NCBI RefSeq assembly: GCF_004570975.1
Contig: NZ_SPPC01000004.1
Coordinates: forward strand, 124,001 to 188,000
Source of the DNA: Barnesiella sp. WM24
Lineage (GTDB): Bacteria > Bacteroidota > Bacteroidia > Bacteroidales > Muribaculaceae
Reading direction: 5' to 3'
Length of the DNA: 64,000 nucleotides
In this document: piece after piece, positions 1 through 64,000 of the stretch
How the letters are laid out: every line of letters starts with the position of its first letter
Numbering within the stretch: the first letter of the stretch is position 1
Made by a program: the position numbers and the translations under genes
Notes under the pieces: generated by a model
What the model saw: only the letters and a program-made list of their open reading frames with translations
What the model was told of the DNA's origin: nothing
Database searches by the model: none

Positions 1-74
1 ACAGAGACAGTCACGGCAGCAGAGATTAAAATACACTTGGTTAGATTCATGGTTAAAAGACGATAAAAAAACAG

Positions 75-107
75 ATGAGGACACTTCAACCTAATGAGTG
101 TCCTCAT
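75..107 (-). terminator. Terminator of the PorT-like gene
   Basis: An 11-bp perfect stem (75-85 with 97-107) lies just beyond the stop of the barrel gene. Read on the minus strand it is followed by a run of T (plus-strand A run at 65-71). It is a typical intrinsic terminator. Confidence 0.75.
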
Positions 108-130
108 GCTTATAACACAATTATACGGTT

Positions 131-745
131 TTAAAACAGATAAGCGGCTGTAATGGTCCAGAAACGGTCCTTACCCTTTACATCGGTAGTAGTGACGCCT
201 GAATCTACATATTTTACAGCATTGTTGATTCCGAAGCCATAGCTTGCAGCAACCTGCACATGCTTCAGAAGCTCTACACCAAGACCGAAGTTCCATGAAA
301 CATCACATTTCTTGCGCTTCATGTCTTCTATCGTCTGCTTGCTGCAAAGGAAATCAAACTCAGGACCGGTTGTCAGGAACGGGGTCACGATATGACCGAC
401 GGCTGGAATACCGATTTTCCACTTCAAGTTGATAGGCACACCGATATAGTTACGGTTATTCTTATCAACGATAACTTCTCCGGCCTCAACATACTTGTTG
501 ACGCCTTCACGACGCACATACATCACCGACGCATCAAGACCGATACCAATGATGGGCACTGTAAATTCAGCCATAAGACCGCCTGTAAAGCCGGTGCGGT
601 TTTCAGCGTCAAACACCTTGTCGTTCAAATGCAGCTGGTTGACTGTGATACCTACACGCGGACCGATGTGGAACTGAGCGGCAGCCGGAACTGAAAAACC
701 TGCTACCATAACGATAGCCAATAAAAGAGTTTTAATAGTCTTCAT
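131..745 (-). CDS. PorT-family outer-membrane beta-barrel protein
   Basis: The 204-aa product starts with a clear signal peptide ending near AAAQF (about residue 24). It then has alternating hydrophobic/polar strands, Gly-rich turns and a C-terminal aromatic residue (AAYLF), as expected for an 8-strand barrel inserted by the Bam machinery. The opening 'FHIGPRVGITVNQL' resembles the PorT / outer_membrane_beta-barrel_2 family, which is very common in Bacteroidales. Members have unassigned functions and PorT itself belongs to type IX secretion; nothing here shows that this copy does. It is a single gene with its own terminator, downstream of HU on the same strand. Confidence 0.75.
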   Translation of the reverse strand: MKTIKTLLLAIVMVAGFSVPAAAQFHIGPRVGITVNQLHLNDKVFDAENRTGFTGGLMAEFTVPIIGIGLDASVMYVRREGVNKYVEAGEVIVDKNNRNYIGVPINLKWKIGIPAVGHIVTPFLTTGPEFDFLCSKQTIEDMKRKKCDVSWNFGLGVELLKHVQVAASYGFGINNAVKYVDSGVTTTDVKGKDRFWTITAAYLF

Positions 746-876
746 AATTTAATTATATTAATGATTATGATAAGTGTCACTTTTAAACAATGACACGACC
801 GCCCACTTTTACGAGAGCGATCGCGCAATGATAAGTCAAAACGATTTCCAACGACCCACTTGCAGGTCACTCACAA

Positions 877-1149
877 TTAGTTGAGCTTATTGGAAATCTC
901 GGCACCCGGCTTAAATTTAACGACCTTGCGGGCAGGAATGTCGATAGTTTCTTTTGTACGGGGATTGATACCTGTACGGGCAGCTTTTTCTGTTACAGAG
1001 AATGTTCCAAATCCGATAAGTGCCACCTTGTCATTATTTTCCAACGCACCGGTAATAGCTTCAAGGCATGCGTCAAGAGCGTTTTTTGCATCTACTTTGG
1101 TCAGGTTTGCCTTTTCAGCAATCGCATTGACGAGGTCTGTTTTATTCAT
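877..1149 (-). CDS. hup: HU-family DNA-binding protein
   Basis: The 90-aa length is that of a standard HU subunit. The N-terminal helical dimerisation half (MNKTDLVNAIAEKANLTK) is followed by the GFGTF turn and the DNA-inserting arm with R-x-G-x-NP (RTGINPRTKE), then the C-terminal RKVVKFKPG strand. HU dimers bend and compact DNA. It is monocistronic, with a TAnnTTTG box about 40 nt upstream (1191-1198). Bacteroidales usually carry several HU paralogues, so the exact orthology is uncertain. Confidence 0.93.
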   Translation of the reverse strand: MNKTDLVNAIAEKANLTKVDAKNALDACLEAITGALENNDKVALIGFGTFSVTEKAARTGINPRTKETIDIPARKVVKFKPGAEISNKLN

Positions 1150-1190
1150 AACTGTGTTTTTAAAATAGATTTACGTTGTGTTATTTGTCA

Positions 1191-1198
1191 CAAATATA
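1191..1198 (-). promoter_or_regulatory. -7 box for HU gene
   Basis: TATATTTG on the minus strand matches the Bacteroidetes sigma-ABfr consensus TAnnTTTG, 42 bp before the HU start codon. No convincing -33 TTTG was seen. Confidence 0.6.
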
Positions 1199-1303
1199 GA
1201 TGTAAAATTTTAAATAAAAGTATTTTTCTTAAAAAAAATGCGAAAATTCTTTTCAAAATTGGTCAAAATGAAGCATCGAGGTCAAAAAACGGGATATTTT
1301 GCC

Positions 1304-1311
1304 TAAATTTG
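1304..1311 (+). promoter_or_regulatory. -7 box for the rhomboid operon
   Basis: TAAATTTG matches TAnnTTTG and lies 31 bp before the first rhomboid start codon. Confidence 0.6.
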
Positions 1312-1342
1312 CAGCCAATAAATAACCAAACAGGATAGTTAA

Positions 1343-2116
1343 ATGATACGAAACAGCGGCTCATTTTTCAGCGCGATTCCGCCGGTGACAAAAAATCTCA
1401 TCATTATCAATTTCATCATATGGTTGGCAATGATGCTCATCCCCGGCACTATCGGAGCCAATTTCACGGAATACGGCGGTCTGCACTATATAGGCGCATC
1501 GGATTTCAACATCGCACAGATTGTAACCTACATGTTCATCCACTCGACAGGCGGCATAGCCCACTTGTTTTTCAACATGTTCACCCTGTTCATGTTTGGA
1601 ATCACCCTCGAGCGTGTACTTGGCGGCAAGCGCTTTTTGTTCTATTACCTGTCATGTGGCATCGGAGCGGCGATAATCCAGGAAGCCACATGGGCGCTCA
1701 TGATTGACTCCTTTGTAAACAACAATCTTGAGATGACCATTGCCAATTTCGCCCATGCCAACCACCTCAGCATGGAACAGGCTTATCAATATGTCACCCC
1801 CTCACAGCTTGCCACATTGCGCGCCTCTATCGAAAACGCGCTTGTCACCGTAGGAGCCTCGGGAGCGATTTACGGTGTGCTTCTTGCATTCGGCATGATT
1901 TTCCCCAATCGCCCGCTTTACCTGATGTTTGTACCGGTGCCAATCAAGGCAAAATGGATGGTGCTCGGCTATGGTCTTATCGAGCTTGCTCTCGGTCTTG
2001 GCGCGGCAAAAGACGGCGTGGCTCATTTCGCTCATCTTGGCGGAATGATATTTGGAGTATTCATGATTCTTTACTGGAAGCACAAAGGCATAATAAGCAA
2101 AAATGGGTATTATTGA
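1343..2116 (+). CDS. Rhomboid intramembrane serine protease (first of a tandem pair)
   Basis: The 257-aa integral membrane protein has about six to seven hydrophobic segments. The rhomboid catalytic pair is visible: Ser173 in GASG and His231 in AHFAHLGG. The HxxFNMxxLxxFG-like segment (HLFFNMFTLFMFG, about residue 75) is the conserved L1/TM2 region. It would cleave transmembrane substrates in the inner membrane. It is the first gene of a three-gene operon and its stop overlaps the start of the next rhomboid by 14 nt, so the two are probably translationally coupled. The insert of about 40 residues between TM3 and the GASG helix (ANHLSMEQAYQYVTPSQL) is longer than in GlpG. Confidence 0.93.
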   Translation: MIRNSGSFFSAIPPVTKNLIIINFIIWLAMMLIPGTIGANFTEYGGLHYIGASDFNIAQIVTYMFIHSTGGIAHLFFNMFTLFMFGITLERVLGGKRFLFYYLSCGIGAAIIQEATWALMIDSFVNNNLEMTIANFAHANHLSMEQAYQYVTPSQLATLRASIENALVTVGASGAIYGVLLAFGMIFPNRPLYLMFVPVPIKAKWMVLGYGLIELALGLGAAKDGVAHFAHLGGMIFGVFMILYWKHKGIISKNGYY

Positions 2117-2972
2117 TCAGTTAAAATACCGATGGACAACAGGCTCGATGCTGGTGAAGCTTATCTTCATCAACATCGCCGTGTTTATAATCCTACATCT
2201 CATCACCCTCATCCTCTTGCTCGCAGGCATAAGCGCCGACACTGTACTTGCAGAAGTCGAACTCCCCTCCCGGATTGACTTGATGCTGACACGTCCGTGG
2301 ACGCTTTTCACATACATGTTTGCCCAGTATGACCTGTTCCACATTCTGTTCAACATGCTGTGGCTATACTGGTTTGGAGTGATTTTCCTGCTTGCCGACA
2401 CGTCCAAGCGCATGCTTGCCCTCTACATCTATTGCGGACTTGGCGGCGCCCTACTCTTCATGGCCTATTACAACGCCATGGACATGTATGGACTGCTTAT
2501 CGGATCGTCGGCATCGGTAATCGGCATAGTTACCGCAACTGCGATAAGGCATCCCGACTACAAGATGGGGCTCATGTTCATAGGCGAGATTTCATTGAAA
2601 TGGCTCGCCGTGATCACAATTGCAATCGACATGTTCAGCATAGGCGGAAGTAACGCCGGAGGACATGTGGCTCACATAGGTGGTGCCATAACCGGTGCGC
2701 TTTACGCTGTCTCGCAGAAAAAGGGCGTGGACATCACGCGTCCGTTCAGCGCGTGTGTCGACGGGTGTGTCAACATATGGCGACGCATCACCACCCCCCG
2801 CAAGAAGTCGGCTGAACGTAACCCATCGGCAGGACAGGCAAAACATGCTACGGGCAAAGACATGGAGTCTTCTCTCGACGAGATACTTGACAAAGTTAAA
2901 AAGTCAGGCTATGGCGCCTTGACAAAAGAGGAAAAGCAAAGACTGTTTGACGTTAGCAAAAGGATTAAATAA
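2103..2972 (+). CDS. Rhomboid intramembrane serine protease (second of the pair)
   Basis: The 289-aa product has a rhomboid core in residues 1-215 and a soluble, basic C-terminal tail. The Ser motif reads GSSA (catalytic Ser136) rather than the usual GASG, and the His motif is GGHVAHIGG (His191), so both catalytic residues are kept. Conserved HILFNMLWLYWFG lies near residue 80. The tail ends in a short helical segment (SLDEILDKVKKSGYGALTKEEKQRL), a feature seen in Bacteroidetes rhomboids. It overlaps the upstream rhomboid by 14 nt, and the ATG of the next gene overlaps its stop (TAATG). Confidence 0.92.
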   Translation: MGIIDQLKYRWTTGSMLVKLIFINIAVFIILHLITLILLLAGISADTVLAEVELPSRIDLMLTRPWTLFTYMFAQYDLFHILFNMLWLYWFGVIFLLADTSKRMLALYIYCGLGGALLFMAYYNAMDMYGLLIGSSASVIGIVTATAIRHPDYKMGLMFIGEISLKWLAVITIAIDMFSIGGSNAGGHVAHIGGAITGALYAVSQKKGVDITRPFSACVDGCVNIWRRITTPRKKSAERNPSAGQAKHATGKDMESSLDEILDKVKKSGYGALTKEEKQRLFDVSKRIK

Positions 2973-4108
2973 TGAACAAGGTGGTTCACATCGGCAAAAA
3001 GACGTTCAAGAGCCTCTGGATGTCGGGCAACGTGGTTTTGGCGGTCATCACCGTCTTCTCAGCCTATTGCGGTTACATAAATCCCGACTCTTTTGCACTT
3101 GCCCAGGCTATAAACATGCTTTATCCCGGATTTGTGGCGCTGTCAGTGTTGATGATTATCGCCGACATTTTGCTTTACCGCAAGAGCGCATTGGTAGCGG
3201 CGGCGGGCATAATTGCAGGTACAGGACCGCTGCTTGACATATTCCCGCTCAACATAAAAAGCGGAAAACTGACGCCGGCAGAGGAAGAACGCTCTTTCAC
3301 CGTAATGACCTACAACGCTTATAATTTCGTTGACAATCAAGGGATAAAACCAGAATGGGGCAACCGCACCTTATCCAATATACTTGCAAGCGACGCCGAC
3401 ATAGTGTGCATCCAGGAAGGAGCCGACATAACAGGACGACGCCACGGCGCAGGCTCCCGCGAACAGCGTGACTCCATACGCCAACGCTATCCCTATATAA
3501 TAAACACCCCGGAGCTTGCAAGCGAGATATTGCTGTCCAAATTTCCGGCAAAACAGATACCGACTCCACAGCCCGACTGGGGCACAGGGAAATATGCCGC
3601 CTATATGCTTGACGTCGAAGGAAACGAACTGCTTGTAATAAATTGCCATCTGCAGTCTATAGGCCTGAGTCCCGGCGACAAAGAGACCTATCGGGATCTT
3701 ACCGACAAAGAGCTTCGTCCAACCCGCAAGGAACTGTCGCAGGTAAAAAGCGACCTGATGCCAAAGCTACTGAGCGCATTCCGCATCCGTGCCCAGCAGG
3801 CTCGCCACATAAAGGCGTTCATCGACAGCATGAACGTAAAAAACGTGGTGCTTACAGGCGATTTCAACGACGTTGCAGGGAGCTATGCCTACCGCACCAT
3901 AAGACGTTGCGGACTGAAAGACGCATATGCGCAATCGGCGTTCGGACCGACTATCACATACAATACAAGCCGCTTTTACTTCCACATCGACCAGATATTT
4001 TACCGAGGCGACCTGCGCTCGGTATCGGTTAAAGTCGGGAAGTCACGCAGCTCCGACCATTACCCGGTGTTTGCCACATTTCTATGGGAAAAGCCGGGTC
4101 CCGGATAA
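2972..4108 (+). CDS. Endonuclease/exonuclease/phosphatase-fold hydrolase, membrane-anchored
   Basis: The 378-aa protein has two to three N-terminal membrane spans (residues about 15-100), then an EEP (DNase I-like) domain. Motifs in order are MTYNAYNF (metal Asn), CIQEG (metal Glu), LTGDFNDVAGSYAY (catalytic DFND), and SSDHYPVFA (catalytic SDH). The fold covers nucleases, phosphatases and sphingomyelinases, so the substrate cannot be called. Its start codon is fused to the stop of the second rhomboid; this rhomboid-rhomboid-EEP order recurs in Bacteroidales (recalled knowledge). Confidence 0.85.
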   Translation: MNKVVHIGKKTFKSLWMSGNVVLAVITVFSAYCGYINPDSFALAQAINMLYPGFVALSVLMIIADILLYRKSALVAAAGIIAGTGPLLDIFPLNIKSGKLTPAEEERSFTVMTYNAYNFVDNQGIKPEWGNRTLSNILASDADIVCIQEGADITGRRHGAGSREQRDSIRQRYPYIINTPELASEILLSKFPAKQIPTPQPDWGTGKYAAYMLDVEGNELLVINCHLQSIGLSPGDKETYRDLTDKELRPTRKELSQVKSDLMPKLLSAFRIRAQQARHIKAFIDSMNVKNVVLTGDFNDVAGSYAYRTIRRCGLKDAYAQSAFGPTITYNTSRFYFHIDQIFYRGDLRSVSVKVGKSRSSDHYPVFATFLWEKPGPG

Positions 4109-4149
4109 ATGCCAATCAATTTAATCACATCACAATATCTTAAACCTCA

Positions 4150-6315
4150 ATGAACCATCATTTTCTAAAAATCGCTGCTGCCGCGTTGCTTATTACCGGC
4201 ACGACAGCAATCCAGTCTTGCAAAATGGAAAAAGAGCATCAGAACCCATTTGTCAGCGAGTATGACACCCCGTATGGCATACCGCCGTTTGACAAAATTA
4301 CTTACGATGACTACATCCCCGCGTTGAAAGCGGGTATCGAGCAGCAGAAAGAAGCTGTTGAAGCAATCGTCAACAACCCTGCCGCACCGACTCTCGAAAA
4401 CACAATCGTGGCGCTCGACCACAGCGCCCCGATTCTTGAAAAGGTGTGCAATGTATTTTTCAATCTCGATGAGTCCAACTCCACTCCGGAGATGACTAAA
4501 ATCGGAGAAGAGTTTTATCCCCTATACTCGGCTCATGTCGATGAAATCTCCATGAATCCGAAGCTTTTCGAGCGAGTAAAGTCACTCTATGACAACCGCG
4601 AGAATATGCAGTACACCACAGCGCAGCGCCTTATGATTGAGAAATCATATGAAAGCTTTGTGCGCAACGGTGCGCTTCTTGACGACACGAAAAAAGAGGA
4701 ACTTAAAAACATAAACGGCAAGCTCGCCGACCTCTATCAGAAATTCAACAAAAACCTTCTTAACGCCACTAACGCTTTTGAGCTCGTGGTCGACGACAAG
4801 TCACAGCTTTCAGGCCTACCCGCTACAAGCATTGCCGTCGCTGCTGAAGAGGCTAAAAACCGTGGCAAGGAAGGCAAATGGGTGTTCACGCTTCATGCGC
4901 CGAGCCGTCTGCCGCTGCTACAGTATGCCGACAACCGCGACCTCCGCGAGAAAATGTACAAAGGCTATACAACACTTGCCTCATCGGGCGAATACAACAA
5001 CTACCCCGTAATCGCCGAAATCCTTAAAGCAAGGGTCGAGAAAGCCAAGCTTCTCGGATATGACAACTATGCAGCCTACATGACTGCCAATGTAATGGCG
5101 AAAAACGTAGACAACGCAGAAGAACTGCTCATGCAGATATGGAAGCCGGCAATCAACCGTGTCGGTGAAGAGGTCGCAGAGATGCAGGCTCTCAGCAACA
5201 AGGAAGGCAACTCATTCACTATCGAGCCCTGGGACTATTATTACTATGCCGAAAAGGTGCGCAAAGACAAGTACAACCTTGACGAAGACGAGGTGCGCCA
5301 GTATTTCCATGTCGACAGCGTACGCAACGGAGTGTTTGAGATGGCTCGCCGTCTGTATGGCGTCACTTTCACCGAAATGCCCGACGCGCCCAAATATGAC
5401 CCGGAAGTGACTGTTTATGATGTCAAAGACGAGACCGGCAATCATGTTGCTGTATTCATGACCGACTACTTTACCCGCGCAAGCAAGCGTCAGGGCGCAT
5501 GGATGAGCGAATTCAAGGGCTCCGGCTCCGATTATGAGAAAGTAGAGCGTCCGGTGATATTCAACGTTTGCAATTTCACCCACCCCACTCCCGACAGCCC
5601 GTCGCTGCTCAGCCTTGATGAAGTGGAGACAATGTTCCACGAGTTCGGTCACGGTCTTCACGGTATGCTCAGCCGCGCCAAGTACAAGAGCCAGGCAGGC
5701 ACTAATGTGGACCGCGACTTCGTAGAACTTCCGTCGCAGATTCACGAACACTGGGCCATGGAGCCGGAAATGCTCAAAATGTTTGCCCATCACTACAAGA
5801 CCGGCGAGGCGATGCCCGACTCTCTTATAGCAAAACTTCAGGCGGCATCAACCCATAATCAAGGTTTCACCACCACCGAACTTGTAGGCGCGGCGTTGCT
5901 TGACCTTCAGTGGGGACAGCTTACCGACACCACCGACATCGATGTGGAAAAATTTGAGAAAGCCGTTGCTGCAAAGCTTAACATGCCCAAGGAAGTGCAG
6001 TACCGCTATCGCAGCCCCTACTTCAAGCACATATTCGGAAGTGACGGTTACGCATCAGGTTATTATACCTATCTATGGGCTGAAGTGCTTGATGCCGACG
6101 GATTTGAGCTGTTCAAGGAGAAAGGAATCTTTGACCCCGCCACTGCAAAATCATTCAAGGAGAATGTACTTGAAATGGGTGGCAGCGATGACCCGATGGA
6201 GCTTTACGTAAAGTTCCGTGGCAGAAAACCGACACCCGAAGCTCTGCTCCGTAACCGCGGACTTATCAACCAGCCTGCAAAACCGGGAAAAATCAATACT
6301 CCCGAGAGCATCTGA
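4150..6315 (+). CDS. dcp: M3-family metallopeptidase (dipeptidyl carboxypeptidase type), lipoprotein
   Basis: The 721-aa length fits Dcp/oligopeptidase A. A lipoprotein signal ends at Cys24 (AIQSC). The zinc motif HEFGH spans residues 497-501, followed by the third ligand region in FVELPSQIHEHW. Late motifs SPYFKHIFGSDGYASGYYTYLWAE are typical of M3B substrate-binding tyrosines. It would trim peptides in the periplasm or at the outer-membrane inner face. It stands alone, 41 bp after the EEP gene, and is followed at 11 bp by the ThiF-like gene, so co-transcription is possible. Dcp versus OpdA cannot be separated by eye. Confidence 0.92.
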   Translation: MNHHFLKIAAAALLITGTTAIQSCKMEKEHQNPFVSEYDTPYGIPPFDKITYDDYIPALKAGIEQQKEAVEAIVNNPAAPTLENTIVALDHSAPILEKVCNVFFNLDESNSTPEMTKIGEEFYPLYSAHVDEISMNPKLFERVKSLYDNRENMQYTTAQRLMIEKSYESFVRNGALLDDTKKEELKNINGKLADLYQKFNKNLLNATNAFELVVDDKSQLSGLPATSIAVAAEEAKNRGKEGKWVFTLHAPSRLPLLQYADNRDLREKMYKGYTTLASSGEYNNYPVIAEILKARVEKAKLLGYDNYAAYMTANVMAKNVDNAEELLMQIWKPAINRVGEEVAEMQALSNKEGNSFTIEPWDYYYYAEKVRKDKYNLDEDEVRQYFHVDSVRNGVFEMARRLYGVTFTEMPDAPKYDPEVTVYDVKDETGNHVAVFMTDYFTRASKRQGAWMSEFKGSGSDYEKVERPVIFNVCNFTHPTPDSPSLLSLDEVETMFHEFGHGLHGMLSRAKYKSQAGTNVDRDFVELPSQIHEHWAMEPEMLKMFAHHYKTGEAMPDSLIAKLQAASTHNQGFTTTELVGAALLDLQWGQLTDTTDIDVEKFEKAVAAKLNMPKEVQYRYRSPYFKHIFGSDGYASGYYTYLWAEVLDADGFELFKEKGIFDPATAKSFKENVLEMGGSDDPMELYVKFRGRKPTPEALLRNRGLINQPAKPGKINTPESI

Positions 6316-6326
6316 AACTTCGGCTT

Positions 6327-7073
6327 ATGACTGCACAACAACCTGAACGCTATCTCCGACAGATTATGCTGCCGGAGATAGCCGGCGAGGGACAGAAAAA
6401 AATCAGCGAGGGAAAAGTCCTCGTAATCGGGACCGGGGGGCTTGGCTCCCCGGCTCTGTTATACCTCGCCGCCGCTGGCATAGGCTCTATCGGGCTTATC
6501 GACGACGACACAGTCAGTGAGAGCAACCTCAACAGGCAGATTCTGCACTTCACTCCCGACCTTGGCAGAAAGAAGACTGAATCGGCGGCTGAGAAGCTTG
6601 GTCGACTGAACCCGGAAATCTCATTGACCACCTACCCCTTCAGGCTCACTGCCGAAAACGGGGAAAGCATACTGGCTCAGTATGACTTCATAATCGATGC
6701 AACCGATAATACACGTACAAAATATCTGATCAATGACCTTTGTGTCAAGACAGGTAAAGCTTACTCCCACGGGGCGGTACGTGGCATGCAAGGGCACACC
6801 TTCACCTATACTCCGGGCAATCCGTGTTGCCGATGCCTGTTTGGATTTGACATGGAAATTCCCGACATTCCGGCCAACACTCCGGTAGGTGTCATCGGTA
6901 GCATCGCCGGCATTATCGGGACTATTCAGGCGACTGAAGCAATAAAGTACATTACAGGCGCAGGAAATCTTCTGACCGGCCGACTGCTCCAGTTCAACGC
7001 CCTGACAATGGAGAGCTGCGTTACAAGATTCGCCACGCTGTCCACTTGCCGATGTGCCGCGAGCGAGAAGTAG
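6327..7073 (+). CDS. ThiF/MoeB/HesA-family E1-like adenylyltransferase
   Basis: The 248-aa protein has the E1 nucleotide-binding motif GTGGLGSPALLYLAAAG (residues about 36-52), DDDTVSESNLNRQ with the conserved Arg, and DATDNTRTKYLIND around residue 124. Paired cysteines (CCRC near residue 168 and CRC near the C terminus) would hold a structural zinc. Such enzymes adenylate the C-terminal Gly-Gly of ThiS or MoaD. No thi or moa gene is in the window, so the partner is unknown. There is no C-terminal rhodanese domain. Confidence 0.88.
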   Translation: MTAQQPERYLRQIMLPEIAGEGQKKISEGKVLVIGTGGLGSPALLYLAAAGIGSIGLIDDDTVSESNLNRQILHFTPDLGRKKTESAAEKLGRLNPEISLTTYPFRLTAENGESILAQYDFIIDATDNTRTKYLINDLCVKTGKAYSHGAVRGMQGHTFTYTPGNPCCRCLFGFDMEIPDIPANTPVGVIGSIAGIIGTIQATEAIKYITGAGNLLTGRLLQFNALTMESCVTRFATLSTCRCAASEK

Positions 7074-7089
7074 AACTGTTATCCACTAA

Positions 7090-7130
7090 CGACAAGAGGC
7101 GGACCACTCGATATAGTCCGCCTCTTGTCG
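7090..7130. terminator. Bidirectional terminator
   Basis: A 15-bp perfect stem (7090-7104 with 7116-7130) sits between the convergent ThiF-like gene and the small minus-strand gene, with A/T-rich flanks on the minus-gene side. Confidence 0.8.
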
Positions 7131-7145
7131 TATCATAAAATTAAC

Positions 7146-7349
7146 CTACTTTTTCACGGGAGTCTCCAGCATAACAAGATATGGAGTGCCTTCCACGGAA
7201 ACCGTGTCGGCATCTGCATATGCAGAATAAGTCACTTCAGGTGTGTCCACCGTTTTTAAAGCATCAAGTGCGTTTGTGTGTGCGAGCACAGCCAACACCC
7301 CGGGGAGCATATAAACCAGGCTCACCAAAACAATAGAAATTCTTTTCAT
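7146..7349 (-). CDS. Small exported protein, unknown
   Basis: The 67-aa product begins with Lys-Arg and a hydrophobic stretch of about 20 residues (ISIVLVSLVYMLPGVLAVLA), so it is exported or anchored by one span. The remaining 40 residues are polar and lack motifs I recognise. A bidirectional terminator lies 16 bp after its stop. A candidate -7 box lies about 260 bp upstream, implying a long leader. Confidence 0.5.
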   Translation of the reverse strand: MKRISIVLVSLVYMLPGVLAVLAHTNALDALKTVDTPEVTYSAYADADTVSVEGTPYLVMLETPVKK

Positions 7350-7424
7350 AAAGATATCGGTTGATTATTTTTCACCAGTTAAATAAATGTTTGAGAGATT
7401 TTGCTATTGAACCACAACAAAACA

Positions 7425-7529
7425 TCAACGAATATATAAACATCCATAAGACATAAATTGTTCGCTGACCAAGTCAGGCATCACTAAAAAATACTTAGCC
7501 TCTGCCTTGTGATAATTCAATAACTCCAT
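7425..7529 (-). CDS. Possible 34-aa small ORF in a long leader
   Basis: The gap 7350-7719 has one ATG ORF of 34 codons on the minus strand (starts MELLNYHKAEAKYF). It lies between a TAAATTTG box (7609-7616) and the 67-aa gene. There is no family match from memory and composition alone does not prove coding. The rest of the gap holds only that promoter, a short hairpin near 7573-7608 and the OmpA-gene terminator. Confidence 0.2.
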   Translation of the reverse strand: MELLNYHKAEAKYFLVMPDLVSEQFMSYGCLYIR

Positions 7530-7608
7530 ATCCGTATATAATAATTAGTGTGTGTATAATGCGTGTGTGTCCGACTGTCTTTCCCATTAAATGAAATGGC
7601 AGTCGTTG

Positions 7609-7616
7609 CAAATTTA
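7609..7616 (-). promoter_or_regulatory. Candidate -7 box, minus strand
   Basis: TAAATTTG on the minus strand fits TAnnTTTG. It would start a transcript with an early hairpin (CGACTG/CAGTCG arms) and about 250 nt before the 67-aa gene. Confidence 0.4.
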
Positions 7617-7634
7617 AGTTTTTTTGGTGAAAGT

Positions 7635-7684
7635 ACAAAAAAATCGATGGCATAATAAAAAATAATTAAATATTATGCCATCGA
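7635..7684 (-). terminator. Terminator of the OmpA-like gene
   Basis: A 14-bp perfect stem (7644-7657 with 7671-7684) is followed on the minus strand by seven Ts. It starts 36 bp after the OmpA-like stop codon. Confidence 0.85.
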
Positions 7685-7719
7685 CTAAGATCTCAGTCTG
7701 CAATCATATTGAGGCAGTG

Positions 7720-8571
7720 TCAATTTATGGTCACTTCTGCGCGTCGGTCAAGCGCGTCGGAAGCGAAAGCGTGGGTTGCGCCCTTGCCTATAGTGGTTAC
7801 ATTTTCAGCCGGTACACCGTGGGCAATCATGTAATCACCTACCGCCTTGGCACGCTCTTCGCTAAGACGTTGGTTGTAAGCGTCGCTTCCTTTACTGTCA
7901 GTGTATGCCACGACAGTAACGTCACTGTCATTCTTCTTTGCCTTGTCGGCAAGACGGTTCATAGGAGCATTGTCACGCACTCCCTCGCTGTCAAAATTGA
8001 AGAGATATATAACCTTGTTGACCGGATCAACTACCGCAAGTGTACCGGCAGCCGATGAAACCGGAGCCACTGCTGTCTCGCCTACAGAGGCGTTTACGTC
8101 ACCTGCATTATTTGCCACAACCGATGCAGGGTCACGTCCCGGAGCACCTGCGTCAGCGTCAAGCGTAACGGCATCAGGCATCATACCGGCAAGACGCACG
8201 GGAGATACGACAGTTGCACTTCCATCGGGAGAAGTAGTCACTATACGATAGCCGGCAGCATCATAGACAGTGTGAGGTTTTTCGTTATTATATGCAGTCA
8301 ACGATGTCGCCTTGTCAGAATCATGCCTGCCCCATATAAAGAAGCCGGCAAATACCAATGCTATACCAAGCAGAGCCGCAAGCAGTCCCCAGCGGAATGA
8401 ACCTGTAGCCTCATCAGCGTCAGCCGTAGTCACAGTCGCGGCAGGAGGCACAGCTGCTGACGCAGCCGCTGTAGCCTTCCTCGATATAGCCGCCCTTACC
8501 TTGTGGGCGGGGAGTTCCAACGGTTCCTTGTGAGCCGGGAGCTCTTTCTGAGTCAAATCATACTTAGCCAT
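7720..8571 (-). CDS. OmpA-domain protein with single N-terminal membrane span
   Basis: The 283-aa protein has a cytosolic Ala-rich N terminus, one membrane span (WGLLAALLGIALVFAGFFIWG, about residues 60-80), a low-complexity linker, and a C-terminal OmpA/Pal peptidoglycan-binding domain. The domain shows TDSKGSDAYNQRLSEERAKAV (NxxLSxxRAxxV motif) and ends with DRRAEVTI. The span replaces a signal peptide, so the protein is anchored in the inner membrane with the OmpA domain in the periplasm, like MotB-type OmpA proteins. The usual Asp/Arg that bind diaminopimelate are present. It is monocistronic. Confidence 0.85.
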   Translation of the reverse strand: MAKYDLTQKELPAHKEPLELPAHKVRAAISRKATAAASAAVPPAATVTTADADEATGSFRWGLLAALLGIALVFAGFFIWGRHDSDKATSLTAYNNEKPHTVYDAAGYRIVTTSPDGSATVVSPVRLAGMMPDAVTLDADAGAPGRDPASVVANNAGDVNASVGETAVAPVSSAAGTLAVVDPVNKVIYLFNFDSEGVRDNAPMNRLADKAKKNDSDVTVVAYTDSKGSDAYNQRLSEERAKAVGDYMIAHGVPAENVTTIGKGATHAFASDALDRRAEVTIN

Positions 8572-8676
8572 AGTCTTAAAATTTATGGTTGCTATCTGAT
8601 ATAATAACCACAGGTCAGCTTTTTAAGTTTCAGAACTATCGTTAAGAATCACGTTTAAATTACTAATTAAAACTAA

Positions 8677-8708
8677 CGAGGGGACTGTCTCGCAAGACAG
8701 TCCCCTCG
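8677..8708 (-). terminator. Terminator of acpP-fabF
   Basis: A 14-bp perfect stem with loop CGCA (8677-8690/8695-8708) lies 28 bp after the fabF stop; a T-rich stretch follows on the minus strand. Confidence 0.85.
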
Positions 8709-8735
8709 TATATCAGGACTCTACCTAAAGGCAGA

Positions 8736-10001
8736 TTATTCAGCGTATTTCTTTACGATAATGCTCGCGTTGTGACCGCCGAAACCAAATGTATTGGAAA
8801 GAGCGGCGTTGACAGTGCGCTTCTGAGCCTTATCAAATGTAAAGTTAAGATTATAGTCAATCTCTTCGTCCATGTCTTCAGGGTCGTGATTGATTGTAGG
8901 AGGCACGATGTCATCCTGCACTGCTTTCACGCAGAAGAGGGCTTCAAGAGCTCCGGTAGCACCGAGAAGGTGACCGGTCATTGACTTGGTTGAGCTGATG
9001 TTAAGATCGTAAGCATGGTCTCCAAATACTTCCTTGATTGCCTTGACCTCAGAAAGGTCACCGACAGGGGTTGAAGTACCGTGGGCGTTGATATAATCAA
9101 CTTCCTCGGGCTTCATGCCTGCATCTTCAAGGGCATTCTTCATCACCAGTTTTGCGCCCAGACCCTCGGGATGAGTGGCAGTAAGATGGTAAGCGTCGGC
9201 AGACATGCCACCGCCTACAACCTCTGCATAAATCTTGGCGCCGCGAGCCTTCGCATGCTCAAGCTCTTCGAGCACGAGCACCGATGAACCCTCGCCTATC
9301 ACAAATCCGTCGCGTGACTTGCTGAACGGACGTGACGCGGTTGAGGGGCTGTCATTACGGGTAGAGAGAGCGTGCATGGAGTTGAATCCACCCACACCTG
9401 CGGGGAATACCGCAGCCTCCGCACCACCGGTAACGATAGCGTCAGCCTTTCCGAGACGGATAAGGTTGAAGGCGTCGATAAGGGCGTTGGTAGATGACGC
9501 GCAAGCTGACACGACACCATAGTTGGGTCCGTGATAGCCATACTGCATAGATACGTGACCTGATGCGATGTCGGCAATCATCTTAGGGATGAAGAAAGGA
9601 TTGTATTTTGGCCCCATTTCCTCATGATGCAACGCGTAGTAGCCGGCTTCCTCCTCAAAGGTGTGAAGTCCGCCTATACCGGCTGCAATAATAACCCCGA
9701 CACGATTTTTATCAATGTCCTCGCCATCGAGTTTAGCATCAGCAACCGCCTGCTCTGCCGCAACGAGTGCATACTGAGCATAGAGGTCGAGCTGACGGAG
9801 CTTCTTGCGGTCAAAATGATCCGCGGGATTGAAGTCCTTTACCTCGCAAGCAAACTGGGTCTTGAATTTAGAGGCGTCAAAATGAGTAATAGGTCCGGCT
9901 CCGCTCTTTCCCTCAAGCGCGTTCTGCCAGGTTGTGGCAACATCGTTACCGAGGGGATTGACGGTTCCAAGACCCGTTACAACAACTCTCTTTAATTCCA
10001 T
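8736..10001 (-). CDS. fabF: 3-oxoacyl-ACP synthase II
   Basis: The 421-aa product has the standard FabF length. The catalytic Cys167 sits in VVSACASS, and the two active-site histidines sit in NAHGTSTPVGD and TKSMTGHLLGA. It condenses malonyl-ACP with acyl-ACP in fatty-acid elongation. It follows acpP by 31 bp in a two-gene operon, the usual arrangement in Bacteroidetes, and ends at a strong terminator. Confidence 0.97.
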   Translation of the reverse strand: MELKRVVVTGLGTVNPLGNDVATTWQNALEGKSGAGPITHFDASKFKTQFACEVKDFNPADHFDRKKLRQLDLYAQYALVAAEQAVADAKLDGEDIDKNRVGVIIAAGIGGLHTFEEEAGYYALHHEEMGPKYNPFFIPKMIADIASGHVSMQYGYHGPNYGVVSACASSTNALIDAFNLIRLGKADAIVTGGAEAAVFPAGVGGFNSMHALSTRNDSPSTASRPFSKSRDGFVIGEGSSVLVLEELEHAKARGAKIYAEVVGGGMSADAYHLTATHPEGLGAKLVMKNALEDAGMKPEEVDYINAHGTSTPVGDLSEVKAIKEVFGDHAYDLNISSTKSMTGHLLGATGALEALFCVKAVQDDIVPPTINHDPEDMDEEIDYNLNFTFDKAQKRTVNAALSNTFGFGGHNASIIVKKYAE

Positions 10002-10032
10002 TTAAAAGCGGGAAATAGAGTTATACGTTTTT

Positions 10033-10269
10033 TTAGTTCTTTGCTGCTTCGATGTAGTCGATAGCATCCTTTACAGTAGTGATGCCTTCAGCTTTGTCAT
10101 CGGGAATAGTGATGCCAAATTCTTTCTCAAACTCCATGATGAGCTCTACAGTATCAAGGCTATCAGCACCAAGATCCTTAGTGAATTCTGCATTTTCAGT
10201 TACTTCGTTTTCATCAACGCTGAGCTTGTCAGCAATAATAGCCTTTACACGAGATGCAATTTCTGACAT
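10033..10269 (-). CDS. acpP: Acyl carrier protein
   Basis: The 78-aa acidic protein carries the phosphopantetheine-attachment motif GADSLDTVE with Ser37. It is the acyl shuttle for fatty-acid synthesis and the first gene of acpP-fabF. No exact TAnnTTTG was found upstream; TACTTTG around 10303-10312 on the minus strand is one base short. Confidence 0.97.
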
Positions 10270-10590
10270 AATTATAAAATTTAATTAGTAATGATTTTCA
10301 ATTTTGCAGTGCAAAGTAAGTAATTTTAATTGAATTACTAAAACTTTTCATTGCACAAATGTCCGATTTTTGCGCAATGCAATACAAAACACCTATTTAT
10401 TGTCCTATTTTACGCCACTTTACGCACTATTTTATATGAATCGATAGGTAATACAATATTACAATCGGGTTACAAATGCACTATTTCACCCAACTGTTAT
10501 CAAACTTTTTCACACCGTCACACGAGCAATTCCCGCCCTCCGGACGTTATATTATCATATAATTTATACACCAATAATCAGTTTTTAGAC

Positions 10591-11448
10591 ATGAGACCAT
10601 TAAGCGGAACAGTAGCGGCGATAGCGCTCGTTATGGCAGCCTGTAGCGGCGGCAACACAGACAACACCGTAAAAGACTCTTCTGACGGCATCACCGACTT
10701 CGAGATAAAGCAGACTGTAAAATCGCTCGAACGAAACTACATATGTGAAGGGGCCGAGGCTTATTACAATGACTCCACTGAAGTGTACAGCACTGTAAGG
10801 ATAGCGATTGAATGGCCTGAAAAAATGAACGGCTACAATCTGAAGTCGCTCCAGGACTCCCTTCTTGCAGCGATATTTGACAAGCCGGCCGCCACAATCA
10901 ACGAGTCTATGCTTGCAGCGGCGGCACAGCCTGAAGGCGCCGACCTGTTCAAGATGAAAGAAATCGACTCGATTCCCACTGCCGAGCCGGCAATGGTATA
11001 TTCAAAAGACATGATAGCATCGGTAATCACTTTCAGCCCCAAATTCATATCTTACCAGATAATGACAGCGACCTACAACGGGGGAGCTCACGGCATGACG
11101 GAGTCAAGCTACATTAATTACGACTTCAACACCGGAAAAGTGCTGACCTACGACAAGGCCTTCAGGCCCGACAGTGAGCCGGCTCTCCTGCAGGCTGTAA
11201 AGGACAATCTTATGACACGCTACAACGTGTCGTCGATGAAAGAGCTCGACAAGCGCGGCATATTCACCGACCAGATTTATGTAAGCAAGAATTTTTATAT
11301 CCAGGGATATGAAATTGTCTTTCATTACAACCCCTATGAGATTGCACCTTACAGCGAAGGCAGCATAAACGTAAGGGTGCCTTATTTCCAGATAGAAGAC
11401 TGTCTTACACCTGAAATCATGACGCTGCTTACCGACAATGATTTCTAA
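10591..11448 (+). CDS. DUF3298/RsiV-like lipoprotein
   Basis: I place the start at 10591, where MRPLSGTVAAIALVMAAC gives a lipobox; an in-frame upstream ATG at 10351 adds 80 residues that look non-coding. The 285-aa mature lipoprotein contains a DUF4163/DUF3298-type region: 'ITFSPKFISYQIMTATYNGGAHGMTESSYINYDFNTGK' has the conserved GGAH segment, and 'EIVFHYNPYEIAPYSEGSINVRVPY' the C-terminal DUF3298 motif. The family includes the anti-sigma factor RsiV, but most Bacteroidetes members are stand-alone lipoproteins of unknown role. The 320-bp gap before it (10270-10590) shows no gene and no exact promoter box. Confidence 0.8.
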   Translation: MRPLSGTVAAIALVMAACSGGNTDNTVKDSSDGITDFEIKQTVKSLERNYICEGAEAYYNDSTEVYSTVRIAIEWPEKMNGYNLKSLQDSLLAAIFDKPAATINESMLAAAAQPEGADLFKMKEIDSIPTAEPAMVYSKDMIASVITFSPKFISYQIMTATYNGGAHGMTESSYINYDFNTGKVLTYDKAFRPDSEPALLQAVKDNLMTRYNVSSMKELDKRGIFTDQIYVSKNFYIQGYEIVFHYNPYEIAPYSEGSINVRVPYFQIEDCLTPEIMTLLTDNDF

Positions 11449-12194
11449 AACTCAAAGGGATAAGTAATATCCTGTAGAAACAAAGGATGTGGGGGCATGG
11501 AAGTACCGGCGGCACAGCGGTCTTTTGCCTCCACTACTTTTTTAAAGTCGTCAATATTCATCTTGCCTCTTCCCACCTCGACAAGAGTACCCACTACAGC
11601 CCTGACCATATTGCGCAGGAAGCGGTCGGCGGTGATGACAAAAAGATGCCGTCCCGGAGCGATCTCACGCCATTCGGCCTGAGTCACCCTGCATATGTTG
11701 GTTTTGGCATCGGAATGTAGCTTGGCAAAAGAAGTGAAGTCGCTTGTCGCCATAAGGATCCGGCAACACTCGTTCATCGCGTCAAAGTCGAGTCCGGGAG
11801 GCTCCTGCCAGCTGTGGGTGTAAAGAAAGGGCGACTTGCTGTCGTGGGTATAATAATAATATGTGCGCGAAGTGGCGTCAAACCGCGCATGTGCCTCGGC
11901 ATGCACCGGCACGATAGAATGAATAGCGATGTCCCTGCCCACAAGCGAATTGATTCCGGCAAGCACCCTGCGGTCAACCGTCACAGGCGACTCCAGGTCA
12001 AAGTGCGCCACCATGAGGGCGGCGTTGACACCGGTGTCGGTGCGTCCCGCCCCGGTAATCTTGACCGGGGCGCGAAACACACGTGACAGTGACTCTTCAA
12101 TGACCGACTGGACGCTGACAGCATTGGGCTGCGACTGCCAGCCGTGAAAAGGAGCGCCATTGTAAGACAGGCGCATGAAATAGCGTTGAGCCAT
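11445..12194 (-). CDS. truA: tRNA pseudouridine(38-40) synthase
   Basis: The 249-aa product has the catalytic Asp in GAGRTDTGVNA, the family signature. Further TruA motifs are SYNGAPFHGWQSQPNAVSVQ at the N terminus and FLRNMVRAVVGTLVEVG near the C terminus. It modifies positions 38-40 of tRNA anticodon stems. Its stop overlaps that of the convergent lipoprotein gene by 4 bp, and its start is 5 bp after the speA stop, so it is probably co-transcribed with speA. Confidence 0.96.
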   Translation of the reverse strand: MAQRYFMRLSYNGAPFHGWQSQPNAVSVQSVIEESLSRVFRAPVKITGAGRTDTGVNAALMVAHFDLESPVTVDRRVLAGINSLVGRDIAIHSIVPVHAEAHARFDATSRTYYYYTHDSKSPFLYTHSWQEPPGLDFDAMNECCRILMATSDFTSFAKLHSDAKTNICRVTQAEWREIAPGRHLFVITADRFLRNMVRAVVGTLVEVGRGKMNIDDFKKVVEAKDRCAAGTSMPPHPLFLQDITYPFEF

Positions 12195-12199
12195 CCCCG

Positions 12200-14098
12200 T
12201 CAGTCTTTTTCGAGATAGGTGTAGCCGTAAAGACCCGAGCGGTAGTTGCTAAGAAATTCCCTACCCTCCTCAGGCGTGATTTTGCCCGATTTCATGGACG
12301 AGGTAACCCATGTCTCCACATTCCTCACAAGACGCTTGGGATTGTATTGCACATAGTCAAGCACCTCGTCAACGGTCTCGCCATAGATAATCTGGTCAAT
12401 CTCATAACGGTCTTTGTAGACGCTTATATGCACTGCATTGGTGTCGCCAAAGAGGTTGTGCATGTCACCGAGTATCTCCTGATATGCCCCGACAAGAAAA
12501 ACACCTATATAATAAGGCTCGCGCTCGCGGAGCGAATGTACCGGCAGCGAGCTTGACGTTCCGTTATTGGAGATATAGTTGGAAATTTTTCCGTCAGAGT
12601 CGCAGGTGATATCCTGAAGCACGGCTGTGCGTGTAGGCTTCTCGTCAAGACGCGATATAGGCATTATCGGAAACACCTGGTCAATAGCCCAGGAGTCAGG
12701 AAGCGACTGGAATAGTGAGAAATTACAGAAATACTTGTCGGGAAGCATTTTCGCAATTTTGCGAAGTTCCTCCGGTGCATGTTTCAGTGTCCCTGCAATA
12801 TCGCCGACTTCACGCGCCACTGACCAGAAGAGCTTTTCTATCTGAGAGCGCGTCTTTATGTCAAGCAACCCGAGGCTGAACAGGTCAAGAGCCTCCTCGC
12901 GTATCTGCAACGCGTCATGCCAGCTTTCAAATAGCCTCGGCTGGCTAAGCTTGTCCCATATATCATATAGCTCACGGGCAAGTTCATGGTCGTCGGGACC
13001 TATTTCCTGCCTGCTGTTCCATTCAGGAAGAGATGTAGTGGCAAGCACGTCAAATATCAGCACCGAGTGGTGAGCCGTCAGCGACCTTCCGCTCTCGGTA
13101 ATGATATTAGGCTGCTTCAGGTTATTCTTCTCGCAGGCATCTACGATAGCCGAGATCGAGTCGTTGGCATACTCCTGTATGGAATAATTCATCGAGCTTT
13201 CGCTTGAAGAACTCCTTGTGCCGTCATAATCCACACCAAGACCTCCGCCTATGTCCATGAAGTCGATGTCAAATCCCATTTTCGTAAGCTGCACATAAAA
13301 CTGAGTCGCCTCACGAAGGGCATTCTTGATACGTCGTATCTTGGTTATCTGGCTTCCGATATGGAAATGTATAAGCTTCAGGCAATCGGTCATCTTGTTT
13401 TTGGTAAGAAAGTCAAGAGCCTCCAGCAATTCGCTTGAGTTAAGTCCGAATTTTGACTGGTCGCCCCCCGACTCTTCCCATTTGCCCGAGCCGGAGCTGG
13501 AAAGCTTGATGCGGATGCCGATATTGGGCTTTATGCCGAGACGCTTAGCCGACTCTGCGATCATGGAAAGCTCGTTCAGCTTTTCCACCACGAGATATAT
13601 GCGCCGCCCCATCTTCTGAGCAAGAAGGGCAAGCTCGATATAATCCATATCTTTATATCCGTTGCATATAATCAAGGCGTTCTCGGCAATGTTGGTGGCA
13701 AGCACGGCATGAAGCTCCGGCTTGGAACCCGCCTCAAGGCCTATGTTAAACTTCTTGCCGTGGGACACGATTTCTTCCACGACCTGACGCATCTGGTTGA
13801 CCTTGATGGGATAGATTATAAAATTTTCAGCCTGATAATTATACTCTTTTGCCGCAGCCTTGAAACAACGTGATATTTTTTCAACTCGGTTGTCAAGAAT
13901 GTCGGGAAATCGTAAAAGCACCGGCGCGGCGACATCACGCACCTGCAACTCATCAAGCACCTCCTTGAGGTCAACTGAGGCATGACCTTCACGGGGAGTG
14001 ACGACCACATGCCCCTTCTCGTTGATGGAGAAGTATTTAAGTCCCCATCCATTGATATTGTACAGCTCCGCGCTGTCATCAATACGCCATTTTCTCAT
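12200..14098 (-). CDS. speA: Biosynthetic arginine decarboxylase
   Basis: The 632-aa product is full length for the fold-III PLP decarboxylase SpeA. The PLP lysine lies in IYPIKVNQMR, and the glycine-rich PLP-phosphate region in DIGGGLGVDYDGT. The C-terminal catalytic loop ends with DLYRSG-type sequence. It converts arginine to agmatine for polyamine synthesis. A TATCTTTG box lies 47 bp upstream (14145-14152), and truA follows after 5 bp. Confidence 0.96.
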   Translation of the reverse strand: MRKWRIDDSAELYNINGWGLKYFSINEKGHVVVTPREGHASVDLKEVLDELQVRDVAAPVLLRFPDILDNRVEKISRCFKAAAKEYNYQAENFIIYPIKVNQMRQVVEEIVSHGKKFNIGLEAGSKPELHAVLATNIAENALIICNGYKDMDYIELALLAQKMGRRIYLVVEKLNELSMIAESAKRLGIKPNIGIRIKLSSSGSGKWEESGGDQSKFGLNSSELLEALDFLTKNKMTDCLKLIHFHIGSQITKIRRIKNALREATQFYVQLTKMGFDIDFMDIGGGLGVDYDGTRSSSSESSMNYSIQEYANDSISAIVDACEKNNLKQPNIITESGRSLTAHHSVLIFDVLATTSLPEWNSRQEIGPDDHELARELYDIWDKLSQPRLFESWHDALQIREEALDLFSLGLLDIKTRSQIEKLFWSVAREVGDIAGTLKHAPEELRKIAKMLPDKYFCNFSLFQSLPDSWAIDQVFPIMPISRLDEKPTRTAVLQDITCDSDGKISNYISNNGTSSSLPVHSLREREPYYIGVFLVGAYQEILGDMHNLFGDTNAVHISVYKDRYEIDQIIYGETVDEVLDYVQYNPKRLVRNVETWVTSSMKSGKITPEEGREFLSNYRSGLYGYTYLEKD

Positions 14099-14144
14099 CG
14101 GCTGAAAAATTCTATAATTATACAGTTTTTATTAAAATCGGTCA

Positions 14145-14152
14145 CAAAGATA
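14145..14152 (-). promoter_or_regulatory. -7 box for speA-truA
   Basis: TATCTTTG on the minus strand, 47 bp before the speA start; fits TAnnTTTG. Confidence 0.6.
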
Positions 14153-14193
14153 GCTACTTTCGGTAAAACTGCGAAATTACACGCCGCCAATCA

Positions 14194-16533
14194 TCATAAA
14201 TCAACGATAGAAATCTCGCTCATGCCGGGCTTGAATATCTTTCCTTTCTTAACACTGGGCGTGCCATATTGTTTCCACTCGATATTGTCCCAGTCAATAC
14301 GGTCGGTCGACTGCGCAGGCGCGACATGAGGTATCACGGCTCCGTCGCGCACAAGAATTATGCAGCGTAACTCGCCGTCAGCCTTGATGTCATGCCAGCC
14401 GGGAGCATATGACTTGCCTGTCTGATAATCTATCCAGTTGTTGCCGCCGGGCAGATACACGTCGCGTGACCCTACATTCTCAAACAGCGGAGCCACCATA
14501 ATCTGCGAGCCAAACATATACTGGTCCTCTACCGACCACGCGCCTCGGTCGTCGGGAAACTCGACCAGAAGAGCCCTGAACATAGGAAGCCCGGTCTCGG
14601 TACACTCCTTTGCCTCGGTATAGATATAAGGCATCAGGGAGTATTTAAGCTCGGCACACTTACGGAAATAGTCGGTAAACTCCTTATTGTCATAGAGCCA
14701 GGGCTCGGTAGGAGGCGCACCGTGGGCACGGCTGTGGGAAGTCAGGAATCCCATAGGCAGCCAGCGGCGATAAAGCTCTTCAGGGGTGCTTGTGACAAAA
14801 CCGCCTATGTCATGGCTCCAGAAGCTGAATCCGGAAAGTCCGAGCGAAAGGCCGCTCCTTACCGTACCTTCCATGCCGGTATCGGTCGAGGCGGCGTCGC
14901 CACCCCAGTGAAGAGGATAGCGCTGGCTGCCCGACCAGGCTGAACGCGCCCATATTATGTTTTCGCCATTGACCTTGCGCGTCACGTCGGCAACCGCCTT
15001 GTTATAGCGCACCGGATATATGTTGTGTTCATACCATCCTGTCCTGCCATTGTTGTAGACCGCCTCTATCGGCGCAGCCTCTCCAAAGTCGACCTTGATG
15101 GCGCCGACACCCATGGCAAGAAGCTTACCCAGTTTATCCTGATACCACTCCACCGTAGCCGGATTGGTAAAGTCAAGCACAGCATCCTCGTAGGGCAATG
15201 TCCCGTTGCCGTTTTTCACGGCAAGCCCCTTCTCCACAAGCTCGGGGAAATACTTGTTGCCCGGCACAAAATAAGGCAACTGCCAGAGGCTTATATGAAA
15301 CCCGTCTTTCTTCAGGTCGGAAATCATCTTTGCAGGATTACGGAAACGCTCCGGTGAAAACTCGTAGTCACACTGCCAGTCGACATCAAACCATCCGGTG
15401 TCAAAATGAATCACATCACTCGGAATCTTGTTGGCTCTCAACTTGCGTGCCACTTCCCTGCCCTCATCCTCGGTGAAGTAAGATATACGGCTCATCCATG
15501 TACCAAACGACCACAGGGGCGGCATCTCCGGACGACCTGACAAAGCGGTGTAAGCACCAAGTATATCTTTCGGCGAACCGAAGAACACAAACAGGTCCAT
15601 CATCTCGTCGGCCATAAACAGCTTGTTGGCGCCTATGTAGCTGCGCCCGACATCGGCTGTGACAGGCGCCGAGGTGTGCATAAACATTCCATACCCCCTG
15701 TCGCTGAAGAAAAACGGCACCGGCTTGTACATGTCGGGGGTCTCGGGTCCCTGCGGGTCGGTGACAAAAAGGTTAAGCTGCTGTCCGGTCTTATTGAGCG
15801 GGGTAGCCGACTCTCCGAAGCCGTAAACGCGTTCACCGGGAGCGAGCGACCACACGGGATTGATGCTGCGTGAATTGTCACTTCCGCGCTTGATGAAACT
15901 GAACGGCGCCACCTTCACCTGCGTGCTGTCATTGTCGCTCCACACCCTCGTGTGGGTAAGCTCCTTGCCGCTTCCGTCGCGGAGTATGAGACGCCATGGA
16001 TATCCCTCGATTTCAAGTTCACCGTAAGGCGACTTATAATATATGTCATCACCGTCGCGTGACACAGTCCACGCCGAGCCGTCATACTGCGGCTGTCCGG
16101 CAAGCATCACCGACTCATAATCGTTTTCCTTTGGAGTTACGGGCGAAGTGTAGACCCTTATGCGCAACGTGCGGTCATTTACCGGGACTACCGTAAACTT
16201 CAGTTGCGGGTCCTGCGGATAGGCTGTGTCGGGAAAGTCGAGCGACTTCAACGGCTGGTGAAGATAGGTGTTGGCGTTAAAAGCCTGACGCGGCATAAGC
16301 TGCTGGCGTTTCCACTCCACTACACCGGTGCCGTCGGCTGTGTTAAACGATACAAGACTGTCGGCAAAAAAGTAAGTGTTACTCAGGTCTGAAAAATCAC
16401 GGCTCATATCCTTTGTCTGTGACAGAAGATATGCCGAGCCGGCATTGGTTTTGGTCTCACCGCTCATGGTAACGGCGACCGAGCAGGCGGCAAGCAAAGT
16501 GACGCCGCTCTTGAAAAATCGGTTGATAGTCAT
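14194..16533 (-). CDS. Glycoside hydrolase family 31, alpha-xylosidase-like, exported
   Basis: The start is placed at 16533 (MTINRFFKSGVTLLAACSVAV), giving a signal peptide; the in-frame ATG at 16635 would put 34 unlikely residues in front and cross the -7 box at 16553. The 779-aa protein has an N-terminal GH31 galactose-mutarotase-like domain and a (beta/alpha)8 barrel with the nucleophile Asp482 in IKVDFGE. The barrel continues with an acid/base region WGGDAAST and closes with C-terminal beta domains. The K-x-DFGE form and 'WSFGTWMSRISYF' are characteristic of YicI-like alpha-xylosidases rather than alpha-glucosidases. It probably releases xylose from xyloglucan oligosaccharides in the periplasm, but no PUL genes lie nearby. 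Confidence 0.9.
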   Translation of the reverse strand: MTINRFFKSGVTLLAACSVAVTMSGETKTNAGSAYLLSQTKDMSRDFSDLSNTYFFADSLVSFNTADGTGVVEWKRQQLMPRQAFNANTYLHQPLKSLDFPDTAYPQDPQLKFTVVPVNDRTLRIRVYTSPVTPKENDYESVMLAGQPQYDGSAWTVSRDGDDIYYKSPYGELEIEGYPWRLILRDGSGKELTHTRVWSDNDSTQVKVAPFSFIKRGSDNSRSINPVWSLAPGERVYGFGESATPLNKTGQQLNLFVTDPQGPETPDMYKPVPFFFSDRGYGMFMHTSAPVTADVGRSYIGANKLFMADEMMDLFVFFGSPKDILGAYTALSGRPEMPPLWSFGTWMSRISYFTEDEGREVARKLRANKIPSDVIHFDTGWFDVDWQCDYEFSPERFRNPAKMISDLKKDGFHISLWQLPYFVPGNKYFPELVEKGLAVKNGNGTLPYEDAVLDFTNPATVEWYQDKLGKLLAMGVGAIKVDFGEAAPIEAVYNNGRTGWYEHNIYPVRYNKAVADVTRKVNGENIIWARSAWSGSQRYPLHWGGDAASTDTGMEGTVRSGLSLGLSGFSFWSHDIGGFVTSTPEELYRRWLPMGFLTSHSRAHGAPPTEPWLYDNKEFTDYFRKCAELKYSLMPYIYTEAKECTETGLPMFRALLVEFPDDRGAWSVEDQYMFGSQIMVAPLFENVGSRDVYLPGGNNWIDYQTGKSYAPGWHDIKADGELRCIILVRDGAVIPHVAPAQSTDRIDWDNIEWKQYGTPSVKKGKIFKPGMSEISIVDL

Positions 16534-16552
16534 TGCAAATATGATATTTCCA

Positions 16553-16560
16553 CAAATATA
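16553..16560 (-). promoter_or_regulatory. -7 box for the GH31 gene
   Basis: TATATTTG on the minus strand, 20 bp before the chosen start. It is part of a divergent promoter region with 16606-16613. Confidence 0.6.
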
Positions 16561-16605
16561 GACATCTTTTTCCGAAAAGAGTGCAAACGAGTGTCTAAAA
16601 TGTCG

Positions 16606-16613
16606 TATATTTG
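16606..16613 (+). promoter_or_regulatory. -7 box for the TPR lipoprotein
   Basis: TATATTTG, 49 bp before the start codon of the TPR lipoprotein; fits TAnnTTTG. Confidence 0.65.
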
Positions 16614-16662
16614 TCGTTACGAAATATTCCAACAACTAAAGTTATATAACTAATTAAACATC

Positions 16663-18348
16663 ATGAACAGCAAGTTATGCTATTCGGTAGTATTGGGAAC
16701 AGCGGTGCTTCTCACCGGCTGCGGAAAGAAGATGAATCAGTTTAAGGCTGACTACTTCACCGTCAACCCCAATCCCCTTGAAGTGGTAGGCGACAAGGTA
16801 CCCGCCACAGTGACCGGAAACATTCCCGGCAAATTTTTTGTAAAGAACGCGGAAGTCACCGTGACTCCCTACCTTGAGTTTAACGGGACAGAAGTGGCCT
16901 CGGCTCCCTACACCTTCCAGGGCGAGAAAGTACGCGGCAACAACCCCGTGGTTAATTTTGAATATGGCGGCACAGTCACCATCCCCGTGCAGTATGTCTA
17001 CAACCCCGACATGCGCAAGAGCGACCTCTCCCTCGGATTTACAGTAAAGCAGGGCGGAAAGCAGTATGTATTGCCGCGAGTGAAAGTCGCCACAGGCGTA
17101 GTGGCAACAGCGGCGCTTGCCGATGTAGGCACAGTGACCCCCGCCATCGCTGCCGACAAGTTCCAGCGTGTCATCAACGAGAAGTTTGACGCCGACATAA
17201 AGTTCCTCATCAACCAGGCAAATATCCGCGACGGCGAGCTGCGCTCTTCAGAGATGCAGAATCTCCATCAGGAAATCGTCAAGGCTAACGACGACGGACG
17301 CCGCGAAATCAAGGAAATCAACGTGACATCCTACGCCTCTCCCGACGGTGGTCTAAAGCTCAACACCAAGCTCGCCGAAAACCGCGAGAAAAACACCGTC
17401 AACTACATGGAAGGCAAACTGAAAAAAGACCACATCAGCGACTTCGGTGAACTGACAGCCGACTTCACCCCCCAGGACTGGGAAGGCTTCAAGAAACTCG
17501 TCGCCCAGAGCAACATCCAGGACAAGGAGCTAATCCTCAGCGTGCTCTCGATGTATAAAGACCCCGAACAGCGCGAGCGCGAGATACGCAATCTCTCGTC
17601 AGTATTTGACCAGCTTGCCGAGGAAATCCTCCCGCAGCTCCGTTACTCTCGCATCACTGCGTCTATCGACGTAATCGGAAAGAGCGACGAAGAGATAATG
17701 AACATCTACAAGCTCAACCCCAAAGGACTTACTGTCGATGAGCTCCTATATGCAGCTACCCTTACCGACGACAATGAGCAGCGCATCCAGATATATGACA
17801 CAGCCGCGAGCATCTACCCCAACGACTATCGCGCGTTTAACAACCTCGGTATGTGCCAGTACATAGACCAGGACTACGACGCCGCACAGGCTTGCTTCGA
17901 GCAGGCTGCCAAGATGGCTCCGGAAAGCGGCGAGGCGCAGATGAACCTCGGACTCGTGTCGCTGCTTAACAACAACTACAAGGACGCTACCGCACGCTTC
18001 GGCAACGCGGCAGGAGTGCCGGCACTCGCCGACGCACTGGGCGTATATTACATGAAGCAGGGCGACTACAACTCGGCGATCAGAGCCTTTGGCGACAGCA
18101 AGAGCAACAATGCCGCACTTGCTCAGATTCTTAACAAGGACTACAGCAAGGCAAAGACCACACTCGGCGGCATCGACTATCCCGATGCAACCACCTACTA
18201 CATCGCTGCAGTGCTCGGTGCGCGCACCAACAACAGCGACATGGTCTACAACAACCTCCGCGAGGCAATCAAGCTTGACAAGTCACTTGCCGACCAGGCT
18301 AAGAGCGACCTTGAATTTTCTCGCTTCAACCTCAACAGCCTCTACTAA
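16663..18348 (+). CDS. TPR lipoprotein with OmpA-like middle region
   Basis: The 561-aa protein has a lipoprotein signal ending in LLTGC (Cys20). The N-terminal part has beta-sandwich-like segments (residues 25-150). The middle has an OmpA-like stretch with ITVTSYASPDGGLKLNTKLAENREKNT-type sequence (SxASPDG...N..LAENR). The C-terminal third is several tetratricopeptide repeats (NNLGMCQYIDQDYDAAQACFEQAAKMAPES). Its codons are strongly C-ending, unlike the AT-rich genes that follow the tRNA, which suggests high expression. It is monocistronic with a promoter and terminator of its own. Confidence 0.82.
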   Translation: MNSKLCYSVVLGTAVLLTGCGKKMNQFKADYFTVNPNPLEVVGDKVPATVTGNIPGKFFVKNAEVTVTPYLEFNGTEVASAPYTFQGEKVRGNNPVVNFEYGGTVTIPVQYVYNPDMRKSDLSLGFTVKQGGKQYVLPRVKVATGVVATAALADVGTVTPAIAADKFQRVINEKFDADIKFLINQANIRDGELRSSEMQNLHQEIVKANDDGRREIKEINVTSYASPDGGLKLNTKLAENREKNTVNYMEGKLKKDHISDFGELTADFTPQDWEGFKKLVAQSNIQDKELILSVLSMYKDPEQREREIRNLSSVFDQLAEEILPQLRYSRITASIDVIGKSDEEIMNIYKLNPKGLTVDELLYAATLTDDNEQRIQIYDTAASIYPNDYRAFNNLGMCQYIDQDYDAAQACFEQAAKMAPESGEAQMNLGLVSLLNNNYKDATARFGNAAGVPALADALGVYYMKQGDYNSAIRAFGDSKSNNAALAQILNKDYSKAKTTLGGIDYPDATTYYIAAVLGARTNNSDMVYNNLREAIKLDKSLADQAKSDLEFSRFNLNSLY

Positions 18349-18400
18349 GAAACCTCCGCTACACATTAATTAATATAGCGGTGTAGCTGCGGCTCAACAA

Positions 18401-18446
18401 AAAGCGTGTGTGTGGTGACCGTCGTGTCATCACACACACTTTTTTA
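18401..18446 (+). terminator. Terminator of the TPR lipoprotein
   Basis: A 14-bp stem made mostly of GT/AC repeats (around 18405-18419 with 18425-18440) is followed by TTTTTT. The -33 element of the tRNA promoter begins directly after it. Confidence 0.8.
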
Positions 18447-18477
18447 TTGCCGTTTCCAATAATTATAGTTATCTTTG
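18447..18477 (+). promoter_or_regulatory. tRNA-Gly promoter
   Basis: TTG at 18447-18449 and TATCTTTG at 18470-18477 are 20 bp apart, matching the Bacteroidetes -33/-7 layout; the tRNA begins 20 bp later. Confidence 0.7.
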
Positions 18478-18497
18478 CAATCACAAACCATCCACTT

Positions 18498-18573
18498 GCG
18501 GTAGTAGCTCAGTTGGTAGAGCATCAGCTTCCCAAGCTGAGGGTCGCGAGTTCGAGCCTCGTCTACCGCTCCA
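18498..18573 (+). tRNA. tRNA-Gly (anticodon CCC)
   Basis: A full cloverleaf of 76 nt is visible. The acceptor stem GCGGTAG pairs with CTACCGC, the D arm is GCTC...GAGC, and the anticodon stem TCAGC/GCTGA carries loop TTCCCAA (anticodon CCC). The T arm has TTCGAGC, and the CCA end is encoded. It sits at the left border of an AT-rich accessory region, a common integration position for islands. I found no second copy of its 3' end further right. Confidence 0.97.
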
Positions 18574-18577
18574 GCGC

Positions 18578-18624
18578 AAAGGATTGAACAGCAATAAATT
18601 AGCTAAGTTCAATCCTTTCTTTTT
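18578..18624 (+). terminator. tRNA-Gly terminator
   Basis: A 12-bp perfect stem (18578-18589 with 18607-18618) is followed by CTTTTT, four bases after the encoded CCA. Confidence 0.85.
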
Positions 18625-18804
18625 ACCAATTCACAGTAAAAAAATACGGTATTTCAGGAGCGAAATATGCCGAAAAATGACAAATTTGGGCTAAAATGTT
18701 TCGCAAAATATTATGTTGACATCCCAACACACCAAATTATCAAACAAATCATCAAAGTAAATCAAAATCCAACGGAATCTAATATGAATTATATCTATTT
18801 TTTG

Positions 18805-18812
18805 TAAATTTG
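18805..18812 (+). promoter_or_regulatory. -7 box for the helicase gene
   Basis: TAAATTTG, 48 bp before the helicase start. The remaining gap 18625-18804 is AT-rich with nothing else recognised. Confidence 0.6.
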
Positions 18813-18860
18813 CATATGGATTGATGGATTGATTTTTTATCCAGGACATAAGTTGTAACT

Positions 18861-21470
18861 ATGGCTTTACTTATCATTTTAGGATTGTGTATCATTGCTG
18901 TAACAATTATTGTCATAACAGCAAAACGTCTAATGCTAATAAAGGAGTCAGAAAAGCTATCCTTACGTTTAGAGAATATTACACCTTATCAAATATCACA
19001 TAAATACAGAAAGGAAAACCAGCACCAATATGAGGTAATCCGTTTTAGTGATATCGAAACTGTTCTGGAACACAGTTTCGACGGGCAGTTCATAACTTCT
19101 CGAGAGTCCAAACTATTTGCGGACTATTATTCCGAGTTGTATAATGAAGTAAACGACTATCTAAAACGCTTTGAAATCTTAAATATCAAGCCTACAGAGA
19201 TAATTGAAAAATTTGCATCTGATTTTGAGAACATACAATGGCTTGTAAAAAGTCACAATGAACGATATCTAAAAGATGAATTGGACAGATATTCTGATTT
19301 CTTCGACCATTGCTTAAAATACCCGTTGGATAATCAGCAAAGACGTTCTATTGTTTCTGGTGAAGACAATTGTTTGGTTGTAAGCAGCGCAGGAAGCGGA
19401 AAGACATCGTCCATTATAGGGAAAGTTAAATATTTAATTGAAGTAAAACACATAGAACCTCAAAACATACTTCTGATAAGCTACACCAACAAAGCTGCAT
19501 CTGAACTTACTGAAAGAATGAATATTGAAGGATTAAAAGGTTACACATTCCATAAACTTGCCATTGATATCATAGGACAAAATACGGGCAAAAAGCCCTC
19601 AATCTGTAGTAATACAGATGCACTCTTTTTGAAAATTTACCAAGAATTATTAAATATTGCACCGTTCAAAGAAAGTGTAGTTAAATACATTATTGACTTT
19701 CAAACACAAGAATCAGATTGGGAACAGCGAAAAGATGAACGCAGACAACAACTGTCAGAGCAAAAAATCGCGCACATCAAATCAAAGGTTCCAGACATGG
19801 ATGGAAAGACAGTTTATGTAAAAAGCGAACAGGAACAAAAAATATGCCTTGAATTATCCTCTCTTGGCATAAAATATCGATACGAGGAGCCATATGAGTA
19901 TTCCTTAGCTGATGAAATGCACTCTCAATACAAGCCTGATTTCTCCATTTATTTTGAAAAAGATGGGAAAACAAAGCGCATATATTTAGAACATTTTGGC
20001 GTGGATGAACACAGCCTTGTCCCATTATGGTTTGCTAAAGAAAAAGGTATCAGTTATGACGAAGCCAATAAGACATATAATGATAGCATAGCCTGGAAAA
20101 AGGCAGCTCATGAAAAGTTTGGCACGAAATTAATAACGACCTCAAGCGCAGACTTCTATCATTACGACATAAGAAGCAGATTGAAAATTTTGTTAAAAGG
20201 AGCGGGAGTTCCTATTCAAGAAAAAACCGATGTTGAATTATATAATATGGTTCTTCCGCCCAATAGCAAACAGGAAAAATCGTTTATCCGCCTTATTGTA
20301 ACGTTTGTGACATTAGTAAAATCAGCTTGCAAATCTATAGATGACATATTAAAACAAGCCATAGAAGCAAGAGACGAACGTAGTGAATTTATTATCAGAA
20401 ACATTTTCCTACCGGTTTATCAACTTTATATTGAAGAATTAAAAAGACAAAATCAGATAGACTTCACAGATGCGATTTTGCAAGCGACAGACATCTGCCG
20501 TTTCTCTAATAATACTAAATATGACTATATTATAGTCGATGAATTTCAAGACATATCGCTTGACCGCTACAATTTCTTGAAAGCTCTGCGACGAGGAACT
20601 CCACCAGCCAAATTATATTGCGTCGGAGATGACTGGCAATCTATATATCGCTTTTCCGGAAGCGATATGGCTCTCTTTAATCAGTTTCAAAAATACTTTG
20701 GACCAACAGACATTAACATGATTGAAACAACATACCGATTTGGGGAACCGCTAATTAACCTGTCCTCACATTTTATTCAACAAAACACTGTTCAATTAAA
20801 AAAAGATATACATCCTTTTAATCAACAGAATAGAACTGATCTAAAATTCTGCGCATATGATCGAAACAACTATTGCAATATTATCGAACAGTTGGTTGAA
20901 CATATCCCTTTAGATAAATCAATATTCCTGTTAGGTCGCTATTCTTTTGACGATTATTACTTATCTTTCAGATATAAATCGGCAAAAGAAGGAAACAGAT
21001 TCTTTTACTTTATAGGAAATAGAAAAATAGAATTCCTAACTGCCCATAAGTCTAAAGGACTTGAAGCAGACTATGTAATAATTCTTCAATGCAACAAAGA
21101 TACATATGGTTTCCCTTCCCTTTTAAGTGATGACCCGGTACTTAATTATGCTTTAATAAAAAGTGACCCATATCCTTATGGCGAGGAACGAAGATTATTT
21201 TATGTAGCAATAACAAGAGCAAAGATAGAGACGATAGTTCTATACGACAAACGATTTCCTTCAGTATTTGTCAATGAATTTTTAAATCCCGAAAAAATCA
21301 CCAACGAAAGCTATTTGAAGCATCCCAATGCTAATAAAAAATGGACCAAGAGTGCTGATCAATTTTTATTAAAGCTTTATAACGAAGGCAAAAGCATAAA
21401 ATATATCTCAGGAAAAATGGGCAGAAGTCAAACTTCAATTGTAATGAGATTAAACAAACTAACCCAATAA
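18861..21470 (+). CDS. UvrD/HelD-like superfamily 1 helicase with membrane anchor and C-terminal HTH
   Basis: The 869-aa protein has all SF1 motifs: Walker A SSAGSGKTSS (Lys181), motif II VDEFQD (Asp560/Glu561), III VGDDWQSIYRFSGSD, IV TYRFGEPL, V TAHKSKGLEADYVI and VI RRLFYVAITRAK. A segment near residues 320-390 (KICLELSSLGIKYRYEEP ... YKPDFSIYFE ... IYLEHFGVDE) is the HelD (helicase IV) specific domain. Two additions are unusual: a hydrophobic N terminus (ALLIILGLCIIAVTIIVITA) that would tether it to the membrane, and a C-terminal SANT/GcrA-like helix-turn-helix (KWTKSADQFLLKLYNEGKS). Base composition is clearly AT-richer than the genes to its left, which suggests transfer. It stands alone, directly after the tRNA. 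Confidence 0.85.
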   Translation: MALLIILGLCIIAVTIIVITAKRLMLIKESEKLSLRLENITPYQISHKYRKENQHQYEVIRFSDIETVLEHSFDGQFITSRESKLFADYYSELYNEVNDYLKRFEILNIKPTEIIEKFASDFENIQWLVKSHNERYLKDELDRYSDFFDHCLKYPLDNQQRRSIVSGEDNCLVVSSAGSGKTSSIIGKVKYLIEVKHIEPQNILLISYTNKAASELTERMNIEGLKGYTFHKLAIDIIGQNTGKKPSICSNTDALFLKIYQELLNIAPFKESVVKYIIDFQTQESDWEQRKDERRQQLSEQKIAHIKSKVPDMDGKTVYVKSEQEQKICLELSSLGIKYRYEEPYEYSLADEMHSQYKPDFSIYFEKDGKTKRIYLEHFGVDEHSLVPLWFAKEKGISYDEANKTYNDSIAWKKAAHEKFGTKLITTSSADFYHYDIRSRLKILLKGAGVPIQEKTDVELYNMVLPPNSKQEKSFIRLIVTFVTLVKSACKSIDDILKQAIEARDERSEFIIRNIFLPVYQLYIEELKRQNQIDFTDAILQATDICRFSNNTKYDYIIVDEFQDISLDRYNFLKALRRGTPPAKLYCVGDDWQSIYRFSGSDMALFNQFQKYFGPTDINMIETTYRFGEPLINLSSHFIQQNTVQLKKDIHPFNQQNRTDLKFCAYDRNNYCNIIEQLVEHIPLDKSIFLLGRYSFDDYYLSFRYKSAKEGNRFFYFIGNRKIEFLTAHKSKGLEADYVIILQCNKDTYGFPSLLSDDPVLNYALIKSDPYPYGEERRLFYVAITRAKIETIVLYDKRFPSVFVNEFLNPEKITNESYLKHPNANKKWTKSADQFLLKLYNEGKSIKYISGKMGRSQTSIVMRLNKLTQ
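20250..20299 (+). repeat. 50-bp segment duplicated at 22318-22367
   Basis: This internal part of the helicase gene (encoding VLPPNSKQEKSFIRLI) recurs with a single base change at 22318-22367. Confidence 0.9.
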
Positions 21471-21595
21471 CATATTTTTCGATTATAGAAACATCACAAG
21501 CAAACACCAATCATTCAATCAGCCAATATCATTTATAGAAAACGGCTAAGCAAACAGCTAAGCAGCATCCCATATGCCATCAGAATATCGCTCCG

Positions 21596-21672
21596 GGAAT
21601 TGCGGGAAAGGGTTTATAGTGTTATCTTTGCCGTATAAATTACTATGTTATGAATATAAAGTTTTTTTCAGC
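21596..21672 (+). repeat. 77-bp perfect direct repeat, left copy (promoter and first codons of the META-domain gene)
   Basis: Identical at all 77 positions to 23858-23934. It contains the TATCTTTG -7 box (21623-21630), the ATG and the first codons (MNIKFFSA) of the META-domain lipoprotein gene, then runs into unrelated sequence. The copy is a 5' stub that stops after MNRLT. The rest of the gap 21471-21796 holds short pieces of open frame ending in stops (21673-21795), which look like gene tails, and no intact gene. Confidence 0.92.
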
Positions 21673-21796
21673 GATTCTTTTGATGAACCGATTGACTTGA
21701 ATAACGATTTCATTTAGGCAGGGCTACTGATTCTAACTTGGCTATTTATTCTAAAGCAGATAATGTGATGAATTTTTTAGGCGTTGAGAGGTACTA

Positions 21797-22255
21797 ATGA
21801 AAGCTATTTATATCATATGTTTTGTTGTTGGTTTATGTGGGTGTGTGGATAGCGTTTCTCATACTCGGGAAAAAGTAGACCAATCTAATATTATTGTTGA
21901 TGAGGATCTGTATCACAGCGACTCAATATATTTGATAGTGAAAGATAAGGACAAATTATCTTCATCTGACACTGTTAAAATTGAAATAATCAACAATAAA
22001 GATACAATTTGTTCAACAGGACAATATTACAAGATCGAACAACTGGTTGGTGACCATTGGGTCGCAGTCCCTTTGGGTCCTGGAATATTCTATGATATTG
22101 GTTATGAGATTCAAGCTCATAATTCGAGAAAATTTGAAATAGATTTAAACGGAACTAAGGACGTTCTTCGGAACGGTGTTTATAGAATAAGTAAAATTGT
22201 TAAATTTAGGGGAGAAGAATTAGTCATTTCAGATGAAGTTACCATACATGAATAA
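21797..22255 (+). CDS. Lipoprotein with a Big_14-like Ig domain
   Basis: The 152-aa protein has a lipoprotein signal (VVGLCGC, Cys15). The rest resembles the bacterial Ig-like domain Big_14: 'VKIEIINNKDTI', 'YYKIEQLVGDHWVAVP', 'FYDIGYEI', 'KFEIDL' and 'NGVYRISKIVKF' follow the family's strand order. Members are small exported proteins of unknown function; some sit beside polymorphic-toxin genes. Its ATG overlaps the stop of an upstream open frame without a start (tail ...NFLGVERY), which could be the end of a lost partner gene. It is AT-rich and ends in a perfect terminator. Confidence 0.7.
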   Translation: MKAIYIICFVVGLCGCVDSVSHTREKVDQSNIIVDEDLYHSDSIYLIVKDKDKLSSSDTVKIEIINNKDTICSTGQYYKIEQLVGDHWVAVPLGPGIFYDIGYEIQAHNSRKFEIDLNGTKDVLRNGVYRISKIVKFRGEELVISDEVTIHE

Positions 22256-22291
22256 AAAATAGAGGGCTAAGCCCTCTATTTTTTATTCATG
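22247..22291 (+). terminator. Terminator of the Big_14-like gene
   Basis: A 21-bp perfect inverted repeat (22247-22267 with 22271-22291), loop TAA, includes the gene's last codons and a T6 run. It is symmetric and should act in both directions. Confidence 0.9.
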
Positions 22292-22317
22292 CTGTTTCAG
22301 GGATTGGACCTGCATTA

Positions 22318-22367
22318 GTTCTTCCGCCCAATAGCAAACAGAAAAAATCGTTTATCCGCCTTATTGT
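22318..22367 (+). pseudogene. Helicase gene fragment (49/50 match to 20250-20299)
   Basis: The fragment keeps the helicase reading frame (VLPPNSKQKKSFIRLIV). It then continues in the same frame for about 30 codons of unrelated sequence (from RKFHHQYIECYRR) to a TAA at about 22458-22460. There is no start codon, so it reads as debris of a rearranged gene. The following 22460-22590 is AT-rich with nothing recognised. Confidence 0.75.
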
Positions 22368-22595
22368 TCGCAAATTTCATCACCAATACATTGAGTGCTA
22401 TCGCCGCTTACTGCTTTTTCCCAAAGAAACCGTCGATCTCTTTGGAGTTTGTGACAGATAACCAGCTAACTTTGTTCTGTTTGCTTATATCGAACTCACG
22501 TTCTTTATCTACTCTATATCAGTTAATTACAAGTAACGGTTCAAAAACTGACAAATATTAATGTTACATTAGTGCCCCGACAATAACTTTTTTTG

Positions 22596-22603
22596 TAAAT
22601 TTG
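22596..22603 (+). promoter_or_regulatory. -7 box of RNA element copy A
   Basis: TAAATTTG fits TAnnTTTG. A transcript starting near 22610 would carry RNA element A and then the lipoprotein gene at 22931. Confidence 0.6.
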
Positions 22604-22656
22604 CAATTGATTCACCATATGTCATAGAGTTGACATTGTGAGTCAACATTTTTATG

Positions 22657-22875
22657 AAAAGGTGTTATTGAAATTTTATCTTCGGTTCTCAAACTTGGTC
22701 GTCTGAAAACTGCATGAAGATGAGATTGGCAATAGCACCTGCATCGGTAGCTTGTATCCTGCCATTATTGGCAGACTATATAGCTATATCGGTGTGGGGC
22801 TATTGTTTTATCCATGCAGTTAGGTAGACCAAGACCTGAGACCGGATAAAACAAAATACAATCCTCACACCTTTT
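22657..22875 (+). ncRNA. Structured leader RNA, copy A of a three-copy family
   Basis: The closing helix P1 pairs AAAAGGTGT (22657-22665) with ACACCTTTT (22867-22875). The inner helix P3 pairs GTTTTATCC (22805-22813) with GGATAAAAC (22844-22852). Inside it a 4-bp hairpin AGGT/ACCT (22822-22825/22834-22837) presents GACCAAG (22827-22833), which pairs with CTTGGTC upstream (22694-22700), a 7-bp pseudoknot. A central block AATAGCACCTGCATCGG (22731-22747) is almost the same in copy B. GCACC there can pair with GGTGT at 22791-22795. The element ends 55 nt before a lipoprotein start codon. The same helices occur with different bases in copies B and C. Confidence 0.75.
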
Positions 22876-22930
22876 TTGTGTTCAACAACAAAGACGTTTC
22901 AATGGAGGATGAGAAACACAGTACAATAAA

Positions 22931-23755
22931 ATGAAAACATTTAAGTTTTTCGCATTGGCTGTTTCAGCAATGCTGGTTAGCCCGTCAATCACATCTTGCA
23001 GTAATGATGACGACAAAGACAATGGAGGTTCAATCACCCAACAAGGCATAGGGCTGCCGCGTCATCTTGAAAAAGTGAATTACAGCGGTTCATATAATAA
23101 TGGCGCTGTATACGACAATTTTACCTATGATGACCAAAACAGAATCACCTCCTTCACCGACGCAAGTAATGAGACCATAAAATGCACCTACTCAACCTCA
23201 TCAATCACACTTGGCGGATTGAATTGCACTTTAACCGGAAACCGTATAACAGAGATAAAGGATAACTATGGTGGAATATTTAGATTTGAATACAACAGTA
23301 ACAATCAGCTGATTCACGCGACCGAGACCATTTCAAACTCTTTCTTGAACATCTCTTCTGAGATTAATTACAAATGGGAGGGAGGAAATCTGATACAATA
23401 TACTTCTACTGAAAAAGAACATGGAGAGGAGTCGCAATCATATGATGTAAAATTTACGTATGACGGCACAAAATCATCAGCACCGATATTGATGATGCTT
23501 AATGCCTCTTGGCTTAATCCTTTATATTTTGAAATCAACAGCGATGTTTGTCTACTTGGTATGATGGGCTATTTTGGAAATATGATAACCGAACTACCTG
23601 TCAGAGTTGAAATCACACAAACCAACGACAAACGAAACTTCATTTATGAACTTGAATATGAACTTGATTCATCCAACTATCCTAAAAGTGCCCATTATAT
23701 AAGAACAGGCAGCGAAGGACAAGCAAGCGGCACATACACTTATGTCTGGAAATAG
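22931..23755 (+). CDS. DUF4595-like lipoprotein (YD-repeat-like strands)
   Basis: The 274-aa protein has a lipoprotein signal ending in SITSC followed by SNDDDKDNGG, the acidic export signal typical of Bacteroidetes surface lipoproteins. The body is a series of short beta strands with YD-repeat flavour (NFTYDDQNRITSFTD, FRFEYNSNNQLIHATE, VKFTYDGTKSS). That fits DUF4595, a family abundant in Bacteroidales with unknown function. It is preceded by RNA element A. Confidence 0.72.
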   Translation: MKTFKFFALAVSAMLVSPSITSCSNDDDKDNGGSITQQGIGLPRHLEKVNYSGSYNNGAVYDNFTYDDQNRITSFTDASNETIKCTYSTSSITLGGLNCTLTGNRITEIKDNYGGIFRFEYNSNNQLIHATETISNSFLNISSEINYKWEGGNLIQYTSTEKEHGEESQSYDVKFTYDGTKSSAPILMMLNASWLNPLYFEINSDVCLLGMMGYFGNMITELPVRVEITQTNDKRNFIYELEYELDSSNYPKSAHYIRTGSEGQASGTYTYVWK

Positions 23756-23857
23756 TTTAATTCCAGATTGACATAAACACACACTCTGGAACCGGCGCCG
23801 ACACATCCTCACAGGTGCCGGTTCAATATATCTAAAAACAAAGAATAAACACACATC

Positions 23858-23934
23858 GGAATTGCGGGAAAGGGTTTATAGTGTTATCTTTGCCGTATAA
23901 ATTACTATGTTATGAATATAAAGTTTTTTTCAGC
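23858..23934 (+). repeat. 77-bp perfect direct repeat, right copy
   Basis: Identical to 21596-21672. Here it forms the true promoter and first eight codons of the META-domain gene. The 2,185 bp between the copies is the candidate insertion. Confidence 0.92.
23885..23892 (+). promoter_or_regulatory. -7 box for the META-domain gene
   Basis: TATCTTTG inside the 77-bp repeat, 20 bp before the start codon. Confidence 0.65.
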
Positions 23935-24373
23935 AATAGCCGTTACGGCGGCACTATTCTCATGCTCAGGCAATAAAACCGCCTCTGACTCGACAAATAC
24001 CGGTTCTCAGGAGCCGACAGCCGACATCAAAGGCAAATGGTTATTGGAAAATATCGTGGTAAACGATTCGGTTAACGTGCGTCCGGCAGAGGAGATAGAA
24101 GACCCGCGCCAGTATATCGAGTTTGACGACAGCACATATTTTATCTCCACCAACTGCAACTCAATATCCGGCTGGTACAAGATAAACGGCGACTCAATCA
24201 TCCTTGGCGACGGCGCCATGACAGAAATGGCATGTGAAAACATGGCTACAGAAGACATGCTCCGTCAGGTGCTGCCCTATATCTCGACGATAGACGTAAT
24301 CAACGACAGCATCACGCGCCTCAACAGCGCGGAGGGACCGCAATATATTGTGCTTCACAAAATCGCGGAATAA
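23912..24373 (+). CDS. META-domain (HslJ-like) lipoprotein
   Basis: The 153-aa protein has a lipoprotein signal (TAALFSC, Cys17). The META domain shows GKWLLENIVVND, then NCNSISGWYKINGDSI and MTEMACEN, matching the usual NxxxGxYxxxGxxI...T.MAC pattern. Relatives include HslJ, a heat-inducible envelope lipoprotein. It is followed at 20 bp by the yjbR-like gene and then an acetyltransferase, forming a likely operon. The 5' end is duplicated 2.3 kb upstream. Confidence 0.85.
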   Translation: MNIKFFSAIAVTAALFSCSGNKTASDSTNTGSQEPTADIKGKWLLENIVVNDSVNVRPAEEIEDPRQYIEFDDSTYFISTNCNSISGWYKINGDSIILGDGAMTEMACENMATEDMLRQVLPYISTIDVINDSITRLNSAEGPQYIVLHKIAE

Positions 24374-24393
24374 TCACAAAACAGCGCGTCGGC

Positions 24394-24783
24394 ATGAATG
24401 TGGAGGAGTTCAGGGATTACTGCCTGTCACTCGGTGAAGTGACCGAGAAGATGCCGTTTGGTAAGTTTGCCCGGCGCTATGACTCCGTGCTTGCATTTTA
24501 TACGCTCGACCACATGTTTTGCTTCGTTGACATAGACGACTTCAACTATGTAAATGTCAAGTCGACACCCGGGGAGATTGCGGCAATACGCGCCTCACGC
24601 ACATCGGTCAGCGACCCGCTCAACCGGAGTCTGCGCTACTGGATACAGCTCAACCTCAACGGAGACATCCCTGACTGCGAAATCAGCGCCTGCGTCAGGC
24701 GCGCCTACGACATTGTAAGAGAAAAATATCAGAAGAAAACGGCAAGCCGCCCCAAAAACAATCCGTCAAACGGCAAGCCATAA
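24394..24783 (+). CDS. MmcQ/YjbR-family protein
   Basis: The 129-aa protein starts NVEEFRDYCLSLGEVTEKMPFG and carries the family core FYTLDHMFCFVDIDDFNYVNVK and a C-terminal basic tail. MmcQ/YjbR proteins have a CyaY-like fold with a proposed DNA-binding role that is not firmly proven. It lies 20 bp after the META gene and 13 bp before the acetyltransferase. Confidence 0.85.
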   Translation: MNVEEFRDYCLSLGEVTEKMPFGKFARRYDSVLAFYTLDHMFCFVDIDDFNYVNVKSTPGEIAAIRASRTSVSDPLNRSLRYWIQLNLNGDIPDCEISACVRRAYDIVREKYQKKTASRPKNNPSNGKP

Positions 24784-24796
24784 CAAGGGTCTTATC

Positions 24797-25402
24797 ATGA
24801 ACAGCAACCACGAAACAAGGATTGACGTGACAAAGCAGACGCCTGAAGAACTGGCACTTGCCTCCAAGCAGGCGCAACTCATATTCAGGTTTAACAACAC
24901 CATGCCCGGCACAGCCGAGTATGAAGAACTCATGCACAGTATTTTCCCATCAATGGGAGAAGGCAGCAGAGTCAGCCAGCCACTTACAGCCGTCAGACCC
25001 CACATGGTAAATATAGGCAAAAATGTAGTTGTGATGCCCGGATGTCTTATGATGTCGGCAGGGGGCATTACGATTGAAGATGGCGCCATGATAGCCGCCA
25101 ATGTGCAACTCATATCAAACAACCATGACCTTTACGAGCGGCAGGTAATCACCTGCAAGCCCGTCCACATAGGCAAAAACGCATGGATTGGCGCGGGAGC
25201 CACCATACTGCCGGGAGTCACCGTAGGCGACAACGCTGTAGTAGGCGCGGCAAGCGTAGTCACAAAAGATGTCGCCGCCGACACTGTCGTAGCCGGCAAT
25301 CCGGCAAGATTCATCAAGCGCATACCGCCCCTGCAGGAGTGTTCAATGAGAAACGAGGATGACGAAATGATTCAGCTCGGGCTTGACAGCTGCGGCGACT
25401 GA
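24797..25402 (+). CDS. Maltose/galactoside O-acetyltransferase-like protein
   Basis: The 201-aa left-handed beta-helix acyltransferase has an N-terminal Mac-type segment (QTPEELALASKQAQL ... NNTMPGTAEYEELM). Hexapeptide repeats follow (IGKNVVVMPGCLMMSAGGITIEDGAMIAANVQL). The catalytic His is in SNNHD, and the closing stretch is IGKNAWIGAGATILPGVTVGDNAVVGAASVVTKDV. It transfers acetyl from CoA to a sugar hydroxyl; the sugar is not known. Confidence 0.88.
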   Translation: MNSNHETRIDVTKQTPEELALASKQAQLIFRFNNTMPGTAEYEELMHSIFPSMGEGSRVSQPLTAVRPHMVNIGKNVVVMPGCLMMSAGGITIEDGAMIAANVQLISNNHDLYERQVITCKPVHIGKNAWIGAGATILPGVTVGDNAVVGAASVVTKDVAADTVVAGNPARFIKRIPPLQECSMRNEDDEMIQLGLDSCGD

Positions 25403-25434
25403 AAGCGACCACCCCGCCGATTTTCGCCATAAGC

Positions 25435-25707
25435 TCAAAGCTCGTCGGAATCATCACCCGATTTTGGAGTCGCAAGACACAATATCCATAAGAATAACGC
25501 GCTGCCTGCCGCCGCCGCGACAAGCGACAACGTCTGCATGGTGGATGTGGTGCCGACAAGCAGCATAAGCCATCCGCCAAGAAGCGCACCGCATATGCCG
25601 ACACACACAGCAAACGCCGTGCTTCTTACCTTGTGGACCAGACGTCCGACCATAAAACCGCCTATTATACCGATGATTGTCCAAACAATCCAAAGTGAGC
25701 CTGCCAT
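25435..25707 (-). CDS. GlsB/YeaQ/YmgE-family small membrane protein
   Basis: The 90-aa protein has three hydrophobic segments separated by short loops, with Gly-rich GIIGGFMVGRLVHKV and CGALLGGWLML. This is the transglycosylase-associated protein fold of GlsB/YeaQ, linked to envelope stress. It is convergent with the acetyltransferase gene. Confidence 0.75.
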   Translation of the reverse strand: MAGSLWIVWTIIGIIGGFMVGRLVHKVRSTAFAVCVGICGALLGGWLMLLVGTTSTMQTLSLVAAAAGSALFLWILCLATPKSGDDSDEL

Positions 25708-25733
25708 AATACACTACCGTTTAAAGATTAAAA

Positions 25734-25775
25734 TAAAAAGTTCACCGTGCGCGGACCATTAGGTCCATGCACGGT
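25734..25775 (-). terminator. Terminator after the 36-aa membrane ORF
   Basis: A two-part stem (25745-25757 with 25762-25774, 11 pairs and one internal loop) directly follows the small ORF's stop and is followed on the minus strand by TTTTTATTTT. Confidence 0.75.
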
Positions 25776-25885
25776 CATGAGTTCCAGTATTCAAAGATTG
25801 TAAGCCACAATAACAGCAATGCTATCAATACCGTAACTCCTATCCACAACCAAGTGGTCACTCGCTGTTGTCTCTCTCTCTTCAT
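25775..25885 (-). CDS. 36-aa single-span membrane protein
   Basis: An ATG-to-TGA frame encodes a basic N terminus (MKRERQQRVTT), one hydrophobic helix (WLWIGVTVLIALLLLWLTIF) and the tail EYWNS. The positive-inside start, clean span and a terminator right at its stop support a real small gene too short for usual gene callers. Function unknown. Confidence 0.55.
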   Translation of the reverse strand: MKRERQQRVTTWLWIGVTVLIALLLLWLTIFEYWNS

Positions 25886-25989
25886 AAGATTCCAAAAATA
25901 AGATAGTCGATATAATTTTACTTATACAACAATCTTCCACAGCAATAGTTTGTGTCACCCGGCTACGGCTCAAGCCACAATATGTCGCC

Positions 25990-26370
25990 TCAACATCCGA
26001 GAACCCTGCGCAAGGTGTCGACCTGCGTCTCCCAGAGTCCTTTCGCGTCGTCAGCTTCGTCGGGCTCGGCAAAATCCACGACAGTAAGCGTCGTATGTTC
26101 CGTCAGTTCATTGACCGAGATGCGCATCTCAAAATAGCTGCGCCCCTCGGTGTCGTCCCAGCGAAACCTGACCGACTGCTCGTTGCGCATGCCGAGCAAT
26201 GTCGCCGTCTGCTGATGACCGTCCCACTCAAATATGTACTTCTTTCCCGACACGCTTACCCGGTCGGCAAACCATTCCTTCAGTCCTGACGCCGTCGAGA
26301 TATAGCTCCACAAAAGCGGCACAGGCACACTTCTCATCGAGAACTCCAACTGATACTTTTGCATTTCCAT
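25990..26370 (-). CDS. START/AHSA1-like (SRPBCC) domain protein
   Basis: I place the start at 26370 (MEMQKYQLEFSMRS), giving 126 aa; the earlier in-frame ATG at 26406 adds 12 hydrophobic residues of no family value. The SRPBCC pattern is clear: VPLLWSYISTASGLKEWFAD, VSGKKYIFEWDG, and a C-terminal helix WETQVDTLRRVL. The fold binds hydrophobic ligands; Bacteroidetes members are annotated as START-like domain proteins with no assigned role. Confidence 0.8.
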   Translation of the reverse strand: MEMQKYQLEFSMRSVPVPLLWSYISTASGLKEWFADRVSVSGKKYIFEWDGHQQTATLLGMRNEQSVRFRWDDTEGRSYFEMRISVNELTEHTTLTVVDFAEPDEADDAKGLWETQVDTLRRVLGC

Positions 26371-26457
26371 CGTTAAAAAAATTACTGTAATGCGAAATAA
26401 GCACATTTCACCGATACGCCCAAATATTTTCGTGGCAAATCTTGAACCTAATTATTT

Positions 26458-26488
26458 TTTGAGGAGTTATGAAAAATGCTTATATTTG
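26458..26488 (+). promoter_or_regulatory. fba promoter
   Basis: TTTG at 26458-26461 and TATATTTG at 26481-26488 with 19 bp between match the -33/-7 consensus well; the start codon is 63 bp downstream. Confidence 0.75.
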
Positions 26489-26551
26489 CATGCGTAAAAT
26501 AACAGTCATAGGACAAGTAAAAAAGATTTTTTTCACTAAATACTAAAATTC

Positions 26552-27547
26552 ATGGTAAGTTACAAAGACCTCGGCTTGGTCAACACTCGCGAGATGTTTG
26601 CCAAAGCTATCAAGGGCGGCTATGCAGTACCCGCTTTCAACTTTAACAACATGGAGCAGCTTCAGGCTATCATCAAGGCTGCAGCAGAAGACCGTTCACC
26701 CGTGATCCTTCAGGTATCAAAGGGCGCGCGCAACTATGCCAACTCCATCCTTCTCCGCTATATGGCACAGGGTGCTGTTGAATATGCAAAGAGCCTCGGC
26801 TGGGAAAATCCTCAGATCTGCCTTCACCTCGACCACGGTGACAGCTTCGAGCTTTGCAAGGATTGCATCGACAACGGTTTCTCTTCAGTGATGATCGACG
26901 GTTCTCACCTCCCCTACGAGGAAAACGTTGCTCTCACCAAGAAAGTCGTAGAGTATGCTCATCAGTTTGACGTGACTGTAGAAGGTGAGCTTGGTGTACT
27001 CGCAGGCGTTGAGGATGAAGTTTCATCTGACCACCACACCTACACCGATCCCGAGGAAGTAATCGACTTCGCTACCCGCACCGGCTGCGACAGCCTCGCT
27101 ATCTCAATCGGTACTTCTCACGGTGCCTACAAGTTCACTCCCGAGCAGTGCACCCGCAATGCAGAAGGCAAGCTCGTTCCCCCGCCATTGGCATTCGACG
27201 TGCTTGACGCCGTAATGGAGAAGCTTCCCGGATTCCCCATCGTGCTCCACGGTTCTTCTTCAGTGCCCCAGGAGTATGTTGACATGATCAACAACTACGG
27301 CGGCAAGTTGCCCGATGCTATCGGTATCCCCGAAGAAGAGCTCCGCAAGGCTGCAAAGAGCGCCGTTTGCAAGATCAACATCGACTCTGACAGCCGTCTT
27401 GCAATGACTGCTGCCGTTCGCAAGGTTCTCGCTGAGAAGCCCGCAGAGTTTGACCCCCGCAAGTATCTCGGTCCGGCTCGTGACGAAATGGAGAAGCTTT
27501 ACAAGCACAAGATTGAGAACGTTCTTGGCAGCAAGGACAAAGCTTAA
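26552..27547 (+). CDS. fba: Class II fructose-bisphosphate aldolase
   Basis: The 331-aa zinc aldolase has PAFNFNNMEQ at the start of the barrel, the zinc-binding LHLDHGDSFE and the DGSHLPYEENV segment. The second zinc His region (SIGTSHGAYKF) and VLHGSSSVP phosphate-binding loop follow. It interconverts fructose-1,6-bisphosphate with DHAP and glyceraldehyde-3-phosphate. Codons are strongly biased to optimal forms, as for a highly expressed glycolytic gene. The repeat-rich locus starts right after its stop. Confidence 0.96.
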   Translation: MVSYKDLGLVNTREMFAKAIKGGYAVPAFNFNNMEQLQAIIKAAAEDRSPVILQVSKGARNYANSILLRYMAQGAVEYAKSLGWENPQICLHLDHGDSFELCKDCIDNGFSSVMIDGSHLPYEENVALTKKVVEYAHQFDVTVEGELGVLAGVEDEVSSDHHTYTDPEEVIDFATRTGCDSLAISIGTSHGAYKFTPEQCTRNAEGKLVPPPLAFDVLDAVMEKLPGFPIVLHGSSSVPQEYVDMINNYGGKLPDAIGIPEEELRKAAKSAVCKINIDSDSRLAMTAAVRKVLAEKPAEFDPRKYLGPARDEMEKLYKHKIENVLGSKDKA

Positions 27548-27568
27548 TCCACGCTCGTCAACCATTAC

Positions 27569-27722
27569 GATATTGTTTCCGGAAGAATCATCTTTTGCAT
27601 GTAATAGATGATTCCTTCGGAAACATTTTTTATATACATATCTTTCCGGGGATATCGCTCCGCTCAATCCCCGGCTAAACAAAGACAATCCCCTTCGGGG
27701 AAACCATGCGGCATCGCGCCCC
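27569..27722 (+). repeat. 154-bp direct repeat, left copy
   Basis: Matches 30034-30187 at 153 of 154 positions. It contains a hairpin (TGTTTCCGGAAGAATCATC / GATGATTCCTTCGGAAACA type arms) that can act as the fba terminator. A second module follows, with the palindromes CCGGGG...CCCCGG and CCCCTTCGGGG. Confidence 0.9.
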
Positions 27723-27732
27723 TTCCCAGATG

Positions 27733-27765
27733 GGCGATAAGGTCGCGAAGATTGCGGTAAAAAAT
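27733..27765 (+). pseudogene. Remnant of a BspA-like gene 3' end
   Basis: The frame reads GDKVAKIAVKN, matching the last residues (GDKVEKIAVK) of the intact BspA-like gene at 29939-29968. The following 60 bp also match its 3' flank (CGGCATGG, CCCC...GGGGATAATCCATGT). The stop codon is lost. This indicates that a second BspA-like gene once ended here. Confidence 0.7.
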
Positions 27766-27790
27766 TTCCCTGCAGGGTCGCGGCATGGTT

Positions 27791-28000
27791 GTTTCCCCGA
27801 AGGGGATAATCCATGTGTAGCCGTGGGTTGAGCGAAGCGATACCCCCGGTAGCCCGTGCCCCATTATGATGTTTCCGAAGGAATCATCTTTTGCATGTAA
27901 TTGATGATTCCTTACGGAAACATCCGCCTTTTGTGCATCTTTCCGGGGGTATCGCTCCGCTCAACCCCCGGCTAAACAAAGACAATCCCCTTCGGGGAAA
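27791..28000. repeat. Inverted and third copies of the repeat module
   Basis: 27791-27849 is an inverted copy of the CCGGGG / CCCCTTCGGGG module, and 27943-28000 is a direct copy, so the two form a large imperfect inverted repeat. A third copy of the TTTCC hairpin lies between them at 27871-27922. The remaining 28001-28079 has only a small CCCGC/CGGG hairpin. Confidence 0.8.
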
Positions 28001-28079
28001 ATGCGCCCATAACCCGCATAACCCGCAAAAACGGGCTGCAATTTTCCGGTTATTCGTTTTGTTGCTCAAAATTTATTTA

Positions 28080-28087
28080 TAACTTTG
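28080..28087 (+). promoter_or_regulatory. -7 box of RNA element copy C
   Basis: TAACTTTG, with TTTG 18 bp upstream (28058-28061), fits the -33/-7 pattern. The transcript would start near 28094 and run through RNA element C into the BspA-like gene. Confidence 0.65.
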
Positions 28088-28191
28088 CGGTTGCATACCG
28101 TATCGTGAAGCCACGCCTGTTGGGAGAGGTTCAGCCGAGCCGACCCCGGTCAGGGGGTTCAGCGGCGCGGGATGTAGTGAAAATACATAAG

Positions 28192-28448
28192 AAAGCGTTT
28201 ATCCGCGCTGATTCTTGACCATCTGGAATTCTCGCAAAATTTCATAACAAAGTCAAGGGTTGAGCAACGGTAGATGCCCGTGGATATGTAATTATCTTGC
28301 TTTCGGCATGATATTTCGTGAGAAATACAGCCGGACGCTTTGATTGCATATACAGGCGTGGGCTTCTGCGTTGCCGTCCGACTTTGTTAGGGCAATGCGA
28401 GAAGCCTCAGATGGTAGGGACGGTAACAGATACAGATTCCTACGCTTT
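28192..28448 (+). ncRNA. Structured leader RNA, copy C of a three-copy family
   Basis: P1 pairs AAAGCGT (28192-28198) with ACGCTTT (28442-28448). P3 pairs TTGCCGTCC (28371-28379) with GGACGGTAA (28418-28426). The hairpin GGGC/GCCT (28390-28393/28404-28407) exposes TGCGAGAA (28396-28403), which pairs perfectly with TTCTCGCA (28229-28236). All helices use bases different from copy A, while the loop and its partner match copy B. It is the most GC-rich and longest copy, with an extra GC-rich hairpin region between promoter and P1 (about 28110-28170). It ends 146 nt before the BspA-like start. Confidence 0.72.
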
Positions 28449-28594
28449 TCCATTTATAAACCAATCGCGCCGACAAGAGGAGTCCATAAGGCAAACATAC
28501 TGCTTTACCCTTAAAAACACAGATTGAAATAATATCCTAAAATTTAGCTTGATAAACCACCAGAATCATACTAATATTATAATTTACGGACAAA

Positions 28595-29971
28595 ATGAAA
28601 AAATTTTTACTTACAATGCTTTTGGGGCTGTTAACATTCCCCTCATTCGCGCAGGTATTTGATTTTACCTACGAAGGAAAAACATTGCGCTATTATGTAA
28701 TTGATGAAGACTCCAATGAGGTTGAGGTTGAGAAAAGTTCTACGTTGCTATCAGGTGACCTCATCATTCCTTCCTTAGTAAATTACGACAATTGCAATTA
28801 TATAGTCACCCACATTGCCAACAAGGCGTTCTATAAATGCAGTAGCCTCACTTCTGTGAAAATTCCCAATTCTGTCGAAACTATTGGCGAATCTGCGTTT
28901 ATGTATTGCGATAACCTTACTTCTATAGAGATTCCCAATTCAGTCAAGACAATTGGTGAATCGGCGTTCATTGCTTGCAGCAGTCTTGTTTCTATTGATG
29001 TAGATCATGAAAATATACATTATAAATCTATCGAGGGTGTGCTTTATACAGAAAACGCAACAACCCTAATTCAGTATCCTATGGGGAATAATAATACATC
29101 ATATACAATTCCCAATTCAGTTGTATCAATTGGTGCGGGTGCATTCCACGCTTGCAGCAGCCTCACTTCGGTGGAGATTCCCAATTCTGTCGAAACTATT
29201 GGCAAATATGCGTTTATGTATTGCAATAACCTTACTTCTATAGAGATTCCCAATTCAGTCAAGACAATTGGTGAATCGGCGTTTAAGCAATGTAATAGTC
29301 TTGCTTCAATAGTAATTCCCAATTCTGTCGAGACTATTGGCGAATCTGCGTTTATGTATTGCCGAGGTCTTGCCTCTGTTGAGATTTCCAATTCAGTTGA
29401 GACTATTTGTAAAAAGATGTTCTATGGTTGCAAGAGCCTTGCCTCTGTGGAAATCCCCAATTCAGTCAAGACAATTGGTGAATCTGCATTCAGTTATTGC
29501 CATAGTTTTATTTCAGTTGTAATACCAGATAATGTCACGATTATCGGAACTGAGGCTTTTTACTATTGTGAGGCTCTTAGAGATGTAACTCTCCCAGCTA
29601 ACCTTGATGAGTTGGGGTATAATGCATTTGGCAACTGCTCACGCATCAAGAAAATTAAGTATCGCGGAAGAACACTTGTTTGGACAGACGCAATCATGTT
29701 CGCGGATAATATTTACAAAGAAGCTACTTTGTGTGTCCCCAAAGGAACTACTTCACTCTTTCAGACTGTAGCTCCATGGAAAAATTTTGTTAATATCATA
29801 GAGGTAGAATATGAATATTCGGGGATTGACGCAGTGGAAGCTGATGCTTGCGAGACGGTGGAGATTTACAATCTCAACGGCGTGTATGTAGGCAGCGACA
29901 AGAGCAATCTTTCTACTGGCGTCTATATTATCCGTCGGGGCGATAAGGTCGAGAAGATTGCGGTAAAATAA
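28595..29971 (+). CDS. BspA-like leucine-rich repeat surface protein
   Basis: The 458-aa protein has a signal peptide (MKKFLLTMLLGLLTFPSFAQ) and about twelve 23-residue LRR_5 repeats of the form IPNSVETIGESAFMYC..LTSVE. A C-terminal strand-rich tail (VEIYNLNGVYVGSDKSNLSTGVYIIRRGDKVEKIAV) resembles a type IX secretion sorting domain. BspA-like proteins bind host or microbial ligands on the cell surface. The repeats are close to identical at DNA level: about 115 bp at 28860-28975 recur at 29174-29290. It is flanked by 154-bp direct repeats and preceded by RNA element C. Confidence 0.88.
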   Translation: MKKFLLTMLLGLLTFPSFAQVFDFTYEGKTLRYYVIDEDSNEVEVEKSSTLLSGDLIIPSLVNYDNCNYIVTHIANKAFYKCSSLTSVKIPNSVETIGESAFMYCDNLTSIEIPNSVKTIGESAFIACSSLVSIDVDHENIHYKSIEGVLYTENATTLIQYPMGNNNTSYTIPNSVVSIGAGAFHACSSLTSVEIPNSVETIGKYAFMYCNNLTSIEIPNSVKTIGESAFKQCNSLASIVIPNSVETIGESAFMYCRGLASVEISNSVETICKKMFYGCKSLASVEIPNSVKTIGESAFSYCHSFISVVIPDNVTIIGTEAFYYCEALRDVTLPANLDELGYNAFGNCSRIKKIKYRGRTLVWTDAIMFADNIYKEATLCVPKGTTSLFQTVAPWKNFVNIIEVEYEYSGIDAVEADACETVEIYNLNGVYVGSDKSNLSTGVYIIRRGDKVEKIAVK

Positions 29972-30033
29972 TCCGCATGGTTGCGGCATGGTCGTTTCCC
30001 CGCAGGGGATAATCCATGTTTAGGTCCCACCAA

Positions 30034-30187
30034 GATATTGTTTCCGGAAGAATCATCTTTTGCATGTAATAGATGATTCCTTCGGAAACATTTTTTATAT
30101 ACATATCTTTCCGGGGGTATCGCTCCGCTCAATCCCCGGCTAAACAAAGACAATCCCCTTCGGGGAAACCATGCGGCATCGCGCCCC
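30034..30187 (+). repeat. 154-bp direct repeat, right copy
   Basis: One mismatch from 27569-27722. Its hairpin probably terminates the BspA-like transcript. The rest of 30188-30353 holds a partial repeat of the GGGGAAACCATGCGG segment and no gene. Confidence 0.9.
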
Positions 30188-30353
30188 GCGCACCTTCGGG
30201 GAAACCATGCGGACCCGCCCGCCCAATGCCGCTTGCCGTTTTTGGTCAAGCGAGTGCACCTCGGTGCGCCCATATCCCGCCATGCAGCAATGCTGCCGCC
30301 CCAAAGCGGCGGGGATATTGCGCTCAACACTTTCGTATGTCGCTTTTATTGAG

Positions 30354-30361
30354 TAACTTTG
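30354..30361 (+). promoter_or_regulatory. -7 box for ychF
   Basis: TAACTTTG, 53 bp before the ychF start. Confidence 0.6.
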
Positions 30362-30413
30362 TGGCGCTAAATCAGCTTTATCAACATTAAAACTTATTCA
30401 ATAACATAGATTC

Positions 30414-31517
30414 ATGGCTCTTCAATGCGGCATAGTAGGACTTCCCAATGTAGGCAAGTCAACTCTTTTCAACTGTTTATCAAACGCTAAGGCTCAGTCA
30501 GCCAACTTTCCCTTCTGTACAATCGAGCCTAATGTAGGCGTAATCACCGTGCCCGACGAGCGTCTCAACAAGCTTGTCGAGATGTGTCAGCCCAAAAGCG
30601 TGGTGCCGGCGACAGTCGAGATAGTCGACATAGCCGGACTGGTAAAGGGCGCAAGCAAGGGCGAAGGTCTCGGCAACAAGTTTCTTGCCAACATCCGCGA
30701 GACCGACGCCATAATACATGTGCTCCGCTGCTTCGACGACGACAATATAACTCACGTCGACGGCACAGTCGACCCGGTGCGCGACAAGGAGATTATCGAC
30801 TACGAACTGCAACTGAAGGACCTTGAGACAGTAGAGGCGCGCATAGCTAAGACCCAAAAGCAGGCGCAGACCGGCGGCGACAAGGTGGCAAAGTTGCAAT
30901 ATGATGTGCTATGCCGCTTCAAAGAGGCGCTTGACCAAGGCAAGCCCGCACGCTCAGTGACATTTGACAGCGTTGACGAGCAGCGTTTTGCCCGCGACCT
31001 CTTCCTTCTCACCAATAAGCCGGTGCTGTATGTATGCAATGTCGATGACTCATCGGCGGTAAACGGCAACAAACATGTCGATGCCGTAAGAGAGGCTATC
31101 AAGGATGAAAACGCCCAGATGCTTATCGTGGCGGCACAGACCGAAGCCGACATCGCAGAACTTGACACCTGGGAGGAACGTCAGGAATTTCTCAACGAGA
31201 TAGGGCTTGAGGAGTCTGGTGTAAGCCGCCTTATCCGCTCGGCATATGCGCTGCTCAATCTCCAGACCTACTTCACGGCAGGGCCCGATGAAGTAAGGGC
31301 ATGGACATTCATGCGCGGCTCCAAGGCTCCGCAGTGTGCCGGAATAATCCACACCGATTTCGAGAAAGGATTTATCCGCGCCGAGGTCATAAAATATGAC
31401 GACTACGTAAATCTCGGCGGAGAGACCGGAGTGAAAGAAGCCGGAAAACTCGGCATTGAAGGCAAGGAATATGTAGTGCAGGACGGCGACATCATGCACT
31501 TCCGCTTCAACGTATAA
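30414..31517 (+). CDS. ychF: Redox-regulated ATPase YchF (Obg-like)
   Basis: The 367-aa Obg-family P-loop protein has G1 [13 protein letters not shown]3 [21 protein letters not shown] and the NVDD segment in place of a strict NKxD, as expected for ATP-preferring YchF. A C-terminal TGS domain ends ...[18 protein letters not shown]. It binds ribosomes and is linked to oxidative-stress control. The acyltransferase gene follows after 7 bp. Confidence 0.97.
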
Positions 31518-31524
31518 ACGACAC

Positions 31525-32568
31525 GTGGCTGCCCCGCAAAAGATAGACAGGCGCAACAACATGGATGTCGTGAGATACTATCTCGCGCTAAGTGTCGTGA
31601 TTGCCCATTACAATCTGCTCACGGGGCACTCCATACCCTGGATTACATCCTCCTACACTGCCGTAGGAGGATTTTTCGCATTAAGCGGATTTCTCATTTT
31701 CGGGAGCTACATCAGACACACCGACCTTAAATCCTACATTACAAGCCGCATGCGCAGGCTTCTCCCGCCCTATATATTTATAGTGACTGCATGCGCCATA
31801 GGTCTTGTTGCGGTAAGCTCGCTTTGCGCCTCTCAATATTTCAGTGACAGCGGCTTAATCAAATATCTTGCCGCCAACCTGTCATTTCTGAATTTCCTGC
31901 ATCCGGGACTTCCGGGCGTCTTTGAAGGCGACAATTTTGTCAACACCGCCGTAAACGGCTCTCTGTGGACGATGAAAATCGAGTGGGCTCTATACCTGTC
32001 GGTCCCTTTGGTGTACTTTCTCTACAAGCGATTTCGCTGGAACAACACCATGACCTTTGTGGTTATAATCCTGCTGTCGGTCGCCTACAGGCTTCTGTTT
32101 TATCATCTCTATGCCACCACCGGCAACAACATCTATTTCATCCTGTCACGCCAGTTTTTCGGACAGATGTGCTACTTTTATACCGGCGTGCTTATATACT
32201 TTCATTTTGACAGGTTCATGAGATATAAATGGCACATCATCATCGCGTGTCTCATCATAATCCTGTCGCTCAACGGATTACCATATTACAACATTACTAT
32301 TCAGCCATTTGTCGACGCCACACTCGTTCTCTGGGTGTCACTTGTCGGCAGCTGGGGCTACCGGTTGAGCCGCCACGACAACATATCCTACGACATCTAT
32401 CTTTTTCATTATCCTGTAATCCAAGTATGCGTATGGGCAGGCGCGGGAACTCTTCCTGAGGAGGCGTCACTTGCCATTGTCCTTCTCTCGACCGTATTAT
32501 TGTCTGTAATATCATGGAATCTTGTCGGCAGACCGTTTATGAACTCACGGAAAAAGCGCCTGTCATAA
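31525..32568 (+). CDS. Acyltransferase 3-family membrane protein
   Basis: The GTG at 31525 gives 347 aa and keeps the family opening (KIDRRNNMDVVRYYLALSVVIAHY); the alternative ATG at 31561 would remove it. About ten membrane spans, the catalytic His in VVIAHYN and the arrangement SGFLIFGSY / SLWTMKIEWALYL match OafA/AT3 enzymes. These acetylate exported sugars. It lies 7 bp after ychF, probably co-transcribed, though a functional link is not expected. Confidence 0.88.
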   Translation: MAAPQKIDRRNNMDVVRYYLALSVVIAHYNLLTGHSIPWITSSYTAVGGFFALSGFLIFGSYIRHTDLKSYITSRMRRLLPPYIFIVTACAIGLVAVSSLCASQYFSDSGLIKYLAANLSFLNFLHPGLPGVFEGDNFVNTAVNGSLWTMKIEWALYLSVPLVYFLYKRFRWNNTMTFVVIILLSVAYRLLFYHLYATTGNNIYFILSRQFFGQMCYFYTGVLIYFHFDRFMRYKWHIIIACLIIILSLNGLPYYNITIQPFVDATLVLWVSLVGSWGYRLSRHDNISYDIYLFHYPVIQVCVWAGAGTLPEEASLAIVLLSTVLLSVISWNLVGRPFMNSRKKRLS

Positions 32569-32621
32569 ACTTTTTTTCATCCACTTCCGTTATAGATATA
32601 AACGTATTCTTCTATTTATCT

Positions 32622-33824
32622 ATGAACGGGAAACTTAAAATGTTTCTGGCGATACTTTCGGTCTATCCCCTGGGAATCCAAGCCCAAGGGATAGACGATG
32701 TTATATCGTCATTGAAAACGACAGGACATTTTGATGCCACAGTCGACTACTCGGTGCTGATGTCACTGCAGGATGATGTTGACTACACGTTGCACCTGCA
32801 ATCATGGGAAGCACCCGGCGACACCCTCTCTCCATGTGACTATCTTATCGACTGGAAGGTAGCCACACCCTCAGGCGATGCGACAGGCTTCTCGGCTTAT
32901 TACGACGGACACGCCTACAATTTCCGCGGCGACCGACTCCTTGAATATCACTTTGACCGCGACAGCACCCTGTTCAAGACTCGCGGCACAGGCGCGGCGT
33001 CACTGCCGGGAGTACAGCGCAGGGCGCAGTTTTCAGAACTCCTTCCTCAGTTTATTGCTGAGCAGCTTGCCGAGATAAAGGACAACCCCGACTACACCTG
33101 CACCGTGCATCCCGACACTGTTATAAACGGGAAAAAATGTATTGCGGTTGATGGCGTGATGGACATGTCAGGTCAGATTCTAAAAGAATTCCTGTATGTC
33201 TTCGACGCCTCCGGAAAAATGCCGCTCATGGTAAATCTCGAAAATAATCCCGGCGCACTCGCCGAGCAGTCAATAAACGCGACCTACACCTATAAGCCTG
33301 CGACGTCAGGCTCTACCGAAAGCATAAGCGAGGAGAAACTCCTTACTCTATATCCGGAGATTTTTGACCGATACCGCGAAAGCAATTTCGCCATCGAGAA
33401 GCTTCCCGGTCAAAGATTGCCGGGATTTGCACTGCCCACGACGACAGGCGAGCGCTATTCGCGTATGCTCGGCGACCGATTCCGAGCAACAACGATCATC
33501 GCGCTTCTCGACCCTAAGGCAGCGTTTTCCGAAGCAACAGTAGGGGCTGTGCGCGACGCTGTAGACAAGCTGCCGTTTAACAGCGACGTGATATGGGCGT
33601 TCACGGGCAACAATGTCGATGAAATCGAGCACATTATTCCATCTATCCGCGTAGGCGAACATCTGCTGATGAGCGCCAAACCGCTTGCCCGTGATTGCGG
33701 CGCCACTTCCTTCCCCACTCTGATAATATGTCGCCCCGACGGCACAGTGTCAGATGTAATACTCGGTTACAACAATGACCTGTCGTCAGTTGTTATACAG
33801 AAAGCGGCATCGTCCGTGAAATGA
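32622..33824 (+). CDS. Exported protein with thioredoxin-like C-terminal domain lacking CxxC
   Basis: The start at 32622 gives a signal peptide (MNGKLKMFLAILSVYPLGIQAQ) and 400 aa; the open frame extends 36 codons upstream without coding look. Residues 25-230 resemble a LolA/DUF2092-like sheet (TGHFDATVDYSV, DYLIDWKVATP, YVFDASGKMPLMV). The C-terminal part begins GQRLPGFALPTTTGERYS, as in TlpA/AhpC-TSA proteins, but where WCxxC should lie it has DPKAAFSEATVGAVR, so it cannot do redox chemistry. It precedes thiol peroxidase by 24 bp on the same strand. Confidence 0.65.
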   Translation: MNGKLKMFLAILSVYPLGIQAQGIDDVISSLKTTGHFDATVDYSVLMSLQDDVDYTLHLQSWEAPGDTLSPCDYLIDWKVATPSGDATGFSAYYDGHAYNFRGDRLLEYHFDRDSTLFKTRGTGAASLPGVQRRAQFSELLPQFIAEQLAEIKDNPDYTCTVHPDTVINGKKCIAVDGVMDMSGQILKEFLYVFDASGKMPLMVNLENNPGALAEQSINATYTYKPATSGSTESISEEKLLTLYPEIFDRYRESNFAIEKLPGQRLPGFALPTTTGERYSRMLGDRFRATTIIALLDPKAAFSEATVGAVRDAVDKLPFNSDVIWAFTGNNVDEIEHIIPSIRVGEHLLMSAKPLARDCGATSFPTLIICRPDGTVSDVILGYNNDLSSVVIQKAASSVK

Positions 33825-33848
33825 CTAACTCAAAATAAATTTATAATT

Positions 33849-34346
33849 ATGGAAACCGTATATTTCAAGGGGGATGCGTGTCACACAGCAGGCGTGCTGC
33901 CCTCTGTAGGGGAAAAAGCTCCCGACTTCACCCTCGTTGACGCCGACCTTAAAGAATTGCATCCGGCTGATTTTCCCGGCAAAAAAATCGTGTTAAACAT
34001 ATTTCCGAGTCTTGACACAGCAGTGTGTGCGATGAGCGTAAGGAAGTTCAACGAAAAGGCTGCGTCTAAAAAAGATGCCGTAGTGCTTTGTGTGTCTATG
34101 GACCTCCCCTTCGCGGCAAAACGTTTTTGCACGCTTGAAAACATCAACAACGTATATCCCGCCTCGGCATTCCGCTCTCCGGAGTTCACCAAGGAATATG
34201 GCGTCGAGCTTGTCGACGGTCCGTTGAAAGGATTGCTGACCCGCGCCGTCATCATCATCGATGAAAACGGCAAGGTAATCTATCGCGACCTTGTAAGCGA
34301 AATCACAGAAGAGCCCGATTATGAGGCTGCACTGAAAATGCTCTAA
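33849..34346 (+). CDS. tpx: Thiol peroxidase
   Basis: The 165-aa product is standard for Tpx. The peroxidatic Cys lies in PSLDTAVCAMSVRKFNE, and the resolving Cys in AKRFCTLENI. It reduces peroxides with thioredoxin in the cytoplasm (no signal peptide). It is convergent with the amino-sugar cluster. Confidence 0.95.
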   Translation: METVYFKGDACHTAGVLPSVGEKAPDFTLVDADLKELHPADFPGKKIVLNIFPSLDTAVCAMSVRKFNEKAASKKDAVVLCVSMDLPFAAKRFCTLENINNVYPASAFRSPEFTKEYGVELVDGPLKGLLTRAVIIIDENGKVIYRDLVSEITEEPDYEAALKML

Positions 34347-34355
34347 GAGCTGACT

Positions 34356-34781
34356 CTAAACTTTCGACTTCATAAAATCTTCATAGAGGCGGATATAATC
34401 CGCCTCTATGTATTTGTCGGAGGCAAGAACAAGACACACTGCACCGGAGGAAAAGTCATCAAGCGTGCGCCATATTCCCGGCACGATATGAAGCCCGCGG
34501 TCAGGGCGGTTGAGCATGTAAGTGTGCTTCTCGGTCCCGTCATCCACAGTGACGGTGAAACTTCCGCTCGCCGCCACGATGAGCTCGTGGAGCGCCTTGT
34601 GGGAATGACCGCCACGGCTTTCTCCGCCCGGCACATCATAAAGATAATAAGTGCGCTTTATCTCAAACGGAAATTCACCGTTATTCTGAACAACCGTAAG
34701 GTTTCCTTCCCGCTTGCCGGAATGGGTCTCAAGCATCACTATCCCGCAATCCGATATACGGGAGTCCTTCATATCACTCAT
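34356..34781 (-). CDS. FdtA/QdtA-type dTDP-sugar 3,4-ketoisomerase (second paralogue)
   Basis: The 141-aa cupin has the family core RTYYLYDVPGGESRGGHSHKALHELIVAASGSFTV with metal/active-site histidines. It continues NRPDRGLHIVPGIWRTLDDFSSGAVCLVLASDKYIEADYIR. It would convert dTDP-4-keto-6-deoxyglucose to the 3-keto isomer ahead of transamination. Its start overlaps the aminotransferase stop by 8 nt. It lies at the 3' end of a four-gene operon that also has another paralogue (35899-36315). Confidence 0.85.
   Translation of the reverse strand: MSDMKDSRISDCGIVMLETHSGKREGNLTVVQNNGEFPFEIKRTYYLYDVPGGESRGGHSHKALHELIVAASGSFTVTVDDGTEKHTYMLNRPDRGLHIVPGIWRTLDDFSSGAVCLVLASDKYIEADYIRLYEDFMKSKV
34382..34410 (+). 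terminator. Hairpin inside a coding 3' end, possible tpx terminator
   Basis: A 13-bp perfect stem (34382-34394 with 34398-34410) lies 36 bp after the tpx stop, inside the last codons of the convergent isomerase gene. It is followed only by TATTTG, so termination is plausible, not certain. Confidence 0.4.
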
Positions 34782-35886
34782 AATCGTAATTGTTTACTAT
34801 TTCTGAAATCTCACGCGCATCGTCAAGCGAAGTGCATGCCGGATTCACAGGCAGGCTCACCACCTCTGCCGCGAGCCTGTCGGCTATAGGCAGCGACAGC
34901 CCCGAATACTCCATGTAACACGGTTGCCTGTGAGGAGGCAACGGATAGTTCACGTCGGTGCCTACACCGCAGTCATTCATATAGGCACGGAAACGCTCGC
35001 GGTCCGACACCCTCACGACATACTGGTGCCATACATGCCGCCCTGTCAGTTCACGCGGCAATATGACTCCGGGATTGGATATGCACTCTCCGTAGACCGA
35101 CGCAATCGCGCGCCGCCCCTCTGTCTCCTCGTCAAGATGGGCAAGGCGCACCTTCAGCATCGCCGCCTGCAAAGTGTCAAGCCGGCTGTTATAACCCTGA
35201 TATATATTATGGTATCGTCGCGAACTGCCATAATTGGCAAGTGCCCTTACAGCCGAGGCAAGTTCGCGGTCATCGGTTGTCACCGCACCGGCATCACCGA
35301 TCGCACCTATATTTTTTGTAGGATAAAAACTGAACGCCGCGGCATTGCCGAGATGCCCCGTACTGATTCCGTCAACACTCGCCCCGATAGCCTGGGCATT
35401 GTCCTCGATCAGTTTCAGCCCGTGACGCTGCGCCACGTCAGCCATAATCGTCGAGTAGGCAGGCTGCCCGTAAAGATGCACAGTCATTATCGCCCGTGTC
35501 TTTGGCGTGACCGCCGCTTCAATCAGAGTGTCGTCAATATTCATTGTGGCAAGCGACGGCTCCACAAACACAGGCTTCAGCCCCATATCGGTGACGGCAA
35601 GCACCGTAGCTATATAGGTATTGGACGGGACGATGACTTCATCGCCCGGACTCATGACGCCAAGCTCGATATAGCCTCTGAGTATCAGGCGCAACGCGTC
35701 AAGACCGTTTGCAACCCCGACGGCATATCCGGCGCCGCATGAATCGGCAAGCAGGCGTTCAAACGATTCCACCTCATCACCGCCCACATATCTGCCGCTG
35801 TCTATAACGCGGCAACAAGCCTCTTTAAGTTCCGATGCATAGGGGCGGGTCACTTTTGACAAGTCGAGAAAAGGATATTTAATCAT
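34774..35886 (-). CDS. DegT/DnrJ/EryC1/StrS aminotransferase (FdtB-like)
   Basis: The 370-aa PLP enzyme has GANGLDAL-type PLP contacts (VGVANGLDALRLI), EDNAQAIGAS and the Schiff-base Lys in FSFYPTKNIGAIGDAGAV. The C-terminal part GVGTDVNYPLPPHRQPCY is typical of sugar aminotransferases. With the adjacent ketoisomerases it should make a dTDP-3-amino-3,6-dideoxyhexose (Fuc3N or Qui3N type). Confidence 0.9.
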   Translation of the reverse strand: MIKYPFLDLSKVTRPYASELKEACCRVIDSGRYVGGDEVESFERLLADSCGAGYAVGVANGLDALRLILRGYIELGVMSPGDEVIVPSNTYIATVLAVTDMGLKPVFVEPSLATMNIDDTLIEAAVTPKTRAIMTVHLYGQPAYSTIMADVAQRHGLKLIEDNAQAIGASVDGISTGHLGNAAAFSFYPTKNIGAIGDAGAVTTDDRELASAVRALANYGSSRRYHNIYQGYNSRLDTLQAAMLKVRLAHLDEETEGRRAIASVYGECISNPGVILPRELTGRHVWHQYVVRVSDRERFRAYMNDCGVGTDVNYPLPPHRQPCYMEYSGLSLPIADRLAAEVVSLPVNPACTSLDDAREISEIVNNYDYE

Positions 35887-35898
35887 CAGTCATGTCTT

Positions 35899-36315
35899 TT
35901 ATTTGTCACCCTGCGCCACAAGACGGCAAAACTCATCGTAATCCCTTATATAGTCAGCCTCGTCGTAAAGCGTCGACGACAGCACGTAAGCGAGCGAATT
36001 GGTAGAAAAATTATCGATATAACGCCATGTCATCGGGGGCACATAAAGCCCGTAGTAAGAGCGCGACAGGTGATAGCGGCGCTCGTCGTTACCATCTGAC
36101 AACACTACATCAAATGACCCCGACAAGGCTACAATGACCTCCTCCTGGGCATGAAACGCATGCCCCCACCGCTTTTTGCCACCCGGCACATCATAAATCC
36201 AGTAAGCGCGGCAAAGCTTGAACGGCAACTGTTCAGGCGCCTGTATAAACGAAAGATTTCCTCTCGGGTCCTCGATCTTAGGGAAATCGATTGTATGCAC
36301 TTTACTCAACGCCAT
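35899..36315 (-). CDS. FdtA/QdtA-type dTDP-sugar 3,4-ketoisomerase (first paralogue)
   Basis: The start at 36315 ([21 protein letters not shown]) gives 138 aa and overlaps the rfbA stop by 14 nt; the open frame extends 26 codons further into rfbA but in a non-coding look. The cupin core is [35 protein letters not shown]. At this site it has GHAFHAQEE where the other paralogue has GHSHKALHE, so the two may not share specificity (FdtA and QdtA differ in the C4 epimer they produce). Confidence 0.85.
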
Positions 36316-37186
36316 TTTCCGCAAGCTGTATAAGATAAGCACCATATTCATTTTTAGCCATCGGCGCCGCGAGCGCCAACAACTGCTCCGCATCTATATA
36401 TCCCTTGCGGAAAGCTATCTCTTCAAGAGCCGCCACTTTGAAGCCCTGACGCTTCTCGATAGTCTCGATAAAGCTTGAAGCCTCCATCAGCGAGTCGGTA
36501 GTGCCGGTGTCAAGCCATGCAAATCCTCTGCCGAAGCGCTTTACCGCGAGCTTCTGACGTCCGAGATAGTTCAGGTTGACCGAGGTGATTTCAAGCTCAC
36601 CTCGCGCCGACGGCTTTATCTCTTTCGCCACCTTCACCACATCGTTAGGATAAAAATACAACCCCACGACAGCATAGTCAGAGACAGGAAACTCAGGCTT
36701 TTCTTCTATCGACAGCGCCTTGCCCGTCTCATCAAACGCAACAACACCGTAACGCTGCGGGTCATGAACCTTATAGGCAAACACCACCGCCTCATCACGC
36801 TCTGAAGTCACTTTCACCGCATCGAGCAACATTCCGGTAAATCCCTGACCGTAAAAGATATTGTCACCGAGCACAAGACACACATCGTCATCTCCGATAA
36901 ACTCCTCGCCGATTATAAACGCCTGGGCAAGTCCCTCGGGACGAGGCTGTTCAGCATAGCTGAAGTTGACGCCCAGCGACTTGCCGTCGCCGAGAAGGCG
37001 CTTGAAGCCGGGAAGATCGTCGGGGGTCGATATGATCAATATGTCACGTATGCCGGCGAGCATCAACACCGAGATGGGGTAATATACCATCGGCTTGTCA
37101 TATATCGGGATGAGCTGCTTGGAGACCCCCTTTGTAATCGGATATAAACGCGTGCCGGAACCTCCGGCGAGTACTATTCCTTTCAT
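36302..37186 (-). CDS. rfbA: Glucose-1-phosphate thymidylyltransferase
   Basis: The 294-aa length and motifs are those of Rml[61 protein letters not shown] and FAWLDTGT. It makes dTDP-glucose for the amino-sugar genes that follow. rfbB (4,6-dehydratase) is not in the window and must be encoded elsewhere. Confidence 0.96.
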
Positions 37187-37287
37187 TGTATCATCAGTTT
37201 AATAAATGACTCCTGTCAAAAAGTCAGGTAATATTGTGCAATTTACAAAAATTCCATGATATTGTATCTCTATCAACATATAAAAAA

Positions 37288-37325
37288 GGAAAAGCTGCCT
37301 TATAAAAATATAAGACAGCCTTTTC
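37288..37325 (-). terminator. Terminator of the 61-aa gene
   Basis: An imperfect 16-bp stem (37288-37304 with 37309-37325) followed on the minus strand by CCTTTTTTA separates the 61-aa gene from the rfbA operon. Confidence 0.65.
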
Positions 37326-37363
37326 ATTAGGTTAAGCATGCATCAAATTCCTGGGTAGTTATG

Positions 37364-37549
37364 TCAGCACAGACCTTTGTCCTGCCCATGCTTTATAACA
37401 GCCTCACAGATAAAATCAGTGATGCTGTCAACCTGTTCGAGAACCGCATGCACTGTCGCCGGTGCATTAAAGCCATAACGCTTTACGGTCGATTTTTTGC
37501 GGCCTGCACCGGGGCGGCGTCCGCCTCTTTTCTTTGCAGATTCTTCCAT
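37364..37549 (-). CDS. Small basic DNA-binding-like protein
   Basis: The 61-aa protein starts with a basic, AT-hook-like segment (KKRGGRRPGAGRKK). It continues with a region that could be a ribbon-helix-helix (KRYGFNAPATVHAVLEQVDSITDFICEAVI). The R-P-G-A-G-R-K motif is frequent in small phage or mobile-element regulators. It has its own promoter and terminator. Confidence 0.6.
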   Translation of the reverse strand: MEESAKKRGGRRPGAGRKKSTVKRYGFNAPATVHAVLEQVDSITDFICEAVIKHGQDKGLC

Positions 37550-37617
37550 AATTCGCCTAAACTAATTGCACAAAAAACTTAATGTTGATAAAACAGAGTC
37601 GCCTCTGAAAACATTTG

Positions 37618-37625
37618 CAAATCTA
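37618..37625 (-). promoter_or_regulatory. -7 box for the 61-aa gene
   Basis: TAGATTTG on the minus strand, 69 bp before the start codon. Confidence 0.5.
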
Positions 37626-37783
37626 CAAAAAAAGTAACATCAAACCTCAATTATTAATGATTTTTTGGTTGCTTTGTGTTTAAAATATGAATATAGTAAC
37701 ACACAATCTATCAATATTTAAAACACATTAACAGTGTTGAGCAACCTCTACACCCTTTTGCTTAAAATTCGTTAGAACACTGA

Positions 37784-38056
37784 TTAGGGATTATACCGGT
37801 TCTTGTCGTAAAAGTTCATTATCTCCATTGCCTGAGCCAATGCCCCCTTTGCCGGCGACGACGGATCAAGGCTCAACGATGTCGTGTAGTCGTTGATTGC
37901 CTTGCGCCGACATTCCATGCGCCAATAAAGCCGCCCGCGCTCATAATATAGCGACGCATCATCCGGAGCCGACTCCATAAGCTTGCCGATGGCAACAATT
38001 GCCGCTTCAATATCGTTATTATCAATAAGATGTGCTACTTCGGTAGGTAATGTCAT
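37784..38056 (-). CDS. Small TPR-repeat protein
   Basis: The 90-aa protein carries about two tetratricopeptide motifs (NDIEAAIVAIGKLMESAPDD and ASLYYERGRLYWRMECRRKAINDYTTSLSLDP). It has no signal peptide. It is divergent from the phosphatase gene, and the two start codons are only 38 bp apart. Confidence 0.75.
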   Translation of the reverse strand: MTLPTEVAHLIDNNDIEAAIVAIGKLMESAPDDASLYYERGRLYWRMECRRKAINDYTTSLSLDPSSPAKGALAQAMEIMNFYDKNRYNP

Positions 38057-38066
38057 ATTTTTTTAC

Positions 38067-38074
38067 TATTTTTG
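38067..38074 (+). promoter_or_regulatory. -7 box for the phosphatase gene
   Basis: TATTTTTG, 21 bp before the chosen ATG (38095), which leaves a leader of about 14 nt. Confidence 0.5.
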
Positions 38075-38094
38075 AAATTACAAATTTACAAACA

Positions 38095-39354
38095 ATGAAA
38101 AGGATAACAGCACTTCTTTCAATAATTATTTCGGTCCACTGTCTATATGCAGCGTCGCCGGCAGCCGCAACCTACAATTCAATCCAGTGTGAGGGTAGCG
38201 CCATGCCTTACCCTACCCCCAAAGAATCGGCAAGTTATCCTGACTCCCTTACTCCGGTCATGATCAACCATGTCGGCAGACACGGTGCGCGTTACCCGTC
38301 ATCGGCTTCGCGCCCTCTCGCCATGAAACGGGCTCTCCAACATGCCGACTCGCTTGGGACCATAACCCCGCTCGGCAGGGAACTGCTTGCAGTAACTGAA
38401 AATGTCATAACCCGCAGCAACGGAAAGTGGGGTGCGCTCGATTCACTCGGCATGGCGGAGCAGCGTGGTATAGCGGCAAGAATGTTTGCCAACTACCCCA
38501 ACCTCTTTGCCAACGGAAAAGTATCGGCGCTGTCATCGTTTGCCCCGAGATGCATCATGAGCATGTATTCTTTCACCCATCAGCTTGCAAGGATGAACAA
38601 CCGGCTGGAGATATTCACCTCCTCCGGACGTCAGAACTCCCCGCTCATGCGCCCCTTTGACATAGACCAGGATTATATCGACTATCGCAATGACAAGCCT
38701 TACGACGATGTACTGAAATCTTATATCGCGGAGACAGCTCCCGTAGCGCCGGTAAAGCGTGTGCTGGGAGAGGGATACCCTCTTGATGAAGAGCACATGC
38801 GCGACCTTGCAATAACCGAATACGGACTGCTTGCCGGACTTAGCGCGATGGGCTACGATGTCGATGTATTGAAATTTCTTACTATCGATGAATACAACAG
38901 CCTATGGTCGTGCAATAACCTCCGGCAATACCTCGAACGCACAGCCAATACAATATCGACCGTGCCAGCCGACATCGCCGCCGACCTTCTTATGAATCTT
39001 ATAAACACCACCGACGAGGTAGCCGAACGACGCAGCGACACGCGTGTAATGCTGCGGTTCGGTCATGCCGAGACTCTGATGCCGCTATTGTCGCTCATGC
39101 ACATACCCGGCTGCTATTATATGACCAACTATTTCGACACCGTAGACTCCCACTGGCGCAACTTCTATGTCGTGCCGATGGCTTCCAACCTACAGATAAT
39201 ACTGTTTCGCGCTAAAAGCGGCAGGCTATATGCAAGATTTGACCTCAACGAAGTGCCTGTCACTCTGATTCCCGGCAACGACTCTGTATATATCCCCTGG
39301 TCGACAGCACGCCAATACCTCCGACGCTGCCTGCCCGCCCACATGCAGATTTAA
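38095..39354 (+). CDS. MINPP-like histidine phosphatase (phytase), exported
   Basis: The start at 38095 gives a signal peptide (MKRITALLSIIISVHCLYAAS) and 419 aa. The catalytic RHGARYP (Arg62-His63) and the proton-donor tripeptide HAE (His324-Glu326), in place of the HD of acid phosphatases, are the hallmark of multiple inositol polyphosphate phosphatases. Bacteroidetes MINPPs hydrolyse phytate and are exported. It is monocistronic. Confidence 0.85.
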   Translation: MKRITALLSIIISVHCLYAASPAAATYNSIQCEGSAMPYPTPKESASYPDSLTPVMINHVGRHGARYPSSASRPLAMKRALQHADSLGTITPLGRELLAVTENVITRSNGKWGALDSLGMAEQRGIAARMFANYPNLFANGKVSALSSFAPRCIMSMYSFTHQLARMNNRLEIFTSSGRQNSPLMRPFDIDQDYIDYRNDKPYDDVLKSYIAETAPVAPVKRVLGEGYPLDEEHMRDLAITEYGLLAGLSAMGYDVDVLKFLTIDEYNSLWSCNNLRQYLERTANTISTVPADIAADLLMNLINTTDEVAERRSDTRVMLRFGHAETLMPLLSLMHIPGCYYMTNYFDTVDSHWRNFYVVPMASNLQIILFRAKSGRLYARFDLNEVPVTLIPGNDSVYIPWSTARQYLRRCLPAHMQI

Positions 39355-39445
39355 CCGCCACCTCGCCCATCGAGTTTACATTGTCAGGAATTTCTGTAGC
39401 TTAATAAAGGTATTTCTTAGCAACGCGGTTAACCGTTGGAAACCA

Positions 39446-39484
39446 AACAAGGGCTATTCTCTTTTATGGAGAATAGCCCTTGTT
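39446..39484. terminator. Bidirectional terminator
   Basis: A 16-bp perfect stem (39446-39461 with 39469-39484) lies between the convergent phosphatase and lipocalin-like genes. Confidence 0.85.
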
Positions 39485-39504
39485 GATGATGTTTCTTGAA
39501 AGAA

Positions 39505-39966
39505 TTATTTATAACGCTCCCAAGTCCAAAGGTCATAGTAGCCAAAAGCATCGTGTCCATCCCATTCATCCTCTGACGGATCATAGTCTTCAGAGGGGAT
39601 AGCGTATCTTTGCCATACGATTTTATTCTGTGAGACTGATTTGACTCTCATTTTTTCAATTTGAGTCTCACCATAGAAGTCGATAGTAATATTAACCCAA
39701 CCATCTTTATAAGACCAGTTGAATTTATATCCTTCATGATTGTTTTGATAATCGGTCAAATTTTCATAACCGACTCCAGTCCCGTTAGCATTGACAACTA
39801 AAATGTCATTGTCGCCATCTTGCGCCCATGACCCCACAATAATAGAGGTTAATTCATCGCCTGCTGGTTCATCGTCATCATCGCTACAGCTTGTAAAAGC
39901 CATTGACATAATGACACACAGAGCTACAGCGACCAGTGACTGTAGATGTAAAAGTTTGTGTTTCAT
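39505..39966 (-). CDS. Lipocalin-like lipoprotein
   Basis: The 153-aa protein has a lipoprotein signal ending in AFTSC followed by SDDDDEPAG, a surface export signal. The body begins IIVGSWAQDGDNDILVVNANGTG and has short strands ending in WTWERYK, a pattern of lipocalin-like (DUF4488/5004-type) lipoproteins. Function unknown. It follows RNA element B. Confidence 0.68.
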   Translation of the reverse strand: MKHKLLHLQSLVAVALCVIMSMAFTSCSDDDDEPAGDELTSIIVGSWAQDGDNDILVVNANGTGVGYENLTDYQNNHEGYKFNWSYKDGWVNITIDFYGETQIEKMRVKSVSQNKIVWQRYAIPSEDYDPSEDEWDGHDAFGYYDLWTWERYK

Positions 39967-40025
39967 TGCAAAACAATGTTTTAATGCTTCACAATCCCTA
40001 CAAAGCGGTTAAGATTTGGATAAAG

Positions 40026-40243
40026 AAAAGGTGTGGGATTGTACTCTGCATATCCCTTTTAGTAGGCTTCTCGCATTGCCTTAGATAGAAGATAGACAGC
40101 AAACCCACACCGAGAAGCTATATAGATACCCGATAAGGGGTAAGTATAAGCAACCGATGCAGGTGCTATTCTCGTTATCTTTCTATCTATTAGCGAATTT
40201 TGCGAGAATTTACTAAAAGAAGATAATTCAAATAACACCTTTT
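40026..40243 (-). ncRNA. Structured leader RNA, copy B of a three-copy family
   Basis: Plus-strand coordinates, read on the minus strand. P1 is AAAAGGTGT (40243-40235) with ACACCTTTT (40034-40026). P3 is CTGTCTATCT (40099-40090) with GGGATATGCAG (40056-40046), one mismatch and two G-U pairs. The hairpin AGGC/GCCT (40081-40078/40067-40064) exposes TGCGAGAA (40075-40068), which pairs perfectly with TTCTCGCA (40208-40201). The block AATAGCACCTGCATCGGTTGC matches copy A closely, and AGGCAATGCGAGAAGCCT matches copy C almost completely. It ends 59 nt before the lipocalin-like gene. Confidence 0.75.
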
Positions 40244-40283
40244 CAGATGTAATGAGCCAACTCTTCGGCTCTATTTCCAACCG

Positions 40284-40291
40284 CAAAATTA
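40284..40291 (-). promoter_or_regulatory. -7 box of RNA element copy B
   Basis: TAATTTTG on the minus strand with TTGACA 21 bp upstream. The transcript would enter RNA element B about 34 nt later. The rest of the gap (40292-40443) shows nothing else. Confidence 0.65.
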
Positions 40292-40443
40292 CATTTTTTT
40301 TACGGTTTATGTCAATAGTTTGTGCAAAAATAAGTTTGGGTTAGGACATATACATTGATATTGAACCAAAACAATGGATATATGCCGAGCAAAAGGATAG
40401 CACTAAAAGTTTCTGCCATCTACCTCTGTAATGGTAATCATGA

Positions 40444-40483
40444 TAAAAAAGTCGTCCGGACTACCGACAACGGCAGCCCGGAC
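40444..40483 (-). terminator. Terminator of rubrerythrin
   Basis: A 13-position stem with two mismatches (40454-40466 with 40471-40483) is followed on the minus strand by GACTTTTTTAT. Confidence 0.8.
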
Positions 40484-40513
40484 AGAATCATATATATATT
40501 CCAACAAAACAGA

Positions 40514-41095
40514 TTAATAGTTATTTTTCTTGCGCTCGAAATAGCCTTGCTCTTTTCCGCAAACGGGACACTTGCCGGGAGCCGACTTTCCGCGATGGAT
40601 ATAACCGCAATAACGACACTGCCACTCTTCTTCCTCTTCATCCTTGAACACGGATTCGCTTTGCAGACGCTCAAGCAACTTCAGATAGCGAGCCTCATGA
40701 CCTTGCTCTACCGATGCTACAAGCTTGAAATGAGATGCAATGCGAGGAAATCCTTCCTCCTGTGCCACGCGGGCAAAATCGAGATATAGGTCAGCCCACT
40801 CTTCATGCTCGCCGGCTGCGGCTTCCTGAAGATTGCGCTTGGTGTCACCGACCGGACCCGCAGGATAAGAAGCGGTAATCTCAAGCATTCCTTCGTCAAG
40901 GAAGCTGAAGAAACTCTTAGCGTGGGCATACTCCTGCTCGGCAGTCTCAAGGAAGATGGCGGCTATCTGCTCGTAACCCTCCTCTTTTGCGACCTCGGCA
41001 AAAATTGTATAACGACCGCGAGCCTGCGACTCACCGGCAAATGATTTCAGAAGATTCTTCTCTGTCTGTGTTCCCTTTATGCTTTTTTTGTCCAT
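40514..41095 (-). CDS. rbr: Rubrerythrin
   Basis: The 193-aa protein has an N-terminal ferritin-like di-iron domain (ExxH ligands in FAGESQARGRY, ETAEQEYAHAK and SVEQGHEARY). A C-terminal rubredoxin domain has two CxxC pairs (CRYCGY and CPVCGK). It reduces hydrogen peroxide in anaerobes. It is divergent from the trp operon. Confidence 0.96.
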   Translation of the reverse strand: MDKKSIKGTQTEKNLLKSFAGESQARGRYTIFAEVAKEEGYEQIAAIFLETAEQEYAHAKSFFSFLDEGMLEITASYPAGPVGDTKRNLQEAAAGEHEEWADLYLDFARVAQEEGFPRIASHFKLVASVEQGHEARYLKLLERLQSESVFKDEEEEEWQCRYCGYIHRGKSAPGKCPVCGKEQGYFERKKNNY

Positions 41096-41197
41096 AAGAT
41101 TTGATTTAAATAAATTACACTATCTTAACGCTTGCAGCGTCATAATTGTTCAAAAGACCGACTTTATAAATATTTTTAAAACTTTTCTTGCAAATTA

Positions 41198-41228
41198 TTT
41201 GTATTTTCAACAAAACCACGTATATTTG
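41198..41228 (+). promoter_or_regulatory. trp operon promoter
   Basis: TTTG (41198-41201) and TATATTTG (41221-41228) with 19 bp between match the consensus exactly. The transcript would start near 41235, about 14 nt before the leader-peptide ATG. Confidence 0.8.
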
Positions 41229-41248
41229 CAACGAAAAGAAACAACAAC

Positions 41249-41326
41249 ATGAATATCTCAATTATCCATACAATTTATTGGTGGCACATCGGCAATAATT
41301 ATCGATGGCGTCATTATTATGGATAG
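41249..41326 (+). CDS. trpL: trp leader peptide (25 aa, three Trp codons)
   Basis: The frame ATG...TAG reads [20 protein letters not shown] followed by RHYYG. Adjacent Trp codons 11-12 lie at 41279-41284 and a third Trp codon at 41306-41308. With the terminator at 41372-41410 it forms a transcription attenuator of the Bacteroid-trp type. Confidence 0.88.
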
Positions 41327-41410
41327 TCTTAATCAGAAAAAATCTATCTTATTATTATTTTATTATAGCATGCCATCGAAAAGTCAATTTCGATGGCTTC
41401 TTCTTTTATT
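41303..41410 (+). promoter_or_regulatory. trp attenuator (antiterminator/terminator pair)
   Basis: The terminator is a 10-bp perfect stem GCCATCGAAA/TTTCGATGGC (41372-41381/41388-41397) followed by TTCTTCTTTTATT. CGATGGC at 41303-41309, inside the leader-peptide frame, is complementary to GCCATCG in the terminator's 5' arm and can form an antiterminator. A ribosome stalled at Trp11-12 would leave that segment free, allowing read-through when Trp-tRNA is scarce; a ribosome reaching the stop would cover it. Confidence 0.85.
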
Positions 41411-41432
41411 ACCTATTTATTACTACTATTTT

Positions 41433-42650
41433 ATGAACACTGTTTTCAATCATATCCTCCCGGTAGATGATGCCGGCTATTACGGAAAGTTTGGAGGGGC
41501 TTACATCCCGGAAATCCTGTATCGAAGCGTCGACAGGCTCAAAGAGGCGTTTTACCGTTACGCGACCGACGATGAATTTAACCGCGAATACCGTGACCTT
41601 CTGCGTGACTATGTGGGACGTCCGTCACCGCTCTATCGCGCCGACCGTCTCAGCAGCCATTATGACACCAACATATATCTTAAACGCGAAGACCTCAACC
41701 ACACCGGCGCCCACAAGATAAACAATGCCATCGGCTCGGTGCTTCTTGCAAAGCGCATGGGCAAGACACGAATTATCGCCGAGACCGGCGCCGGACAACA
41801 CGGAGTCGCGACAGCCACAGTATGCGCCCTGATGAATCTTGACTGCACAGTCTACATGGGGGCTACCGACATTGAACGCCAGCAGCCCAATGTGCAGCGC
41901 ATGAAGATGCTCGGCGCAAAAGTGGAGCCTGTACACTCCGGCAACAAGACCCTGAAAGATGCCACAAATGAAGCGATACGCGACTGGTGTTGCCACCCCG
42001 ACAGTTTTTATGTGATCGGGAGCACCGTAGGTCCCCACCCTTACCCGGAGATGGTGGCCTATTTTCAGTCAGTGATAAGCGAGGAAATCAAGAAGCAGCT
42101 TCTTCAGCACATAGGCAAGGAAGACCCTGACTATGTGATAGCCTGCATCGGGGGTGGCAGCAACGCCGCCGGCGCGTTCTATCATTTCATCGACAATCCT
42201 GCCGTAAAGCTTATCGCGGCGGAAGCGGCAGGAAAAGGTGTCGACACTGACATGACGGCCGCGACAATGTATGCCGGAAGTGAGGGCATTATCCACGGGT
42301 CAAAGACAATGGTGATGCAGACCCCCGACGGGCAGATTATCGAGCCATATTCCGTGTCGGCAGGTCTGGACTATCCCGGTGTAGGACCCCTGCACGCCTT
42401 TCTTGCCACTTCGGGAAGAAGCGAAGTGATTCCCGTGACCGACGACGAGGCTCTCGCAGCCGCTTTCCGACTGACCCGTACCGAGGGCATAATACCGGCA
42501 CTGGAATCGGCTCACGCACTTGGCGTGCTTGACAAAAAGCAGTTTGATAAAGATGACATAGTTGTCATTAATCTGTCGGGAAGAGGCGACAAGGACATGC
42601 ACACCTACATGTCACTGATGACCGGCAATCAATATAATCTCGAAAACTAA
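41433..42650 (+). CDS. trpB: Tryptophan synthase beta chain
   Basis: The start at 41433 gives 405 aa; the open frame upstream overlaps the attenuator and is not coding. The PLP lysine is Lys95 in [12 protein letters not shown], with [10 protein letters not shown] and the GGGSNAAG phosphate-binding loop. It joins indole and serine to make tryptophan. It is the first gene of trpBEGDCFA; this position is normal in Bacteroidetes. Confidence 0.97.
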
Positions 42651-42664
42651 CCACCCGAATAATC

Positions 42665-44071
42665 ATGACGTATAATCTTAGTGTAATATCACGCATAATC
42701 CCTGCCGACCTTGAGACTCCTGTAGGCATATATCTGAAAATACGTGACCTATATCCCGAGTCGGCGCTGCTTGAAAGCTCCGACTACCACACGTCCCAAA
42801 ACTCCATAAGCTACATCGGCGTAAACCCGGTGGCGTCATTCACGGTAATCGACGGGACCACCGTCGCCGAATATCCCGACGGCACCTCGGTCGTCACTCC
42901 GGTGACAGGCAGGGGCGAGGTGACACAACGCCTTAAAGAGTATGTCGAGTCGTTCCACTCGACAGGTCATAAATGGAATGATGCCAACGGATTGTTTGGT
43001 TTTACGGCATATGATTGCGTGCGCTATTTTGATAAAGTCGATATAAGCCGACGCGATGAATGTTTTGAGGGAATACCCGACATGAAATATGTGCTTTACA
43101 GGTTTGTAATCTGCGTAAACCACTATAAAAACCAGATGACTGTCTACGAGCATCTCTCTCCCGGCGAAGAGTCGCGCATAGACGAACTTGTAAGCATCAT
43201 GCGCAATAACAATGTGGCGCAATACCCTTTCAAAGCCACAGGCGAGGCAGTATCTACAATCACCGACAGCCGGTATATGGACATGGTAAGGGAAGGCATA
43301 CGCCACGCGATGCGGGGCGACGTGTTTCAGATTGTACTGTCACGGCGTTTCAGCCAGGCATTTGAAGGCGATGAGTTCAATGTCTACAGGGCTTTAAGAT
43401 GTGTCAACCCGTCGCCTTATCTGTTTTACTTCGACTTCGGGAGTTTCCGGATATTCGGCTCGTCGCCTGAAACCCATCTGCGCGTGGAGGGCAACCGGGC
43501 ATATATCGACCCCATAGCCGGTACTTTCAGGCGCACAGGCGATGATGCACGTGACCGCGAGCTCGCACAGGCACTACTTGCCGACGCCAAGGAAAACGCC
43601 GAACACATAATGCTTGTCGACCTTGCACGCAACGACCTGTCGCGTAGCGGAGGCACTGTGGATATAGAGTTTTTAAAACAGATTCAATATTACTCCCATG
43701 TCATCCACATGGTGTCAAGGGTCAGCGCCACACTTCCCGACGATGCCGACATCTACAGCCTGTATGCAGCGACATTTCCCGCCGGCACTCTCAGCGGTGC
43801 GCCTAAAGTAAGGGCGATGCAGCTCATCGACGAAATAGAGCCTCACAACCGCATGACCTACGGAGGCTGTATCGGGTTCATCGGCTTTGGCGGCAGCCTT
43901 AACCAGGCGATAACGATACGCAGCTTCCTGAGCTGTGGCGGCAAGCTTTACTCGCAGGCCGGCGCGGGGATTGTGGCACGCTCATGCCCGGAGACAGAAT
44001 TACAGGAAACCAACAATAAACTCGGTGCGCTGGTAAATGCGGTAAAATATGCCGAGACATTCGGACACTAA
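42665..44071 (+). CDS. trpE: Anthranilate synthase component I
   Basis: The 468-aa product has the tryptophan feedback-site motif LLESS (residues about 35-39). The chorismate-binding core follows with PIAGTFRRTGDD, MLVDLARNDLSR and TFPAGTLSGAPKVRAM. It works with TrpG to convert chorismate to anthranilate. It lies 14 bp after trpB. Confidence 0.97.
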   Translation: MTYNLSVISRIIPADLETPVGIYLKIRDLYPESALLESSDYHTSQNSISYIGVNPVASFTVIDGTTVAEYPDGTSVVTPVTGRGEVTQRLKEYVESFHSTGHKWNDANGLFGFTAYDCVRYFDKVDISRRDECFEGIPDMKYVLYRFVICVNHYKNQMTVYEHLSPGEESRIDELVSIMRNNNVAQYPFKATGEAVSTITDSRYMDMVREGIRHAMRGDVFQIVLSRRFSQAFEGDEFNVYRALRCVNPSPYLFYFDFGSFRIFGSSPETHLRVEGNRAYIDPIAGTFRRTGDDARDRELAQALLADAKENAEHIMLVDLARNDLSRSGGTVDIEFLKQIQYYSHVIHMVSRVSATLPDDADIYSLYAATFPAGTLSGAPKVRAMQLIDEIEPHNRMTYGGCIGFIGFGGSLNQAITIRSFLSCGGKLYSQAGAGIVARSCPETELQETNNKLGALVNAVKYAETFGH

Positions 44072-44080
44072 CACCCCACT

Positions 44081-44650
44081 ATGACAATGAGACTTCTTAT
44101 ACTTGACAATTACGACTCCTTCACCTACAATATCGTACACGCTGCGCGTCAGCTTGGATTCACTCCGGAAGTATATCGCAACGATGAGATTTCCATCGAT
44201 GACATAGACCGATATGACAAGATTATCCTTTCCCCGGGGCCCGGCATACCTGAAGAGGCAGGTATAATGCCTGATTTAATTAAACGATATGCCGACACAA
44301 AATCAATTCTCGGCATATGCCTCGGCGAACAAGCTATAGGCGAATGTTTCGGGGCGAAACTGCGCAATCTCGCTGACGTGTACCACGGCATCCAGTCAGA
44401 AATCACCGTCATCGGAGATGACTATATCTTCAGCGGATTGCCCGAGCGCATTAAAGTGGGGCGCTACCATTCATGGGTCGTGGACGGCAATTCGCTACCC
44501 GACACCCTTGAGGTTACAGCAGTAAGCGACGACGGGGAAATAATGGCTATACGACATAAGACATTGGATGTAAGGGGTGTGCAGTTTCACCCTGAATCGG
44601 TGCTGACTCCCGAGGGTACAAAAATTTTATCTAACTGGCTAAGCAAGTAA
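44081..44650 (+). CDS. trpG: Anthranilate synthase component II (glutamine amidotransferase)
   Basis: The 189-aa class-I amidotransferase has SPGPGIPEEAG, the nucleophile in GICLGEQAIGECFG and the His-Glu pair in GVQFHPESVLT. The usual LGHQ reads LGEQ here; that His is not a catalytic triad residue. ATG codons at 44081 and 44087 are both possible starts. It supplies ammonia to TrpE. Confidence 0.95.
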   Translation: MTMRLLILDNYDSFTYNIVHAARQLGFTPEVYRNDEISIDDIDRYDKIILSPGPGIPEEAGIMPDLIKRYADTKSILGICLGEQAIGECFGAKLRNLADVYHGIQSEITVIGDDYIFSGLPERIKVGRYHSWVVDGNSLPDTLEVTAVSDDGEIMAIRHKTLDVRGVQFHPESVLTPEGTKILSNWLSK

Positions 44651-44656
44651 AGAGCA

Positions 44657-45652
44657 ATGAAAAATATATTACAGAAAATGTTTGAACACAAGAGCCTGTC
44701 GCGCGATGAAGCGCGTGACATACTCCTGAATATCGCCGATGGAAAGTATAATGACTCCCAGTTGTCGGCATTCATGACCGTATATCTCATGCGCAGCATC
44801 ACCCTTGACGAGCTGAGCGGATTTCGCGACGCCTTGCTTGAACGCCGGTTGCAGCCCGACCTCGGCGATACAGACGCAATCGACATCGTTGGCACCGGCG
44901 GTGACGGCAAAAACACGTTCAACATATCCACGGCATCATGTTTCGTTGTCGCCGGAGCGGGCGAAAAAGTGGTAAAGCATGGCAATTACGGTGCAAGCTC
45001 AATATCAGGGGCGTCAAATGTGCTTGAACAGCATGGCGTCAAATTCACCTCCGACAGCGACCGCCTGCGCCGGTCGCTCGACGAATGTGGCGTCGCCTAC
45101 CTGCATGCCCCATTTTTCAGCCCGGCACTGAAAAGCGTGGCGGCGGCACGGAAATCTCTCGGTGTACGCACATTTTTCAATATGCTCGGACCGCTTGTCA
45201 ACCCCACTCTACCACGATTCCGTCTTTTAGGTGTCTATAATCTGAAGCTTATGAGACTGTATAAGTATATCTCGCAGCAGGAAGGCGTTCAGTGTACGGT
45301 AGTTCACTCGCTTGACGGCTATGACGAAGTGTCGCTGACATCTCCGTTCAAGGTGTCAAAAGGCGACGAGGAACAGATGTACACTCCTGAATCGCTCGGA
45401 TTTTCCCGTGCAAGGGAGGAAGACCTTTCCGGTGGCGACACCCCTGAAGAAGCAGCCGTGATATTTGACAATGTTCTTAAAGGCGAGGCGACAAAAGCTC
45501 AACATGACTGCGTGGTTGCAAATGCCGCATTTGCCCTTGCCACTCTCGATCAGTCACTATCGATTGATGACGCGATAAAACGTGCCGACGAGTCAATCTG
45601 GAGCGGCAGCGCACTTAAATGTTTCAACCGGTTTGTAACCCTTAATAGCTGA
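44657..45652 (+). CDS. trpD: Anthranilate phosphoribosyltransferase
   Basis: The 331-aa product has the PRPP-binding GTGGDGKNTFNIST and KHGNYGASSISGASNVLEQHG motifs, and RTFFNMLGPLVNP. It attaches ribose-5-phosphate to anthranilate. It starts 6 bp after trpG. Confidence 0.97.
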   Translation: MKNILQKMFEHKSLSRDEARDILLNIADGKYNDSQLSAFMTVYLMRSITLDELSGFRDALLERRLQPDLGDTDAIDIVGTGGDGKNTFNISTASCFVVAGAGEKVVKHGNYGASSISGASNVLEQHGVKFTSDSDRLRRSLDECGVAYLHAPFFSPALKSVAAARKSLGVRTFFNMLGPLVNPTLPRFRLLGVYNLKLMRLYKYISQQEGVQCTVVHSLDGYDEVSLTSPFKVSKGDEEQMYTPESLGFSRAREEDLSGGDTPEEAAVIFDNVLKGEATKAQHDCVVANAAFALATLDQSLSIDDAIKRADESIWSGSALKCFNRFVTLNS

Positions 45653-45686
45653 AAAGAAGCCATCAACCACAATAAAGCGTATTCTT

Positions 45687-46469
45687 ATGAACGACATATT
45701 AAGACTTATCGTAGAAAACAAACGCCGCGAGGTGGCGGCTCTCAACACCCGCGGAGGCAACAGATTTACGGAGCTGATGCCCCACATGTTTCTGAATCCG
45801 CCCGTATCAATGAGCCGTGCCATAAAAGAGAGCGCCACCGGCATTATCGCAGAATTCAAGCGCAGGTCGCCGTCAAAGGGAGAAATCCATCCGCTCGCAC
45901 TCGTCAATGAAATCGTCCCGGCATATGAGGACGCCGGCGCAGCGGCTTGTTCAATGCTGACCGACACAGTATATTTCGGCGGTGCGCTGAGCGATCTATC
46001 GCTCGCAAGCACGCTTACGCGTCTACCCCTGCTGAGGAAAGACTTTATCGTAGACGAGCGTCAGATTTATGAAGCCAGGATATTTGGCGCATCGGCGATT
46101 CTGCTCATAGCCGCCGTGCTTTCTTTTGACGAGATTGTCAGGTTTACTTCGCTTGCCCACAGCCTCGGCATGGAAGTGCTGCTTGAGATTCACTCTGTCG
46201 ACGAACTTGACCGGCTGTCGCCTGATGTCGACATGCTAGGAGTAAACAACCGCGACCTCACATCATTTAACACCGACACAGCCACTTCGCTTGACCTTAT
46301 TTCATCACTGCCGGCAGGCATAGTAAAGATAGCGGAAAGCGGCATTTCATCACCTGCCCAGCTTAGATCTCTGCGCGAAGCAGGCTATGACGGATTTCTT
46401 ATAGGTGAACGGTTTATGAGACATGACAATCCCGGAAATGCACTTAAAGAATTTATCAATGAAATCTAA
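45687..46469 (+). CDS. trpC: Indole-3-glycerol phosphate synthase
   Basis: The 260-aa TIM barrel has IIAEFKRRSPSKGEI, LRKDFIVDERQIYEARIFGA, LGVNNRDLTSF and AESGISSPAQL. It is monofunctional, with trpF as a separate gene that overlaps its 3' end by 11 bp. Confidence 0.97.
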   Translation: MNDILRLIVENKRREVAALNTRGGNRFTELMPHMFLNPPVSMSRAIKESATGIIAEFKRRSPSKGEIHPLALVNEIVPAYEDAGAAACSMLTDTVYFGGALSDLSLASTLTRLPLLRKDFIVDERQIYEARIFGASAILLIAAVLSFDEIVRFTSLAHSLGMEVLLEIHSVDELDRLSPDVDMLGVNNRDLTSFNTDTATSLDLISSLPAGIVKIAESGISSPAQLRSLREAGYDGFLIGERFMRHDNPGNALKEFINEI

Positions 46470-47169
46470 ACCTGTTACATCCCGGCCACGCCATGCCGAC
46501 ATGATGATTAAAGTGTGTGGCATGCGTGAGCCTGACAATATCGCAGCTGTCGCGGCGCTCACCCCGATGCTGATGGGATTCATATTCCACGGCGGGTCAC
46601 CGCGTGACGCCACAGGGCTTTCACCCGATGCAGTCAAGGCGCTGCCCCACTTTATCCGCCCGGTCGGAGTCTTTGTAGACCGGTCGGTCGATGAGATAAC
46701 CGACACCTGCAGCCGCTATGGAATAAAAATCGTGCAACTTCATGGCTCGGAGACTCCCGCGACATGCCGCAGTCTTAAAGATGAAGGCTTTACTGTGTTC
46801 AAGGCTATCGGCATCAGCGACCGCCGCGACCTGGAAAATGCTGCTGTCTATGACGAGTCAATCGACATGTTTGTATTTGACACCAAGAGCCGCAATCATG
46901 GAGGCACGGGAAAAAAATTTGACTGGCAGGTGCTTGACAGCTATCCGCTCCTTACCCCCTATCTGCTCAGTGGCGGGATAGGTCCGGATGACATTGATAA
47001 CATAATCGGGGCAATGAGTCCCGGAATGGCGGGAATAGACATAAACAGCAGGTTTGAGACCGCGCCGGGTCACAAAGAGATCAGCCTGCTTGTAAATTTT
47101 ATATTACAACTAAGAAAATTTAATGAACATGAACCGGATACAAAACCTTTTTGGGAGAAAAAAATCTGA
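46459..47169 (+). CDS. trpF: Phosphoribosylanthranilate isomerase
   Basis: The start at 46459 overlaps the trpC stop (ATGAAATCTAA) and gives 236 aa; an ATG at 46501 (MMIKVCGMR) is the alternative and would be closer to the usual length. Motifs IKVCGMREPDN, GVFVDRSVDEI, KIVQLHGSETP and LLSGGIGPDDID are clear. The 3' end overlaps trpA by about 41 bp, an unusually long overlap. Confidence 0.95.
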   Translation: MKSKPVTSRPRHADMMIKVCGMREPDNIAAVAALTPMLMGFIFHGGSPRDATGLSPDAVKALPHFIRPVGVFVDRSVDEITDTCSRYGIKIVQLHGSETPATCRSLKDEGFTVFKAIGISDRRDLENAAVYDESIDMFVFDTKSRNHGGTGKKFDWQVLDSYPLLTPYLLSGGIGPDDIDNIIGAMSPGMAGIDINSRFETAPGHKEISLLVNFILQLRKFNEHEPDTKPFWEKKI

Positions 47170-47908
47170 TATTCTTTCAATTTACTTCACTGCGGGATTT
47201 CCTTCTCTCGACTCAACTGTAGAAATAATTGATTCTCTTGCCTCAAAAGGCGTGGATATGATTGAAGTGGGAGTACCTTTTTCCGACCCGATGGCCGACG
47301 GACCTGTGATACAAAACAGCTCCTCTGTGGCGCTCCGCAACGGCATGACGCTTGAACTGCTTCTATCACAGGTCGAGGAAGACCGCCGGAAGCAACCCGA
47401 CATTCCTATGGTGTTGATGGGCTACCTCAACCCCATGATGCAGTATGGCATCAGCGCCCTCTTTAAAAGATGCAAGGAAGCGGGCATTGACGGGCTGATA
47501 ATCCCCGACCTTCCATTTGCCGAGTATATGAGCGAATATAAAGCTCTTTGCGAGACATATGACCTGCCGATGATCATGCTGATAACCCCTGAGACTTCCG
47601 ATGAGCGCATAAGACTTATTGACGAGAACTGCGACGGATTCATCTACATGGTATCATCGGCGTCAACCACAGGAACCAAAGATAGTTTCAACGAAGAGCA
47701 GACCTCATATTTCCGCCATATCGACAGCCTGGACCTGAAGCATGAAAGACTTATCGGTTTCGGCATCTCCAATCAGTCGACCTTCCGTGAGGCTTGCCGC
47801 TACTCGTCGGGCGCGATTGTGGGCTCATTTTTCATCAAGTGTCTTGAAGCATCGCCCGACAATCCGGAAGCGGCTGTCGACAGGCTGCTCACCGTTCTTG
47901 GCAGATGA
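47129..47908 (+). CDS. trpA: Tryptophan synthase alpha chain
   Basis: The 259-aa product (ATG 47129; 47123 is also possible) has YFTAGFPSLDST, the catalytic Glu in DMIEVGVPFSDPMADGPVIQ, and the Asp in IDGLIIPDLPF. GFGISNQSTF and AIVGSFFIK close the barrel. It cleaves indole-glycerol phosphate and passes indole to TrpB. It is the last gene of the operon, and its 3' end overlaps the convergent HAD gene by 20 bp. Confidence 0.97.
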   Translation: MNRIQNLFGRKKSDILSIYFTAGFPSLDSTVEIIDSLASKGVDMIEVGVPFSDPMADGPVIQNSSSVALRNGMTLELLLSQVEEDRRKQPDIPMVLMGYLNPMMQYGISALFKRCKEAGIDGLIIPDLPFAEYMSEYKALCETYDLPMIMLITPETSDERIRLIDENCDGFIYMVSSASTTGTKDSFNEEQTSYFRHIDSLDLKHERLIGFGISNQSTFREACRYSSGAIVGSFFIKCLEASPDNPEAAVDRLLTVLGR

Positions 47909-48527
47909 CGCGCATATGCCCGCGAGATGCCGGTTCAAGCAGCGCGAGTGTCTTGGAGGAGGGATTCACAAGTATGTTTAACCCGTTGTTACGGTTTACA
48001 AGCGGAAAATCATCGTAATGATCGGTGATGACCACGGCAAGTGAAACATTCTTCTCTCTGAGACACTCCTCGACAGCGGCAAGTTTTGCCTCCCCCACAT
48101 TCTCGTGCCATTCCTTTCCGGAAATGACATCGGGCGTTGCCACGCAACAATCAAAATGCAACAAATCGGCAATTCTGACGGCATACAGCGCCGGTGCAGC
48201 GGTAGCAAGAAGCAACACGCATCCTTCAGCGCGATATTGCTCTACAAGTCTCGCTACATCATGATTTATTGTCATAAGCAGTTTATCAACCAGAGCCTCT
48301 ACATCCATGCGGTCAAGATAACGCGCCGAACAGCTTAACGCCCTGCGCTTCATCTCAGAGTGAGTCATCAGGCGCATCTTACGCGCCGTAACCGCCCATA
48401 TGAGCCTTGATGCCTCAAAAAGGCGCATCTGACAAAGCAGCCGCTTCATAGCAAACAGCAGGTACTCGCGGAATGTGTTCACCCTCAGCAATGTGCCGTC
48501 AAGGTCAACCACCACTGCACGTTTCAT
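47889..48527 (-). CDS. HAD-IB family phosphatase (SerB-like)
   Basis: The start at 48527 gives 212 aa beginning MKRAVVVDLDGTLLRVNTF, the HAD motif I (DxDGT). Motif II is in LLLATAAPALYAVRIADL, and motif III/IV is around LAAVEECLREKNVSLAVVITDHYDDFPLV. Its ATG overlaps the stop of the phosphoribosyltransferase gene (ATGA at 48524-48527), so the two are translationally coupled. The substrate could be a phosphosugar product of the neighbouring enzyme. Confidence 0.85.
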   Translation of the reverse strand: MKRAVVVDLDGTLLRVNTFREYLLFAMKRLLCQMRLFEASRLIWAVTARKMRLMTHSEMKRRALSCSARYLDRMDVEALVDKLLMTINHDVARLVEQYRAEGCVLLLATAAPALYAVRIADLLHFDCCVATPDVISGKEWHENVGEAKLAAVEECLREKNVSLAVVITDHYDDFPLVNRNNGLNILVNPSSKTLALLEPASRGHMRVICQER

Positions 48528-49099
48528 TGTCTTGCATCCATCGACCATGGGAATCGAACCAATACTTTATCGTTAAACACTACAAAATCAGGCACAATCA
48601 CCGGCTCACACGTGGTCGAGGTTATCGCCGCCGTCGACACTCTGCCGCCGGCAAGACCGGTCACCTTACCGGTCACCGCCTTTAGAGTATAGCCGGAGTC
48701 GACTGCATCATCGACTATAAGCACCGATGTGTCACCGTGACTTATCGCTCCAATGATTTCCGGCGATATATCAGCTATTACTTCCCGATGCGGATTAATG
48801 TGACGTGACAGAAACCGCGCCTCCATTATCCTCATCAGGTCGAGCAGCCTTACCGGGAGATAACGCAGTATACGCCTCACTCCGCTCTTCTCTTTGCCCT
48901 TCGTCGAAGGGCGCCTCGCGGTGACAAAGCAGCAACGTGACTGCGGGAAATGACGCGCCAGGGATAATGCCACCCTCTCGCCTCCGGTGCGTATGCCTAT
49001 GATTATATCGGGAGCGCCCATTACTTCCCTCACCTTTACGGCAAGGTCGTCACACAGGCTTTCAAACACACTCTCCGATGACGCATCAAACACTCTCAT
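48524..49099 (-). CDS. Phosphoribosyltransferase-fold protein
   Basis: The start at 49099 gives 191 aa and an ATGA overlap with the glycosyltransferase stop. The PRPP-binding motif VLIVDDAVDSGYTL is present, and DIIIGIRTGGERVALSLARHF matches the N-terminal PRTase strand. It lacks a clear purine- or pyrimidine-specific hood. Between two cell-surface-type genes, it may make or transfer a ribosyl phosphate for a glycan, but that is inference. Confidence 0.8.
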   Translation of the reverse strand: MRVFDASSESVFESLCDDLAVKVREVMGAPDIIIGIRTGGERVALSLARHFPQSRCCFVTARRPSTKGKEKSGVRRILRYLPVRLLDLMRIMEARFLSRHINPHREVIADISPEIIGAISHGDTSVLIVDDAVDSGYTLKAVTGKVTGLAGGRVSTAAITSTTCEPVIVPDFVVFNDKVLVRFPWSMDARQ

Positions 49100-50058
49100 C
49101 CCGTAATTCTTGATATAAACGACAACGCGCGTCTGCCGCAATATGACAGCAGTACACCACACTTATTTTTAAATCTCACTTTCCTGTTGGTCAGTTCGCC
49201 GCCACGCAACTCACGTATTATATCCCAGCAGCGGTCGCTGTAAGCCGACCCGTCATAGCCATTGCGAGCGAGAAGGACAAACATATTGAACGCAGCGCTA
49301 AGCCGCCTGTCACGTGCCGCAAGCTGCATTTCCACTCCATAGGGGACTACGCGGCGACAGATAGACTCCGTGACCGAAAGCACATCAAGCCTGCGTAAAG
49401 AGAATGATCCGATATTACTGCCGGCTCGATGCCTGTAAAAATACAGCACATCTTCACTGACAATGACATGCCCGGCAAGAGGAGTGACAGCGGTGACAAA
49501 ATCAAGATCTTCATAAAGTGTCCCCTCGGCAAATCGGACTGAATCAAACAGATGTCTCCGGAAAAGCTTGCAACATGGACTGGTGTCAAGACCTTTCTGA
49601 TAAAGAGTGCGCTCAAGAGCGTCCACGCCGGTAAGCCGCTCGGGAGCCTTGCCGGAAAATGACAGTTTCCTCATATCGGGCGACTCTCCCTCGGCAAACC
49701 TGAACATGGCAATATCCGCGTCACTGTCACCGGCAAGCTTGTACAAGCGCGAAATATATGACTCATGGATTACATCGTCACTGTCCATAAACGCTATGTA
49801 TCGGCCTGTTGAAGCGTCAATGCCGGTATTGCGCGCCACCGACGAGCCTCCGTTGGACTGATGGATAACCCTGAAACGTGAATCGGAAGCCGCAACACAA
49901 TCACATATAGCCGCACTCCCGTCGGTCGACCCGTCATCGACCAGCACCACCTCAAAATCACTAAAATCCTGACGGCGTATGCTTTCCAGACATTCGCCTA
50001 TATACTGCGCCACATTATACACGGGCACGACTAAAGATATTTCAGGTTCATGGCTCAT
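49096..50058 (-). CDS. Family 2 glycosyltransferase
   Basis: The 320-aa GT-A enzyme has EISLVVPVYNVAQYIGECLES, LVDDGSTDGSAAICD, GGSSVARNTGIDASTGRYIAFMDSDDVI and YEDLDFV. The start is placed at 50058 because the -7 box (50065-50072) overlaps the earlier in-frame codon at 50067; the message may have almost no leader. It is the first gene of a three-gene operon. Confidence 0.9.
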   Translation of the reverse strand: MSHEPEISLVVPVYNVAQYIGECLESIRRQDFSDFEVVLVDDGSTDGSAAICDCVAASDSRFRVIHQSNGGSSVARNTGIDASTGRYIAFMDSDDVIHESYISRLYKLAGDSDADIAMFRFAEGESPDMRKLSFSGKAPERLTGVDALERTLYQKGLDTSPCCKLFRRHLFDSVRFAEGTLYEDLDFVTAVTPLAGHVIVSEDVLYFYRHRAGSNIGSFSLRRLDVLSVTESICRRVVPYGVEMQLAARDRRLSAAFNMFVLLARNGYDGSAYSDRCWDIIRELRGGELTNRKVRFKNKCGVLLSYCGRRALSFISRITG

Positions 50059-50064
50059 ATATAA

Positions 50065-50072
50065 CAAATTTA
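50065..50072 (-). promoter_or_regulatory. -7 box for the glycosyltransferase operon
   Basis: TAAATTTG on the minus strand ends 6 bp before the chosen start codon, which implies a leaderless or near-leaderless transcript. Confidence 0.5.
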
Positions 50073-50085
50073 CATAAAATAATTG

Positions 50086-50093
50086 TATATTTG
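50086..50093 (+). promoter_or_regulatory. -7 box for the DUF2807 gene
   Basis: TATATTTG, 87 bp before the start codon; divergent with the glycosyltransferase promoter. Confidence 0.6.
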
Positions 50094-50179
50094 CGAAAAC
50101 ACGGTATATATTTTATCGTTATTGCAACTTTAATGATGCTTCATGCATCTAATATGGACTAAAACAACCAACATTGCTT

Positions 50180-50989
50180 ATGAAAACATTAATTACACCA
50201 GTCCTCGCGACTATGCTGCTTGTAGCGACAGCAGCATGTGCGAAAGACACCAACAAGACGCTGTACGGCAGTAAAAACATCGTGACAAAAGAAGTTACCG
50301 CCGGCAACTTCAACAGCATTGTCACCACCTCTTCAGTCGACGTAGAGTATTACCAGTCAAAAGCAAAAAGCATAACAATCTCAGCCCCCGACAACATCAT
50401 CGATTATATTGACGTAAAGACTGATGGAAACAAGCTTAAAGTAGGATACAAAAAATTAAATAATATAAGGAGTATCGAATTACACGATGTCAAGGTAGTC
50501 GTGACAGTCAATGCCCCCGACGTCAGGACATTCACTACGGGAAGTTCCGGCGACATTGATATCAAAACCAACATCACCTCTGCCGGCAACATCTCTTTCA
50601 GCACTAACTCCAGCGGCGACATCAAGGCAAAGGCGATAGTCTGCAAGTCAATGGTGGCCTCGACAAGGAGTTCCGGCGATATTGAAATAAGCAGCCTTAA
50701 CTGCTCAAATCTTGACGCCATGACAAATAGCTCGGGCGACTTAAAAATCAATGACATCAAAGCCACAGAGGTAAAAGCGACAGCCAACAGTTCGGGTGAC
50801 ATAAAGCTTTCGGGCGAATGTGAGAATGCACGTCTCACGTCCAACAGCTCAGGCGATATAAAAGCGAAATCACTTGCCGCAGTCAAGGTAGAGGCAACCG
50901 CCAACAGCTCAGGTGACATCTATTGTACCGGCATAAGCGTGAACACCAGGAAGTCAAGCTCCGGTGATATTAATGTCAACTGGAGATAA
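50180..50989 (+). CDS. DUF2807 (GIN-domain) exported protein with SSGD repeats
   Basis: The start at 50180 (MKTLITPVLATMLLVATAACAKD) gives 269 aa with an export signal; the cysteine near residue 21 could be a lipobox. The GIN domain core (FNSIVTTSSVDVEYYQSK, SITISAPDNIIDYIDVKTDGNKLKVGYK) is followed by at least eight repeats of N/T-SSGD-I/L spaced 16-24 residues, a right-handed beta-helix pattern. Role unknown; such proteins are common in Bacteroidetes envelopes. Confidence 0.82.
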   Translation: MKTLITPVLATMLLVATAACAKDTNKTLYGSKNIVTKEVTAGNFNSIVTTSSVDVEYYQSKAKSITISAPDNIIDYIDVKTDGNKLKVGYKKLNNIRSIELHDVKVVVTVNAPDVRTFTTGSSGDIDIKTNITSAGNISFSTNSSGDIKAKAIVCKSMVASTRSSGDIEISSLNCSNLDAMTNSSGDLKINDIKATEVKATANSSGDIKLSGECENARLTSNSSGDIKAKSLAAVKVEATANSSGDIYCTGISVNTRKSSSGDINVNWR

Positions 50990-51006
50990 TATCACTCACC
51001 CGTAAC

Positions 51007-51381
51007 ATGGCACATCACAACGACCTCGGACAATGGGGTGAAAAAGTCGCGCGTGAATATCTTATCACGCGCGGCTATACTATTATAGAGCAAGACACCC
51101 GTAAGGGCTTTTATGAACTTGACATTATCGCAGTAAAAGGCAACCGCATAATATTTGTAGAAGTAAAGACACGTTCTACCGGAGCCTTCGACCCGCTTGA
51201 GGCAATAACACCTCAAAAAATCAACCGCATATGCAGCGCGGCAAACTCATTTGTAATCCATTACCAATATCCTCATGAAGTGCAGTTTGACATAATAGCA
51301 ATCACGGGCACCCCTGAAAACGGATACAACATCGAGCATATACCCGACGCCTTTGTCCCACCGCTGCGCGGATACCGATAA
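51007..51381 (+). CDS. YraN/UPF0102 family protein (nuclease fold)
   Basis: The 124-aa protein has the family motifs GEKVAREYLITRGYTI, the PD-(D/E)xK-like FYELDIIAVKGNRIIFVEVKTR and FDIIAITG. The fold resembles Holliday-junction resolvases, but activity is unproven. It is 17 bp after the DUF2807 gene and convergent with the OstA-like gene. Confidence 0.92.
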   Translation: MAHHNDLGQWGEKVAREYLITRGYTIIEQDTRKGFYELDIIAVKGNRIIFVEVKTRSTGAFDPLEAITPQKINRICSAANSFVIHYQYPHEVQFDIIAITGTPENGYNIEHIPDAFVPPLRGYR

Positions 51382-51389
51382 GCGACACC

Positions 51390-53108
51390 TTAATCAGTGC
51401 GACGGCGGCGAGCTGACGGGTCGGGCTCGTTTAACAACGCTTCCATCTCCAGAGGCACATTGAATATGTCGTCCTTATCCTTTGGACGAAGAGCCTCATA
51501 CCACTGGAACGACGGCAGGTAATATATTGATTTCTTGGCGAGATACAACGGAGTTACCGTACCCGTGACCTCAGGCCACATCATCATGCGCTCAAGCTTG
51601 CCGTCCTTAAAGATTCCCTGCAAAAAACTGCTCTCCGAATTTACAATCTTGTTATAAGTCGAATCATCTTCTTCAGGCAATGAAATCACCTCGACATTTC
51701 CGCTGACATCCAATTGCCTCAAAGTGCCCTCCTCAAACTGCGCGAGCATCTCCTTACCCGACAGCTGATTGTAAAACTCCTCGTCAACATGCTCGGCGAT
51801 AAATCCGAAATCGGGAAGTTTTGCCCAGTCGGCGGTAGAGTCATTGAAATGCACATTAATCACATTGCCAAATACCTGGCGCTCCTCATTCCACACGATA
51901 GGATGACGGTGCATGTACATTATCGAGTCACGCTCCATGAAACTTAACGAATCACACAGTCCCTGCACGTCAATGCGCCAGAAGCGCACACGCGGATAAG
52001 CAGTCATGACATGAGTTGAGTCTTCATGAAGAATATAACTGCGCACAGTGTCGCCATGAAGATACAGGGTGTCCTGACGGCTATATTCAAGGATGCGCGC
52101 ACGACCGGTAGCAAAGGAGCTGTCGTTAGCCTCATAATAAAAACCGTAATCTCCTTCGATAGCAGCCTGACGGATAGAGTCGGTAAGCACCATGCCGCCC
52201 CATGCCTGACCGAAACCGGCAGGATGGTCATAGAAAATAGTGTCACCGGTAAGAGTATTGCCACGCGTAGTCACAACAAGCGAACGGTCATAGAGCTCTG
52301 ACACTTCGGATTCCGTATCAAACCACCCGTTGCTTGAATACACAGTCGCACTGTCAGTAACAATCACCGACGGACTCACAATATTGGCGATGTGGGTGTC
52401 GGTATTGTACCGCAACACGTCGGTGGTCATCCTGAAGTCTTCTCCGGCTATGTCCTGAAGCACGACATGCTCTCTGAACTCAGCCTCTTTTGTGTCGGGA
52501 TTATATTCGCCGTAGCCCGATGTAAGCTGATTTTCCGCATCGGTTATCTTACCCTCGTTGTCATAATATCCGAGATTGGCGGCAAGGTCATAATAAAACA
52601 CGTAGGTCGACAACGTGACATCCTTGTTTATCAGCCTCACGGGAGAAGCTCCGTCACCGTAGAATGTAGCAAACTCAGTATCGCCCTTGTAATCAAGCTC
52701 GTCGGCATACACAAAAAGAGTGTCGCCCTGCTCCATCCTCACATTACCGTAGGCCTGCAGCGAGCCGCTCCCCTCATAGAAATTGGCGCTGTCACAATAC
52801 ATGAACATGCCGCCTTTGCGAAACATGACATTGCCTGTCACCATCTGAAATTCGGTGCTTATCTTTTCATCCATCCAAAGACGGTCGGCCCGTTCAAGAA
52901 ACACACGGCTGTCACGGTCGCGGTCAACATCAGGGATAGTGGGCTTCACCGGTATGCGCTTCGCCTTTGCCGACACCGGCAGCTGCACTTTTTCCTTGAC
53001 AGGTCCACCGAAGAGAAATGAAGGCGCAAGAACACCCAAAAGGCACAGGAGAACATAGATTCTCCCGTGCCTCAATGATGATATATTTTTATTTCCGTTA
53101 CTTTTCAC
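51390..53108 (-). CDS. OstA/LptA-like periplasmic protein
   Basis: The 572-aa protein has an N-terminal hydrophobic segment (IYVLLCLLGVLAPSFLFGG). Long series of OstA-type strands follow (VTGNVMFRKGGMFMYCDSANFYEGSGSLQAYGNVRMEQGDTLFVYADEL). The pattern 'GNVxxxxGxxxxYADxxxY' is that of LptA/LptD N domains, which bind LPS. It overlaps the preceding SurA-like gene by 11 bp, ending a likely five-gene run from guaB. Confidence 0.85.
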   Translation of the reverse strand: MKSNGNKNISSLRHGRIYVLLCLLGVLAPSFLFGGPVKEKVQLPVSAKAKRIPVKPTIPDVDRDRDSRVFLERADRLWMDEKISTEFQMVTGNVMFRKGGMFMYCDSANFYEGSGSLQAYGNVRMEQGDTLFVYADELDYKGDTEFATFYGDGASPVRLINKDVTLSTYVFYYDLAANLGYYDNEGKITDAENQLTSGYGEYNPDTKEAEFREHVVLQDIAGEDFRMTTDVLRYNTDTHIANIVSPSVIVTDSATVYSSNGWFDTESEVSELYDRSLVVTTRGNTLTGDTIFYDHPAGFGQAWGGMVLTDSIRQAAIEGDYGFYYEANDSSFATGRARILEYSRQDTLYLHGDTVRSYILHEDSTHVMTAYPRVRFWRIDVQGLCDSLSFMERDSIMYMHRHPIVWNEERQVFGNVINVHFNDSTADWAKLPDFGFIAEHVDEEFYNQLSGKEMLAQFEEGTLRQLDVSGNVEVISLPEEDDSTYNKIVNSESSFLQGIFKDGKLERMMMWPEVTGTVTPLYLAKKSIYYLPSFQWYEALRPKDKDDIFNVPLEMEALLNEPDPSARRRRTD

Positions 53109-54465
53109 TTGCCGATGTTTTTATCCATCCGTCATGAGTAAAGTCGCAGTTTCGCCATCCGTCCTCGATGCGGACATAAGTATCTTTAATCTTCTTTTCA
53201 GTCCAGTCAGCTATGATTTTCGCTTTCTGAGCCTCTTCATACATGCCTTTAATCATCTGGTAGTCATCGCTGAGATTAGCGCGGTGTCCCTCAATGCGGT
53301 TGGTAAGCTTCACTATCGCCACTATGTCGCGGTTACGCTTGGGGTCTTTCATGATGAAAGGCTTTGAAAGCTCGCCCACCTGCAACTTGCTCACCTCGCG
53401 GCTCACCTCCTGAGGAAGCTGCGACATCTCAAAGCGGGTAGTACCGGTATTGTCATTTACCATTACACCTCGGTTATTTCGCGTATCCTTGTCCTGCGAA
53501 ACATATGGTATGGCTTCCTCAAAGGTAAACTTTTCTGCAAGAATTTCAGCTCTCACTGTGTCAAGACGATGTACAGCCTCGGTGAGGTCCTTGTCACTCA
53601 CCTTCGGACGAAGCAGGATGTGACGGGTATTGATACGGTCACCACGCTTCTCGATAAGCTGTATGATATGGAATCCATATTCTGTCTCCACGATTTTCGA
53701 CACCTTCTTCGGGTCGTTGAGGTTGAACGCCACGGCTGCATACTCAGGCACAAGCTGTCCCTTTCCCATAAATCCAAGTTCACCTCCGCGTATAGAACTG
53801 CCGTCTTCCGAATAGAGGATGGCAAGAGTGGAGAAATCTGACTCACCTTTGTTAATACGGTCGGCAAAGTCGCGCAATCGTGACTTGACCTCATCTATCT
53901 CCTCACGAGGGATGACCGGATTAAGCGTCATAATCTGAGTCTCCACCTGAAGCGGTACAAACGGGATTGAGTCGGCAGGCAACGATGAAAAATACTTTCT
54001 TACATCAGAAGGAGTCACTTTCAGATGATCGGTAAGCGACTTCTGCACCTGCGACACTTTATAATTGTTACGCATTGCATCCATCATCGTCTCCCTTATT
54101 TCGGGCAACGGACGACGATAAAACTCCTCAAGCTTTTCCTGAGTGCCGAGGTTGGCAATCATCATGTTGATTCGGCGGTCAACCTCCATTGCGACCATTC
54201 CGTCCTGCACCTCCACAGAGTCCAGTTCAGCCTGATGGAGAAACAGCTTCTCCACGGCAAGCTTCTCGGGGATGACACAATAAGGGTCGCCGTTGATGTC
54301 GGCACGCTCGTATAGCATCGTCTGATACACCTCCTCTACCTCCGACTTGTAGATAGGCTCATCACCGATCCACCACGCCACTTCTTCAGCTATATTGTTC
54401 TGAGCGACGGTAACTACCGCCGCAGCGCCTAACGCACATAATGTAATAGTTCTGGTAAGTCTCAC
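53098..54465 (-). CDS. SurA-like peptidyl-prolyl isomerase
   Basis: The 455-aa protein has a signal peptide (MRLTRTITLCALGAAAVVTVAQ), a SurA N-terminal chaperone region (VAWWIGDEPIYKSEVEE) and parvulin domains. The first is VETQIMTLNPVIPREEI...GGELGFMGKGQLVPEYAAVAFNL...YGFHIIQLIEKRGDR, and a weaker second is INTRHILLRPKVSD. It should fold outer-membrane proteins in the periplasm. Confidence 0.9.
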   Translation of the reverse strand: MRLTRTITLCALGAAAVVTVAQNNIAEEVAWWIGDEPIYKSEVEEVYQTMLYERADINGDPYCVIPEKLAVEKLFLHQAELDSVEVQDGMVAMEVDRRINMMIANLGTQEKLEEFYRRPLPEIRETMMDAMRNNYKVSQVQKSLTDHLKVTPSDVRKYFSSLPADSIPFVPLQVETQIMTLNPVIPREEIDEVKSRLRDFADRINKGESDFSTLAILYSEDGSSIRGGELGFMGKGQLVPEYAAVAFNLNDPKKVSKIVETEYGFHIIQLIEKRGDRINTRHILLRPKVSDKDLTEAVHRLDTVRAEILAEKFTFEEAIPYVSQDKDTRNNRGVMVNDNTGTTRFEMSQLPQEVSREVSKLQVGELSKPFIMKDPKRNRDIVAIVKLTNRIEGHRANLSDDYQMIKGMYEEAQKAKIIADWTEKKIKDTYVRIEDGWRNCDFTHDGWIKTSASEK

Positions 54466-54485
54466 GTTTATATTCTGTTTTTTAT

Positions 54486-55388
54486 TTATTCAGTAATCAT
54501 TGACGAACCGGCAACGCCAAGCTCCATATTAAGCTCTACATCTCCGTTTTTAAGCCCTTCCTCATAGAGTCGCTGCCGCAGACGGCGGTCATATTCAAGG
54601 CGCATGCTCCCGGCGATATATTCGCGTATATTATCTTTCACCGATTCAAAGGGGGCGGGCTCGCCCTTTGGCAACACCCGGATGACCTTAAGCATATAGA
54701 CATAGCCATTGCGCGACATCTCCATGACTTTATTCCATCCCGACAACATTTCCGGCGAAGCGTCAAAATCAAGAGGCATGCGCCCGGCTATCCTGTTCCA
54801 GTCCACCCAGTCATCGGCAAAGTAGTCATACTCCATGACCTTGGAATTGTCAAAATGGTATTTTTCAAGATTATCGAGGTCATCCTCGCTTCCCGACTTT
54901 ACCCATTTCCTGACATCGGCGATACGCTCCGCATTGTCAGGCAACTTCACATAGATGCCTTTTATAAGCGGAGCATCAAGTCTGAACTCATCCTTGTGAC
55001 GGTCATAATATGCCTGCAGACTGTCGGCAGAAAGCTCTTCGGGCATATTCTGCTCATACATAAGCCGCCTATACTCCATCATCACAAGCTCATTACGGTA
55101 ATCGCTGACCTTCTCCTCTATCTCGGAGAGGTCGGGAATATTTCGTGCCGCCACCTCACCGATTATACGCGAGTCAATCCATTGACGCACGTAGGCATTG
55201 ACAAATCTCAGACTGTCGGCGGAACTAAGACCGTAAGGCACTTTCTCTTTCAGTTCGGGAAGTGTAAGCACAGTCTTGCCGACCCTCGCCACAACATCGT
55301 CACGGTTGACAGCAGAGTCACCGCCTCCCCCGCAAGAAGCGAGGCAGGCGGCAATAATCATTATAGCGGCTGGCTTCAGATATGTCAT
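54486..55388 (-). CDS. SurA-N-like lipoprotein without clear isomerase domain
   Basis: The 300-aa lipoprotein (signal ending in CLASC) starts like SurA (VVARVGKTVLTLPELKEKVP). It continues with helices and ends ...VYMLKVIRVLPKGEPAPFESVKDNIREYI, as a chaperone domain around a degenerate parvulin does. The usual isomerase signature GGxLGW is absent. It lies between two clear SurA-like genes. Confidence 0.75.
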   Translation of the reverse strand: MTYLKPAAIMIIAACLASCGGGGDSAVNRDDVVARVGKTVLTLPELKEKVPYGLSSADSLRFVNAYVRQWIDSRIIGEVAARNIPDLSEIEEKVSDYRNELVMMEYRRLMYEQNMPEELSADSLQAYYDRHKDEFRLDAPLIKGIYVKLPDNAERIADVRKWVKSGSEDDLDNLEKYHFDNSKVMEYDYFADDWVDWNRIAGRMPLDFDASPEMLSGWNKVMEMSRNGYVYMLKVIRVLPKGEPAPFESVKDNIREYIAGSMRLEYDRRLRQRLYEEGLKNGDVELNMELGVAGSSMITE

Positions 55389-55434
55389 ATATTATGCCGA
55401 TTGTCAATCGACATCAAAATTACTAAATTTTCGG

Positions 55435-57363
55435 CTATTGCAGTTTTTTTAATGCTTTTTTATTAACTTTTACAGGATATTTTGATTTCAGTCCGTCGAC
55501 CCACTGCTTTTCGAGCTCAGCCTGATAGTCGGCAATGACAGCGCCCCTCACATCAGCAGCCTCACGCGGGGCATCAATCATCTCTCCGCCATAAACCTCC
55601 GCACGCTTCCACACTCCGCGCATCTCAGGTTCCGGGGCATTGAACACAAGCCAGTCAACCATCTTATTGTCGCCCTTGCCGGCGAGCACACGCTCAGCGC
55701 GCGCCATGTGCTTGAAACGCTCCCTCAACTGTGACGACAATGAGTCAACGGCAGGATTTGTTTTAAGAAAATCATTGACCAGCGCCGCTACCGAATCGTT
55801 TACGCTATACACGATGTAGCCTTTATATTTGGGGGCATCCCAGGCATACTTGTCACGATGAGACTCAAAATAGCGCTCCTGACCTTCCTTATCGGCCGAT
55901 GCGCGGTTCCATACTTCATCATTTGAAATCTCAAACAACAGCATGCCATCATGATATTCATTGAGAAGATTACGGAAATCGGTATCTTTTTCAGCTATGC
56001 GTGCAATTTCAGTGTCTATTACCATTTCATCAGTAATGGCAGCTATCATAGCTTTGATGTAGGTCTCCGCCTCGGCGACACCCATAGCAGGCTTAGGCAT
56101 AGGCTTTGCCAGCAGGTTTACTGTGCTGAATACATTGCCGTTGACCTCTCCAAGCACAACCGGATAGGCGTTGAACGTAGCGACAATCGACGAGTCAAGT
56201 GAGCCATGATCCTTTATCGCAGCCATGAGCGAGGCAACATTGTCATCATACACCTTTGCGCCAAATTCCTTGCCAAGCTGCTCAAGACGCTTTTTACGGG
56301 GAAGACGGTCTCTGCCGTCACGCTTCATCATTGCCGTGATTTTTTCACGCGCCTCGTCAAGCGAGGGCACATCGCGCGAGTCAATACGGTTTATGATATG
56401 GTAGCCATAAGATGTGGCAAACGGCTTGGAGATGCCTCCGTTTTCAAGTGAGAAAGCCACGTTTTCAAATTCCGGTACCATCATTCCGGCACCAAACCAA
56501 GGCAACATTCCGCCCTCTTTTGCCGACCCGGGGTCTTCGCTGTCACGAGCCGCGACCTCGGCAAAATCAGCTCCTGCCACTATCAGTTCATAGATCGAGT
56601 CAATCTGCGCCTTTGCAAGTTGAGAGCCGGCTTCATCCTTTCCACGGGTAAGCTTCAGGATATGACGCGCGAGAACCTCCCCACGTGACGGACGCTCACC
56701 TTCGACACGCACGATATGGTAACCGAACGGACTTTCAATCACCTCCGAGATTTCACCTACCGGAGTCTCATAAGCGGCATTTTCAAATGCGTAAGGATAC
56801 CTTCCCGCCATAATCCAGCCAAGCTCGCCGCCATTGGAGCGCGCGGAGCGGTCGATGGAATAGCGACGCGCTACGTCGGCAAAATCACCGCCAGCCAATA
56901 TTACAGAGCGAAGACTGTCAAGAGTGGCACGACGTGCCTCCGCCTCTGACGGCGACCTCCCCTTGTCAATCATCACATGGCTTACCTTTACCTCTTTTGA
57001 CATGTGGGAATACGCTTCGTTTATAAGGCGCTCTTCCTCATCCTTGTCATATAGATACGGCTCGGCAAGTTCATTTCTGTATTTCGTAAATTCTGCCTTG
57101 AAAGCAGCGGTAGTGTCAATTCCCGCAGCCTCGGCGGCAGCAACTTTAAGCTTATATATCTTAAACAGCTCGGCATAGTCCCCTACACTCATCGGGGTCA
57201 TCTGCTGACCGTTATTTTTATTATAAAGATATTCAAACTCACTCAAAGGCACTTTTTTGCCGGCGACCGTCATCACTGTCGGGTCATTATCCTTTGCTGT
57301 CGCGGGCGCAAGGGCAAGCACTCCAAGCGCAACTACCGCAATCCCTTTTCGCATTGTCATCAT
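55435..57363 (-). CDS. Peptidyl-prolyl isomerase with two parvulin domains
   Basis: The 642-aa exported protein has a signal peptide and two complete PpiC domains: VSHVMIDKG...GGELGWIMAGRYPYAFENAAY...SPFGYHIVRVE and ARHILKLTRG...GGMLPWFGAGMMVPEFENVAF...YGYHIINRID. A long C-terminal extension of about 300 residues lacks known motifs. Its -7 box is at 57397-57404. Confidence 0.9.
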   Translation of the reverse strand: MMTMRKGIAVVALGVLALAPATAKDNDPTVMTVAGKKVPLSEFEYLYNKNNGQQMTPMSVGDYAELFKIYKLKVAAAEAAGIDTTAAFKAEFTKYRNELAEPYLYDKDEEERLINEAYSHMSKEVKVSHVMIDKGRSPSEAEARRATLDSLRSVILAGGDFADVARRYSIDRSARSNGGELGWIMAGRYPYAFENAAYETPVGEISEVIESPFGYHIVRVEGERPSRGEVLARHILKLTRGKDEAGSQLAKAQIDSIYELIVAGADFAEVAARDSEDPGSAKEGGMLPWFGAGMMVPEFENVAFSLENGGISKPFATSYGYHIINRIDSRDVPSLDEAREKITAMMKRDGRDRLPRKKRLEQLGKEFGAKVYDDNVASLMAAIKDHGSLDSSIVATFNAYPVVLGEVNGNVFSTVNLLAKPMPKPAMGVAEAETYIKAMIAAITDEMVIDTEIARIAEKDTDFRNLLNEYHDGMLLFEISNDEVWNRASADKEGQERYFESHRDKYAWDAPKYKGYIVYSVNDSVAALVNDFLKTNPAVDSLSSQLRERFKHMARAERVLAGKGDNKMVDWLVFNAPEPEMRGVWKRAEVYGGEMIDAPREAADVRGAVIADYQAELEKQWVDGLKSKYPVKVNKKALKKLQ

Positions 57364-57395
57364 GTGATTGATTTATATGTGTATTAGTATAAAAA

Positions 57396-57439
57396 GCAAA
57401 GATATAACGCGGGGACAATGCCCTGTATTATATCTTTGC
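57396..57439 (-). terminator. guaB terminator, overlapping the next promoter
   Basis: A 12-bp perfect inverted repeat (57396-57407 with 57428-57439) with a GC-rich inner part is followed on the minus strand by TTTTTATAC. The -7 box of the next gene lies within its 3' arm. Confidence 0.65.
57397..57404 (-). promoter_or_regulatory. -7 box for the SurA-like cluster
   Basis: TATCTTTG on the minus strand, 34 bp before the start of the two-parvulin gene. Confidence 0.6.
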
Positions 57440-57468
57440 GAACATATTCTGATGAATTCCCTTCAATT

Positions 57469-58995
<1,527 letters not shown>

Positions 58996-59059
58996 TTAAA
59001 AATCCTGCAAGTAAAATCTATCTAAAATTTTCCCGTGACTCCCATGACTCCTTATGGGG

Positions 59060-60532
59060 TTAAGTGTCTTTTATTTCCCAATGGCCGCCTTTCTTTGGAC
59101 CAATACGCTTTATTAGATGTGACATTTTAACAATCTCACGATCTATTGTCGGAGCACTCACCCCGATTGCTTTAGCTATTGAATCAAGACTAATTGTAGG
59201 ATCCTCCTGTATTAATTCGAGGATATTGTGCTGACGTTGAGATATATTTTTAGCATCATTTTTAGCATCATTTTTAGCATCATTTTTAGCATCATTTTTA
59301 GCATCATTCCCACTTACAGGGACATCATTGTCTTCTGTCTTTCGCTGTATGGCAGATTTAAGGGGGAAGGAGACGGTGGCGATGGTGCGGTCGCTTTCGA
59401 TGGTGGGGCGTGTGCCTGTCAGGGTCTCCCAGCTTGCGAGTTTGTTCATGCCGTATCCGGCGTTTTCGGCAATGCCTACAAAACGGAAGAGTTTGGCAAT
59501 GGTCGGATTGCGGAGTTTAGAGTATATTTTGCCAAGTATATCCTTTACGGGGAGAGGGAAAGCTCCACCGTTCATAAACTCGATGTGGTCGGTATATACG
59601 CGGATACAGGAGCGCAACGAATCAAAGTGATCGCAGTGCATTACCATGTTGGCGAGGGCTTCGCGGAGAACCTTGTATTGGCTCTCATCTGTCGTAGCAA
59701 ATCCATCGTCTTTGATATGTATGGGCGCATCAACAAGTGTTCGGAAACGGCGCAGAATAATCTGCACTGCCTCCCAAATGTTGTCTTGCTCCGGAATACG
59801 GTAGGTGTATCTCACTTCTGCCTGTTGGATAGTCGGGCCCGGAATCTCTATGTAGTCAACGCAAAATGTCGGCACATAGCGAAGGACGTAAGGTGCTTTA
59901 CCGAACATCAGGAGTCCGGCATACGTGAGCAATCCATTTCGGGTGATGTTGACCTGTTCGCAGAATTCAACATCATCCACCTCTCGGAGGTTGACAAGAT
60001 TCTGTGTCTGGCTAAGTGCATACCTGTAACTTTTTAGAGTATTGAGATTAAGCATATCAATACTTGTGTCGGGTATTGTCTCCTCGGTTTTCTTACCGAA
60101 GGATTGGTTGCGGAACATAGCCCGTATCTCTCCCTCAGTTGCCCTTTGGTCTCCGCTACCCATTCGGATGAATGTGTTGATGGGACTGCCGAAATAGACG
60201 GGCTTCAAATCAACTTCCGGCACATAGAACGCAAGAAGTTTCTTGCCGTCAATGTCGTATTGCTTAGAGGTAACTGCCAATCTCTGATTGAATTTCTCTG
60301 AGCGCAGAGTACCAAGAAAATCCTGTTCAAGTTTCTCAATGTTATCCACACCTTGAATCTCGAATGTCTTGCCGGATTGTTTCACTCCGAGCACAATCCA
60401 TCCGCCGGAGGTATTTGAGAACGCGCTTACGCTTTCCCAGATATTCTTCGGCAATTCAGATTTTGCAGCCTTGACTTCAAAATCCTCCCATTCTATGTCA
60501 TGCAGCTTTGCTACAAGCTCATCCTTTGTCAT
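59060..60532 (-). CDS. AlbA_2 (Schlafen-type) DNA-binding ATPase-like regulator
   Basis: The 490-aa protein has an N-terminal AlbA_2 domain (EWEDFEVKAAKSELPKN, NTSGGWIVLGVKQSGKTFEIQGVD). A HATPase_c_4 region follows (YKVLREALANMVMHCDHFD, MNGGAFPLPVKD, GIAENAGYGMNKL), and then a C-terminal winged helix (HNILELIQEDPTISLDSIAKAIGVSAPTIDREI). A run of NDAK repeats links the last two. These proteins are probable transcription regulators; they are often found in accessory DNA. Confidence 0.88.
   Translation of the reverse strand: MTKDELVAKLHDIEWEDFEVKAAKSELPKNIWESVSAFSNTSGGWIVLGVKQSGKTFEIQGVDNIEKLEQDFLGTLRSEKFNQRLAVTSKQYDIDGKKLLAFYVPEVDLKPVYFGSPINTFIRMGSGDQRATEGEIRAMFRNQSFGKKTEETIPDTSIDMLNLNTLKSYRYALSQTQNLVNLREVDDVEFCEQVNITRNGLLTYAGLLMFGKAPYVLRYVPTFCVDYIEIPGPTIQQAEVRYTYRIPEQDNIWEAVQIILRRFRTLVDAPIHIKDDGFATTDESQYKVLREALANMVMHCDHFDSLRSCIRVYTDHIEFMNGGAFPLPVKDILGKIYSKLRNPTIAKLFRFVGIAENAGYGMNKLASWETLTGTRPTIESDRTIATVSFPLKSAIQRKTEDNDVPVSGNDAKNDAKNDAKNDAKNDAKNISQRQHNILELIQEDPTISLDSIAKAIGVSAPTIDREIVKMSHLIKRIGPKKGGHWEIKDT
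59252..59308 (-). repeat. 12-bp tandem repeat in the AlbA_2 gene
   Basis: AGCATCATTTTT (plus strand) repeats four times exactly plus a partial fifth copy, encoding repeated N-D-A-K. A unit of 12 bp changes linker length without shifting frame. Confidence 0.9.
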
Positions 60533-60568
60533 TTCAACTGCAATTGTATAATCGCGAGTGGAAACTTA

Positions 60569-60595
60569 GCGAATGTCGGTCGAAGACCGTTTCGC
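60569..60595 (-). promoter_or_regulatory. Leader hairpin of the AlbA_2 gene
   Basis: GCGAA/TTCGC and CGGTC/GACCG (60569-60573/60591-60595 and 60577-60581/60585-60589) form a two-part hairpin in the leader between the -7 box and the start codon. It may affect translation; nothing shows it does. Confidence 0.45.
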
Positions 60596-60621
60596 GATGC
60601 CATCGGCAAAGTTATCCATCG

Positions 60622-60629
60622 CAAAATTA
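60622..60629 (-). promoter_or_regulatory. -7 box for the AlbA_2 gene
   Basis: TAATTTTG on the minus strand, 89 bp before the start codon. Confidence 0.55.
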
Positions 60630-60705
60630 CGAAAAATCCGTTAATAAACCGCTATGTTTGAGTATGAAACACCCAATATTGAGGCAATTAGACAATAATT
60701 TTTCT

Positions 60706-60812
60706 TTTCCTCAGCAACTCCGTCTTGTGCTTTATTGAGTTTGGTTTGGTTCGGGCTATATATATGCCTGATAAACTAAACCGATGTATATATAGCCGGG
60801 TAAAAGAAAAAA
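60706..60812. repeat. Nested inverted repeat in the intergenic gap
   Basis: An 11-bp perfect stem GGCTATATATA/TATATATAGCC (60754-60764/60787-60797) sits inside an outer T-rich/A-rich pairing of 10 bp (TTTTTCTTTT near 60709-60718 with AAAAGAAAAA near 60802-60812). It may terminate the minus-strand transporter transcript. The rest of the 60533-60856 gap is promoter and leader for the AlbA_2 gene. Confidence 0.6.
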
Positions 60813-60856
60813 GTTCAGATGGGTGTAGAGTTGGGTGGTGACACCTTATTGCATTA

Positions 60857-61795
60857 TCACTGCCGCTTGTTGCCGCCCGTCGCGTTGACAACAGGCACTG
60901 CCGGTTTCTTTCGGGCTCCGGCATGATTGGCGATAAGCAGCCCCGTCACTATAATGACAAATGAAACGGGCTGATACCAGTGAAATGTGTCAATCTTCAT
61001 CAACAGCGAGACGACCGTGGCGATGACAGGCACCAGATATTGATATAGCGACACAAGTTCGCTACCGATATACCTGATTGCCGGCGCCGTGACAAGATAG
61101 CAATAAAATGTCGGGAAAACGATTATAAAGCCAAGCACAGCCACGGGTGCCGGTTCCGGCTGCGCGACAAGTCTTACGCCGTGGACAGTGAAGAGCAGAG
61201 GCAGGCAGAGTATTGCGGTAAACAGGAATATCCATCTCATGAGAGTGACCGGCTTGTACTTGCGCGAAGGCTTTTCTATTATTACAAGATATGCCGCATA
61301 GCTGACTGCGCATATGACAGCAAACAGGTCACCGATAAGCTTCCCTTTCTCCACCGCCCCTCCGCCAAGTATCACAATAAGGGCACCGACAAACGCCACA
61401 CCCATTCCAAGCATTTCAAGACGATTGACACGCTCATGCATAAACAGCACATGTATCAGCACCACGAGCATAGGCTGAAACGTAAGGATGATGCTTATGT
61501 CGATAGGCGACGCAGTGTTAAACGCAAGCGAAAATACATATACAAATCCAAGCATGAACACGGAAGCGAGCATAAGCGTCCTCCGGTCACCCCGCGCTAT
61601 CTTTTCAGTTTTCACCGCCAATGATGCGAGCCACACAAGCAATGCCGCCCCAAATATACGCGCTACAGCCACTCCGGGAGCGGAAATCCATGACGGGATG
61701 AGAAACTTGTTTGCCGGCTCGTTGAATCCCCAGCATATTGCCGCCGACAGGGCAAGCAGATTGCCGATTATGATTAACCTGTGATTCTTTTCCAT
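60857..61795 (-). CDS. EamA/DMT-family transporter
   Basis: The 312-aa protein has ten hydrophobic segments in two EamA halves (LLALSAAICWGFNEPANKF... and GDLFAVICAVSYAAYLVIIEKPSRKY...). It is a metabolite exporter of unknown substrate. It starts 58 bp after the antiporter gene stop, on the same strand. Confidence 0.9.
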   Translation of the reverse strand: MEKNHRLIIIGNLLALSAAICWGFNEPANKFLIPSWISAPGVAVARIFGAALLVWLASLAVKTEKIARGDRRTLMLASVFMLGFVYVFSLAFNTASPIDISIILTFQPMLVVLIHVLFMHERVNRLEMLGMGVAFVGALIVILGGGAVEKGKLIGDLFAVICAVSYAAYLVIIEKPSRKYKPVTLMRWIFLFTAILCLPLLFTVHGVRLVAQPEPAPVAVLGFIIVFPTFYCYLVTAPAIRYIGSELVSLYQYLVPVIATVVSLLMKIDTFHWYQPVSFVIIVTGLLIANHAGARKKPAVPVVNATGGNKRQ

Positions 61796-61853
61796 TATAT
61801 CGTCTTGCTTTTACATTATTCAAGACAATATAGCGTTACCGATGGTTCACATA

Positions 61854-63347
61854 TCAACGGCGTGTGGCGACAAGCTCAGTAAGATGAGCCTCCTTTTCAG
61901 CAATCAGCAAGAGGGTGTCGCCAAGATAAAGACGCGTGTTGCCTGTAGGCACAAGATACCTTTCACCACGCTTAACCATTATCACAAGTGTTGCGGGAGG
62001 CAGAATTATGTCACGCAGGCGGTCACCATCCACAAGCAGCTCAGGCTTGACTTCGGTCTCTACCATTGCCGCCGTAATTTCATCGGGCAGGTCAAGGTTA
62101 AACTCCCTTTCCTTCACCGGCTCCTCAAGACCAAGCCATTTAGCCATGCGCGTGACCGTAGTCCCTTGTATGAGAAGCGACATGATCGTAATGAAAAACA
62201 CCATGTTAAACATGAATCTCGCATGAAGCACATCAGGCGACATCAGGGCATACGTCGCAAAGATTATGGGGACTGCGCCACGTAATCCCACCCACGACAC
62301 ATAAAGACGCGCCTTTAAAGAAAAGCGCTTGAATGGCATAAGACACAACATTACCGCAGCGGGACGTCCAATTGCAATCATGAAGACGCCAAGCAACATG
62401 CCCGGCACGAGAATGCCGGCATTCATCAGCTCATGAGGATTCACCAGGAGCCCAAGCGAGAGAAACATTATAATCTGTACAAGCCAAGTGAATCCGCCGA
62501 AGAAGGTGGTTATAGTCTTTTTCAGCGCAAGCTTCATGTTTCCCACTACAAGTCCGGCGAGATAGACGGCAAGATAACTGTTGCCGCCGACAATCTCGGT
62601 GATGGAAAATGTAAAAAAGACGCAGGCAATCATCATTACCGGATACATGAACTCATTGGCAATACGGAGCTTGTTGATTACCCACACCGAGAGATAGCCA
62701 CACATCAATCCGCAGATAACGCCTATAGACAACTGTCCTAAAAGCATGACCACAGGGTTGGACAGCAATGTGTAGCCACCGGAGGCTCCCTTGTTTTCAA
62801 TCATCGAAATCAGGATGATAACAAGCAGATATGCCATAGGGTCGTTACTTCCACTCTCCAGTTCAAGTGTAGGTTTCAGCCTCTCACGCAATCCCACGCG
62901 CGAACTGTTGAGAATAGAAAAGACTGATGCAGAATCGGTCGACGACATGACTGCGGCAAGCAACATCGACTCCTTCCAGCCAAACGCAAACTCAGGGCTC
63001 AGCCAGCGGAAAAGATAATATATGAACGAGCCGGTCATGGCAGTGGTGAGCAAGACTCCTACCGTCGCAAGCACAAGCCCGGGACCAAGTATCGGCTTTA
63101 TATCGGAAAATTTTGTATCTACTCCGCCGGAAAACAATATAATGCTTAATGAAATCATGCCTATAAACTGTACAGCCTCAGCAGAATCGAAATGGATTCC
63201 GAAGCCATCCACGCCGGCAATCATGCCTACTCCAAGGAACAACAAAAGAGCAGGCATACCGAAACGATTGCCCGCCTTGCCGACTACCACACTTATGGCA
63301 AGCAGTACGGCGACAATCAGCATTATATTATTGGCGTTTATAATCAT
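61854..63347 (-). CDS. K+/H+ (CPA1-type) antiporter with RCK_C domain
   Basis: The 497-aa protein has about 12 membrane spans with the CPA Asp region (SSTDSASVFSIL, SGSNDPMAYLLV). A C-terminal TrkA_C/RCK_C domain (RLRDIILPPATLVIMVKRGERYLVPTGNTRLYLGDTLLLIAE) is expected to sense a ligand. It matches NhaP2/CvrA-like proton antiporters. Confidence 0.92.
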   Translation of the reverse strand: MIINANNIMLIVAVLLAISVVVGKAGNRFGMPALLLFLGVGMIAGVDGFGIHFDSAEAVQFIGMISLSIILFSGGVDTKFSDIKPILGPGLVLATVGVLLTTAMTGSFIYYLFRWLSPEFAFGWKESMLLAAVMSSTDSASVFSILNSSRVGLRERLKPTLELESGSNDPMAYLLVIILISMIENKGASGGYTLLSNPVVMLLGQLSIGVICGLMCGYLSVWVINKLRIANEFMYPVMMIACVFFTFSITEIVGGNSYLAVYLAGLVVGNMKLALKKTITTFFGGFTWLVQIIMFLSLGLLVNPHELMNAGILVPGMLLGVFMIAIGRPAAVMLCLMPFKRFSLKARLYVSWVGLRGAVPIIFATYALMSPDVLHARFMFNMVFFITIMSLLIQGTTVTRMAKWLGLEEPVKEREFNLDLPDEITAAMVETEVKPELLVDGDRLRDIILPPATLVIMVKRGERYLVPTGNTRLYLGDTLLLIAEKEAHLTELVATRR

Positions 63348-63372
63348 GATTCAATGAAAGCGGTTATCATGT

Positions 63373-64000
63373 TCAGCGCTCGGCTCGCACAGAGTTATGA
63401 AGGAAGTCTTCGTAAGCAAGGCGTATGCCGTCGCGCAATTCAGTCTTGTAGGTCCATCCGAGCCGAGTGGCTTTGCTTACATCAAGAAGCTTGCGGGGTG
63501 TGCCGTTAGGGCGGGTCGTGTCCCAAAGTATTTTCCCCTCGTAACCTACAGTGGAGGCAACAAGTTCGGTAAGTTCCTTAATTGTCAATTCCTTTCCTGT
63601 TCCGGCATTGACCGTCTCGTTACCGCTGTAATTGTTCATCAGAAACACACAAAGGTTGGCAAGGTCATCGACATAAAGGAACTCCCTCAGTGGACTTCCG
63701 TCGCCCCAGCATGTCACCGACTCTGCTCCCGCCTCCTTCGCCTCGTGAAAGCGGCGTATCAGCGCGGGAAGCACATGGGAATGCTCCGGATGATAGTTGT
63801 CATTTGGCCCGTAAAGATTGGTCGGCATGACAGAGATGTAGTCAGTGCCATACTGACGGTTAAGATACTCGCAGTATTTAAGACCTGAAATCTTGGCAAG
63901 CGCGTATGCCTCATTGGTCTTCTCCAGCTCTGAAGTCAGCAGGCAACTTTCAGGCATAGGCTGCGGGGCCATGCGCGGATATATACACGATGACCCGAGA
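63373..64000 (-). CDS. fcl: GDP-L-fucose synthase, 5' end beyond the window
   Basis: The reading frame runs off the right edge and enters the window as [21 protein letters not shown], so the ATG at 63972 is internal and about 100 N-terminal residues are missing. Visible motifs are the [23 protein letters not shown] (YxxxK), [31 protein letters not shown] and [10 protein letters not shown]. It converts GDP-4-keto-6-deoxymannose to GDP-fucose for surface glycans. Confidence 0.95.

Follow-up and report, generated by a model that had tools for sequence, protein, structure and literature searches.

Three places in a 64,000-nucleotide window of the Barnesiella sp. WM24 genome (the whole stretch of DNA analysed here, positions 124,001 to 188,000 of contig NZ_SPPC01000004.1) raise the question of what kind of RNA precedes the genes found there, how it folds and what it may do. 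A preliminary description had proposed that copies A, B and C form a three-copy family of pseudoknotted leader RNAs with covariation. The strings and coordinates it gave for the copies are present in the sequence. Copy A (+ strand) has a promoter box of the form TAnnTTTG (TAAATTTG) at 22596-22603, a core domain running from segment s1 through s4 at 22657-22875, and behind it a gene at 22931-23755 for a lipoprotein-like protein of 274 aa with a Pfam match to DUF4595 (E 1.4e-7; 32.1 bits, slightly below the 34.2 cut-off). Copy B (- strand) has its box TAATTTTG at 40284-40291, its core at 40026-40243 and a gene at 39505-39966 whose 153-aa product is lipoprotein-like by a crude signal rule. Copy C (+ strand) has its box TAACTTTG at 28080-28087, its core at 28192-28450 and a gene at 28595-29971 for a 458-aa BspA-type LRR_5 protein (Pfam E 8.5e-84). 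Minimum folding energies are -91.4, -80.9 and -105.1 kcal/mol for A, B and C, giving z scores of -10.9, -8.3 and -6.7 against dinucleotide shuffles, and none of 200 shuffles folded as low for any copy.

Covariance-model searches of Bacteroidales genomes detected many further copies, so that the figure of three does not stand. A blastn search with copy A, to which B is related by this measure, matched the window's genome at six places, which include A and B themselves, and 23 of 61 relatives; one weak match outside the Muribaculaceae (L046) was judged to be due to chance and left out. Model R1, built from 32 copies, missed copy C but was positive in 184 of 397 Muribaculaceae genomes, representing 26 of 30 genera, and at E<=1e-3 in 44 of 393 Bacteroidales genomes, four of them Muribaculaceae and 40 spread over 20 other families according to the labels of the search tool. 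Most of these matches were inspected at sequence level (G052 was left out), and even those of 34-60 bits kept their segments in the same order. Model R2, a wider model from 75 diverse copies, scored A at 196.8, B at 151.0 and C, which lies outside its seed, at 48.0 bits (E 9.4e-7). It found 14 copies at E<=2e-4 in the window's genome plus one at 0.065; copy numbers here are lower bounds because scoring in the large runs was limited to the top five or six candidates of each genome, and E-values come from a shortened model calibration. R2 was positive in 14 of 395 genomes of the class, five of them outside the order Bacteroidales, and in 6 of 345 genomes of the phylum, namely the window's own and five others of the same class; these matches include compact forms of ~160-170 nt. 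Antisense matches were also obtained (A 22660-22740, B 40161-40240 and many other copies), but the first hairpin is nearly palindromic, which accounts for such weak antisense scores, and they are not extra copies. At one locus, L145, two elements lie in tandem on the - strand (2402-2593 and 2771-2959, ~180 nt apart), and the sole ORF called behind the first encodes 57 aa.

The RNA was not found among known families in the material searched. With Rfam 15 at gathering thresholds, the whole window gave tRNA only, 13 divergent loci gave one tRNA only and 16 further loci gave nothing, so that no family reached its gathering score in the regions scanned, as the preliminary description would have it; in a permissive scan of copy A the best score was 15.8 bits, for a family whose gathering score is 74. 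The openly accessible literature searched, PMC8040213 and PMC2864571 included, yielded no recognised account of this RNA. Among the candidate structured RNAs of the same phylum described by Weinberg in 2010 (PMC2864571), the motifs listed in Rfam, for example Bacteroidales-1, Bacteroides-1, Bacteroid-trp, 6S-flavo and Flavo-1, do not match the leader; Bacteroides-2 and GUCCY-hairpin have no Rfam number in the table of that paper, and the leader could therefore be identical with one of them. Our best reading is that this class of leader RNA is new and absent from the public RNA library Rfam.

Position argues that the elements are leaders. Among 43 elements, 40 could be tested for a promoter (three lay too near a contig end), and 39 of these non-redundant elements carry a TAnnTTTG box 20-150 nt upstream, whereas a control stretch lying 290-420 nt upstream has one in 4 of 40 cases, in support of the box proposed for A, B and C. 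We assigned to each element, by a rule of our own, the longest ORF with an ATG 12-190 nt behind it. An ORF was assigned to 126 of 131 elements (five were without one), and its ATG lies a median of 55 nt behind s4, the end of the core, at 50-60 nt in 69 and at 45-65 nt in 83 of the 126. With a predicted box upstream and this spacing to the ATG, the elements are therefore read as transcribed leaders of the next gene: the sequence has a promoter box upstream, a fixed position before the start codon and the same strand, as expected of a cis-regulatory leader. The comparisons show the predicted conserved unit to comprise promoter box, a structured domain of 160-300 nt, a 3' hairpin and the start codon. 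By eye, a further 5' hairpin between box and s1 (for example window 22605-22655), often with GCCATAGAGTTGGC, looks conserved, its outer stem being variable. A stretch like AGCCCCACCAATAACATTTTTT is conserved immediately 5' of the box in A, L002, L004, L025, L026, L030, L036 and L037, and AGCCCCAC within it is the reverse complement of GTGGGGCT, a part of the core.

Within the domain the strands follow one another as s1 t1 V1 k1 V2 t2 s2, then an apical arm, then s3 t3 V3 k2 V4 t4 s4. Alignment of homologues shows a predicted structure of two hairpins, one formed by s1:s2 and t1:t2 and the other by t3:t4 and s3:s4, whose loops are joined by V1:V4, k1:k2 and V2:V3. In copy A (+ strand throughout), s1 at 22657-22670 can pair with s2 (22730-22740) or s4 (22867-22875), as judged from pair counts and sequence; t1 at 22674-22683 forms the 5' hairpin stem with t2 (22716-22723; swap test and pair counts). 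Of the variable loop strands, which we call barcodes, V1 (22684-22690) has its partner in V4 (22837-22843), an assignment that draws on the loop swap test and on the counts for C-type copies described below, and V2 (22709-22715) pairs with V3 (22814-22820; swap test and sequence). Between them, the k1 hairpin (22690-22705) bears the loop CTTGGTC, which pairs with GACCAAG in the k2 hairpin at 22822-22837 (sequence and swap test for k1, folding and pair counts for k2). In the second hairpin t3 (22805-22813) pairs with t4 (22844-22852) by pair counts, and s3 (22791-22799), with 98.7% of helix cells paired, has s4 and the strand preceding it as its partner. The preliminary description had taken s1:s4 as a closing helix P1, t3:t4 as an inner helix P3, and the k2 hairpin as a 4-bp hairpin with a pairing loop. 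P1 and P3 are real, but the structure was incomplete: it missed the 5' hairpin (s1:s2 with t1:t2), the copy-specific loop-loop helices V1:V4 and V2:V3, and a hairpin on the 3' side with a loop able to pair with the bases immediately 5' of the 3' strand of P1.

Elements were compared in a swap test, in which the pairing energy of two strands from one element is set against that of strands exchanged between elements; after 26 antisense or partial rows had been removed from the alignment (A2), 60 of 102 rows were dropped as redundant, leaving 42 elements below 72% identity. The two loops, each ~30 nt, pair almost end to end, with -26.2 kcal/mol for own against -10.5 kcal/mol for swapped partners, and the own partner was the best in 41 of 42 elements. 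The stems behave likewise, t1:t2 giving -8.2 against -4.6 and t3:t4 -10.5 against -6.1 kcal/mol, while control pairs were flat and t1:t4 gave nearly no difference. In 75 sequences, aligned by fitting to the two-hairpin structure, 93.5% of cells are paired, compared with 78.5% when shuffled and 43-52% when slid, and 41 of 43 pairs show two-sided changes; t1:t2 is paired in 95.9% of cells and t3:t4 in 95.8%, with two-sided changes in 9 of 9 t3:t4 pairs. The compensating changes first noted among A, B and C are thus borne out in larger sets, and covariation grew as more homologues were aligned, in support of a family of structured, pseudoknotted leader RNAs.

A single sequence folds differently. 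Its energy minimum is a nested rod (mean -82.1, against -69.3 when the two hairpins are folded with their loops left unpaired), in which t1 pairs with t4 and the proposed pseudoknot becomes an ordinary nested helix; in the alignment t1:t4 shows a mild excess, 80.7% against 75.1% shuffled. When loop pairing is added, the two hairpins fall below the rod in all 42 elements, topological cost being ignored, and the ~16 loop-loop base pairs between closed hairpins, together with the kissing core, may be topologically strained. We rejected the rod as the only fold, given that t1:t4 is flat in the swap test and that t1:t2 and t3:t4 are so largely paired. On the comparative evidence we prefer the fold in which two hairpins are clamped together through their loops, a second, rod-like state being possible, and for this reason the pairing loops are counted as a pseudoknot, in agreement with the preliminary description.

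The outer strands have more than one candidate partner. Predicted complementarity of s1 to both s2 and s4, and of s4 to both s1 and s3, is supported, as is that of the strand before s4 to the 3' hairpin loop close to the start codon, although this support can only in part be separated from shared sequence: s1 resembles s3 and s2 resembles s4, so part of the competition among s strands is automatic. Helix s1:s4, which stands outside the fitted model, is paired in 90.0% of cells against 84.2% shuffled. In copy A, s4 with its 5' flank ATCCTC (22861-22866) occupies 22861-22875 (+; 3'-loop swap test, pair counts and sequence), and this flank is competed for by s3 and by the loop GAGGAT (22905-22910) of the 3' hairpin GTTTC/GAAAC at 22896-22917 (+; swap test and sequence). 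The corresponding loop GGGATTGT of B at 39991-39998 (- strand) has its partner ACAATCCC at 40035-40042, giving 8 bp; A has 6 bp, and C 6 bp including one G-U. Across the 42 elements the 3' loop and s4 flank give -10.0 kcal/mol for own and -6.9 for swapped partners, the own partner being best in 10 and in the top 5% in 15, and the stems around the loop differ between copies. A 3' pseudoknot before the start codon is thus moderately supported, less strongly than the paired loops of the two hairpins.

The loop helices differ from the rest of the domain in how they change. Among 22 C-type copies from Muribaculaceae the core segments are on average 86-97% identical and the apical arm 64%, compared with 46% for V1, 38% for V2, 48% for V3 and 51% for V4. 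Pairing is nevertheless kept in 96.0% of V1:V4 and 92.8% of V2:V3 cells. Of the 15 barcode pairs, 14 show two-sided changes, and the loop-loop covariation score is 0.551 against 0.149 when shuffled. Barcodes alone carry covariation within this set: the two-hairpin stems are nearly invariant and give none because they hardly vary, and the kissing core k1:k2 is without covariation because it is invariant in 22 of 22 rows. In copy C (+ strand) the C-type counts place V1 (ACCATCTG) at 28218-28225 opposite V4 at 28408-28415, the k1 loop TTCTCGCA at 28229-28236 opposite TGCGAGAA at 28396-28403, and V2 (TAACAAA) at 28245-28251 opposite V3 at 28383-28389. A-type pairs with core identity above 0.9 likewise differ more in their barcodes than in the apical arm; in three bins of core identity this holds for 38 of 50, 137 of 159 and 224 of 241 pairs. 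These comparisons show V1/V4 and V2/V3, as predicted helices, to be copy-specific yet complementary.

Barcodes are also reused. Across 122 A-type elements we counted 54 V1 and 65 V2 alleles in 97 combinations, the same alleles recurring in different combinations, and the limited pool of alleles is common to several genera; the 60 further A-type elements taken in were the next best-scoring ones listed and not a random sample. In element L175, V1 is mismatched to its own V4, and this V4 is identical to that of L200, an element from a different genome. Orthologues of B keep their barcode (mean 0.96 for three pairs in the 0.85-0.9 bin of core identity). A barcode locked to its gene was rejected as a rule, given that L204 and L209 precede proteins 84% identical with differing barcodes and L025 and L066 have both barcodes in common before unrelated proteins. 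Within genomes, avoidance of shared barcodes was not significant (0 of 49 pairs share both, 0.5 expected, P 0.60). Frequent replacement of the leader type, reuse of alleles and the L175 mismatch point to probable recombination between copies through the fixed core.

The genes behind the leader are varied. After one of 125 downstream proteins (the second ORF at L145, 57 aa) had been left out, the remaining 124 matched 55 Pfam families, with LRR_5 in 16 and TerB in five, while further families such as glycosyltransferase, TonB and CsgG were each found in one to three proteins; no shared pathway was found among them by Pfam. The 21 C-type proteins fall into ~14 unrelated groups, with six LRR proteins, one trio and twelve single proteins. 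By our crude signal-peptide rule, 62 of 126 proteins are signal-like, 31 lipoprotein-like and 33 neither; export, which the preliminary description had attributed to the product of each copy and which applies to A, B and C, is in the wider set a common tendency and not universal. A link to defence systems was considered and dropped, PADLOC matches being scattered and the commonest found in 3 of 124 proteins. For the glycosyltransferase gene we found nine homologues in 8 of 37 genomes, five with a leader: all five homologues 57-100% identical have one, and none was found in the available DNA of the four that are 44-50% identical, so that the association with this gene is conserved among changing leaders. 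These five leaders score 49 to 168 bits, and each is of a different leader type or barcode. Small proteins that are or resemble TerB (five of the 124 reach the Pfam limit used, the rest being judged by eye) stand behind the leader at L094, L027, L054, L068, L081, L135 and L138, in several genera and families. At L030, the place behind the leader where a gene would normally stand is taken by direct repeats of ~50 bases (GGATAAACATCTGAAAGATGTAATCTGCATAACCGGG...), with an LRR-type ORF ~300 nt further on.

A cis-regulatory function is argued for by the fixed spacing, by compensatory change in all classes of helix and by the retention of leaders before orthologous genes, and the competing s1-s4 and 3'-loop pairings suggest a switch near the start codon. 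From the sequence comparisons we consider it probable, with some reserve, that the elements are a new class of cis-regulatory mRNA leader with competing folds that acts as a conformational switch. The loop-loop clamp would select one of the competing s pairings; the pairing selected would free or block the flank of s4, so that the 3' pseudoknot near the start codon is made or broken, and likewise a terminator-like s3:s4 hairpin followed by a T run; the resulting state would set expression of the downstream gene. Since barcodes match within one molecule, each transcript would close its own clamp, and the loop helices could drift freely or under drive, provided that they match within that molecule.

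A riboswitch sensing a metabolite or ion, in which the s, t and k core would be a ligand pocket and the barcodes ordinary unconstrained helices, would fit the leader position, the conserved unpaired stretches of the core and the competing helices. We consider it rather unlikely, in that a riboswitch usually marks one pathway, which the 124 proteins do not share, and ordinary helices leave it unexplained that barcodes change faster than the apical arm. A mobile or gene-converted cassette of promoter and leader, its structure mainly the signature of an element spreading before genes, is a real possibility, which we hold somewhat short of even. It would account for C-type cores so alike before ~14 unrelated groups of protein, for leader types that differ on orthologous genes, for barcode alleles recurring in new combinations and for the L175 mismatch, such as a single crossover would leave. 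On the other hand, no plasmid or phage matched by blastn, and just two of nine IMG/VR contigs pulled out by two k2/s3 patterns hold the element, at L311 11428-11644 (145 bits) and L305 71-331 (50 bits), so that some copies may travel with prophage-like DNA; the precise ATG spacing and two-sided compensation argue for selection on function and not for movement alone. Of two other patterns tried, a 17-base one gave 17 IMG/VR matches that proved to be other genes and was dropped as a sign of phage carriage, and GGTGTTATT...CACACCTTTT, its spacing set too short, had no match in the window's own genome.

The loops might instead act in trans, copies dimerising with themselves or being read by small RNAs with matching barcodes: loop1 of one RNA molecule could in principle find loop2 in a second molecule of its kind, and the allele pool is common to several genera. 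Searched against 1.4-kb flanks on each side, however, the barcodes gave no overall excess of matches over swapped loops, and we regard action in trans as improbable. Small local excesses of loop2 do occur in the flanks, for example of antisense 8-mers within 200 nt downstream (0.21 vs 0.06). Two loops and paired variable segments around a fixed core also recall the IS110 bridge RNA, a guide that targets DNA. A role of that kind is very improbable here, as the match of each loop is to the other loop and not to the DNA around the element, the ATG spacing is fixed and no recombinase family is prominent among the 25 commonest of the 55 Pfam matches; guidance to flanking DNA was rejected, since matches over 1.4 kb on either side showed no excess overall.

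Among known systems, the nearest mechanical likeness, short of a claim of membership, may be the extended kissing complex that CopA forms with CopT in plasmid R1. There the pairing of two hairpin loops goes further than a simple kiss, so that four helices meet in a junction, and between relatives the loop sequences change while staying complementary. In the leader, too, the paired stretch of the two loops exceeds a simple kiss and shows compensatory change. CopA and CopT are distinct molecules, one the sense and the other the antisense RNA, whereas the leader has both hairpins in one molecule before chromosomal genes, and its kissing core is fixed and flanked on each side by a variable helix. 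In all 42 elements compared, both paired loops belong to one RNA, and A and C gave no blastn match among plasmids. With riboswitch and attenuator leaders it shares its own promoter box, a structured 5' leader, competing helices and closeness to the start codon, and it differs from them in its copy-specific loop helices, the want of a common pathway and the want of an Rfam match in the regions scanned. ROOL, GOLLD and OLE are included in Rfam, where the leader has no sequence match to them, and they are not known as short leaders of assorted genes. Like the leader they are large bacterial RNAs of unknown role, and PMC12286853 reports these ornate RNAs as homo-oligomers.

The probable switch may also be part of something larger. 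Tentatively, and with less confidence than in the switch itself, we propose a barcoded system in which a dozen or more copies stand before unrelated accessory genes, each with an address in two freely combinable parts (V1/V4 and V2/V3), by which its clamp is kept private or is found by a matching partner, new addresses arising by recombination through the kissing core. If so, nature would have provided a series of RNA locks orthogonal to one another. The leader family also offers a clean natural test of how a helix can change rapidly in sequence without loss of pairing. If the mechanism is as we infer, its copy-specific complementary loops would be ready-made orthogonal RNA parts, and a large share of gut Bacteroidales would control surface and secreted proteins by an RNA device that is absent from the public library.
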